From: an uncultured Bacilli bacterium
Lineage (GTDB): Bacteria; Bacillota_I; Bacilli_A; RF39; UBA660
Assembly (NCBI GenBank): GCA_947629405.1
Contig: CANRDL010000009.1
Location: forward strand, 1-37,065
Reading direction: 5' to 3'
DNA length: 37,065 nucleotides
Positions 1-37,065 of the stretch are shown here, one piece after another (the stretch's first letter is position 1; every line of letters starts with the position of its first letter). The notes under the pieces are model-generated. The model did no database searches. It was not told the DNA's origin and saw only the letters and a list, made by a program, of their open reading frames with translations. The position numbers and the translations under genes are program-made.

Positions 1-264
1 AATTGTATCTTGGAATCTTTCACCTAGTTCTTGACATCCACCAGGAAGTCCCCATTTATCTCTATCCGCTCTACTTTATAATAGTATTTGTCCTTTATCA
101 TTAACAATAATTACAGCTGCTCCATCCTGTAATAAAACAAATCTATGTTTAAGAACACCCATACACATTCTTGTAAATACAGGATATCCTATAATATTAC
201 TTAGCTCAATAATTTCTTCTGCCGAAAGCGGCTCAATAATTTTATTATTCTGCGAATCAAAAAT
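1..264 (-). pseudogene. NUDIX hydrolase, interrupted by an in-frame stop and cut by the window edge
   Basis: Reading leftwards from 264, one frame gives a NUDIX N-terminal strand (DGAAVIIVNDKGQILL), then a TAA at 78-76, then SRADRDKWGLPGGCQELGE, which is the start of a Nudix box (G-x5-E). The rest runs off the left edge. A Gln is normally found where the TAA sits (LLLQKR-like), so a single CAA-to-TAA change explains it. There is no start codon with a Shine-Dalgarno at the beginning of this piece, and it continues in the same frame from the gene that ends at 265. It is either a decayed gene, the 3' part of a longer broken ORF, or a sequencing or assembly error. Family call is good; intactness is poor. 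Confidence 0.7.
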
Positions 265-801
265 TTATTTTAATTTTTGATCAGATTGAACATTTTGATT
301 TAGATTATTGCAATTAAAATCAAAATCATATAAAGGTATATTAATGTTATTATTTATCAAAAACTCTTGTAATGGTTGAATGCATTCTAAAGGTGATAAT
401 ATACCAACAAAATTAGAAAGTGGTATAAAACCATCAACTTCATCTATTTCATAACTAGTTGTTTCGTTGGGTTTTAAATTCAACCTTGAACGATCAATCA
501 TAAAAAATATTACATTAGGATGAAATGGAAGAAAATAGTAACAATGAGGTGATAACAATGTTTTTTTAAACTGTGGAAGTGCTGGATCAAATAAAGATAT
601 AACACTTTCGGGAACTGCCCTATAACCACTTACTTTTCCTTCAACATTAATACCAATTTCTTTTAATCTTTCTTTTGATAAAAGCCCTCCATTTTTAAAA
701 ATAGAAACAAATTTTTCAAAAGTATCAATTTCCGTTATCTCACCAATTCCATGTAACAATAATTTATTATCACAAAGATATTTATATAAATTTTCATTCA
801 T
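265..801 (-). CDS. Unknown protein, possibly ADP-ribosyltransferase-like fold
   Basis: Not recognised with certainty. The start is taken as the ATG at 801, which follows a weak AGTAGTGA Shine-Dalgarno; an upstream in-frame ATG at 837 has none. The protein (178 aa) has an LLLHGIGE segment, then FVSIFKNGGLLS, VIFFMIDRS and a late EVDGFIPLSNFVGILSP. The order H-G, nGLlS and E..g.IPLs resembles small ART-fold proteins of the DarT/DUF4433 kind, but this is pattern matching only. No signal peptide or membrane segment. Its stop (TAA at 267-265) is followed in the same frame by the NUDIX remnant, so the two may once have been a single ORF joining an ART-like domain to a NUDIX domain. Confidence 0.5.
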   Translation of the reverse strand: MNENLYKYLCDNKLLLHGIGEITEIDTFEKFVSIFKNGGLLSKERLKEIGINVEGKVSGYRAVPESVISLFDPALPQFKKTLLSPHCYYFLPFHPNVIFFMIDRSRLNLKPNETTSYEIDEVDGFIPLSNFVGILSPLECIQPLQEFLINNNINIPLYDFDFNCNNLNQNVQSDQKLK

Positions 802-850
802 AAAATCACTACTTTCAATTATGAAATTATTTCTCATTTTTGAAAAAAAT

Positions 851-876
851 GAGAAATAAATGAGGAAATTTACAAC
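851..876. repeat. Partial copy of the cassette-flanking repeat
   Basis: This stretch, just upstream of the 265-801 gene, is a diverged copy of the 25-26 bp repeat at 2480-2504 and 3158-3183. Shared core TGAGGAAATTT preceded by GAGAAATAAA or GAGGAAAAAA. It marks another possible cassette boundary. Confidence 0.45.
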
Positions 877-981
877 ATTCGTTTATTAAATGTTTTTGCT
901 ATAATAAAATTGGTCTAAAAAACAATATTTCCTTTTACTTTATTTTGATTTTTAAAGATAGCATAGCATACTATACATATA

Positions 982-1383
982 TTATTGTTCTAATTGATAT
1001 AAGTATTTTATATTATTATCATTAATATTAAATAATCCTTTTTTTAAATATATTAAATCTTTATTTCCTATATCTACTAAAGTAAACAAAACTTCATCAT
1101 TAGAATTATAACAAACATAATATAAATGGGTAGTGCTTCCAGTACTTTGATTTACTTTTTTATATTTTAAATTTTTATAATGTTTTATAAAGTCATCAAC
1201 TAAATAGTCATTTTCTTGAATTGAATCTCCATCAGTCTTTATATAAGATATATTGTTCATATTTATATTTAATATTTCCTCAATAGTATGAAAATTATTA
1301 TTTCTTAATGTAAAAACAAGGAAAATTGCTATTATTACAATTACTATTAAAATTACAAAGATATAGATTTTTTTAGATTTCAA
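982..1383 (-). CDS. Small membrane-anchored protein of unknown function
   Basis: 133 aa. The first about 27 residues form a charged stub (KSKK) and one strongly hydrophobic helix (YIFVILIVIVIIAIFLVFTL); the remaining about 105 residues are polar and would lie outside the membrane. No lipobox cysteine is seen, so an uncleaved signal anchor is more likely than a lipoprotein. The start is a TTG at 1383, placed by a good Shine-Dalgarno (GGAGTGA) 5 nt upstream. The family is not recognised. It lies between the SEC-C mini-ORF and the ART-like gene, in a region that looks like accumulated one-gene insertions. Confidence 0.6.
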   Translation of the reverse strand: MKSKKIYIFVILIVIVIIAIFLVFTLRNNNFHTIEEILNINMNNISYIKTDGDSIQENDYLVDDFIKHYKNLKYKKVNQSTGSTTHLYYVCYNSNDEVLFTLVDIGNKDLIYLKKGLFNINDNNIKYLYQLEQ

Positions 1384-1462
1384 TTATATCACTCCTAGCA
1401 TTTTTCATTCAGAGACGTTGACTTTTTTTAAGTTCAAGTGTTTGCAAAACATTATGAATCTA

Positions 1463-1564
1463 CTATTTACCACAACAATTTTTATATTTTTTACCTGAGC
1501 CACATGGTAACTTATTAAAATAACTAAGTAATTTTTTGCTTGAAAATTTGGCTTTATTATTCAT
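1463..1564 (-). CDS. 33-aa SEC-C zinc-motif mini-ORF (secA-tail copy D)
   Basis: An ATG at 1564 opens a 33-codon frame ending in LPCGSGKKYKNCCGK, the SEC-C motif found at the end of SecA (C-x-C...CC pattern, with the first Cys missing because of L-P). It stops with TAG TAG, the same double stop used by secA. About 41 of the last 48 bases match the secA 3' end. No convincing Shine-Dalgarno precedes the ATG. It may be a tiny zinc-motif peptide, the tail of a decayed SEC-C gene, or a recombination scar. Listed as CDS because the frame is open; expression is doubtful. Confidence 0.4.
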   Translation of the reverse strand: MNNKAKFSSKKLLSYFNKLPCGSGKKYKNCCGK

Positions 1565-1628
1565 AAATTTTAATAACTTATTCAAAAATTATAAAAAAGT
1601 GATGTGTAATTTTCTAACAATGCAGTTT

Positions 1629-1640
1629 AAACTTATCTAA
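1629..1640. repeat. Direct repeat AAACTTATCTAA, left flank of the 138-aa gene
   Basis: The 12-mer AAACTTATCTAA here recurs twice at 2202-2213 and 2213-2224, so the gene at 1678-2094 is bracketed by it. Short and AT-rich, but the same bracketing is seen around the neighbouring genes. Confidence 0.45.
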
Positions 1641-1677
1641 TAACTTATTTAAAAAATCGATTTAATAATTATTAAAC

Positions 1678-2094
1678 TTACATCTTTCTAGGTTTGTTTT
1701 CGGTATACATTTGATTCATATAATCTTTATTTGATCTTTCTAATTCCTCTCTAGAATAATAATCTTTCCCATCTTTTCCTATATATGATAATCTTTTTTC
1801 ATTCTCCATTTGTTGATATAATTTTACTATTCCAGATTTCAAAGTATTATTTTCACAAAAATATATATAAGAATCTATTAAATTATCAGCGATATTATTA
1901 AGCCTACTTATTACTTTTTTTAATATATCAGAAAATTCAAGCGTTTCAAATTCATGTGCTACAGTTTCATGTTTTTTATGAAAATATTCTCTTATTTGTT
2001 CCTTTCTATATCCTGATTTTACTAAATAACTAATTTCCTTGTTCATAGAATTTAATAATTCTATACTGCTTTTTTCAAAAGTATCTTGATTCAT
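1678..2094 (-). CDS. Unknown 138-aa soluble protein
   Basis: Starts at ATG 2094 with a strong Shine-Dalgarno (AAAGGAGGTT). The protein is mostly helical and charged, with no signal peptide or membrane helix. The N-terminal half (KEISYLVKSGYRKEQIREYFHKK) reads like a small helical bundle; the C-terminus (IGKDGKDYYSREELERSN) may be a short strand-turn-helix. I do not recognise the family. It is the sole gene between SEC-C tail copies D and C and is bracketed by AAACTTATCTAA repeats, so it looks like a one-gene insertion cassette. Confidence 0.65.
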   Translation of the reverse strand: MNQDTFEKSSIELLNSMNKEISYLVKSGYRKEQIREYFHKKHETVAHEFETLEFSDILKKVISRLNNIADNLIDSYIYFCENNTLKSGIVKLYQQMENEKRLSYIGKDGKDYYSREELERSNKDYMNQMYTENKPRKM

Positions 2095-2201
2095 TTTTTA
2101 AACCTCCTTTTAATATTTTATCATCCATTTCATTTATATTCAATTACCTCTAACAGAATCTTTAACAACTAATCGCATTTTAAATAGGCAAATAGGCAAA
2201 A

Positions 2202-2224
2202 AAACTTATCTAAAACTTATCTAA
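2202..2224. repeat. Direct repeat AAACTTATCTAA in tandem, right flank of the 138-aa gene
   Basis: Two overlapping copies of the 12-mer that is also at 1629-1640. Nearby are a tandem AAATAGGC (2183-2198) and a direct repeat CTAATCGC (2169 and 2221), so the 416-nt gap between genes at 2095-2510 is repeat-dense. Confidence 0.45.
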
Positions 2225-2268
2225 TCGCTATTTTTTATTAAAAAATACCTAAAAATTGGAACAAGAAA

Positions 2269-2308
2269 AAACTCGTTTTTCCCTTATTTTACAAGGCTTT
2301 ACGAGTTT
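2269..2308 (-). terminator. Intrinsic terminator downstream of SEC-C tail copy C
   Basis: On the minus strand the arms AAACTCG (2308-2302) and CGAGTTT (2275-2269) pair around a long loop and run into a T tract. It sits just after the SEC-C tail copy at 2311-2352, as expected if that copy arrived with a 3' end of its own. Confidence 0.5.
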
Positions 2309-2310
2309 AT

Positions 2311-2352
2311 TTACCACAACAGTTCTTATACTTTTACCACTTCCACAAGCTC
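2311..2352 (-). repeat. Decayed secA 3'-end copy C (SEC-C motif, frameshifted)
   Basis: The minus strand encodes the SEC-C tail (CGSGK, then YKNCCGK, then TAA), with one base deleted in the run of A between GGT and TAT, so the frame breaks in the middle. Bases upstream of it (2353-2473) do not match secA but match the same position beside copy B. Confidence 0.75.
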
Positions 2353-2473
2353 AGTGCAATCTCATATTATCCTTATTTATGGTATTTATAGTATTATTGT
2401 TATTTCTTGAAAATACAGTCAATGTAACATCAATATATAGTATTATGAGTATTATCCGTATTATCAGTATTTC
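2353..2473. repeat. TAGTATT-rich repeat partner of SEC-C copy C
   Basis: Low-complexity sequence full of TAGTATT/TTATAGTATTA units, alignable by eye with 3291-3417 next to copy B. Together with the SEC-C tail it makes a repeated unit of about 160-190 bp present twice. Confidence 0.5.
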
Positions 2474-2479
2474 CTAAAT

Positions 2480-2504
2480 GAGGAAAAAATGAGGAAATTT
2501 TCAA
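2480..2504. repeat. 25-bp direct repeat, left flank of the C39 peptidase gene
   Basis: Nearly identical (one extra T in the other copy) to 3158-3183. Core GAGGAAAAAATGAGG. The C39-like gene lies exactly between the two copies. Confidence 0.65.
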
Positions 2505-2510
2505 CACTAT

Positions 2511-3116
2511 TTAATTTACTTTTTTTATAACTAAAAAATTAAATGATTCTTTTCTTCCATAAATTTCTCTAATTAAACTTTTATAGGAAAATGGAACGCC
2601 AATTTGATTATCACCTATTTTATTTGAATTAATCACATAAAAATTATTGTTTTCATCTATATCACTAACTACTAGATAATGCCCATTATGGGAAAAAGTA
2701 CCTTCATAGTTTTCATAATTATCTGCTGGTCCAACATGAATAATAGCCATATTACCATTTTTAATATTATTAATAATTCTCTGTTTTTGTTCTTCAGGAT
2801 TACTAAAATTGATTTTTATTATTTCATACTCAATTTTGATTTTATCTTCTTTAATAAGCCTATCTAAGCAATATATTAAGCCTTCGTGTTTTATACCTTT
2901 TGATTTTAAATAAGTATTATCAAAATTTCCATTTTTATCAACAATTATCTTTTTTACTATTTCAATAGGATCATACTTTATACCATAATTTGAAAGTATA
3001 ATAGCTATAGAAGTTGGCCCACAACCCATATGTGGAATATCCCAATCTCCTAATTTATCCCTAAATTCATTTATAGTATAATCTAATTGTCTATATCTAA
3101 TTCTACTTTGATTCAT
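2511..3116 (-). CDS. C39-like papain-fold cysteine peptidase
   Basis: 201 aa. The catalytic-Cys motif is GCGPTSIAIILSNYG (Cys32), followed near the middle by SHNGHYLVVSDID (His146) and NFYVINSN (Asn163/Asn165) as the third site. This is the order of the Peptidase_C39_2 family (bacteriocin-leader-peptidase-like, papain fold). No signal peptide or membrane segment is seen and no ABC transporter is fused or nearby, so it would act in the cytosol or after non-classical release. Start ATG at 3116 with a GAAAGG site upstream. Flanked by 25-26 bp direct repeats and by SEC-C tail copies C and B. Target unknown; a small accessory role such as processing a peptide or an effector is possible. Confidence 0.75.
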   Translation of the reverse strand: MNQSRIRYRQLDYTINEFRDKLGDWDIPHMGCGPTSIAIILSNYGIKYDPIEIVKKIIVDKNGNFDNTYLKSKGIKHEGLIYCLDRLIKEDKIKIEYEIIKINFSNPEEQKQRIINNIKNGNMAIIHVGPADNYENYEGTFSHNGHYLVVSDIDENNNFYVINSNKIGDNQIGVPFSYKSLIREIYGRKESFNFLVIKKVN

Positions 3117-3157
3117 TTTCTGCCTTTCAAATAAAATTTCCTTATTTTCAAAAAAAC

Positions 3158-3183
3158 GAGGAAAAAATGAGGAAATTTTTCAA
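3158..3183. repeat. 26-bp direct repeat, right flank of the C39 peptidase gene
   Basis: Partner of 2480-2504. It begins right where the secA-like 3' untranslated sequence of copy B stops matching secA (after ATTGAAAAAT on the minus strand), so it looks like an insertion junction. Confidence 0.65.
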
Positions 3184-3223
3184 TTTTTTATAGTGTTTTT
3201 TAGCTTTTTTGGATTTTAAATCA

Positions 3224-3290
3224 CTCGCAAACCCTTATAAAACCTACTACTTACCACAGCAATTTTTGTATTTCTTACCACTGCCACAAG
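3224..3290 (-). repeat. secA 3'-end copy B (SEC-C tail plus 3' untranslated region)
   Basis: 67 bp with about four mismatches to 4073-4139 at the true secA end. It encodes CGSGKKYKNCCGK followed by the same TAG TAG double stop, and the match extends downstream through the GGGTTTGCGAG segment. Upstream, a TAA and foreign sequence replace the rest of secA, so it is not a gene. Confidence 0.85.
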
Positions 3291-3417
3291 TTCCTTATAA
3301 TTTAGTACATATAGTATTTATAGTATTACCATTATTATCGGTATTTCAAGGAATTTTAGGTCAGGTAACAAATAGTATTTATGGTATTTATAGTATTATG
3401 TTTACTATATATATCTC
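3291..3417. repeat. TAGTATT-rich repeat partner of SEC-C copy B
   Basis: Aligns by eye with 2353-2473. No Shine-Dalgarno-supported gene is present; the 380-nt gap 3117-3496 holds only repeats. Confidence 0.5.
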
Positions 3418-3436
3418 ATAAAATGGGAACAAATTT
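3417..3436. repeat. Left flank repeat of ridA (TCATAAAATG + GGGAACAAATT)
   Basis: TCATAAAATG and GGGAACAAATT occur together here and again, spread out, at about 3932-3999 on the other side of ridA, so ridA is also bracketed by short repeats. Confidence 0.4.
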
Positions 3437-3496
3437 GGAACATTGTTATCATTCGCTCACAAGTACATTTATAACAACTTTTTAAATTTTTTATCA

Positions 3497-3898
3497 CTAT
3501 TCTTTTGGGATTAAGGCTGTTACCTCTATTTCTATTTTTGAACCTTTTCTAACAAATCCTCCTACTTCTACCATTGTAGATACAGGCATTGAATTTTTAA
3601 AATATTCTGCTCTAATAGGTGATACTATTTCAAAATCATTTATATCTTTTAAATATATAACAGCTTTAACTACATCATCTAAAGATGCCCCTGCTTCTTT
3701 TAATATACCACCTATTTCTTCAAATACTAATTTTGTTTGTTCTCCTATATCATCTGTTACTACTTCATTAATTTCTCCAGCTGGTGCTTGCACTCCTGAT
3801 ACGAATATTAAGTAAGAGTCACCCAAATCAATCTTTTTTGCTGGAGTATAAACTCCTTTCATAACATAACCTTTTGGTTTTATATTTTCTATTTTCAT
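3497..3898 (-). CDS. RidA/YjgF-family protein lacking the catalytic arginine
   Basis: 133 aa, full family length, with the usual pattern YTPAKKIDLGDSYLIFVSG, DDVVKAVIYLKDINDF and KGSKIEIEVTAL. RidA proteins are trimeric and hydrolyse reactive 2-aminoacrylate and related imines. In the canonical enzyme an Arg sits in PARS just before VEVA; here the segment is MPVSTMVEVGGF, so that position is Ser107 and the imine-deaminase Arg is missing. This points to a non-deaminase Rid subgroup. Start ATG 3898 with an AGGAGG site. It is the gene directly downstream of secA, where prfB is found in many Firmicutes, and is bracketed by repeats. Confidence 0.85.
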   Translation of the reverse strand: MKIENIKPKGYVMKGVYTPAKKIDLGDSYLIFVSGVQAPAGEINEVVTDDIGEQTKLVFEEIGGILKEAGASLDDVVKAVIYLKDINDFEIVSPIRAEYFKNSMPVSTMVEVGGFVRKGSKIEIEVTALIPKE

Positions 3899-3941
3899 TT
3901 TTTAATATTCCTCCTTTTTATTAAAAATTATCATAAAATGT

Positions 3942-3995
3942 TCCCATTGAGAAACCCTTGATTTTACGGGGTTTTTTGGCATTTTTGGGAACAAA
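3942..3995. other. Nested inverted repeat between secA and ridA
   Basis: Outer arms TGTTCCCA and TGGGAACA enclose inner arms AAACCC and GGGTTT. On the plus strand the inner arm is followed by TTTTTT; on the minus strand (the direction of the genes) there is no T tract. It may be a cruciform or recombination site rather than a terminator for secA. Confidence 0.4.
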
Positions 3996-4095
3996 TTATA
4001 TTTTTTGTGCACATTTTGAACACATTTTTCAATTTTTTTGGGTTTTTTTATGATTTTTTCGAAATTCTATGCCTCGCAAACCCTTATTAAACCTA

Positions 4096-6591
4096 CTACT
4101 TACCACAGCAATTTTTATACTTTTTACCACTGCCACAAGGACAAGGTTCATTTCTACCAATCTTTTTTACTCTTGTAGGTTTGTTCTTTTTCGCTTTTTT
4201 ACTATTGCCTTCTTTTAAAGTTTGTTTTCTTTCTACATCAAGTCTTAGTTGAGCTCTAAGTAAAAAGACAGCAATCTTATCATCTATTTCAGCAAGTAAA
4301 TCTTCAAATGCTTCAAATCCTTCCATTGTATAAGCTTGTAATGGATTTATTTGACCATAACCTCTTAAGAAAATTCCTTCTCTTAAATGTTCTAAGTTAG
4401 CGATGTGATCTACCCAAGAAGTATCTATTACTTGTAATGAAATAGCTTTTTCAAATTCGGCAACTACCTCTACAGGAATATCTTTAATTTTATTTTCATA
4501 ATTTTCTATAACTTTTTTATAAATTAATTCTTTTACTTCTTCTACTGATTTTCCTTTAAAATCTTTAGCCTTAAATTCATCTTTATCGATTATAATCAAA
4601 CTATTATTTATATGTTCAGCAATATCTTTATTATCATCATCAGTTAGATATCCTTCTGGTTCGATATGTGATTCAACTATATGTTTAATAGAATTTTTAA
4701 TTGATTCATATGCTCTTTTTCTTATATCTTCACTTTCCAATATTTCATTTCTTCTAACGTAAATAATTTCTCTTTGTTCATTAATTACATCATCATAATC
4801 AAGTAAAGTTTTACGAGCATCAAAGTTATTTCCTTCAACTTTTCTTTGAGCAGTCTCTATACTTTTAGTAAACATTTTAGAACGGATTGCTTGATCATCA
4901 ACTACACCAACACTTTGAATTAGGTTTTTAATCTTATCAGAACAGAATCTCTTCATTAAATCATCTTCAAATGATACAAAAAATTGAGATGATCCTGGAT
5001 CTCCTTGTCTTCCAGAACGACCACGAAGTTGGTTGTCTATACGACGAGCTTCATGCCTTTCTGTACCTATTACAAATAATCCACCAAGTTCTTTAACGCC
5101 TTTTCCTAATTTTATATCTGTTCCACGACCAGCCATGTTAGTAGCAATCGTTACTGCACCTTTTTCTCCAGCTTTAGCTATAATTTCTGCTTCACGAGCA
5201 TGATTTTTAGCATTTAAAACTTCATGAGGAATTTTTTCCGCTTTTAATAATGCACTTAACTTTTCATTTGATTCAACTGATATTGTACCAACTAGTATTG
5301 GTTGTCCTTTTGCGTGTAAAGCTTTTATAGTTTTAATTATAGCTTTAAATTTTCCTGCTTCTGTTGAATATACTAAATCTGCTAAATCTTCACGAATAAC
5401 GGGTTTATTAGTTGGAATTTGAATAACATACATGTTATATAAATTTCTAAATTCTTCTTCTTCTGTTTTAGCTGTACCTGTCATACCAGAAATTTTATTG
5501 TACATTCTAAATAAGTTTTGGAATGTAATAGTAGCCATAGTTTTAGTTTCTTCATTGATTTTTACACCTTCTTTAGCTTCTATAGCTTGATGTAAACCTT
5601 CAGAAAATTGTCTACCATGCATTAAACGTCCTGTAAATTGATCAACTATAATTATTTGACCATCTTCTATTACATAATCTACATTTAAACTCATTCCATA
5701 ATTAGCTTTTAATGCTTGATTAATATGGTGAACAAGGGCACTATTATCTAAATCATATAAATTATTCAAATGTAAAATAGATTCTAACTTTTTACTTCCC
5801 TCTTCAGTTAATGAAACAGTTTTTTGTTTAAGATCAACATTATAGTCAACTTCATTTTTTAATTTTTTTACAGCTTTATCAGCATCAATATATAAATTTT
5901 CGGCATTAAATCTTCCACCAGAAATAATAAGTGGCGTACGCGCTTCATCAATTAATATAGAGTCAACTTCGTCAATAATAACATAATTTAGTTCTCTTTG
6001 AACTTTATCTTCTATACGAGATACCATGTTATCTCTTAAATAGTCAAAACCAATTTCATTGTTAGTTGAATAAACTATATCACATTTATATACCTCTTGT
6101 TTTTCTTTAGATGATAAATCTTTTTTATTTTTTCCAACAGTTAGTCCTAAAAATCTAAAAATATCACCAACCATTACATCGGCAGCCACGTCAACTAAGT
6201 AATCGTTAACTGTTACAATGTGAACACCTTTTCCTGTTAAGGCATTTAAATAAGCTGGCATAGTTGCTACTAAAGTTTTACCTTCACCAGTTTTCATCTC
6301 GGCAATATTACCATAGTGAAGAGCTAAAGCTCCAATTATTTGTACTTTAAATGGTTTTTGTTTAATAGTTCTCCATGCTGCTTCTCTTACAACAGCAAAT
6401 GCTGGCACGATTAATTCATCTAAATCAATTCCATTTTTTATAAGGTCTTTAAATTCATCAGTCTTAGCTTTTAATTCTTTATCAGAAAGTGATGCTATTT
6501 CATCTTCCATTTCTAAAACAGAATCGGCAATAGTTTCAAATTTTGTTAGTTCCTTATATTCTGAATCAATTAACTTTTTTAAAAATTTCAT
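4096..6591 (-). CDS. secA: SecA preprotein translocase ATPase
   Basis: 831 aa, normal length. It is the motor that pushes preproteins through SecYEG. Visible landmarks: Walker A MKTGEGKT (residues 101-106), the DEVDSILIDEARTP block near 205-220, GTERHEARRIDNQLRGRSGR in the second helicase domain, and a basic linker followed by the C-terminal SEC-C zinc motif GRNEPCPCGSGKKYKNCCGK (Cys817, 819, 828, 829) used for SecB, lipid or ribosome contact. Ends with two TAG codons. Start ATG 6591 after GAGGTGA. hpf lies upstream with its own terminator, so secA is probably transcribed alone. The 3' end of this gene is the source of, or is related to, the tail copies at 1463-1515, 2311-2352 and 3224-3290. 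Confidence 0.98.
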   Translation of the reverse strand: MKFLKKLIDSEYKELTKFETIADSVLEMEDEIASLSDKELKAKTDEFKDLIKNGIDLDELIVPAFAVVREAAWRTIKQKPFKVQIIGALALHYGNIAEMKTGEGKTLVATMPAYLNALTGKGVHIVTVNDYLVDVAADVMVGDIFRFLGLTVGKNKKDLSSKEKQEVYKCDIVYSTNNEIGFDYLRDNMVSRIEDKVQRELNYVIIDEVDSILIDEARTPLIISGGRFNAENLYIDADKAVKKLKNEVDYNVDLKQKTVSLTEEGSKKLESILHLNNLYDLDNSALVHHINQALKANYGMSLNVDYVIEDGQIIIVDQFTGRLMHGRQFSEGLHQAIEAKEGVKINEETKTMATITFQNLFRMYNKISGMTGTAKTEEEEFRNLYNMYVIQIPTNKPVIREDLADLVYSTEAGKFKAIIKTIKALHAKGQPILVGTISVESNEKLSALLKAEKIPHEVLNAKNHAREAEIIAKAGEKGAVTIATNMAGRGTDIKLGKGVKELGGLFVIGTERHEARRIDNQLRGRSGRQGDPGSSQFFVSFEDDLMKRFCSDKIKNLIQSVGVVDDQAIRSKMFTKSIETAQRKVEGNNFDARKTLLDYDDVINEQREIIYVRRNEILESEDIRKRAYESIKNSIKHIVESHIEPEGYLTDDDNKDIAEHINNSLIIIDKDEFKAKDFKGKSVEEVKELIYKKVIENYENKIKDIPVEVVAEFEKAISLQVIDTSWVDHIANLEHLREGIFLRGYGQINPLQAYTMEGFEAFEDLLAEIDDKIAVFLLRAQLRLDVERKQTLKEGNSKKAKKNKPTRVKKIGRNEPCPCGSGKKYKNCCGK

Positions 6592-6614
6592 TATGTATTC
6601 ACCTCATACTATGT

Positions 6615-6644
6615 ATTTTACCATGTTTTAAGCTAACTTTACAA
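6615..6644 (-). promoter_or_regulatory. Predicted secA promoter
   Basis: TTGTAA (6644-6639), 18-nt spacer, TAAAAT (6620-6615) with an upstream TG. Located between the hpf terminator and the secA start. Confidence 0.5.
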
Positions 6645-6670
6645 CTTAATTTATTAAATAAATTAAAAAA

Positions 6671-6703
6671 GAAGCTATTTAACATTTAAAATGCCATAGC
6701 TTC
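6671..6703 (-). terminator. Intrinsic terminator of hpf
   Basis: Arms GAAGCTAT and ATAGCTTC followed by TTTTTT on the minus strand; the hairpin overlaps the hpf stop codon. Confidence 0.8.
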
Positions 6704-7202
6704 CATCTTTTCTTGTATATAATACTGATACACATTCCTCATCTTCATTTTTAAATACAAAAAAGTCATGCCCTATTAAATCCATTTGTAATATTGCCTC
6801 TTGTTCGTCCATTGGCTTTGATTCTACATCTTTTCTTCTTACTATCTTATTTGTATTCTCTTCTTTCTCTTCAAAATTTAATACAAATTCATCTTCTTCA
6901 TAATTCTTATATTTATCTTTTAATCTTGTTTTATTCTTTCTTATTTGTCTTTCTAATTTATCTATTACTAAATCGGATGCTGCATATAAATCACTGTGAC
7001 TTTCTTCAGCTCTTAATGTGTATTTCTTTGTCGGTATTGTTACCTCTATTACTTGTTCTTTCCCTTTTATTTTTACTAATACATATGCTTCTATTTCTTC
7101 TGCTCTTTCTAAATATTTATCTAGTTTTGTTATCTTCTTTTCGATGTACTCTTTTATTGGCGCTGTTATCTTTATTTTCTCTCCTCGGATATTTACTTTC
7201 AT
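6675..7202 (-). CDS. hpf: Ribosome hibernation promoting factor, long form
   Basis: 175 aa from the ATG at 7202. The N-terminal domain (MKVNIRGEKIKITAPIKEYI...) is the S30AE/YfiA fold that occupies the tRNA and mRNA sites of the 30S subunit; the C-terminal domain (VRRKDVESKPMDEQEAILQMDLIGH...YGILNVK) dimerises ribosomes into 100S particles, as in long HPF of Gram-positives. The start is set by GGAGG 8 nt upstream; a further upstream in-frame ATG at 7223 overlaps the promoter -10 and cannot be used. secA follows, the usual neighbour. The gene sits between two terminators and so is a single-gene unit. Confidence 0.96.
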   Translation of the reverse strand: MKVNIRGEKIKITAPIKEYIEKKITKLDKYLERAEEIEAYVLVKIKGKEQVIEVTIPTKKYTLRAEESHSDLYAASDLVIDKLERQIRKNKTRLKDKYKNYEEDEFVLNFEEKEENTNKIVRRKDVESKPMDEQEAILQMDLIGHDFFVFKNEDEECVSVLYTRKDGSYGILNVK

Positions 7203-7221
7203 TTTCTTTTCCTCCATCTTC

Positions 7222-7227
7222 ATTATA
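7222..7227 (-). promoter_or_regulatory. Extended -10 promoter of hpf
   Basis: TGCTATAAT on the minus strand, directly after the csp terminator T run. No good -35 hexamer. Transcription would start around 7215, just ahead of the Shine-Dalgarno. Confidence 0.5.
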
Positions 7228-7246
7228 GCAAATTAATTTAAAAAAA

Positions 7247-7262
7247 ACTACTATATCGTAGT
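7247..7262 (-). terminator. Intrinsic terminator of the cold-shock gene
   Basis: ACTAC-GATATA-GTAGT followed by T8 on the minus strand, overlapping the last codons and stop of the gene. Confidence 0.7.
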
Positions 7263-7466
7263 CGTTTGTAGTTCTTTTACATCTACTGCTTGTAATCCTT
7301 TTTCTGTTTCAATAAGTTTGAATTCTACAGTCATACCTTCTTTTAATGTTTTATATCCTTCTTTTATTATTACTGAATAATGAACAAAGATATCTTCAAA
7401 ATCTTTACATTCGATAAAACCATATCCCTTTTCGTTATTGAACCATTTTACTCGGCCTTCTAACAT
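7251..7466 (-). CDS. csp: Cold-shock domain protein
   Basis: 71 aa, a single OB-fold cold-shock domain. RNP1 is seen as KGYGFIE and RNP2 as DIFVHYS, with the conserved KWFNNEKGYGF start. It binds single-stranded RNA/DNA and acts as an RNA chaperone or antiterminator. Start ATG 7466 after AAGGAGTGA. It has its own terminator and probably its own promoter in the 200-nt gap to its right, where I see no secure promoter. The C-terminus (QTTTI) is slightly longer than in CspA/CspB, otherwise ordinary. Confidence 0.95.
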   Translation of the reverse strand: MLEGRVKWFNNEKGYGFIECKDFEDIFVHYSVIIKEGYKTLKEGMTVEFKLIETEKGLQAVDVKELQTTTI

Positions 7467-7647
7467 TTCTTTTTCACTCCTTTCAACTTATCTTTATTTT
7501 AATTTTCTCTTCTTTTTTTATCAATATAAATCGTTCGTCAAATTACGACATTTCCACTAATAAAAAAAGTCAAACTGCAAACCTTTATAAGCTTTCAATC
7601 TGCATGTTTCAAGTTACATTATTTTTAGAGTAAAAAAGTATAAAAAA

Positions 7648-7668
7648 AGAAAACTTTAAAAGTTTTCT
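7648..7668 (-). terminator. Intrinsic terminator of the 7-TM/HTH gene
   Basis: Perfect 9-bp stem AGAAAACTT/AAGTTTTCT with a 3-nt loop and T7 on the minus strand; overlaps the stop codon of the upstream gene. Confidence 0.85.
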
Positions 7669-8911
7669 AATGGTTATTTAAAATATCTCTAACTTTTTTC
7701 TTTTGTTTCTTTATTGCTTCAACTGAATAATTATTTTTCATAGCTATCTGAACATCAGTTTTTCTTTCACAGTAATAATCTATCATTAATTGTGTATCAT
7801 ATTTATTTAAATTACAAATTTTACAATGGGCAATTAAGTCATCTTTAGGCATACCTCTATATAATTTAAATTCATTATATTTAACTAACAATGAAGTAAA
7901 GTATGATAATAATACACCTAAAATAATTGGAAATAGTAAAGAAATATTAATTGAAATACAAATACGAACTAAAACATAATAAACTAGATTACTTGTTATA
8001 AAGCAGGATGAAGCACTTTTCATATGAAAAGCCTTACCAAAAACCTTTTTATTCATCCAAAAAGCAAGAATTATAAATATACATTCTGGAAGACCATTAT
8101 TAAGTTTAGCCACAAATAATACTACAAATACTTGAAAAATATTCCAAAGCAAGAAAAGAAACAAATATAAACTTGTTTCAAATCTTTCTTTGCTACTATA
8201 AGACTTAATTTTATTTTTAGTCTTTAAAAATTTTGTTGGAAACTCTTTTAACTGCGTTTTTAATAAAATCAGTAGGCCCGAAAAACCACCAACTAAATTT
8301 GTCGCCCATAGTTCACTATCTCCTCTCATAAAATATAATTTATATAAAATAACCAACAATAATACATAATCCAAATTTAATAAAATACTTGTAATAAAGT
8401 TTGTATTTTCAATAATATTTATACTTCTCGTAAACGAAGAGATTATTTGAAATATTATATTGATGAATGCAAATATTATATAATTTTTAATTAATTTTTT
8501 TAAAGATAATTTTTTATCTGTTAAAAAGTTATTAATTATTATAATTGCTACACAAAGAAATAAAGTATCAAATATAGATCCAAATAAATTATTATGAATT
8601 AAAGAACTTAAAAAGTATCTTATAATATAATAAATAATTATTACTACAATAGGTACTAATTTTATTTTTTTATTATTACAATTACAAGTGATGGAAATTA
8701 TAATGTATGTATTAAAATAAAAAAATAACAGTGCAACAATTTTATTAAGATTATATTTGTTGATTAATTTATCAATTGATAAAATAACTGGGTTATTTAT
8801 GTCTAGACCAAAATAATCAAATCCAGCTATTTTTAGTATAAGCACAACGAAGAGTAAAAAAGTGTAAGTTAATAGTGTTCTACTTAAAATTTTATCCAAA
8901 TCCTTTTTCAT
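7667..8911 (-). CDS. Polytopic membrane protein with C-terminal helix-turn-helix
   Basis: 414 aa from ATG 8911, which has AGGT 5 nt upstream (an earlier in-frame TTG at 8923 has poor spacing). Residues 1-350 contain about ten hydrophobic segments with short loops; the last about 60 residues are soluble, beginning with HCKICNLNKYD and ending YCERKTDVQIAMKNNYSVEAIKKQKKKVRDIL. That tail has the shape of a sigma-region-4 or LuxR-type helix-turn-helix (recognition helix YSVEAIKKQKKKV). I know no named family for this layout. It may be a membrane-held transcription regulator or anti-sigma-like sensor. It has its own promoter and terminator, and lies downstream of the spoIIID/MreB-like pair. Confidence 0.7.
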   Translation of the reverse strand: MKKDLDKILSRTLLTYTFLLFVVLILKIAGFDYFGLDINNPVILSIDKLINKYNLNKIVALLFFYFNTYIIISITCNCNNKKIKLVPIVVIIIYYIIRYFLSSLIHNNLFGSIFDTLFLCVAIIIINNFLTDKKLSLKKLIKNYIIFAFINIIFQIISSFTRSINIIENTNFITSILLNLDYVLLLVILYKLYFMRGDSELWATNLVGGFSGLLILLKTQLKEFPTKFLKTKNKIKSYSSKERFETSLYLFLFLLWNIFQVFVVLFVAKLNNGLPECIFIILAFWMNKKVFGKAFHMKSASSCFITSNLVYYVLVRICISINISLLFPIILGVLLSYFTSLLVKYNEFKLYRGMPKDDLIAHCKICNLNKYDTQLMIDYYCERKTDVQIAMKNNYSVEAIKKQKKKVRDILNNH

Positions 8912-8953
8912 AATACCTGCCAACCTTCTTTTTTAAAGTTTCCCTATAGTAAA

Positions 8954-8983
8954 ATAATACCATATTTTGCCATTAATGTACAA
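8954..8983 (-). promoter_or_regulatory. Predicted promoter of the membrane/HTH gene
   Basis: TTGTAC (8983-8978), 18-nt spacer, TATTAT (8959-8954) with upstream TG, immediately after the terminator of the preceding gene. Confidence 0.5.
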
Positions 8984-9019
8984 AAAAATTATGCAATTTT
9001 TAAAAATAATTGCATAATT
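8982..9019 (-). terminator. Intrinsic terminator of the spoIIID/MreB-like unit
   Basis: Perfect 12-bp stem AATTATGCAATT/AATTGCATAATT with a 9-nt loop and T7 on the minus strand; it contains the last codons of the MreB-like gene. Confidence 0.9.
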
Positions 9020-9549
9020 AAATTTTTATTATATAATACTTCTATTTTTAACTTAGTTTTGATTGTATTAATTAGTGTTTCAATATCTTGATTATTGGAA
9101 AAAATAATTGCTGACTTGACATTATTATCTTTAATAAATTCATAAATTATCGATAAAAACATTGTATCAATTAAATAGTTTTGATTATTATAATACATTT
9201 CATAATAATCTTTGTTATAAAAAATAATTAATTTATTATTTAAATTTATATTATTGCTAATTAAATCTTTTATTTTTATAAAAGTTATTTTATTAAATTG
9301 AAGATCTTCAAATATATTTTTTATAACAAAAATATCACAATCATCTAAATTATTTGCAATAGCAATAATCAATTTATTATTTATAATACTTTTATTTAAC
9401 TTATTTTCTTTTACAATTTTTTCAATTTCTTTTTTTCCCTTTTCAAAATCAGTTATTTTACTTTTTTTTAAATATTTTAATTTGTATTTTTTTTCTTTCA
9501 AATAAATTGTATCATCATATATTACCATTACTAGTTCTTTTTTTTTCAT
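8989..9549 (-). CDS. Shrunken MreB/Mbl-like protein at the mbl locus
   Basis: 186 aa, directly after spoIIID, which is where B. subtilis has mbl. It begins VMVIYDDTIYLKEKK (compare the MreB start, strand-turn-strand DLGTANTLVY), has KLIIAIANNLDDCDIFVIKNIFEDLQFNKITFIK, which matches the MreB pattern of a strand, VPsgit, a helix, then GAkevyli, and ends KSAIIFSNNQDIETLINTIKTKLKIEVLYN, which matches the MreB block giiLTGGGAlLrGLd....tgiPV. All Gly and Asp nucleotide-binding residues are replaced and about half of the length is missing. It is therefore probably a relic or repurposed actin-fold protein that cannot bind ATP. Start ATG 9549 after AGGGTGA. Family call rests on synteny plus pattern. 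Confidence 0.55.
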   Translation of the reverse strand: MKKKELVMVIYDDTIYLKEKKYKLKYLKKSKITDFEKGKKEIEKIVKENKLNKSIINNKLIIAIANNLDDCDIFVIKNIFEDLQFNKITFIKIKDLISNNINLNNKLIIFYNKDYYEMYYNNQNYLIDTMFLSIIYEFIKDNNVKSAIIFSNNQDIETLINTIKTKLKIEVLYNKNLIMQLFLKIA

Positions 9550-9560
9550 AATTGTTCACC

Positions 9561-9812
9561 CTAAGAATTTAAATATTTTAATTTTGTTGATTCTCCACCC
9601 TTAATATGTCTCGTTTTAATATGTTCATCCATTATTAATTTTATTTTATTATATTTATTTATATCTATTATTTTTAATCTTTCATGTAAATCTTTATGAA
9701 TAGTACTTTTACTAATATTGAAAGTATTAGCTAAGGATCTAATTGTTTGTTTAGTATTTATAATATAATCGGCTTCTTCTATTACCCTTTTTTTAATTTC
9801 ACTGCTGATCAT
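9561..9812 (-). CDS. spoIIID: Sporulation transcription regulator SpoIIID
   Basis: 83 aa, family length. A helix-turn-helix is visible at TIRSLANTFNISKSTIHKDLHERL (residues about 23-46), followed by the conserved basic tail NKYNKIKLIMDEHIKTRHIKGGESTKLKY. SpoIIID acts in the mother cell, switching genes of the SigE and SigK regulons. Start ATG 9812 with GAGGTG. It lies 11 nt before the MreB-like gene and is separated from spoIIQ by a terminator. I see no secure SigE-type promoter in the 56-nt gap upstream. Confidence 0.95.
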   Translation of the reverse strand: MISSEIKKRVIEEADYIINTKQTIRSLANTFNISKSTIHKDLHERLKIIDINKYNKIKLIMDEHIKTRHIKGGESTKLKYLNS

Positions 9813-9861
9813 TTTTACACCTCAGTAAAATATATTTTTTTTAAAGGTAATATATTCTTTA

Positions 9862-9896
9862 AAAAGACTTATTCAGTAGTTTCTGATAAGTCTTTT
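9862..9896 (-). terminator. Intrinsic terminator of spoIIQ
   Basis: 11-bp stem AAAAGACTTAT/ATAAGTCTTTT and a short T run on the minus strand, overlapping the spoIIQ stop. Confidence 0.8.
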
Positions 9897-10525
9897 ATAT
9901 CCATCTCATAAAATTTTTCTGGATTCATTATTAATCCTTTATAGTAAACTTCAAATAATAATTCATTTTTATTTTGAGAATCTATCTTATTTTCGCCACT
10001 ATTACCAATTTTATCACCTTGTTTTACGGTATCTCCTTCTTGTACTTCGACATCACTTAATGATTCATAAACAGTTATTAAGTTGGCATTATGTTTTATT
10101 TCTACAACATTTCCAAGAATTTCATCAGTTTTAACTGAAGTAACTGTACCATCTAAAGGCGCTACAACTTCAAAAGGTTCATTATATTTATATAAAGTTC
10201 CCGTGTTTTGCATATAAGTATTTTCATAATATATTATTGATTTTTGTTGAGTTGCATCATCACTATCTTTATCATAAAATTTTTTAGCAATTTCTACCCC
10301 TTCATTGGTAAATGGTTTAATTATTTCTTCATTAACTATTTCGGTAACTGGTGATATGTCATCTTGATTTATAAATGCTCCTACCACATAATTATAAGAA
10401 AAATCATCATTGTTAGTTTTTCCTACAAAATTTGATATTAGTAGTCCTCCAACTACTATTATTGATAAACTAAAAACATAAGTTAACGGCATTACAAATT
10501 TTTTTAATTTTCTTTTTGGCTTCAC
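9869..10525 (-). CDS. spoIIQ: SpoIIQ, forespore M23-fold engulfment protein
   Basis: 218 aa from GTG 10525, chosen because AGGAGAGTGA sits just upstream (an in-frame TTG at 10558 has no site). A basic N-terminus (KPKRKLKKF) is followed by one membrane helix (PLTYVFSLSIIVVGGLLISNF) and a LytM/M23 domain: PLDGTVTSV, GNVVEIKHNANLITVYESL, VQEGDTVKQGDKIGNSG and LLFEVYYKG. The usual HxH of active M23 peptidases is LLF here, so it should be inactive, as for SpoIIQ of Bacillus. It pairs with SpoIIIAH across the septum. Follows spoIID, the expected order. Confidence 0.9.
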   Translation of the reverse strand: MKPKRKLKKFVMPLTYVFSLSIIVVGGLLISNFVGKTNNDDFSYNYVVGAFINQDDISPVTEIVNEEIIKPFTNEGVEIAKKFYDKDSDDATQQKSIIYYENTYMQNTGTLYKYNEPFEVVAPLDGTVTSVKTDEILGNVVEIKHNANLITVYESLSDVEVQEGDTVKQGDKIGNSGENKIDSQNKNELLFEVYYKGLIMNPEKFYEMDIKDLSETTE

Positions 10526-10573
10526 TTTAATCACTCTCCTAATTAAAGTATTAACCAAAAATTGTTAATTATA

Positions 10574-11509
10574 CTAAATATTTTCTATTTTTATACCTTG
10601 ATAATATTTTTTTAATATTTGTTCATAACTATAACCTTGCTTAGCTAAAACTTCTGCTCCATATTGACTCATACCTACACCATGGCCATATCCTCTTGTG
10701 GTAATTGTAATATTATTGTTTATTTTTATATCAAAATCAGTCGACTTTAATGTTAATAACTTCCTAAAATCTGTTCCTTTAAAATAGTTATCATTTATTT
10801 TTAAGGATAAAACTCGATTAGTCTGATCTTTTTCTATATCTTCTATTTTTATATTATTACAATTACTAAGTTTTAATTTATTACAAAATTCCGTTTTGGA
10901 AAAAGAAACAGTATTTATATAATTTTTATAACTCGATTCTTCTGATTCTACGGATTTTAAATACGGAAGATTTCCTCCAAAAACATTTTGAACATCTTCT
11001 GTATAACCATTACTTACAGCAAAATAAAAAGCTTTAATTGTTTTTCCATTATATTTCATTACTTTGTTTTCGGTACTTTTTACCGCACTTTCGATTTTTT
11101 TATAGTATTCATCATATCTGTCCTGCCATTTTTCTTGCATTTTATCATTTGTTAAATATACTTGATTGTCTGTACCATCAGTTAAATTATAATTACTATT
11201 TTCTTCCATATAATTTATTACATAACTTCTTGAAGCAATTGCTTGGGATTGTAAAGCCGAAAAAGAATAAGATGCCGGCATTTCTCCTGCTACTACACCA
11301 ATAATATAATTTTCTAAATCTAAATCTAATTTTTCATTTTTTCCTTCTAAATTAACACTTACAGTTATAGATTTTTTTTCTTCCTTTTTAACATTTTCTG
11401 TTTCTTTATTTTTGGGCAAATTAAAATCAGTTTTCGATTTTCGAAAACTGCTTATTATAGTAAATGGTAATAAAATAATAACTACGGCGAGTAATATTTT
11501 ATTTTTCAT
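10574..11509 (-). CDS. spoIID: SpoIID lytic transglycosylase for engulfment
   Basis: 311 aa. N-terminal membrane anchor (KILLAVVIILLPFTIISSF), then the SpoIID/LytB domain with LENYIIGVVAGEMPASYSFSALQSQA (catalytic Glu76 in AGEMP), and the C-terminal GYGHGVGMSQYGAEVLAKQGYSYEQILKKYYQG. It cuts peptidoglycan glycan strands so that the mother-cell membrane can move around the forespore, together with SpoIIP and SpoIIM (neither is in the window). Start ATG 11509 with TAGGAGA. ywzB ends 8 nt upstream. Confidence 0.95.
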   Translation of the reverse strand: MKNKILLAVVIILLPFTIISSFRKSKTDFNLPKNKETENVKKEEKKSITVSVNLEGKNEKLDLDLENYIIGVVAGEMPASYSFSALQSQAIASRSYVINYMEENSNYNLTDGTDNQVYLTNDKMQEKWQDRYDEYYKKIESAVKSTENKVMKYNGKTIKAFYFAVSNGYTEDVQNVFGGNLPYLKSVESEESSYKNYINTVSFSKTEFCNKLKLSNCNNIKIEDIEKDQTNRVLSLKINDNYFKGTDFRKLLTLKSTDFDIKINNNITITTRGYGHGVGMSQYGAEVLAKQGYSYEQILKKYYQGIKIENI

Positions 11510-11517
11510 AATTTCTC

Positions 11518-11718
11518 CTATTTTATAATTTTACTAACTTCTAAAAAATCTGTTATACAATTAGTTAATAAATATCCCATAATAAATGATAAAATAATTA
11601 CTAATAATCTAGCTTCCACAACTTTATTTGTCTTTATAATTTTATCAAAATTAATTCCCGTTAAAGTATATGCTGATAAAAATATAAAAATTACATATAA
11701 AAATACTTTTATATTCAT
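11518..11718 (-). CDS. ywzB: DUF1146 small membrane protein, YwzB homologue
   Basis: 66 aa, two hydrophobic helices (VFLYVIFIFLSAYTLTGI and LLVIILSFIMGYLLTNCITDFL) separated by NFDKIIKTNKVVEAR. The pattern Y.L.GIN.dK..K.nkv.eARLL is the DUF1146 signature; in B. subtilis ywzB lies beside murAA and spoIID, which fits. Function unknown. The ATG overlaps the rpiB stop as ATGA, and a GAGGAT site lies inside the rpiB end, so the two are translationally coupled. Confidence 0.85.
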   Translation of the reverse strand: MNIKVFLYVIFIFLSAYTLTGINFDKIIKTNKVVEARLLVIILSFIMGYLLTNCITDFLEVSKIIK

Positions 11719-12155
11719 TTTTGATCCTCATAATTAGTAATTTTATTTATTCTTCTTAAATGTCTTTCTTCATTAGAAAAAGGAGTTTCTAAAAAAGTCT
11801 TTATTATGGCAAATATATTTTCAAGTGGCAAAGATGTAGAAAAAGAAAGAGCGTTAGCATCATTATCTAATCTTGTAAATTTAGCCTCATTTATATTTTC
11901 AGCATGAGCACATCTTACATGTTTTATTTTATTTAAAGAAATACTCATTCCAATTCCTGTGTTACACATGGCAATTCCAAAATTTATTTTTTTTCCAATA
12001 TCTTCCCCCATTTTAAAAGCAATATCAGGATAATCAACTGGTTTATTATCATAAGAACCATAATCAATTACATCATAATTTAAATTTTTTAAATAATTAA
12101 TTATTTTGTTTTTAATTTCCACCCCATGATGGTCACAGCAAATACCTATTTTCAT
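11715..12155 (-). CDS. rpiB: Ribose-5-phosphate isomerase B
   Basis: 146 aa. It interconverts ribose 5-phosphate and ribulose 5-phosphate in the pentose phosphate pathway. Seen: IGICCDHHGVEIKNKI at the start, the anion-hole and catalytic Cys loop AMCNTGIGMSISLNK, and VRCAHAENINEAKFTRLDNDANALSFS. The last replaces the usual R-x-H-N-x-A-N with RLDNDAN, a mild change. Start ATG 12155 with GGTGATAG. Ends in TGA, which shows that TGA is a stop here. In B. subtilis the homologue (ywlF) is in the same neighbourhood, near mntP and spoIIR. Confidence 0.92.
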   Translation of the reverse strand: MKIGICCDHHGVEIKNKIINYLKNLNYDVIDYGSYDNKPVDYPDIAFKMGEDIGKKINFGIAMCNTGIGMSISLNKIKHVRCAHAENINEAKFTRLDNDANALSFSTSLPLENIFAIIKTFLETPFSNEERHLRRINKITNYEDQK

Positions 12156-12186
12156 AATCTATCACCAAAAATATTGTACCAAAAAA

Positions 12187-12210
12187 AATAAACACTGTTA
12201 AGTATTTATT
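12187..12210 (-). terminator. Intrinsic terminator of rpmE
   Basis: AATAAATAC/GTGTTTATT (one G-T pair), T8 on the minus strand; overlaps the rpmE stop. Confidence 0.65.
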
Positions 12211-12412
12211 TATTATTTAAATTATATTTACGATTAAATTTATCTACAGCACCAGTCTTTTTGTGTGTTCCTTGTTTTCCAGTATAGAAAGGATGACATT
12301 TGCTACAAACTTCAACTTGAATATTTTCTTTTGTAGAAGTTACTTTAAAAGTTGCTCCACAAGCACAAGTTGCAGTAGTTTCTTTCATTTCTGGATGCAA
12401 ATTTTTTTTCAT
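12206..12412 (-). CDS. rpmE: Ribosomal protein bL31, zinc-binding type
   Basis: 68 aa from ATG 12412, set by GGGAGG 8 nt upstream. [22 protein letters not shown] and [13 protein letters not shown] give the zinc ribbon with the four cysteines of the C+ form, so it needs zinc, unlike the zinc-free paralogue made under starvation. Single-gene unit with its own promoter and terminator. Confidence 0.97.
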
Positions 12413-12468
12413 AATTTTTCCTCCCGCCATAATTATATTTCAAATCATAGTATTCACATGACTTAGTT

Positions 12469-12496
12469 ATTATAACATAAATTTATAATAATGCAA
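12469..12496 (-). promoter_or_regulatory. Predicted rpmE promoter
   Basis: TTGCAT (12496-12491), 16-nt spacer, TATAAT (12474-12469) in the context ATGTTATAAT, the same extended -10 seen before the genes at 26606 and 29419. The leader of about 50 nt shows no clear fold. Confidence 0.6.
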
Positions 12497-12497
12497 A

Positions 12498-13490
12498 TTA
12501 ATTTCGAGAAAGCCCTAAACGCTCTTTCATAACTTCATATTTTTCTTTAGCTAATTTAATAGATTTCTCTATTCCTTTATTTAAAATCTTTTCTAGTTCT
12601 TCACTATTTATTAATTGATTATACTTCTCTTGGATTTTTTCTATGTGATTTGCTGTTAACTCAGCAACATATTTTTTAAATTCACCATAACCAACATTTT
12701 TAAATTTTTCTTCAAGCTCAGCAATTGATAAATCTCCTAAAGATGTAGCAATATTTAATAAATTAGATATTCCCGGTTTATTTTCCATATCATATTTAAT
12801 AATATTATCACTATCAGTTGTTGCTCTCATTATTTTTTTAGTTATTTCTTCTTTGCTATCAAACATTCCTATTACACCAGCTGGACTATCTTCAGATTTA
12901 CTCATTTTTTTAGAAGGATCTTTTAAATCTTTTATTTTAACTCCTTCAGTTGTTGTCAGTGGTTCAGGTAAAACAAAAGTTTCACCATATTTTTTATTAA
13001 ATCTTTCCGCAATATTTCTGGCTAATTCTACATGTTGCTTTTGGTCAATACCAACTGGAACATAATCTGAATCACAATATAAAATATCGGCCGCCATTAA
13101 TATTGGATAAGTAAGTAGTCCAACCGAAAAATTAGCATTATTTTTACTTTTTTCTTTAAACTGAATCATTCTAGATGCTTCTCCATAGCTTGTGCTACAC
13201 TCAAGTAAATATGATATTGCTGGAATATATTCATTTTCTGATTGAATATAAATCGTACTTTTATTTGGATCAATACCACAGGCAATATACATAGCAATAA
13301 ATTTCTTAATTCTTTCTTTTAACTCTTTAGGATCCTGGGGAATAGTTAAAGCATGTAAATCAGCAACAAATATATATGATTCATATTCATTTTGTAATTT
13401 AACCATTTGTTTTATTGCTCCAATGTAATTACCTAAAGTAACTTCACCAGTTGGTTTAATACCAGTTAATACTCTCTTTTTTTCTTTCAT
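12498..13490 (-). CDS. trpS: Tryptophanyl-tRNA synthetase
   Basis: 330 aa, standard length for class Ic TrpRS. The HIGH-like motif is TLGNYIG after GIKPTGEV, and KMSKS is seen in KKMSKSEDSPAG. VGLLTYPILMAADILY and VPVGIDQKQHVELARNIA are typical binding-site segments. Start ATG 13490 with GGAGG. The gap to the next gene upstream is only 58 nt, so there is no room for a T-box leader, and none is seen. Confidence 0.98.
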   Translation of the reverse strand: MKEKKRVLTGIKPTGEVTLGNYIGAIKQMVKLQNEYESYIFVADLHALTIPQDPKELKERIKKFIAMYIACGIDPNKSTIYIQSENEYIPAISYLLECSTSYGEASRMIQFKEKSKNNANFSVGLLTYPILMAADILYCDSDYVPVGIDQKQHVELARNIAERFNKKYGETFVLPEPLTTTEGVKIKDLKDPSKKMSKSEDSPAGVIGMFDSKEEITKKIMRATTDSDNIIKYDMENKPGISNLLNIATSLGDLSIAELEEKFKNVGYGEFKKYVAELTANHIEKIQEKYNQLINSEELEKILNKGIEKSIKLAKEKYEVMKERLGLSRN

Positions 13491-13548
13491 AATAGTTAGC
13501 CTCCAAAAATATTTAAATATTATAAATTTCTAATAATTAAATGTCAAC

Positions 13549-15393
13549 TTAGTTTTCTTTTTTAATAAATATTTTATCTAATTTTTCTTTAATTTCATCT
13601 TTCCTAAAAGGTTTTGCTATATAATCTACAAATCCTTCTTCAATGTATTTTTCTTTTGCTCCAGTTATAGCATCAGCAGTCAAGGCGATAACTGGCGTAT
13701 TGAATCCAGGTATTTCTTTTAATTTAAGTAAAGCTGTCTCTCCGCTCATATTTGGCATCATTATGTCCATTAAAATTACATCATATTTTTTTTGTTTTAC
13801 TTTTTCTAAACAACTTAATCCATCATTACATTCATCAATTTCCATATCAAAGTCTCTTAAAGCAATTTTTGCCACCTTTATATTTAAAGCATTGTCATCA
13901 ACAATTAAAACCTTTTTGTTTTTATAATTATCTTCATTGTTTTCTTCTTTTGATTTTAAGTCTATATCTGGCATTTCTTTGGTGTGTATTCTTTGAGGTA
14001 TTTGAACCATAAAAATTGATCCTTGGTTATAATTACTTGATACATTTATTTTACCATTCATTAGTTCTACTAATTTTTTAGTAATTGCAAGGCCTAGCCC
14101 TGTTCCTTCTGTTGTTGAGTTTTTCTCAATATCTAATCTTTCAAATTTAGTAAATAATTTACCTATATCTTCTGCTTTAATTCCTTTACCAGTATCTTGA
14201 ACACTAATTATAAGCAAACATATATCATTTTTATTTATACACTTAGCATTTATATTTATAAAACCTTTATCTGTATATTTAATGGCATTTGATATTAAAT
14301 TATTTAATACTTGCTTAATATGAGTTCTATCACCATATAAATAATCTGGAATGTCATCTGCTATATTTACATTATATTGAATTGGTTTATCACCAATTCT
14401 TACTTTATTTATTTTAGCAATTGAATTTAATTCTTCTTTAAAATTATAAACACTTTCGACAAGTTTCATTTTTTCACTTTCAATTTTATTAATATCTAAA
14501 ATATTACCAACAATTTCCAATAAAGTATGTGAAGCTTCAACTATATCTTTAGAATCTTCTTTTACTTCATCTGGTACATTATCATATGTTAATATATCAT
14601 CTGATAAACCAACAATAGCGTTTAAAGGCGTTCTTATTTCGTGGGACATACTTGATAAAAAATCACTTTTTGCTCGATTAGCTTTTTCGGCAGAGTCTTT
14701 GGCAAGCTCTAATTGATTAATTATTTTGACATCAGGATTTTCAATAGTATGGTACATTATAAATGTAATTAGTATTGTACACGGATTTACTATGTAATTT
14801 AATGTTGGAAAAATTATTTGAATTAATACAGCTAAGCCTCCAAAAACAACAAAAAAATATATTGGAAAATATTTTTTACTTCCAATATTTTTACGATCAA
14901 TTATTATAAAAATAATGTCAATTAAAAGCAAAATAAACATATATAAATATACAAAATAAATTGAAAGTCCTGAAGCTACAGCTCCAATTTCTGAAATATT
15001 AACTTCTATTGGCAATATCAGTACAATCATTTCAATTATAGTTAATATTAATAGAGACAATTTTAAAAATAAATTATAATTTTTATTTTCATTTTTTATA
15101 AAACTTATATAAATTGTATAAAAGGTTAAAATGCTACTCCATATGACTAATACAAATAAATAAAGCTTGTTTAAAGTTTTAATCATTAAAGCACTAAAAT
15201 TTGAATTAGGAAAAACAGCCAGTCCAAGTGCAATACCTAAAATAGTAGAAATAATGTTAGAAATCAAAAAAAACGAATACGTTCTGTCCTCAACTTGATG
15301 TAATCTTTTCTTTTTGAAAAAAATCACAGCAATTATTATAATTACAATCAAAGCATAAACATTCAAAGTTATAAAACCATAAATATTATTCAT
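13549..15393 (-). CDS. Hybrid histidine kinase with 7-TM sensor and receiver
   Basis: 614 aa. Residues 1-215 form about seven membrane helices with no extracellular domain of note. Then HisKA (SMSHEIRTPLNA, His251), HATPase_c (N369 in LISNAIKYT, DTGKGI at 400, GTGLGLAI at 430), and a C-terminal receiver (VLIVDD at 499-500, phospho-acceptor Asp543 in ILMDIMMP, Lys in IAKPF). No PAS or HPt domain and no separate response regulator next to it, so phosphate must pass to an HPt or regulator elsewhere, or the receiver acts as an inhibitor. The ligand is likely to be a membrane-soluble or envelope signal. Start ATG 15393 with AGGATAGTGG; a TATAAT-like -10 near 15434 suggests its own promoter after the upstream terminator. 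Confidence 0.93.
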   Translation of the reverse strand: MNNIYGFITLNVYALIVIIIIAVIFFKKKRLHQVEDRTYSFFLISNIISTILGIALGLAVFPNSNFSALMIKTLNKLYLFVLVIWSSILTFYTIYISFIKNENKNYNLFLKLSLLILTIIEMIVLILPIEVNISEIGAVASGLSIYFVYLYMFILLLIDIIFIIIDRKNIGSKKYFPIYFFVVFGGLAVLIQIIFPTLNYIVNPCTILITFIMYHTIENPDVKIINQLELAKDSAEKANRAKSDFLSSMSHEIRTPLNAIVGLSDDILTYDNVPDEVKEDSKDIVEASHTLLEIVGNILDINKIESEKMKLVESVYNFKEELNSIAKINKVRIGDKPIQYNVNIADDIPDYLYGDRTHIKQVLNNLISNAIKYTDKGFININAKCINKNDICLLIISVQDTGKGIKAEDIGKLFTKFERLDIEKNSTTEGTGLGLAITKKLVELMNGKINVSSNYNQGSIFMVQIPQRIHTKEMPDIDLKSKEENNEDNYKNKKVLIVDDNALNIKVAKIALRDFDMEIDECNDGLSCLEKVKQKKYDVILMDIMMPNMSGETALLKLKEIPGFNTPVIALTADAITGAKEKYIEEGFVDYIAKPFRKDEIKEKLDKIFIKKEN

Positions 15394-15450
15394 GATACCA
15401 CTATCCTTTTAAACATTATACATCAAACTTTATTAAAAATAAATAGTCTC

Positions 15451-15475
15451 AAAAAAAAGCATCTAATTGATGCTT
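15451..15475 (-). terminator. Intrinsic terminator of the ANL ligase gene
   Basis: AAGCATC-AATTA-GATGCTT followed by T8 on the minus strand, right at the stop codon. Confidence 0.85.
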
Positions 15476-17484
15476 TATTTTTTCAATGTTTTTTGTATGC
15501 CACCATAATAAACCTTAATAGCTCCAACTGCCATATTAGTTTCTTGAATTTCGACATTAATTTCAGTTCCGTCTATACCTTCATTTATTAATTCATTATA
15601 ATTAACTTTTGAATTTTTTGTTAAAGGCAATGCTGCCCTAAATTTAAATTTTGAAGGTATTTGCCTTGAAGACATAACAGGATTTGCAATTATTTGATTT
15701 TCAATTATTTCCTTAACTATATCAACATAATCTTCATCATTATAAACAGTAACACTATTATTTAAAACTATGTGTGCAACTGGCATGTTTCCTCTTTGTT
15801 TTTCGTCAAAATAATAAACTATTCGGCAATATTTAACTTTATTATTTTTTTCAATTTCTTTTTCAATTTCAGCAGGTTTCACTTTATATCCATCAAATCT
15901 TGTAAAAGATCTATCTTTTCGAGCCTCAAAAAAGAAAACTCCATTTTTATTCATTTTTACTAAATCCCTTGTACGAATATAAGTCTTTCCATCCATTTCA
16001 TAATGTCTAACAATTTCTTTTCCATGTAATATTCCAGAAGTCACAGCATCAGACGATACAACTAATTCTCCAGAAATAAAACCATTTTCATCAGGTGTAT
16101 TAATTGGAACTAACCTATCCTCAATATTTGGGTCAACTATTCCATAAATAGTATGGGGAAATGGAATTCCTATTGATTCGTAACAATTCCACTCATTTGT
16201 TGCATAAGTTCCGCCTCCACAATATTCACTCATTCCGTGACCCTTTTCTGTTATTGCTTTACTACCATGATTTTTAGCCCAATTATTTAATCTTTTTTCA
16301 TCAAAAGCATTCATTGAGTCACCACCATATATAATCCTAGTTACTTTTGATAAATCTTCTTTTTCTAAATATTTACAATCAGGTAATGAAGCTAACCAAG
16401 CTGGAGTTCCTAAGAATACATTTGGGTGATACTTTTTTATTAAATATCCAAATTCATTTATTTCAAATTCTGGAACATCAATCAAATTTGCTCCACATGC
16501 TAAATCTATTAAAAAATTATTACATGCTCCAAGTGGTGAAAAATATGGCAATTCATGAATTACTTTATCTTTTTCCTGTACTCCATACCCACCAGCAAGA
16601 GTTTGCTCAGTAGAATTTATTAAATTAGCATTAGTTAGTGGTATTGGTTTTGGTTGGGCACCACTGGTTCCAGAAGTATGTCCTATATAATTTATTAGAG
16701 AACTATCTTTAACTTCCGTAAAACGTTCATATTTAGTACCATTAATTAAGTCTTTGTATTTAATAATTTCAATTGGAGAACTTTTAATTGCATTTTTCAA
16801 ATCCTTTTTATCTTTTGACATTTCTTTAATTTTTTCAAGCAAAGCTTCATAAAACTTCAGTTTTTTTACTGCTTCATTTGCTAATCTCTCATTTCTTAAC
16901 TGATTATATTTTATAACATCTTTTAAATAACTAATAATACCTTTTATATTCATTGAATCGCTAGCCGATAAAATAATTATATTTTCCATGCCTAATTCTT
17001 TTAATTCATTTTCAATAGGCTTTATCATGTGTGTATAACATTTATCTAGTGCAATAATATAATCTGCTTTTTCATCTTTAATAAGTTCTAAAATTTTTTT
17101 GGCATTTGCTTTCAAATCCATAGAATCTGGTCTTGGATCAACAAAATCAGATATAGCACCTATTTGTGAAGCTCCTAACCATATTTGTCCAGCTTCAGGT
17201 ATTGTAGGAACTAAATTAAATAAAATTTTTCCCTTATTTACACCTATTGCAGATAAAGCTTTAGAAGCATCATCGCTCTTTTGAAATATCTCATCATATG
17301 ATATTTCGTTACCATAATATGTTTCTGCTATAAAATTCCTTCTATTTACATTGAATTGTTTTAAATAATCTGTAATATTTGTATTAGGATTATTAATGTT
17401 CAAATTCATTCCTTGATACCATTGCATCCATGGTTTGTCTATATGTGGATAACCTGTTAAATATTTTTCATTATTACTTTGCAT
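15475..17484 (-). CDS. ANL-superfamily adenylate-forming ligase (acyl-CoA synthetase-like)
   Basis: 669 aa from ATG 17484 (GGAGG site 5 nt upstream). These enzymes activate a carboxylate as acyl-AMP. Motifs: P-loop HTSGTSGAQPKPIPLT (residues about 269-284), GHGMSEYCGG, the ribose-binding Asp in YIRTRDLV followed by RKDRSFTRFDGYKVKPAEIE, and the C-terminal catalytic Lys in PLTKNSKVNYNEL. The N-terminal 60 residues (HIDKPWMQWYQGM) and a charged helical insert at about 195-240 are extra. No carrier-protein domain. Substrate unknown; it may be a fatty or aryl acid. It stands alone between two regulated units, next to the hybrid kinase. Confidence 0.88.
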   Translation of the reverse strand: MQSNNEKYLTGYPHIDKPWMQWYQGMNLNINNPNTNITDYLKQFNVNRRNFIAETYYGNEISYDEIFQKSDDASKALSAIGVNKGKILFNLVPTIPEAGQIWLGASQIGAISDFVDPRPDSMDLKANAKKILELIKDEKADYIIALDKCYTHMIKPIENELKELGMENIIILSASDSMNIKGIISYLKDVIKYNQLRNERLANEAVKKLKFYEALLEKIKEMSKDKKDLKNAIKSSPIEIIKYKDLINGTKYERFTEVKDSSLINYIGHTSGTSGAQPKPIPLTNANLINSTEQTLAGGYGVQEKDKVIHELPYFSPLGACNNFLIDLACGANLIDVPEFEINEFGYLIKKYHPNVFLGTPAWLASLPDCKYLEKEDLSKVTRIIYGGDSMNAFDEKRLNNWAKNHGSKAITEKGHGMSEYCGGGTYATNEWNCYESIGIPFPHTIYGIVDPNIEDRLVPINTPDENGFISGELVVSSDAVTSGILHGKEIVRHYEMDGKTYIRTRDLVKMNKNGVFFFEARKDRSFTRFDGYKVKPAEIEKEIEKNNKVKYCRIVYYFDEKQRGNMPVAHIVLNNSVTVYNDEDYVDIVKEIIENQIIANPVMSSRQIPSKFKFRAALPLTKNSKVNYNELINEGIDGTEINVEIQETNMAVGAIKVYYGGIQKTLKK

Positions 17485-17551
17485 AAACGCCTCCAATCTT
17501 TTTTATATAAACCATATTAATATTTTAATTTAAACACCGATATTATTTATA

Positions 17552-17920
17552 TTATTTTTTAACTTTAGCTACACCTTTATCTTTTTCTAATTCAATTTTC
17601 TCTAATATAGTTGGATTATAAGTTTTTCCCTTTACTGTATAACTAACAGTGTCCCCAACTTTTTTATTATATATACTTTCTCCTAGAGGACTATGAATTG
17701 AAACTTCTAAAATTTCGGCATCAAAATCGGGATTATTTTTTACAAGTTTAAGAATAGTTTCACCTAATATAGTTTCTCCCATTTTTTCTAGAATCCTAAC
17801 AACATCTCCAATGTTAATTGTATCATTGTCTAAAACAGTATATGTACAATTTGGATTTTTAGATATTTCTTCTAAACTTTCATCTAATTTATTTTTTTGT
17901 TTTTCCGTTTCGTTTTTCAT
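17552..17920 (-). CDS. Stand-alone GreA/GreB C-terminal domain protein
   Basis: 122 aa. The C-terminal part (DAEILEVSIHSPLGESIYNKKVGDTVSYTVKGKTYNPTILEKI) is the FKBP-like C-terminal domain of GreA/GreB (consensus sPlGkAllgkkvGDevev..p.g...yeIl.I), which docks on the RNA polymerase beta' secondary-channel rim. The N-terminal coiled coil with the acidic tip that triggers transcript cleavage is missing; instead there are about 25 charged residues and an NPNCTYTVLDNDTINIGDVV strand. So it would bind polymerase without cleavage activity, like Rnk- or Gre-like antagonists. Start ATG 17920 with AAGGAG. Single-gene unit with its own consensus-like promoter. Confidence 0.8.
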   Translation of the reverse strand: MKNETEKQKNKLDESLEEISKNPNCTYTVLDNDTINIGDVVRILEKMGETILGETILKLVKNNPDFDAEILEVSIHSPLGESIYNKKVGDTVSYTVKGKTYNPTILEKIELEKDKGVAKVKK

Positions 17921-17943
17921 TTTTTATTTCTCCTTGGCATAGT

Positions 17944-17972
17944 ATTATAAAATATCATTTTTATTTTGTAAA
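17944..17972 (-). promoter_or_regulatory. Predicted promoter of the Gre-like gene
   Basis: TTTACA (17972-17967), 17-nt spacer, TATAAT (17949-17944). Confidence 0.7.
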
Positions 17973-17983
17973 GAACTTTAGCT

Positions 17984-18508
17984 TTATTTTTCAATTTTTT
18001 TAAAACCTGATAAGATAAAACCAACCTTATATATTATTTTATCACTATTTTTAATAGCCACTTGTTTAAATATGGCTTTGCCTCCAACAGTTAAAGCCGA
18101 AATAACAGCAGCAATTAAAACAGTCATTATAGATAATGATAAATTATATCTATTAGAAATAAGTATGCTTAAAGACACTCCTAAAGATCCACTAATAACA
18201 CCACATACATCTCCGACAACATCGTTGCAAATACTTGAGACATTAGCAGAATTTTTAATTAACTCTACAGTTTTAGCTGCTCCTTTTATTTTTTTAGTTG
18301 CCATAGAATGAAAAGTAGATTCTTTACTAGTTAAGGCACTAGTTCCAATCATATCAAATATTATACCCACTATTATAATTAAAAGGGTAAGTAAAATAAG
18401 AATAATCTCATTAAATTTGCTAGCAAAAGCATTGGTTCCAAGACCAAAAATTATTGCCAGAAAAAAAGAGATTATAAATATTTTTACTATCCATCTCTTT
18501 TTATTCAT
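17984..18508 (-). CDS. CNNM/DUF21-like integral membrane protein
   Basis: 174 aa with about four hydrophobic segments: IVKIFIISFFLAIIFGL, IILILLTLLIIIVGIIFDMIG, a middle stretch ICNDVVGDVCGVISGSLGVSLSILI, and LSLSIMTVLIAAVISALTVGGKAI. The sequence FDMIGTSALTSKESTFHSMATKKIKGA with VVGDVCGVISG resembles a short Firmicutes family usually called CorB-like, which covers the DUF21 membrane core but has no CBS or CorC domains. Divalent-metal transport is therefore only a guess. Start ATG 18508 with AAGGAG. It is preceded by a long structured RNA with no terminator in between, so that RNA may be its leader. Confidence 0.65.
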   Translation of the reverse strand: MNKKRWIVKIFIISFFLAIIFGLGTNAFASKFNEIILILLTLLIIIVGIIFDMIGTSALTSKESTFHSMATKKIKGAAKTVELIKNSANVSSICNDVVGDVCGVISGSLGVSLSILISNRYNLSLSIMTVLIAAVISALTVGGKAIFKQVAIKNSDKIIYKVGFILSGFKKIEK

Positions 18509-18544
18509 ATTTTCTCCTTAAATTTTTTGTGTGGTTAATTATAA

Positions 18545-18887
18545 ATTAATTTTACGGCTTTAGGTCGAGTTGAATTTCTCTATTTTCTCTCCTTCGGTTA
18601 CCCTCGGGCGATTTCTCTTTATAGAAAATAATTAACTGTCGCCAAATTAATGACTCGATTGCCACTTAGTCCGCATTTTAATCTTTATAACTTAACACTC
18701 TAGAGGTTTTCCCTAATACATAAATTTTATCATTATTCGCTATAAAAATATAAAATCAATCATTGTATGATCAGTACAATATCTTTATATTTCGCACGAC
18801 ATGTTAAATTATTAACAAGCAGTAGATTTTTAGCCCTACCTTCCGATAATTTTATGTAACTAGAATAGTGCACCACATCAAATTTAT
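18545..18887 (-). ncRNA. Unassigned structured RNA or long leader, about 340 nt
   Basis: A 400-nt gap (18509-18908) has no coding frame but starts with a near-consensus promoter and is clearly richer in G+C (about one third) than its surroundings. Helices visible: (a) 18746-18754 with 18784-18792 (9 bp) capped by ATTGTA/TACAAT; (b) 18607-18611 with 18639-18643 (GGCGA/TCGCC) capped by TTTCT/AGAAA; (c) 18564-18570 with 18653-18659 (7 bp around CGAGT/ACTCG), enclosing (b) and a GGTAACCGAAGG segment, so a multi-branch junction. Landmarks of tmRNA, RNase P RNA, SRP RNA, T-box, SAM, FMN, cobalamin and M-box were looked for and not found. It either leads into the membrane gene at 18508 (no T-tract terminator seen) or is an independent RNA. 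Confidence 0.6.
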
Positions 18888-18893
18888 AGGCTA

Positions 18894-18922
18894 ATTTTAG
18901 CACATTTTTTAAATTTTGTCAA
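18894..18922 (-). promoter_or_regulatory. Strong promoter of the structured RNA
   Basis: TTGACA (18922-18917), 17-nt spacer, TAAAAT (18899-18894) with upstream TG (TGCTAAAAT). The -35 lies inside the end of the GDSL-like gene. The transcript would begin near 18887. Confidence 0.8.
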
Positions 18923-19658
18923 AATTGACAACATTTATAATCTCTTTAGCTATTTGTTTATAACCTTGTTTATTGAGATGAATACTATTACTATTTGGCA
19001 AATATTTTTTATTTTTTCTAATTAAATTATTAGTTTTTATATAAGTAAAATTATATTTATAAGATAATTTATAATATAAATCATCACAGTAGGAAAATAC
19101 TTCATCATATATTTCATTATTTATATAATTCTGATTTGTAAGAGGATTATAAAAGCCAATTACAATTAGTTTTTTATCATAGTCTTTTCGTATTTGTTTT
19201 ATTAATTTTTCTAAATCTTTAAAAAGATTATCCACTTGTTTGTATATATATTCCTCATCTTTAGCTTTTAAGTAAGTATTATTTATTTTAAGTGAATAAA
19301 AAAGGTCTGTCGCTCCAATTGATAAAGTTATTAAATTAGCATTATGAATAGCCTGGTTTATAGAAATTTTTTTATTTTTATATTTTATTTGATAGTTTGT
19401 ATCTATTTGATTTCTTAAATCTTTAATACGCATATCTTTTTTACAAAAATCTTTAGTATAAAACTTAACTTGTCTTTTTTGCGCCAATTCTTCTTTTAAA
19501 TAATCATTGAAAGAAACAGAAATTTTACCACTGGAATTTTCCCCAAGGGCTATTCCATCTCCCAATGCAATAAAATTAACTTTTTTTGTATCAAATTTAT
19601 AATATGCTACAAATGTAAGAGTTATAACTGCCAAAATTATAGGTAATCCTTTTTTCAT
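18909..19658 (-). CDS. SGNH/GDSL-hydrolase-like protein, catalytic residues lost
   Basis: 249 aa. N-terminal signal anchor (LPIILAVITLTFVAYY), then an SGNH fold outside the membrane. Block I reads VNFIALGDGIALGE: the nucleophile Ser of GDS is Gly35 (codon GGA). Block III is SIGATDL: the oxyanion Asn of GxND is Thr117. Block V is NSNSIHLNKQGY: His227 is kept, but the Asp three residues before it is Asn224. Thus three of the four hallmark residues are gone and it should not be an esterase. It may bind a wall or lipid ligand. Start ATG 19658 with GAGGTGA, whose site directly abuts the murA terminator T run. Confidence 0.8.
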   Translation of the reverse strand: MKKGLPIILAVITLTFVAYYKFDTKKVNFIALGDGIALGENSSGKISVSFNDYLKEELAQKRQVKFYTKDFCKKDMRIKDLRNQIDTNYQIKYKNKKISINQAIHNANLITLSIGATDLFYSLKINNTYLKAKDEEYIYKQVDNLFKDLEKLIKQIRKDYDKKLIVIGFYNPLTNQNYINNEIYDEVFSYCDDLYYKLSYKYNFTYIKTNNLIRKNKKYLPNSNSIHLNKQGYKQIAKEIINVVNFDKI

Positions 19659-19667
19659 ATTTCACCT

Positions 19668-19695
19668 CAAAAAAAATAATAGCTTTGCTATTATT
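19668..19695 (-). terminator. Intrinsic terminator of murA
   Basis: 9-bp stem AATAATAGC/GCTATTATT with a 3-nt loop and T8 on the minus strand; it overlaps the murA stop and ends at the Shine-Dalgarno of the next gene, so partial read-through could feed that gene. Confidence 0.85.
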
Positions 19696-20947
19696 TTATT
19701 TTTTTAATGGCAATTTTAGCACCAACATTAGTTAATTTTGTTTCTAAATCTCCATATCCTCGTAAAACATGTTCAGCATCAAAGATTACGGTTTTTCCTT
19801 CGGCTTTTAAACCGGCACAAACAAGGGCGGCTCCAGCTCTTAAATCAGTCGCTGTTACTTCTGCTCCTTTTAGTTTAGTCGGTCCCTTAATTTTAGCTTC
19901 TTTTAGATTATACTGAACATTTGCTCCCATTTTATTTAAATATGGCATATGTCCCATTCTATTTTCATAAATAGTTTCATAAACATGAGAAATTCCTTTA
20001 CATTGAGTAAGCAAAACAGAAAAAGGCTGAGCTACATCAGTAGGAAACCCAGGATAAACTAATGTTTTTATATCTGTACTATTGTAATCGTTTTTAGCAC
20101 TTATAATAATATTGTTATTATTTTGTTTAATGTCAACTCCTATATCAATTAATTTTGACAATGGTGCTTGAATATGAGCCGGTATAATATTATCGATTTT
20201 TAAATTTTTACCAACTAAAGCGCCAATAATCAAATAGGTAAGTGTTTCTATTCGATCGGGAATTACTTCAACTTGACCTTTTTTTAAATATTTTACACCA
20301 ATAATTTTAATTTCATTTGTTCCGGCACCCGTAATTTTTGCGCCCATGCTATTTAAAAATGTAGCGACATTAACAATTTCTGGCTCACGAGCAGCATTAT
20401 GAATAATTGTTGTTCCTTCAGCCTTAGTTGCCGCTAAAATTAAATTAACTGTTGCCCCTACACTTTCAAAATCCAAGTAAATATTAGCTCCATGTAAATT
20501 TTTAGCACTAATAGTATATTTATCATTTTCTATTTCCACAGTTGCTCCCATTTGTTTAAAACCTTTTATATGATAATCTATTGGGCGGGAACCTATACTA
20601 CATCCGCCCGGAAAATATACAACTGCTTTTTTAAATTTTCCTAGTAAAGCTCCCATAAAATAGTATGAAGCACGCAATTTACTAGATAAATCTTTATCAA
20701 CAATAGTATTTCTAATATTTCTTAAATCCAATTTTAAAATTGGTTTGTCATATTCTTTTTTAACATTTAAAACTTCTAAAATATTAAATAAATCATAAGT
20801 ATCAGAAATATCTGGAATATTTTCTATAACTACTTCTTCATCACATAATATTGCGGCGGGGATTAAAGCGACAGCACTATTTTTGGCTCCACTTACTTTA
20901 ATAGTTCCGCTTAAAGGTTTATTTCCCTGAATTTCGATAATTTTCAT
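19691..20947 (-). CDS. murA: UDP-GlcNAc 1-carboxyvinyltransferase MurA
   Basis: 418 aa from ATG 20947. First committed step of peptidoglycan synthesis: transfers enolpyruvate from PEP to UDP-GlcNAc. Conserved start GNKPLSGTIKVSGAKNSAVALIPAAIL; the catalytic Cys is present in FPGGCSIGSRPIDYH (Cys116), so the enzyme should be fosfomycin-sensitive; late GFPTDVAQPF and LRAGAALVCAGLKAEG are typical. The start is placed after GTGGTGAGG; an in-frame GTG 12 nt earlier is less likely. Preceded by a good promoter and followed by a terminator, so a single-gene unit. Shows that the organism has a wall despite its Mollicutes-like AT content. Confidence 0.97.
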   Translation of the reverse strand: MKIIEIQGNKPLSGTIKVSGAKNSAVALIPAAILCDEEVVIENIPDISDTYDLFNILEVLNVKKEYDKPILKLDLRNIRNTIVDKDLSSKLRASYYFMGALLGKFKKAVVYFPGGCSIGSRPIDYHIKGFKQMGATVEIENDKYTISAKNLHGANIYLDFESVGATVNLILAATKAEGTTIIHNAAREPEIVNVATFLNSMGAKITGAGTNEIKIIGVKYLKKGQVEVIPDRIETLTYLIIGALVGKNLKIDNIIPAHIQAPLSKLIDIGVDIKQNNNNIIISAKNDYNSTDIKTLVYPGFPTDVAQPFSVLLTQCKGISHVYETIYENRMGHMPYLNKMGANVQYNLKEAKIKGPTKLKGAEVTATDLRAGAALVCAGLKAEGKTVIFDAEHVLRGYGDLETKLTNVGAKIAIKKIK

Positions 20948-20963
20948 ACACCTCACCACTTTA

Positions 20964-20992
20964 ATCTTAATTCATGCTACTATACTTGTCAA
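20964..20992 (-). promoter_or_regulatory. Predicted murA promoter
   Basis: TTGACA (20992-20987), 17-nt spacer, TAAGAT (20969-20964). A TGCTATA/TATAGTAGC inverted repeat overlaps the -35 region and might be an operator. Confidence 0.7.
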
Positions 20993-21005
20993 TTTATATA
21001 GCAGT

Positions 21006-21542
21006 TTATTTACATAAATAGACAATGCCCATAAATAATAATATAATTACTCCTAAAAGTTCGGCAATAGTTCCTAATCTTTTTTTAGCATATTTACCAA
21101 TTACTAATCCTATATAGGTAAAAGAAAAACTAAATATAGAAAATATGATACTCGCTAAATAAATTTCCGTAGTAATAGCATATAATCCTATTCCAGTTGA
21201 AAAACTGTCAAAACTTACACTAAAAGCAAATAAAATCATACCAAAAAATGTTTTAGAAAAACTATAGGTATCGTTGGTAAGCATTTCTTTTATCATAGAA
21301 AAAGCTAAAATCAAAAGTATTATACCAATTAAAATATTAGGATTTATATTAAAAGCATTTAATACTATTTTGCCGATTGTAAGACCAATTAAAGGCATAA
21401 AAAAATGAAATATTCCCACTATTGTTGATAGCATAAATTCATATTTATTTTCAATTTCATTTGTTCCAAAAGATAATGCTAATGAAAAAGCGTCTAAACT
21501 TAGTGATATGCCTATTAAAACAAGCGAAAATATTTCATTCAT
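21006..21542 (-). CDS. mntP: Manganese efflux pump MntP
   Basis: 178 aa, six hydrophobic helices in two repeats. Both signature motifs are present: SLSLDAFSLALSFG in the first half and SVSFDSFSTGIGL in the second, each with the metal-binding Asp. MntP exports Mn2+ from the cytosol. The order spoIIR-mntP matches spoIIR-ywlD in B. subtilis. Start ATG 21542 with AGGAGG, which is buried in a hairpin (21550-21579). I see no yybP-ykoY manganese riboswitch, as the gap to spoIIR is only 40 nt. Confidence 0.9.
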   Translation of the reverse strand: MNEIFSLVLIGISLSLDAFSLALSFGTNEIENKYEFMLSTIVGIFHFFMPLIGLTIGKIVLNAFNINPNILIGIILLILAFSMIKEMLTNDTYSFSKTFFGMILFAFSVSFDSFSTGIGLYAITTEIYLASIIFSIFSFSFTYIGLVIGKYAKKRLGTIAELLGVIILLFMGIVYLCK

Positions 21543-21549
21543 AAGGTAC

Positions 21550-21579
21550 CTCCTAAAAACATTTTATTTTTATTAGGAG
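21550..21579 (-). promoter_or_regulatory. Hairpin hiding the mntP ribosome binding site
   Basis: On the minus strand CTCCTAA (21579-21573) pairs perfectly with TTAGGAG (21556-21550), which contains the Shine-Dalgarno of mntP. Loop of 16 nt. It could couple mntP translation to spoIIR translation or to another signal. Confidence 0.55.
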
Positions 21580-21582
21580 AAA

Positions 21583-22116
21583 TTAATTCTTAAATTTTGC
21601 AATTATTTTTTTGATATACAATTGATATTCGGTATCAGTCATATTTTCATTTTCAGAAGCTTCTAGTAAACAAAGAGGTGGAAATAATACACACCACCAA
21701 TTTTTTCCTTTGCCATTTCCTAAAGTTACGACTAAAGAATTATAATATCCTTCTTTATACTCTATTCCTTTATAAACTTTTTGAGGAAAATAATTTAGTC
21801 CATAATTTACTGAATATTTTAAATTTGAATTGTTACTTATTAAAACATTATTTACTATTTCATTTATATTTTCCAAGTTATTATTTATTATATCAGTGGC
21901 CTCATTAGTTGATTTGGCATCTTTCAATAATTCAAATAAATAATCTTGTAATTTTTCTTTGACCTTTTTTTTGATTTCTTGATCGTTATAGGAATTTGAT
22001 GAAGCAATTACTCGTACTCTAATAGCATCATTTGGTATCTCAATAGAAGATACTTTTTTTATCGAAAAAAAACATAATCCCAATATTAAAAATAATATTA
22101 TTATAAATTTTTTCAT
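21583..22116 (-). CDS. spoIIR: SpoIIR, forespore signalling protein
   Basis: 177 aa from ATG 22116. This ATG begins the signal peptide (KKFIIILFLILGLCFFSIKKVSS); an AGAAGG lies rather far upstream, and an in-frame ATG at 22149 is the alternative. The body carries the family signature IPNDAIRVRVIASSNSYNDQEIKKKVKEKL and the C-terminal WWCVLFPPLCLLEA. SpoIIR is made in the forespore under SigF and is exported to activate SpoIIGA, so that SigE matures in the mother cell. The neighbours prmC and prfA match the B. subtilis prfA-prmC-ywkF-spoIIR order. Confidence 0.92.
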   Translation of the reverse strand: MKKFIIILFLILGLCFFSIKKVSSIEIPNDAIRVRVIASSNSYNDQEIKKKVKEKLQDYLFELLKDAKSTNEATDIINNNLENINEIVNNVLISNNSNLKYSVNYGLNYFPQKVYKGIEYKEGYYNSLVVTLGNGKGKNWWCVLFPPLCLLEASENENMTDTEYQLYIKKIIAKFKN

Positions 22117-22170
22117 AAATAAAAACCATTGCCTTCTTTCTACATTCATTAAGAGCAATAGTTTATTTTT

Positions 22171-22995
22171 TTATTCACAATTGGTTATAAAAACATATCT
22201 ATCTTTTAATGATAAATCTTTTTTAGTTATAATTTGACATGAATCAAGATACTTATTTATCAACTTAATAATCTGTTCTTTTTGGGTCATGCCAATTTCC
22301 AAAGCAATCAAATATTTTTTATTTAAATTCTTTTTAATGTCTTTTAAAATTTTAATATAACAATCTAGACCATCAACACCGGCATATAAGGCTAAATGTG
22401 GCTCATTATTCTTTACTATATCTTCTATCTGCTCATTTTCTTTTATATATGGTGGATTGGAAATAATTACATCATAAGTTTTATCTATGGAAGTTAAAAA
22501 ATCATTTTCTAAAATATTGACATCGACATTTAAAATTTTAGCATTTTTGGTTGCAACATTTAAAGCATCCTTACTTATATCAATTAAATCGACTTCAAAA
22601 TTAGGATGTAATTTTTTTAAAGTTATTCCAATAACTCCACTGCCAGTTCCTAGATCGGCCACTTTCAAATTATCTTTTTTAAAATATTTTTTAATTAATT
22701 TATTAGTTTCTTCAACTAAACCTTCTGTTTCAAAACGGGGAATTAAAACATTTTCATTAATTTGAAAATTAAAACCATAAAAATTTATTTTTCCAAGTAC
22801 ATACTGAATTGGTTTACCCATACTTAATAACTGAACTTGTTTTTTATATTTATTAATATTTTCGGGAGCAATAATATCATCTAAATGATTATATAAATTT
22901 AATATATTTATATCTAAAAGTTCTGATAAAAGTAAATAAACTTGATCTTTATGAAGATATTTTTTCCCATAACATATTAATTCATCAACTGTCAT
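22171..22995 (-). CDS. prmC: PrmC, release-factor glutamine methyltransferase
   Basis: 274 aa. It methylates the Gln of the GGQ loop in release factors. Features: N-terminal helical domain, a SAM-binding glycine loop VADLGTGSGVIGITL, and the catalytic NPPY motif in VIISNPPYIKENE. The ATG overlaps the prfA stop by one base (TAATG), so the methyltransferase is translated together with its substrate. Confidence 0.97.
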   Translation of the reverse strand: MTVDELICYGKKYLHKDQVYLLLSELLDINILNLYNHLDDIIAPENINKYKKQVQLLSMGKPIQYVLGKINFYGFNFQINENVLIPRFETEGLVEETNKLIKKYFKKDNLKVADLGTGSGVIGITLKKLHPNFEVDLIDISKDALNVATKNAKILNVDVNILENDFLTSIDKTYDVIISNPPYIKENEQIEDIVKNNEPHLALYAGVDGLDCYIKILKDIKKNLNKKYLIALEIGMTQKEQIIKLINKYLDSCQIITKKDLSLKDRYVFITNCE

Positions 22996-24056
22996 TAATC
23001 AGTTTCTCCAGCCAGTTTTCGTTTTTGATCTTCGGAAATTAGTGCTTCAATAATTGGATCCAAATTACCATTCATGACTTTATCTAATTCCATAATGGAA
23101 AAACCGATTCGGTGATCAGTAATTCGATTTTGGGGATAATTGTAAGTTCTTATTTTTTCGGATCTATCTCCTGTTCCAATTTTACTTTTTCGAGTATTTC
23201 CCATTTGTTGTTCTTCTTTTTGTCTTTGATTATCTTCTAATTTGGCTGCTAATACTTGCATCGCTTTTTGTTTATTTTTTAATTGACTTCTCTCGGTTTG
23301 ATATGTAACTACTGTATTAGTTGGAAGATGAGTAATTCTTACCGCTGAATTAGAAGTGTTTACACTTTGCCCTCCGGCCCCACTACTATGATAAACATCA
23401 ATTTTTAAATCACTTTCTTTAATAACAATATCGGATTTTTCTACTTCAGGCATAACTACTACAGTAGCAGTTGAAGTATGAACTCTTCCTTGTGATTCTG
23501 TTTCAGGAACTCTTTGAACTCTATGGGCTCCACTTTCATATTTTAATTTTGAATATACATTTTCTCCAGTAATAACACATTCAATTTGGGAAAAACCACC
23601 AGAAGTTCCTTCTACAGCATTCATTATTTCTAATTTCCAGCCCATTTTTTCGGCATAATGGGAATACATTCTAAATAAATCACCTGCAAAAATATTTGCT
23701 TCATCTCCACCAGCGGCTCCTCTTATTTCCATAATTACATTTTTACCATCATTTTCATCTTTAGGAATAAGAAGAATTTTTAATTTAGAAGTTAGATTTT
23801 CTTTTTTCTCTTCTAATTTAGGTAATTCTTCAATTACAATTTCTCTCATTTCCGTATCTTTTTCTAATTCTTTAAGGTCTTCAAGATCATTTGTAACTTT
23901 CTTGTATTCTTTATAAGTACTTACTACTTCTTCTAAATCTTTTTGTTCTTTAGAAAGTTTAGCAGTTTTAGAAAAATCATTTAAAACATCTTCACTTGAT
24001 AGGGCTTCTGATAGTTCATTATATTTTTTTAATATTATTTCTAATCTTTCTATCAA
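22995..24056 (-). CDS. prfA: Peptide chain release factor 1
   Basis: 353 aa. It reads UAA and UAG. Seen: GGQ loop in YHSSGAGGQSVNTSNSAVRITH, the codon-recognition loop at RVPETESQGRVHTSTATV (PET form, common in Firmicutes), and the C-terminal RITDHRIGFSIMEL. The start is a TTG at 24056 with AGAGGAA upstream. Downstream prmC overlaps. prfB, often found after secA in related bacteria, is not in the window. Confidence 0.97.
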   Translation of the reverse strand: MIERLEIILKKYNELSEALSSEDVLNDFSKTAKLSKEQKDLEEVVSTYKEYKKVTNDLEDLKELEKDTEMREIVIEELPKLEEKKENLTSKLKILLIPKDENDGKNVIMEIRGAAGGDEANIFAGDLFRMYSHYAEKMGWKLEIMNAVEGTSGGFSQIECVITGENVYSKLKYESGAHRVQRVPETESQGRVHTSTATVVVMPEVEKSDIVIKESDLKIDVYHSSGAGGQSVNTSNSAVRITHLPTNTVVTYQTERSQLKNKQKAMQVLAAKLEDNQRQKEEQQMGNTRKSKIGTGDRSEKIRTYNYPQNRITDHRIGFSIMELDKVMNGNLDPIIEALISEDQKRKLAGETD

Positions 24057-24071
24057 TTTATTTCCTCTTTT

Positions 24072-24515
24072 CTAAGCTACATCATTATCATTATCTATTT
24101 CATCTTCATCTACAATTATTAAATCCTGTAACTCTTCTTCCGTTGAGTCCTCTTCAATTTCATCTTCGTCGTAATACATTTCATCTTCTTCATCTTGCTC
24201 TTCTTCTATTTCTTCCTCATCTTCAATTTCTTCTTCATCGGAAAGTAAGTTATCTTCACTATCTATTTTAATTTTATGACTGTGATTATCTCTTAAATCC
24301 CAAAAGCCATTTTCTAACATTATAAATCTTTTGTCAGTTGACAACAATTCAAAGAAATCTACTATTTTATCTTCATAAAAATCAGCATCTAAACCAGCCA
24401 TTTCTCCTACTTTTTTAAATAATGTTTGTAACTTCATTTTGTGATTTTCTTTTAATAAAATGTTATATGCAATATCATCATAAGGCATATTTTCAATATC
24501 ATCATTTTTTTTCAT
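24072..24515 (-). CDS. rpoE: RNA polymerase delta subunit
   Basis: 147 aa. N-terminal HARE-HTH domain (MPYDDIAYNILLKENHKMKLQTLFKKVGEMAGLD...FIMLENGFWDLR) and a long, very acidic disordered tail (runs of Glu/Asp from about residue 85 to the end). Delta is specific to Gram-positives, helps recycle RNA polymerase and increases promoter selectivity. Strong GGAGG before ATG 24515. It lies directly after argS, the order found in Bacillus relatives. Confidence 0.95.
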   Translation of the reverse strand: MKKNDDIENMPYDDIAYNILLKENHKMKLQTLFKKVGEMAGLDADFYEDKIVDFFELLSTDKRFIMLENGFWDLRDNHSHKIKIDSEDNLLSDEEEIEDEEEIEEEQDEEDEMYYDEDEIEEDSTEEELQDLIIVDEDEIDNDNDVA

Positions 24516-24525
24516 ATTTTTCCTC

Positions 24526-26226
24526 CTACATTTTCGATGGTATATCTATTATTAATAAATTTAACATTTCTTTAATAATCATATTCGCTAAATTTAAAAT
24601 ATAAAGCCAATCTTCTTTTTGTTTTTCATTTTGCAAATTAGCAATATGATTTGTTTGATAGAATATATTTAAAACACCACATAATTCATAAATATAATTG
24701 GCAATTACACTTGGCATCCGATTAATAAAGGCATTTTGAATTATGGTTGGTAATTCTAATAACTTAATTCTTAAATCTCTATCTTGTGTATTATATATAT
24801 TATCACTTATTTTGGTTACAGCCAAGTTTTCATCTTTAATTATTTTATTTATTCTAAGATAAGTATATAAAATATATGGACCAGTTTTGCCAACAACATT
24901 AGAAAATTTTGAAATATCAAAGATATAATCTTTTTCCCAATTATTTTGAAAATCAGCAAACTTTATAATAGAATTAACAATTATATCTTTATCTTTTTCT
25001 GACATTTCTTTATTAGTTTCTTTTATATTTTCAAAAGTTTCTTTTATTTCTATAAACAAATCATCAAGTTTTGGTGTTTTGCCATTTCTAGTTTTATAAG
25101 GCTTATTATCTTTGCCATTTATCGTCCCATAGCCAATGTGTTCTAACTTAGCATCAGTTATATTAGCTTTTTTGGCAACTCTAAAAACTTGATTAAAATG
25201 TAAGCTCTGTCTTTGATCTGTACAATAAATTATATAATCGGGTTTAAAATCTTTTTCTCTTTGATAAATTGTCGCTAAGTCAGTTGAACCATAAAGATAG
25301 GCACCATTACTTTTCTTAAAAATTAAAGGCGGCATTTCTTTGGCATCATTTTCTTCTTTTACAGAAACTACCAAAGCTCCTTCACTTTTTTCTAACAATT
25401 GCAAATTATTTAGTATTTCTTCAACATCTTTTAAATAAGCATTGGCAGACATTTCACCATACCAATAATCAAAAGATACACCTAAATAGTCATAGATTCT
25501 TTTTATATCTTTGATAGATATTTCGATAATTTTTTCATAATATTTTTGATATTTGTCTTCTTTATCTTGAATTGATTTTGTTATCTTAGCACATTCATTT
25601 TTTATATTTTCATCATTTTTTGAAAGGGCACTATATTCGGGATACAAAATATTTAAATCTTTTAAAGTTAGTTTTTCTACAGGAATATTTTTATCAATCA
25701 TTCCATATATTACTTGCCCAATTTGCAACCCAAAATCACCTAAATGAACATCACTAATTGTCTTATGTCCAACATAATTAATAATTCTTTTTACTGATTC
25801 ACCAATAATTGCCGTTCTTAAATGGCCAACATGAAGAGGTTTAGCAACATTTGGACCACCATAATCTAAAACAAAAGTTTCAACCTTTTTAGGAGTTTTA
25901 ATATTAAATTTAGGATTATCATTCATAAGTTTTAATTCGTTGTTTATAAAACTATCACTTAAAGTTAAATTCACAAAACCAGGTGGAGCATAATCAATTT
26001 TAGAAAAATAATTTAACTTGTCATTTATTAAATTTAATTCTTCAACTATTTTTTGGGCAATTTCCAAGGGATTTTTATGAACAGTTGATGCTAGCTTAAA
26101 TGCGCCATCATATTGATAATCACATAAATCTGGTCGATGAGATTTTATAATATTAATATCATCAATATTAAAATTACACTGAATTAAAGCATCTTTTAAA
26201 ATTGCATTTAATTTATCAATTACCAT
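24526..26226 (-). CDS. argS: Arginyl-tRNA synthetase
   Basis: 566 aa, class Ia. HIGH-type motif in YGGPNVAKPLHVGHLRTAIIG; the KMSKS equivalent is degenerate as usual for ArgRS (YKTRNGKTPKLDDL); the DALR anticodon-binding domain covers the last about 110 residues, ending LLIIDIPSKM. Start ATG 26226 with AGGAGG and the same GGAGGCTAAC leader string as trpS. Probably co-transcribed with ywiB (14 nt upstream) and rpoE (10 nt downstream). No T-box leader. Confidence 0.97.
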   Translation of the reverse strand: MVIDKLNAILKDALIQCNFNIDDINIIKSHRPDLCDYQYDGAFKLASTVHKNPLEIAQKIVEELNLINDKLNYFSKIDYAPPGFVNLTLSDSFINNELKLMNDNPKFNIKTPKKVETFVLDYGGPNVAKPLHVGHLRTAIIGESVKRIINYVGHKTISDVHLGDFGLQIGQVIYGMIDKNIPVEKLTLKDLNILYPEYSALSKNDENIKNECAKITKSIQDKEDKYQKYYEKIIEISIKDIKRIYDYLGVSFDYWYGEMSANAYLKDVEEILNNLQLLEKSEGALVVSVKEENDAKEMPPLIFKKSNGAYLYGSTDLATIYQREKDFKPDYIIYCTDQRQSLHFNQVFRVAKKANITDAKLEHIGYGTINGKDNKPYKTRNGKTPKLDDLFIEIKETFENIKETNKEMSEKDKDIIVNSIIKFADFQNNWEKDYIFDISKFSNVVGKTGPYILYTYLRINKIIKDENLAVTKISDNIYNTQDRDLRIKLLELPTIIQNAFINRMPSVIANYIYELCGVLNIFYQTNHIANLQNEKQKEDWLYILNLANMIIKEMLNLLIIDIPSKM

Positions 26227-26240
26227 TGTTAGCCTCCTTC

Positions 26241-26606
26241 TTAAAAAGATATACCTGAATTTTTTAATTTAATTTCTAATTTTACTTTTAAATCAGTATC
26301 TTTTACCATATAAGATATTATAATAATATTATCTTTTATACTGTATTCAAACTTTATTATATCTAAAAATATTTTATTATCAAGGTCTAATAAATTTATT
26401 TTTACATTATTTTGGGAAATAATTATTGATTTTTCTTTATCTTCTCTTTTAATTATGGGAATATGATAATAATTAAGGCAAACTATAGTATCTGCTTCTT
26501 TATATTTGATTATTTTTTTATCAACATCAAGATTAGCCTTTAAATTTTTATGTAATGTATTAAGATTAGAATTTTCATATAATTTGGTATCAATTAATAC
26601 TTCCAA
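26241..26606 (-). CDS. ywiB: DUF1934 family protein, YwiB homologue
   Basis: 121 aa from a TTG at 26606 with GGAAGTGG upstream. An in-frame ATG at 26636 overlaps the promoter -10 (TATAATG) and cannot be the start. The small protein is all beta in character; its C-terminal half (KIFLDIIKFEYSIKDNIIIISYMVKDTDLKVKLEIKLK) fits DUF1934, a small beta-barrel family related to calycins, and the position before argS is that of ywiB in B. subtilis. No transmembrane segment. Function unknown. First gene of the ywiB-argS-rpoE unit. Confidence 0.7.
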   Translation of the reverse strand: MEVLIDTKLYENSNLNTLHKNLKANLDVDKKIIKYKEADTIVCLNYYHIPIIKREDKEKSIIISQNNVKINLLDLDNKIFLDIIKFEYSIKDNIIIISYMVKDTDLKVKLEIKLKNSGISF

Positions 26607-26634
26607 AAAACCACTTCCTTGTTTTTCTTGGAAC

Positions 26635-26663
26635 ATTATAACATAAGACTATTATTTATGCAC
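26635..26663 (-). promoter_or_regulatory. Promoter of the ywiB-argS-rpoE unit
   Basis: GTGCAT (26663-26658), 17-nt spacer, TATAAT (26640-26635) in the extended form CTTATGTTATAAT, the same string as in the promoter at 29443. Confidence 0.65.
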
Positions 26664-26664
26664 T

Positions 26665-26670
26665 TATAAT
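26665..26670 (+). promoter_or_regulatory. Possible -10 of the PBP gene
   Basis: TATAAT on the plus strand, 37 nt before the PBP start; no clear -35. It overlaps the divergent ywiB promoter, so the two may exclude each other. Confidence 0.35.
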
Positions 26671-26707
26671 TTAAATTTTTTTTATCATAATAAAAATAGT
26701 GATAAAA

Positions 26708-28618
26708 ATGAAGAACAAAAAATTTATATTAAAAGTTTTATTTTTCCTAGTAATTGTAGGTATAGTTATATTATCTGCTTTAGTTTGTTATGCTTACTTT
26801 TCACCTAAAATAAATGTTAAAAAAAGTAATCAAATGTATATATATGATAACAATAATAAATTAATTTATACGGGTTCTACTACTAAAAAGTGGGCCGATA
26901 TTAAAAATATATCTAATAATGTTTTAAATGCTTTTATAGCCAGTGAAGATAAAAATTTTTATAAACATAAAGGTTTTGATGTCTTTAGAATAATGAAAGC
27001 ATTATTTATAAATGGCAAGTCCGGAAAAATTGTCCAGGGGGCATCGACAATATCTCAACAATATATAAAAAATTTATATTTAGATTTTGATAAAACTTGG
27101 AGTCGAAAACTAGAAGAAGCAGTATTAACGCTAAACTTAGAAATGCATTATGACAAAGAAGAAATTTTAGAAGGATACTTAAATACAATTAATTACGGTC
27201 AAGGAAATTATGGTATTGAAGATGCTGCTAATTATTACTTTAATAAAAGTGCCAAGGATTTAAATCTCGATGAAGCAATTATTTTGGCCGCTATCCCTAA
27301 AAATCCTAGTAAGTTTAATCCGGTAACTAATTTAAAAAATACTAAAAAAAGAGGAAAGTATATTGCCTCTAAAATGTTAGAACAAGGTTATATTACTGAT
27401 AAAGATTATAAAAATTTATTTAAGAATGATATTCAAATTTATGGAAAAAGGACTAGTAATAATTTAAATACTTTAATGTATTATCAAGATGAAGTAATAA
27501 AAGAATTAGAAAATATTGAGGAAATACCTTCTTCTTTAGCTAAAACTGGGAACTTAAAAATATATACAAATTTAAATATGGATGTGCAAACAACTTTAGA
27601 AAATTCTATAAATTCATATATGCTAGATGATGAAACGGAAGTAGCAGCCATGGTAATTAATCCGCAAGATGGATCAATTATAGCCCTAAGTGGGGGAAGG
27701 GATTATCAAAATAGCCAGTTTAATCGCGCAACTCAAGCTAAAAGACAAGTTGGTTCAACTATGAAACCGATTCTTTATTATGCGGCTTTAGAAAATGGAT
27801 TAACAGCTGCAACTACTTTTAGAAGCCAAAAAACATCATTTGTATTTTCTAATAATGAAATATATAATCCCCAAAATTATAATAACATTTATGGTAATCA
27901 AAACATTACCATGGCTGCTGCTATTGCCTATTCCGATAATATTTATGCTATTAAAACTCATATGTTTTTAGGGAATGATACATTAGTAAAAGAAGCTCAA
28001 AAAATGGGAATAAAAGCTAAACTTCAAAATAATGTATCTCTTCCTTTAGGAACAAATGAAATTAGTATGAGCGATTTTGCTAATGCTTATACTACCTTAG
28101 CAAGTGGCGGATATAAAAGAAATCTTCATTATATAAATAAAGTAGAAAGTGATGATGGAGCAACCTTATATGAATATAAAAATTATAATAACCTTTTACT
28201 AGATCCTAATTGTGTTTACATTTTAAATGAATTGTTAACATCAACTTATAATTCTAATTTTATAAATTATAATAAGCCAACTGCTTTGAGTGTTCAAAAT
28301 CAAATTTCGCACAAATATGCCCTAAAAAGTGGGTCAACGGGAAATGATTATTGGACAATAGGTTATAATAAAAATGTTTTAACTCTTGTCTGGAATGGTA
28401 ACGATAAAGGCGGTGATTTAAATTCCAAATACTCAAGAATTTCTAAAAATATATGGGCATCTACTAGTGAAAAAGTATTAGAAAATTTAAAAGAAGACTC
28501 TTGGTATGAAGTTCCCAAAAATATTGTAGCTGTTCCTTTAAATCCTATTACCGGAGAATATGATGAAAATAGTAAAACATTATTTTATTTTATAAATGGC
28601 ACTCAGCCAACTTATTAA
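26708..28618 (+). CDS. Class A penicillin-binding protein (transglycosylase/transpeptidase)
   Basis: 636 aa from ATG 26708, the only gene on the plus strand. A short cytoplasmic stub and membrane anchor (FFLVIVGIVILSALVCYAYF) lead to a GT51 domain with EDKNFYKHKGFD (catalytic Glu80) and GASTISQQYIKN, then a transpeptidase with STMK (Ser350, Lys353), SDN (409-411) and KSG (540-542). So both activities look intact: glycan polymerisation and cross-linking outside the membrane. The short C-terminus lacks PASTA repeats. The argS/ywiB neighbourhood recalls B. subtilis pbpG, a sporulation class A PBP, but orthology is not proven. Weak AGTGAT Shine-Dalgarno. Confidence 0.95.
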   Translation: MKNKKFILKVLFFLVIVGIVILSALVCYAYFSPKINVKKSNQMYIYDNNNKLIYTGSTTKKWADIKNISNNVLNAFIASEDKNFYKHKGFDVFRIMKALFINGKSGKIVQGASTISQQYIKNLYLDFDKTWSRKLEEAVLTLNLEMHYDKEEILEGYLNTINYGQGNYGIEDAANYYFNKSAKDLNLDEAIILAAIPKNPSKFNPVTNLKNTKKRGKYIASKMLEQGYITDKDYKNLFKNDIQIYGKRTSNNLNTLMYYQDEVIKELENIEEIPSSLAKTGNLKIYTNLNMDVQTTLENSINSYMLDDETEVAAMVINPQDGSIIALSGGRDYQNSQFNRATQAKRQVGSTMKPILYYAALENGLTAATTFRSQKTSFVFSNNEIYNPQNYNNIYGNQNITMAAAIAYSDNIYAIKTHMFLGNDTLVKEAQKMGIKAKLQNNVSLPLGTNEISMSDFANAYTTLASGGYKRNLHYINKVESDDGATLYEYKNYNNLLLDPNCVYILNELLTSTYNSNFINYNKPTALSVQNQISHKYALKSGSTGNDYWTIGYNKNVLTLVWNGNDKGGDLNSKYSRISKNIWASTSEKVLENLKEDSWYEVPKNIVAVPLNPITGEYDENSKTLFYFINGTQPTY

Positions 28619-28630
28619 AAAAATACCAAA

Positions 28631-29419
28631 TTATTTATCGTTTTTAGATATTAATTTCTTTATATATTTTTTGGAATTAAATCCTAATTCACTTAATTCT
28701 TTTGAAATCATTTCAGTTGCTAAAATAGAATCTTTTTCTTGTAATTTTTTTAATAATTCCAAATAATTTTTTTGAGCAGTTCTAGCTTCAATTAATAACT
28801 GAGTTACTCCTTGATGTTTTTTATATTCTTTTCGGTATTCTTTAATATATTCACGAGGTACATAAAGTCCATGATTATTAATTATATCGTAAAGTTCATT
28901 AGAAAATACATCATCTGGATTTTTAGCTACTTGCAATCTACGAAGTTGGTAATTTATACTCATTTTTGCTAGTGTAATAAAATCAGTTACATCAAGTTGA
29001 TATTTTGAGCAATATTCTTTAACGCTAAGCTCATTAACAATATTTTCTAGTTCTTTTTCCCTAAAATCATTATCTGGTATTTCTCCATATTTTTCATGTG
29101 GGAAATGAAATGGTTCAATAACTTTTTCTAATTCAATAAAAAGGGGACTATACATTCCTTTATATTTCATTACAGCACCTATTAAAAAGCAATAAGATAA
29201 TTTAATAAATCTTTCATTGGTTATATTATGTTTATTAATAAATTTTTTAACTTCGACATTTCTTTCATCATCAAGAACAGCTGAACAAGAACAATCTATA
29301 TCACAGGTCCAATAATGACATAATTGTTTTTTACCATCACTTATTAATTTTAATCCACCCAAATAATATCTTAATTGTAAATCCTTATCATTAAGTTTAT
29401 TTATTGCAGACTTTCTCAT
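28631..29419 (-). CDS. Unknown 262-aa protein, Cys-rich near the N-terminus
   Basis: Start ATG 29419 with AGAGGAG at good distance. Soluble and mostly helical. A cysteine cluster C-x6-C-x3-C-x-C occurs in LCHYWTCDIDCSCSAVLDD (about residues 34-52), possibly a metal site. Later helices include DVTDFITLAKMSINYQLRRL, and the C-terminal VTQLLIEARTAQKNYLELLKKLQEKD looks like a coiled coil. The family is not recognised. It lies where soj/parA would be expected next to parB but has no Walker motifs. It is convergent with the PBP gene (12 nt apart). Confidence 0.7.
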   Translation of the reverse strand: MRKSAINKLNDKDLQLRYYLGGLKLISDGKKQLCHYWTCDIDCSCSAVLDDERNVEVKKFINKHNITNERFIKLSYCFLIGAVMKYKGMYSPLFIELEKVIEPFHFPHEKYGEIPDNDFREKELENIVNELSVKEYCSKYQLDVTDFITLAKMSINYQLRRLQVAKNPDDVFSNELYDIINNHGLYVPREYIKEYRKEYKKHQGVTQLLIEARTAQKNYLELLKKLQEKDSILATEMISKELSELGFNSKKYIKKLISKNDK

Positions 29420-29442
29420 TTTCAAACTCCTCTCTTTAAATT

Positions 29443-29448
29443 ATTATA
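29443..29448 (-). promoter_or_regulatory. Extended -10 promoter of the 262-aa gene
   Basis: ACTTATGTTATAAT with a weak TTAACG 16 nt upstream; matches the -10 context before ywiB and rpmE. Confidence 0.55.
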
Positions 29449-29487
29449 ACATAAGTTTTCTTTTCGTTAATTGTTTATAATTCATAT

Positions 29488-29526
29488 AGAGTTCCTTCCT
29501 TGCCGGGTTGTGGGCTCTTTTATTTT
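29488..29526 (+). terminator. Plus-strand intrinsic terminator, GC-rich
   Basis: AGAG-TT-CC pairs with GG-G-CTCT and is followed by TTTTATTTT on the plus strand. The loop TTCCTTGCCGGGTTGT is strikingly GC-rich for this genome. It is the first clear plus-direction terminator after the PBP gene, 870 nt away. It could also be part of a small unrecognised RNA. Confidence 0.5.
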
Positions 29527-29529
29527 ATC

Positions 29530-29553
29530 AAAAAAAAACACACCTTGTGGTGC
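29530..29553 (-). terminator. Intrinsic terminator of parB
   Basis: GCACC-ACAA-GGTG(T) followed by T9 on the minus strand, 32 nt after the parB stop. Confidence 0.75.
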
Positions 29554-29584
29554 GGTTCAAATTTCAATTTAGGAAAACACCAAA

Positions 29585-30742
29585 TTATTTTGGTATTTTT
29601 AATATTATTTGATACATATTATTAAAATCTATTTCATCAATATTGATTGTTATTCCTTTATCTTCATAATTCTGAACTAAATCTCTTATATCATTAATAG
29701 CATCAGTTAAAGTAATTTCTTCTTTTGGTGGTTCATTGACACTTAAACTTTCAGCTGGTTTAGGTGGATTAATATCTAAAGTTTCTAAATTTTCATCAAA
29801 TAAATTCTCAGGCTCTTGTTTATTATCAGGAATATTTAGTTGAGAATTAAATATATTTTCTGGAGTTTGATTTTGATCTGGTTGTTCATTTGTTACTGGT
29901 TTATCTTCAGAAGCAGGAATTTCAGGTTCATCAGTTGAATTATCATTTTCATCCAAGAAATTAAAGAATTTATTAGATAATTCGTTTCCTTCAGTAGATG
30001 AAGAATCATTATTTTCTTGAGTATCAATTGATGGTGGTGTCACTTGTTCTAAAGATATATCTTCAGCATTATTTTTAATGTCTTCGATGTTTGGATTAAA
30101 TTGTTTGACTATAGGTATATCATCAGTAGCATCACTAGGATTTGTCAATTTTTTTATTTCTTCATCTAATTGTTTAACAGTTAATCTTTCGTTTAAAACT
30201 CTATTAAGCATTTTTCTTTGTTCATCTGGGTCTTTTAGGGCAAGTAAACTTCGAGCATGTCTTTCCGAGATTTTTTCAGTAAGTAAAGCATTTTGAACAT
30301 CTTCGTCTAAATTTAAAAGTCTTAATTTATTTGCAACCGCAGATTGACTTATTCCCATTTTAGCTGCAAGTTGTTCTTGGGTTAAATTATTATTTTTAAT
30401 TAATTTTTCATAAGATTTAGCTTCTTCGATGGCTGATAAATTTTTTCTTTGTAAATTTTCTACAACCGCAACCTCTGCACTTGCATTATCATCTATATTA
30501 GAAATAATAGCCGGAACTTGCGTAAGCCCAGCAAGACAAGCAGCTTTATATCTGCGCTCTCCCGCAATAATTTCGTATTTATCTCCCGTTTTTCTTAAAA
30601 CTAACGGTTGAATAATTCCATGTTCTTTAATTGATGCTGCAAGCTCATTTAAAGCTTTTTCATCAAAATTTAATCTAGGTTGAAATCTATTGGGAATTAT
30701 ATCATCTATATTAACTTGCAAAACTTCTGACTCTAAATTCAT
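29585..30742 (-). CDS. parB: ParB/Noc-family chromosome partition protein with long disordered linker
   Basis: 385 aa. The N-terminal ParB/CTPase fold is complete: IIPNRFQPRLNFDEKALNELAASI, GERRYKAACLAG and VVENLQRKNLSAIEEA, then the helix-turn-helix LTQEQLAAKMGISQSAVANKLRLL. From about residue 205 to 340 there is a Pro/Glu/Asp/Asn/Ser/Thr-rich low-complexity linker, and the last about 40 residues (LTDAINDIRDLVQNYED...YQIILKIPK) are a separate ordered tail. ParB and Noc are usually about 280 aa, so this is much longer. Position after rsmG is that of noc/spo0J. No parA lies next to it. Start ATG 30742 with AAGGGG. Confidence 0.9.
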   Translation of the reverse strand: MNLESEVLQVNIDDIIPNRFQPRLNFDEKALNELAASIKEHGIIQPLVLRKTGDKYEIIAGERRYKAACLAGLTQVPAIISNIDDNASAEVAVVENLQRKNLSAIEEAKSYEKLIKNNNLTQEQLAAKMGISQSAVANKLRLLNLDEDVQNALLTEKISERHARSLLALKDPDEQRKMLNRVLNERLTVKQLDEEIKKLTNPSDATDDIPIVKQFNPNIEDIKNNAEDISLEQVTPPSIDTQENNDSSSTEGNELSNKFFNFLDENDNSTDEPEIPASEDKPVTNEQPDQNQTPENIFNSQLNIPDNKQEPENLFDENLETLDINPPKPAESLSVNEPPKEEITLTDAINDIRDLVQNYEDKGITINIDEIDFNNMYQIILKIPK

Positions 30743-30772
30743 ACTTACAGCCCCTTTTTCTATTCTTCTTTC

Positions 30773-30801
30773 ATTTTACCCTATATTTTACTTTTTTTCA
30801 A
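30773..30801 (-). promoter_or_regulatory. Predicted parB promoter
   Basis: TTGAAA (30801-30796, inside the end of rsmG), 17-nt spacer, TAAAAT (30778-30773). Confidence 0.55.
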
Positions 30802-31500
30802 TGGATATTTTTTTATTTTATCATAAGTTCTTGGATATTTATCAGATATTAATTTTATTCTTTTAAATTTTGGAATTGCCCTATTACTTTTTTCAATTGG
30901 CAAAGAAAATTTAATTACACTTTCTAATTTACTTCCTAGTATTTCCACTGTTTTTTTATTTTCTTCTAATTCTTTGTCAATTTCCCCTTTTAAGGGAATA
31001 AAATATCCATTTATCTTTACCATAGGCAGACACATTTCCAATAAATTATCTAATGAAGATACTGCTCGAGAAGTAACTAAATCAAAATAATTTAGATAGC
31101 TATGAGCAAAAACTTCACATCTTTCTTTAAATACATAAATATCTTTTAAATTTAGTTCTTTTATCACTAAATTTAAAAAATGAATTTTTTTATTATTAGA
31201 ATCTAATAAATATACTTTTAAGTTAGGAAAAAATATTTTTAAAACTATTCCGGGAAAGCCTGCTCCCGTTCCCACATCTAAAATATTATTCACATTTATT
31301 AAATCTATTTGTTTTACTATAGTTAAACTATCATAAAAATGTTTTAAATATATTTGTTCATCAGAAATTATCGCTGTAAGATTATATAATTTATTCTCTT
31401 TTTGTAATAAATTTTTATATTGTTCTAATTTTTCAATCATTGAATCATCAAAATCAATATGTAATTTTTTTAATTCTTTTATAAACTCTTCTTTATTCAT
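30781..31500 (-). CDS. rsmG: 16S rRNA m7G527 methyltransferase RsmG
   Basis: 239 aa, family length. SAM-binding loop ILDVGTGAGFPGIVLKI and the rRNA-binding end (RAIPKFKRIKLISDKYPRTYDKIKKYPLKK) identify it. It methylates N7 of G527 in the 530 loop; loss gives low-level streptomycin resistance in other bacteria. Its ATG lies 8 nt inside the end of mnmG, with AAGGAA upstream, so it is translationally coupled. Confidence 0.96.
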   Translation of the reverse strand: MNKEEFIKELKKLHIDFDDSMIEKLEQYKNLLQKENKLYNLTAIISDEQIYLKHFYDSLTIVKQIDLINVNNILDVGTGAGFPGIVLKIFFPNLKVYLLDSNNKKIHFLNLVIKELNLKDIYVFKERCEVFAHSYLNYFDLVTSRAVSSLDNLLEMCLPMVKINGYFIPLKGEIDKELEENKKTVEILGSKLESVIKFSLPIEKSNRAIPKFKRIKLISDKYPRTYDKIKKYPLKKSKI

Positions 31501-33340
31501 TTTTATATTCCTTTTTTAAATAAATTAAAAGCATAGATATATCAGAAGGATTTACCCCACTAATTCTACTTGCTTGAGCAATAGTTGTCGGTCTTATTTT
31601 TTCTAATTTTTCGACTGCTTCAGTGGCTAAATTAGTAATTTTTCGATAATCAATATTTTTAGGTATTTTTTTATTTTCTAAATTTATTAATTTTTCAACA
31701 TTTTTTTCTTCTTTTTTTATATATCCTTCATATTTTATTAACACTTCAATTTGATTTTTTAAATCTTCAGAAATTTTTAATGGAATTAAATCTTTTATAT
31801 CCTCCATCCTTATTTCTGGTCGTTTTAATACTTTAGATAGATTATAACTATTATTATTTTTTATACCTAATTTTAATAATTCTTCTTGATTTAAATATCT
31901 TTCGTCCATATAGTTAATAACTTTTTTTAAAGTTTCTAATTTATCCTGTAAATTTTTATATTGTTTTTCATTAATAAGACCCACTTCATACCCATATTTT
32001 CGCAATCTAATATCAGCATTGTCATGTCTTAAAAGTAATCTAAATTCCGCACGAGATGTTAAAAGTCGATATGGCTCTTTGGTTCCTTTAGTTACTAAAT
32101 CATCAATTAAAACACCAATATAAGCCTCATTTCTTTTTAAAATTAGAGGTTCTTTATTTTGTAATTTTAAAGCGGCATTAATACCTGCAATCAACCCTTG
32201 AGATGCGGCCTCTTCATAACCACTTGTACCATTAATTTGTCCAGCAGTATATAAATTTTCAATTAATTTAGTTTCTAAACTATTTTTAAGTTGTAAAGGA
32301 TCTATGGCATCATATTCAATAGCATAAGCATATTTAGTAATAACTGCTTTTTCTAGTCCTTCTAAACTATGCACCATTTGTTCCTGAATATTGGTTGGCA
32401 TACTTGTTGAAAAACCTTGTAAATACCATTCATCATAATAATTACTTTCTGGTTCTAAAAAAAGTTGATGGCGCTCTTTATTTTTAAATCTAACTAATTT
32501 ATCTTCAATTGATGGACAATATCTAGGACCAACTCCCGTTACATATCCTCCATACATACTTGATTTATCTAAATTATCTAAAACAATTTTATGAGTTTTT
32601 TGGTTTGTATATAGTAAATAACAGCATCTTTGTTCTTCTTTTTTATATTGGGGTTCATCATCAAAACTAAATGTATAATATAAATCATCACCATTTTCTT
32701 TCTTAAGAACATCAAAATTAATCGAATCATTTTTTATTCTCGGTGGTGTTCCCGTTTTTAGTCTTTGAATTTTAAAACCTAATTTTTCTAAGTTCTTACT
32801 TAAAAACTTTTCGTTTTTTTCCCCATGAGGTCCTTCACTTTTTTTAGTATCCCCAATTAAAATCTCGGAATTTAAATAAGTTCCGGTTGTTAGTATGACA
32901 ATTTTAGATTTGATTATTTCATCATTTTCTAAAATAATTCCTTCTATTTTATTATTTTTAACTAATAAATTTTTAACAGAGTTTTCAATAATTTTTAAGT
33001 TTTTATTTTCAGAAAGTTTTTTAAGCATATTTTTAGGATAAATTACTTTATCCGCTTGGGCTCTTAAAGATCTAACTGCTGGTCCTTTAGCATTATTTAA
33101 CATTTTTATTTGAAATAATGAAGCATCAGCAACTTTACCCATAATTCCGCCAAGGGCATCTATTTCTCTTACTACAATTCCCTTTGCTGTACCCCCAATT
33201 GAAGGATTACAGGGCATATCAGCTATATTATTTTTATTTAATGTAATTAATAATGTTTTAAATCCCATTTTTGATGTAGCATAACTGGCTTCACACCCAG
33301 CATGACCACCACCAACAACAATTACATCTACTTCTTGCAT
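31493..33340 (-). CDS. mnmG: tRNA U34 carboxymethylaminomethyl enzyme MnmG (GidA)
   Basis: 615 aa. FAD-binding VDVIVVGGGHAGCEASYA at the N-terminus, SIGGTAKGIVVREIDALGG, GTPPR, and the C-terminal helical domain ending QASRISGVNPSDISMLLIYLKK. With MnmE it installs the cmnm5 group on U34 of tRNAs that read split codon boxes. Start ATG 33340 with AGGTGA; mnmE ends 8 nt upstream and rsmG overlaps downstream, giving one transcription unit. Confidence 0.98.
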   Translation of the reverse strand: MQEVDVIVVGGGHAGCEASYATSKMGFKTLLITLNKNNIADMPCNPSIGGTAKGIVVREIDALGGIMGKVADASLFQIKMLNNAKGPAVRSLRAQADKVIYPKNMLKKLSENKNLKIIENSVKNLLVKNNKIEGIILENDEIIKSKIVILTTGTYLNSEILIGDTKKSEGPHGEKNEKFLSKNLEKLGFKIQRLKTGTPPRIKNDSINFDVLKKENGDDLYYTFSFDDEPQYKKEEQRCCYLLYTNQKTHKIVLDNLDKSSMYGGYVTGVGPRYCPSIEDKLVRFKNKERHQLFLEPESNYYDEWYLQGFSTSMPTNIQEQMVHSLEGLEKAVITKYAYAIEYDAIDPLQLKNSLETKLIENLYTAGQINGTSGYEEAASQGLIAGINAALKLQNKEPLILKRNEAYIGVLIDDLVTKGTKEPYRLLTSRAEFRLLLRHDNADIRLRKYGYEVGLINEKQYKNLQDKLETLKKVINYMDERYLNQEELLKLGIKNNNSYNLSKVLKRPEIRMEDIKDLIPLKISEDLKNQIEVLIKYEGYIKKEEKNVEKLINLENKKIPKNIDYRKITNLATEAVEKLEKIRPTTIAQASRISGVNPSDISMLLIYLKKEYKNE

Positions 33341-33348
33341 TTTATCAC

Positions 33349-34701
33349 CTATTTTCCTAAACAGAAATTTTTAAATATTTCATTTATTAAGTCTTCTTCA
33401 TATGTTTTACCAATTATTTTACCAAGATTTTCATAACATTTTCCTAAATCAATCGTTAACATATCAATAGGAACATTTTTCTTAATATTTTTAAAAATAC
33501 TATCAATTGTATTTAAAGTATCTTTTAATAGAGCATGATGTTCAGTATTGGTAATAAATACTAATTCTTTTTCATTTATTAAATCTAAAGAAAATTTAGA
33601 AATTATTTTATTTTTTAATTCTTCTAATTCATTATTAAGGGTATTACCTATAACATAGTCATAATTTTTTAAATATTCCGTCTCTATTTTTAAATTTAAA
33701 TCTGATTTATTAATAAATATTAAATAATTATATTTTTTTACTTTTTTTAATAAATCTTTATCTTCTTGAGATAATTTCTTAGAGCCATCTAAAATAAGTA
33801 AAACTAAATCAGCATTCTCTATTTGTTCTAATGATTTATCAATTCCCATTTTTTCAATTAAATTGTCTGTTTTTCTAATTCCCGCTGTATCAATTAAATT
33901 AACTAAATAACCATTAAGTAAAAATGATGATTCAATAATATCTCTTGTCGTTCCCGGAATATTTGTAACAATCGCTTTGTCTTCTTCAATTAATTTATTA
34001 AGTAAACTACTTTTACCAGTATTAGGTTTACCGATTAAAGCAATATTTAGGCCATTTTTAATTAATTTACCCGTTTTACTTTCTTTTAATATATTATTTA
34101 TTTCCTTTTTAATGATATTTAGGCGATCACTTAAAATTTCATGAGTTATAACAAGTTCATCTTCATATTCCGGATAATCAATATTAACTTCAATATTAGC
34201 TCTTATTTCTAATATATAATCCATTAAGTGTTGAATTTTAGCTGACATTTTTCCCGTTAAATTATTCATAGCCAGTTTTCTTTGATTTTCCGTTTTACTT
34301 TCAATTAAATCATTAATTGATTGAGCTTCAACTAAATCTATTCGACCATTTAAAAATGCTCTTTTCGTAAATTCACCAGGCTCAGCAAGACGACAACCAT
34401 TGAGTAAAAGTAATTCTAATACTTTATTGGTTGTAGTAAATCCTCCATGAGTATTAATTTCTACTACATCTTCTTTAGTAAATGTTTTAGGAGAAGACAT
34501 TACTGTTACTAATACTTCATCAACTTTTTCACCGTTAGATACAATAAAACCATAATTAATAGTATGACTTTTAACTTTTTCTAAATTTTTCCCTTTAAAA
34601 ATTTTATTAACTATTTTTTTGGCATCTTTTCCACTAACTCTAATTATAGCAATTCCTGCAACTTGGGAAGCAGTTGATATGGCACATATAGTATCATCCA
34701 T
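33349..34701 (-). CDS. mnmE: tRNA modification GTPase MnmE (TrmE)
   Basis: 450 aa. N-terminal formyl-THF-binding domain (STASQVAGIAIIRVSG...EPGEFTKRAFLNGRIDL), a G domain with P-loop GKPNTGKSS, TNIPGTTRDIIES, DTAGIR and NKSDLN, and the C-terminal FCLGK, a conservative form of CIGK. It acts as a dimer with MnmG. Start ATG 34701 with AAAGGAGG. A TATAAT near 34732 follows the jag terminator, so mnmE-mnmG-rsmG may start their own transcript. Confidence 0.98.
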   Translation of the reverse strand: MDDTICAISTASQVAGIAIIRVSGKDAKKIVNKIFKGKNLEKVKSHTINYGFIVSNGEKVDEVLVTVMSSPKTFTKEDVVEINTHGGFTTTNKVLELLLLNGCRLAEPGEFTKRAFLNGRIDLVEAQSINDLIESKTENQRKLAMNNLTGKMSAKIQHLMDYILEIRANIEVNIDYPEYEDELVITHEILSDRLNIIKKEINNILKESKTGKLIKNGLNIALIGKPNTGKSSLLNKLIEEDKAIVTNIPGTTRDIIESSFLLNGYLVNLIDTAGIRKTDNLIEKMGIDKSLEQIENADLVLLILDGSKKLSQEDKDLLKKVKKYNYLIFINKSDLNLKIETEYLKNYDYVIGNTLNNELEELKNKIISKFSLDLINEKELVFITNTEHHALLKDTLNTIDSIFKNIKKNVPIDMLTIDLGKCYENLGKIIGKTYEEDLINEIFKNFCLGK

Positions 34702-34745
34702 AATATTTCCTCCTTTAATTCATTGTTATTATAAAACATATAGAT

Positions 34746-34773
34746 TAAAAAAAGAAGAATTATTTTTCTTCTT
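34746..34773 (-). terminator. Intrinsic terminator of jag
   Basis: AAGAAGAA/TTCTTCTT stem and a T7-8 run on the minus strand; overlaps the jag stop. Confidence 0.75.
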
Positions 34774-35377
34774 TTGGTTTAATTACAACATGTCTATTTG
34801 GCTCTTCGCCTTCACTTTCTGTTTTTATTCCTTTAAAATCATTTAAACAATTATGAACAATTCTTCTTTGATATGAATTCATATTTTCCAATGATGCCGG
34901 TATTTTTGTCTTTTTAACTTCTCGAGCTACTTTTTTAGCTAATTTTTCTAAAAAATAATTTTGTTTATCTTTATAATTTTCTACATCTAAAATTATTTTA
35001 GGACACATATCAATTTCATTTAAGACAACTTGTTTAATTATTGTTTGTAATGCTTTTAAAGTTCTTCCCTCTTTTCCTATTAAAATAGAATTATTTGAAG
35101 AGTACATTTTTAAATTTATCGTATTATTATTGATAGAAGATTCAAAGTTAACTTCTTCAATACTCATATTATTTAATAATTTAGTTAAATAATCTTTCAC
35201 AAATTCTTGAATTTCTTTTAAAGTAATAATTTTAACTACTGCCGTTGATGCTTTAAATAATTTTCCTTTTACTTTTTCCATTTTATATATAACATCTTTT
35301 TCAGATACATTTAAATTACTTAATGCTTTTTCTAATGCAACTTGTTCATCTTTTCCATCAAATTCTAATACTTTCAT
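34760..35377 (-). CDS. jag: Jag/KhpB RNA-binding protein
   Basis: 205 aa. Jag-N domain (residues 1-50, KVLEFDGKDEQVALEKALSNL), KH domain with the GKEGRT loop (about 97-102), and an R3H domain (NSYQRRIVHNCLNDFKGIKTESEGEEPNRHVVI). It binds RNA, usually with KhpA, and affects cell elongation and division in streptococci. It follows yidC by 18 nt, the standard order. Confidence 0.95.
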   Translation of the reverse strand: MKVLEFDGKDEQVALEKALSNLNVSEKDVIYKMEKVKGKLFKASTAVVKIITLKEIQEFVKDYLTKLLNNMSIEEVNFESSINNNTINLKMYSSNNSILIGKEGRTLKALQTIIKQVVLNEIDMCPKIILDVENYKDKQNYFLEKLAKKVAREVKKTKIPASLENMNSYQRRIVHNCLNDFKGIKTESEGEEPNRHVVIKPKEEK

Positions 35378-35395
35378 AATTCAAAATTCCTTTTC

Positions 35396-36409
35396 TTATT
35401 TATTTTTTTTGTCTACACTTTTTATTTTAGCACTTTTTATTCTCTTTTTGTTATTTTTTTTATTACCTTTGTTTTTTTCTAATTTTAAAATATAACTTTG
35501 TACTACCGCAAAACCATTAGTAACTATCCAATAAAGGCCAATAGCTGCTGGTAAAGATAAAGAAGCTATGGAAATAAAAATTAACATAAATTTTGTCATA
35601 AATTGCATTTGATCTTGAGCATCTTTATTATTATTACTACTCATAGAAAATTTAAATGATAAATATGTTGTTAAAATAATTAAGAAAATCAATATTATAT
35701 AATAATAGTTTCCAGTACTTATTCCTTTTAAAGGTGTTGTTCCAAGTTGTAATCCTAATAAACTTTCTTCAAATACGGCTGGAACTCTATTTATTGCCTC
35801 TAAAAAAGCAAAGAATAGTGGTAACTGAATAAATGACATCAGACAACCAGACATTGGACTAATTCCATACTTTTTATAAACCATCATCATTTCTTGACTT
35901 TTAGCCATCATTGCCTCATTGTCATTTCGATTAGCATATTTTTTTTCAATCTTTTTTAGTTCCGGTTGGGCTTTTTGCATATTATCAGATTGAATTAATG
36001 TTTTTTTAGTAAAAGGTAACATTATTAATCTTATTAAAAAACCTAAAATCATTACTGCTATACCATAATTAGTAACAATTTTACCTAACTTTAATATTAA
36101 CCAAGCTAATGGTTTAATAAAAATTGAATTCCAAATACTTTCATATTTTACTTTTCGTGGCGTAAAAGAATCACATGTAGGTAAATCTTTTAATTTAACA
36201 GGCATTGATTTTTCATTTTTTTTGTAAATATTATATAATTTTTTATCTGTTGGTTTACATAAAATGTTGGCAGTTAAACTTTGACCTGTTTCGGGATTTT
36301 TTACAGCTTTATTATTTTTATCAACCATTGTTTTAGTACAACCAGTAGAAATAACTAATATAAATATTATTACCAATAACATTACTTTCTTTAAATTTTT
36401 ATTTTTCAT
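35396..36409 (-). CDS. yidC: Membrane protein insertase YidC/SpoIIIJ
   Basis: 337 aa. Lipoprotein signal peptide with lipobox ISTGC (Cys24), a spacer, then five membrane helices: the conserved WLILKLGKIVTNYGIAVMILGFLIRLIMLPFT with the substrate-contact Arg, and MSGCLMSFIQLPLFFAFLEAI later. A basic C-terminal tail (KNKGNKKNNKKRIKSAK) probably contacts ribosomes. It inserts membrane proteins with or without SecYEG. The ATG overlaps the rnpA stop (ATGA). In sporulating relatives this copy is SpoIIIJ. Confidence 0.97.
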   Translation of the reverse strand: MKNKNLKKVMLLVIIFILVISTGCTKTMVDKNNKAVKNPETGQSLTANILCKPTDKKLYNIYKKNEKSMPVKLKDLPTCDSFTPRKVKYESIWNSIFIKPLAWLILKLGKIVTNYGIAVMILGFLIRLIMLPFTKKTLIQSDNMQKAQPELKKIEKKYANRNDNEAMMAKSQEMMMVYKKYGISPMSGCLMSFIQLPLFFAFLEAINRVPAVFEESLLGLQLGTTPLKGISTGNYYYIILIFLIILTTYLSFKFSMSSNNNKDAQDQMQFMTKFMLIFISIASLSLPAAIGLYWIVTNGFAVVQSYILKLEKNKGNKKNNKKRIKSAKIKSVDKKNK

Positions 36410-36732
36410 TTGGTCTCCTTTAGTAAACTTTGTAATTCTTTTTTTAATATTTGATAATTATAATTATCTTTTCCCCTTCTTATCATTATAATATAATCAT
36501 ATGATTTTGAAAATAATAAAATATTTTCTTTTATTAAATTTCTAATTCTTCTTTTGATTTTATTTCTAAATACAGCATTTCCCAATTTTTTTGATATGGC
36601 TATTCCAAATCTATTATAATTTAAATTATTCTCTTTCATATATAATATAAAAAAATTGTTTTTAATAAATTTATTATTTTTAATTATATTATTAAATTTT
36701 CTTTTATCTTTAACAATATATTTATTTTTCAT
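36406..36732 (-). CDS. rnpA: Ribonuclease P protein component
   Basis: 108 aa. RNR signature in NAVFRNKIKRRIRNLI, preceded by the usual FGIAISKKLG. It is the protein subunit that helps RNase P RNA bind pre-tRNA. Very Asn- and Lys-rich, in line with the AT content. Lies between rpmH and yidC; partial terminator upstream. No strong Shine-Dalgarno before ATG 36732. Confidence 0.97.
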   Translation of the reverse strand: MKNKYIVKDKRKFNNIIKNNKFIKNNFFILYMKENNLNYNRFGIAISKKLGNAVFRNKIKRRIRNLIKENILLFSKSYDYIIMIRRGKDNYNYQILKKELQSLLKETK

Positions 36733-36752
36733 AATTTTTCAACTCCATTTAG

Positions 36753-36779
36753 AAAAAAAACCACATAAAATAAGTGGCT
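36753..36779 (-). terminator. Terminator or attenuator between rpmH and rnpA
   Basis: AGCCAC/GTGGTT (one G-T pair) followed by T8 on the minus strand, directly after the rpmH stop. Probably partial, as rnpA has no other promoter in sight. Confidence 0.65.
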
Positions 36780-36781
36780 TA

Positions 36782-36910
36782 TTATTTAGATAATCTTTTT
36801 CTACCTTTTTTTCTTCTAGAAGTAAGAATATTACTTTTCTTTCTTGCAAAAAATCCATGTTTCTTTTTACATTTTCTTTTATTTGGTTGATAAGTTCTTT
36901 TAGTTGCCAT
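36782..36910 (-). CDS. rpmH: Ribosomal protein bL34
   Basis: 42 aa from ATG 36910 (site AAAGGTGGTGA). KRTYQPNKRK, HGFFARK and RRKKGRKRLSK are the family landmarks; it is a few residues shorter than the usual 44. First gene of the origin-proximal block that normally points away from dnaA. Confidence 0.97.
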   Translation of the reverse strand: MATKRTYQPNKRKCKKKHGFFARKKSNILTSRRKKGRKRLSK

Positions 36911-36944
36911 AAAATCACCACCTTTTTTTTGTTTAAGCGTTATT

Positions 36945-36973
36945 ATTATATTATGAACTATTTTTAATGTCAA
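36945..36973 (-). promoter_or_regulatory. Consensus promoter of rpmH
   Basis: TTGACA (36973-36968), 17-nt spacer, TATAAT (36950-36945): a perfect SigA-type match. Confidence 0.9.
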
Positions 36974-37065
36974 TAAATTTAGGAAAATTATTGATTATTG
37001 TTAGAAATTCCCGATATATATAATGGTGGTAAATAAGTCGATGAAAAAGTTCTTTCCACTTTCTT
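36974..37065. other. Start of the rpmH-dnaA intergenic region, nothing definable
   Basis: AT-rich, no gene. No TTATCCACA-type DnaA box is seen in these 92 bases. Gene order predicts dnaA/oriC beyond the right edge. Confidence 0.5.

Follow-up and report, generated by a model that had tools for sequence, protein, structure and literature searches.

OLE RNA lacking P5–P8 in RF39 Bacilli and OLE domain 2 carried alone by phage contigs

OLE is a ribonucleoprotein (RNP) RNA and is usually encoded directly upstream of oapA; in Halalkalibacterium halodurans, OapC and bS21 act on its P5–P6 region. To our knowledge, it is among the largest conserved bacterial RNAs without a known biochemical activity, and its domain 2 is the part left unresolved by cryo-EM. 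The full-length form (Rfam RF01071; H. halodurans, Clostridium) measures about 600 nt, and its RNP contains OapB and OapC. Shortened forms have been described from gut bacteria (Fernando and Breaker 2024, PMC11332333). In variant 1 of TANB77, P7–P9 and the P13 end are shortened, and a loss of P5/P6 is not described; variant 2 of RF39 lacks P7 and P8 only, and RF39 genomes are largely without OapB and OapC.

The window analyzed here is a stretch of 37,065 nt (positions 1 to 37,065 of contig CANRDL010000009.1) from an uncultured member of RF39. A cmscan of the whole window against Rfam yielded OLE (RF01071) as the sole match above cut-off: positions 18515–18892 of the minus strand aligned to model positions 1–616 with 136.4 bits (gathering score 50, E 4.7e-36). 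Two further models beneath the same stretch, snoR28 and MH_s25, reached 22.3 and 17.8 bits, far under the Rfam cut-off, and were rejected as chance. The domain-2 model R1, which has the window in its training set, scored this RNA at 146.7 bits. Judged by sequence, the window RNA is OLE in the most reduced bacterial form found in the present analysis, with 378 nt against the typical 600 or so; we label this form, which lacks P5–P8, V3. A sequence-only reading of the same DNA had seen no recognised family and had proposed either a new riboswitch-like leader or an abundant stand-alone RNA. The RF01071 match at 136.4 bits rules out both a new family and a riboswitch-like leader; the second proposal, a stand-alone structured RNA, was right in kind, OLE being an RNP RNA.

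Several features noticed in that reading were borne out. The putative promoter consists of a −35 box TTGACA (18917–18922), which lies over the final codons of the GDSL-lipase gene upstream and is conserved in the sister species G001 and G078, and, 17 nt away, a consensus-like −10 box TAAAAT (18894–18899), all on the minus strand; both sister species also have TTGACA-17-TAATAT or TAAAAT. No ORF of at least 50 aa lies within 18515–18892, and the G+C content is raised to 30.2% from 25.3% in the window. Nor is there a terminator ahead of the gene that follows: the match to RF01071 stops at 18515, the ribosome-binding site AAGGAG (18514–18519) touches the RNA 3′ end, and the oapA ATG at 18508 follows 6 nt past the end of the match.

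V3 shares with full-length OLE the 5′ conserved strand, P1–P4, P9, domain 2 and the downstream oapA, but its P9 is short and it lacks P5, P5.1, P6, P6.1, J6/7, P7 and P8, about 205 positions of the Rfam model (about 74–278) being reduced to 12 nt. In the lost segment lie the k-turn bound by OapC, the site of bS21 and the kissing loops of P5.1 and P6.1 (PMC9723947, PMC12054373, PMC12265935, PMC12286853). What stays, all on the minus strand, is P1, P2, P3, P4, the short P9 and the whole of domain 2. The 5′ strand of P1, GUGGU (18872–18876, partner 18531–18535), shows UGGC/GCCA and CGG/CCG exchanges in relatives, and that of P2, CAC-UAU-UCUAG (18860–18870, partner 18696–18703), has eight covarying pairs; in H. 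halodurans, OapA sites have been mapped to two places, P2 being one of them (PMC12054373). The P3/P3.1 helix, proposed as membrane-spanning (PMC12265935), has its 5′ strand at 18845–18857 and its partner at about 18718–18731 in the minimum free energy (MFE) fold, with sequence changes in G078. The P4 hairpin with its conserved, A-rich CUAAAAAUC loop (18821–18840), evident in both the Rfam alignment and the fold, corresponds to the published dimer contact 1. P5–P8 are replaced by a six-bp hairpin, UGUUAA-UAAU-UUAACA (18802–18817), seen in the fold and in the comparison of the three V3 species, across which the stem is kept and the loop differs. Because this small hairpin also replaces region P4a, a mapped OapA site, OapA binding could differ in V3. 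The shortened P9 arm (18732–18801) ends in a palindromic loop CUGAUCA (18768–18774), which includes GAUC, one of the three palindromes (GGCC, GAUC, AGCU) among which the L9.3 kissing loop alternates (PMC12286853). Domain 2 (P10–P15 and the P1 3′ strand, 18531–18716) is the most conserved part, both between the window genome (G000) and G078 and by covariation.

The loop sequences tell the forms apart. L5.1 GCCCA and L6.1 GGCAU were each present in 59 of 59 full-length loci and in 61 and 62 of 62 variant-2 loci, respectively, and in none of the V3 loci, while the P4 loop was found in all V3 and variant-2 loci and in 58 of the 59 full-length ones. Also missing from V3 are the P9-base motifs UGAAA and UGCAAAA, nearly universal in other OLEs. 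Like variant 1, V3 is a shortened OLE of reduced gut genomes. With variant 2 it has in common the lack of P7/P8, the setting in small-genome gut Bacilli and the missing OapC and, very probably, OapB, but most variant-2 RNAs are its reverse, keeping P5/P6 with both kissing loops and having lost the P9 loop arm. In one variant-2 genus, G030 (loci L023 and L108), P5/P6 occur together with a UGAUCA P9 loop, and an OLE of this type may resemble the ancestor of the reduced form. OLE itself and variants 1 and 2 were already known; V3 and the phage form presented below appear to be new, although priority is not certain. Neither an OLE without P5–P8 nor a domain-2-only phage form is described in the open papers searched, and those among them covering OLE RNA and phages do not describe a phage domain-2 RNA.

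An alignment-free MFE fold recovered P1, P2, P3/P3.1, P4, the P9 arm, P10 and P11. The fold has a multi-branch junction, as noticed in the sequence-only reading, and the RNA folded better than the majority of its shuffled versions (z = −1.95, with 3 of 100 equally good). Two of the three helices named in that reading have OLE counterparts: 18564–18570/18653–18659 is P12, with all cells paired and three pairs showing double changes across 25 sequences, and 18746–18754/18784–18792 forms the base of the P9 arm in the fold. The third, GGCGA/UCGCC at 18607–18611/18639–18643, falls outside the OLE consensus, where GGCGAC is a hairpin loop, and this pairing is not kept in variant-2 relatives.

Covariation was assessed on a domain-2 alignment of 25 sequences (three V3, six variant 2, six full length and ten phage), from which bacterial domain 1 had been removed, using 33 pairs in P1, P2, P10, P11, P11.1 and P12. 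The covariation that the sequence-only reading had proposed to look for in relatives proved strong: 175 double-change cells were counted versus 47.1 after shuffling, double changes occurred in 24 of the 33 pairs (16.8 shuffled), 98.1% of cells were paired (78.2% shuffled), and the covariation score was 0.628 (0.225 shuffled). Sliding the partners by 1–3 columns lowered pairing to 34–41%, in a comparison that favours the 33 pairs over slid versions since they were assigned by reading the alignment. In P2, CUAG/CUAG gives way to CCGG/CCGG in some phages. The OLE consensus helices P1, P2, P10, P11, P11.1 and P12 are supported by covariation in the window's RNA class; the contrast with the shuffles, and how many types of pair occur at each position, are hard to explain otherwise.

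The 174-aa CNNM/DUF21-like membrane protein encoded downstream (17984–18508, minus strand) matched Pfam CNNM weakly (16.4 bits, below cut-off) and no NCBIfam model. An alignment with four related proteins served as the query against 84,980 species genomes and gave 359 relatives. Among the best 80 of these 359 loci, the distance between OLE and the gene was measured for 62, and the gene started within 200 nt of the RNA in 56; we call the protein OapA because of this synteny. It is 91–92% identical to its counterparts in the two sister species. Also encoded nearby are a hybrid histidine kinase (13549–15393), an AMP-binding acyl-CoA ligase-like protein (15475–17496), a 122-aa protein with a GreA/GreB C-terminal domain (17552–17920) and the GDSL lipase (18909–19658), with murA, an MntP-like pump, spoIIR, prmC and prfA further away.

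The other protein partners were searched for across the window's family. OapC (YbxF, L7Ae family) was found in 0 of 47 family genomes, with Bacillus subtilis positive as a control. For OapB (YbzG, a small KOW protein), 16 genomes gave KOW proteins of L24 and NusG size only; OapB is therefore very probably absent from the family, as judged by the size and number of KOW proteins rather than by an OapB-specific model. By contrast, bS21 is encoded in 42 of the 47 genomes, including the three with V3, while its P6 site is missing from the V3 RNA. With OapC absent from all 47 family genomes and bS21 kept, the RNA regions would have been lost after OapC, and the bS21 site despite bS21. Two causal links were rejected on this evidence: the P5–P8 loss is not tied to a loss of OapC/OapB in the V3 genus alone, since full-length carriers of the family also lack both, and a loss of bS21 is not its cause, since bS21 is kept.

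The same form with the same junction occurs in G001 (same genus, 381 nt) and G078 (another genus, 378 nt), to whose OLE that of locus L069 is identical; V3 is known from three species only, two of them, judging by the MAG names (Lapin-016 bin23 and bin18), out of one rabbit sample. OLE was detected in 212 of 385 sampled genomes of the order by Rfam and in 217 by R1, and among the matches listed only these three had the V3 form, full-length RNAs measuring about 575–616 nt and variant-2 RNAs about 465–520 nt, with a few intermediate forms. The small genomes and variant-2 OLEs agree with the RF39 order described by Fernando and Breaker (PMC11332333). Other matches scoring as low as V3 were contig ends, and short local matches in G279, G397 and G244, considered as further reduced forms, were rejected on the same ground, as they run off contig ends. 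Two genomes, G026 (L005, L026) and G237 (C37:9232–9824, C101:1296–1892), have two OLE copies each; in G026, where the second copy is cut by the end of its contig, contamination or assembly could be responsible. In a tree of 99 OapA proteins, the full-length carriers separated from a group made up of variant 2 and V3 (support 99), V3 forming a single clade (support 100) nested within variant 2. The simplest reading is one loss of P7/P8 followed by one later loss of P5/P6.

Taken together, we consider it likely, with a probability of roughly 85%, that V3 is a streamlined OLE–OapA particle organized around domain 2, which arose by one P5–P8 loss inside the P7/P8-less branch, in a family without OapC and very probably without OapB. 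The V3 RNA would be transcribed from the promoter-like sequence, with transcription reading into oapA, and would form a membrane particle with OapA through P2/P3/P4. The loop of P4 and the palindrome in the P9 loop may still allow it to dimerise, without the P5.1–P6.1 kissing loops. By analogy with H. halodurans, the particle would serve stress or metal-ion adaptation, without the inputs of OapC and bS21.

One could instead regard V3 as a decaying remnant, a pseudogene on its way out, in line with a score far below the 200–437 bits of its relatives, the disappearance of P5–P8 and of the conserved P9-base motifs, and the lack of detectable OLE in nearly half of the sampled order. The divergence between G000 and G078 speaks against this. 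Only 2 of the 186 positions of domain 2 are changed (98.9% identical) and 18 of 161 in the rest of OLE, as against 55 of 172 oapA third codon positions (32%), and the 400 nt upstream are about 41% identical. Given a domain 2 that is about 99% identical alongside some 30% difference at third codon positions of oapA, V3 does not appear to be decaying. Moreover, the promoter, P1, P2, P3 and the stem of the new hairpin are kept in the three species, in all of which oapA is intact. Decay is thereby improbable, and conservation has already largely refuted it.

Similarly improbable is control of oapA in cis by the RNA, as a leader or riboswitch, which its position directly upstream, on the same strand and with no terminator between, might suggest. 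OLE belongs to a known class of trans-acting RNP RNAs, and the gene taken for a regulated target in the sequence-only reading encodes OapA, OLE's binding partner in studied species. No expression platform precedes oapA at the RNA 3′ end, neither a terminator nor a stem covering the ribosome-binding site being present in the fold, and the Rfam scan found no riboswitch family above cut-off in the window. Domain 2 is, furthermore, present in phages, and a search of 14 of the phage records for oapA found none.

The clean cut, in a family whose other OLEs otherwise keep P5–P6, would also fit a split OLE, with P5–P8 made as a separate RNA elsewhere and assembling in trans. A P5–P6 covariance model, R2, detected OLE in each of nine genomes with variant-2 or full-length forms (83–115 bits), most of them outside its training set, but found nothing in the window, in the rest of G000 or in G001 and only a match with E 0.88 in G078. 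Since R2 detects nine of nine others and nothing significant in V3 genomes, the module was not found elsewhere in them, an absence that is not absolute at 88–94% genome completeness. Rfam, too, shows one OLE place per V3 genome, and a split OLE is very improbable. An assembly artefact deleting a repeat-rich part of a normal OLE is hardly credible, even though all V3 genomes are MAGs, given the same junction in three species of two genera with species-specific substitutions around it.

Domain 2 was also found in viruses. Three DNA patterns from OLE domain 2 were scanned over IMG/VR, and 15 phage contigs (13 distinct sequences), mostly of 75–136 kb, were found to carry OLE domain 2 alone, in about 225 nt. 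These RNAs lie in L149 (1046–1278), L150 (1162–1388), L151 (5362–5595), L152 (1837–2064), L153 (5506–5733), L154 (11602–11830), L156 (5163–5389), L159 (11501–11728), L160 (5063–5290), L161 (1547–1769), L163 (11211–11443), L165 (8137–8391), L167 (2850–3082), L169 (1730–1964) and L204 (5925–6151). At the thresholds used, the scan matches L155, L157, L158, L162, L164, L166, L168, L205 and L206 had no domain 2. Rfam scored 12 of the phage RNAs as OLE at 78.7–124.2 bits, and R1 scored all 15 at 121–192 bits, ten of them being within its training set. The distance from the 5′ motif to ACUAAGUGG is 75–88 nt in ten phage RNAs, compared with about 203 in V3, 310 in variant 2 and 430 in full-length OLE. 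The phage P3 is mostly capped by an AUUA tetraloop, and its pairs exchange (AACAA/UUGUU, GCAA/UUGC, CACAA/UUGUG).

In all 14 examples examined, the phage RNA is on the strand of a tRNA array, and most of the 14 lie no more than 20 nt from a tRNA on at least one side. The genes nearby (topoisomerase II, tail transglycosylase, phrog_850) resemble those of phages. A search for OapA in 14 viral records, which may be fragments, found none; R2 gave no significant match in nine viral records, and blastn gave none for the phage RNA in INPHARED phages or PLSDB plasmids. Mean identity of the phage RNA is highest to the full-length OLE of the window's order (60.6%), which makes an origin there possible. 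ROOL and GOLLD are likewise structured RNAs of large phages beside tRNA genes, but they are separate Rfam families, whereas the phage OLE is about 225 nt long and homologous to a host RNP RNA. One contig, L154, also encodes a ROOL RNA (RF03087, 151.7 bits; 3625–4261) and a tmRNA-like gene (6634–7007). In four contigs, in the regions L151 5600–7520, L152 7992–9509, L161 1770–5767 and L165 8391–11260, the phrog_850 RNA-binding protein (DUF2828 and DUF7788) is encoded downstream. The phage domain 2 is followed by a recurring stretch that begins with GACAAGA and finishes with TCTTGTC, which could be a separate small RNA; Rfam names none.

These forms lead us to suggest, tentatively and with less than even confidence, that OLE is built of two modules with domain 2 as its core, bacteria shedding domain 1 stepwise and large rumen phages carrying domain 2 alone. 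The series would run from full length through the loss of P7/P8 to that of P5–P8, and in the phages a small hairpin would close P3; the job of domain 1 would be anchoring and regulation, and small genomes trim it while phages omit it. Domain 2 seems to be the part that OLE cannot do without, and we think that P1–P2 and domain 2, common to all forms, carry the activity of OLE. If the two-module reading is true, domain 2 would act without a membrane span, OapA or dimer formation by domain 1; it might take part in translation or act as a decoy of the host's OLE particle. This would conflict with models placing domain 2 outside the cell. In this natural deletion series, the k-turn for OapC, the site for bS21 and the P5.1–P6.1 dimer contacts go while P1–P4 and domain 2 stay, and the functional question therefore narrows to domain 2. 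The 350-nt bacterial and 225-nt phage versions would be easier to study than the OLE of about 600 nt, and confirmation of the phage copies would give the first indication we know of that viruses use OLE.
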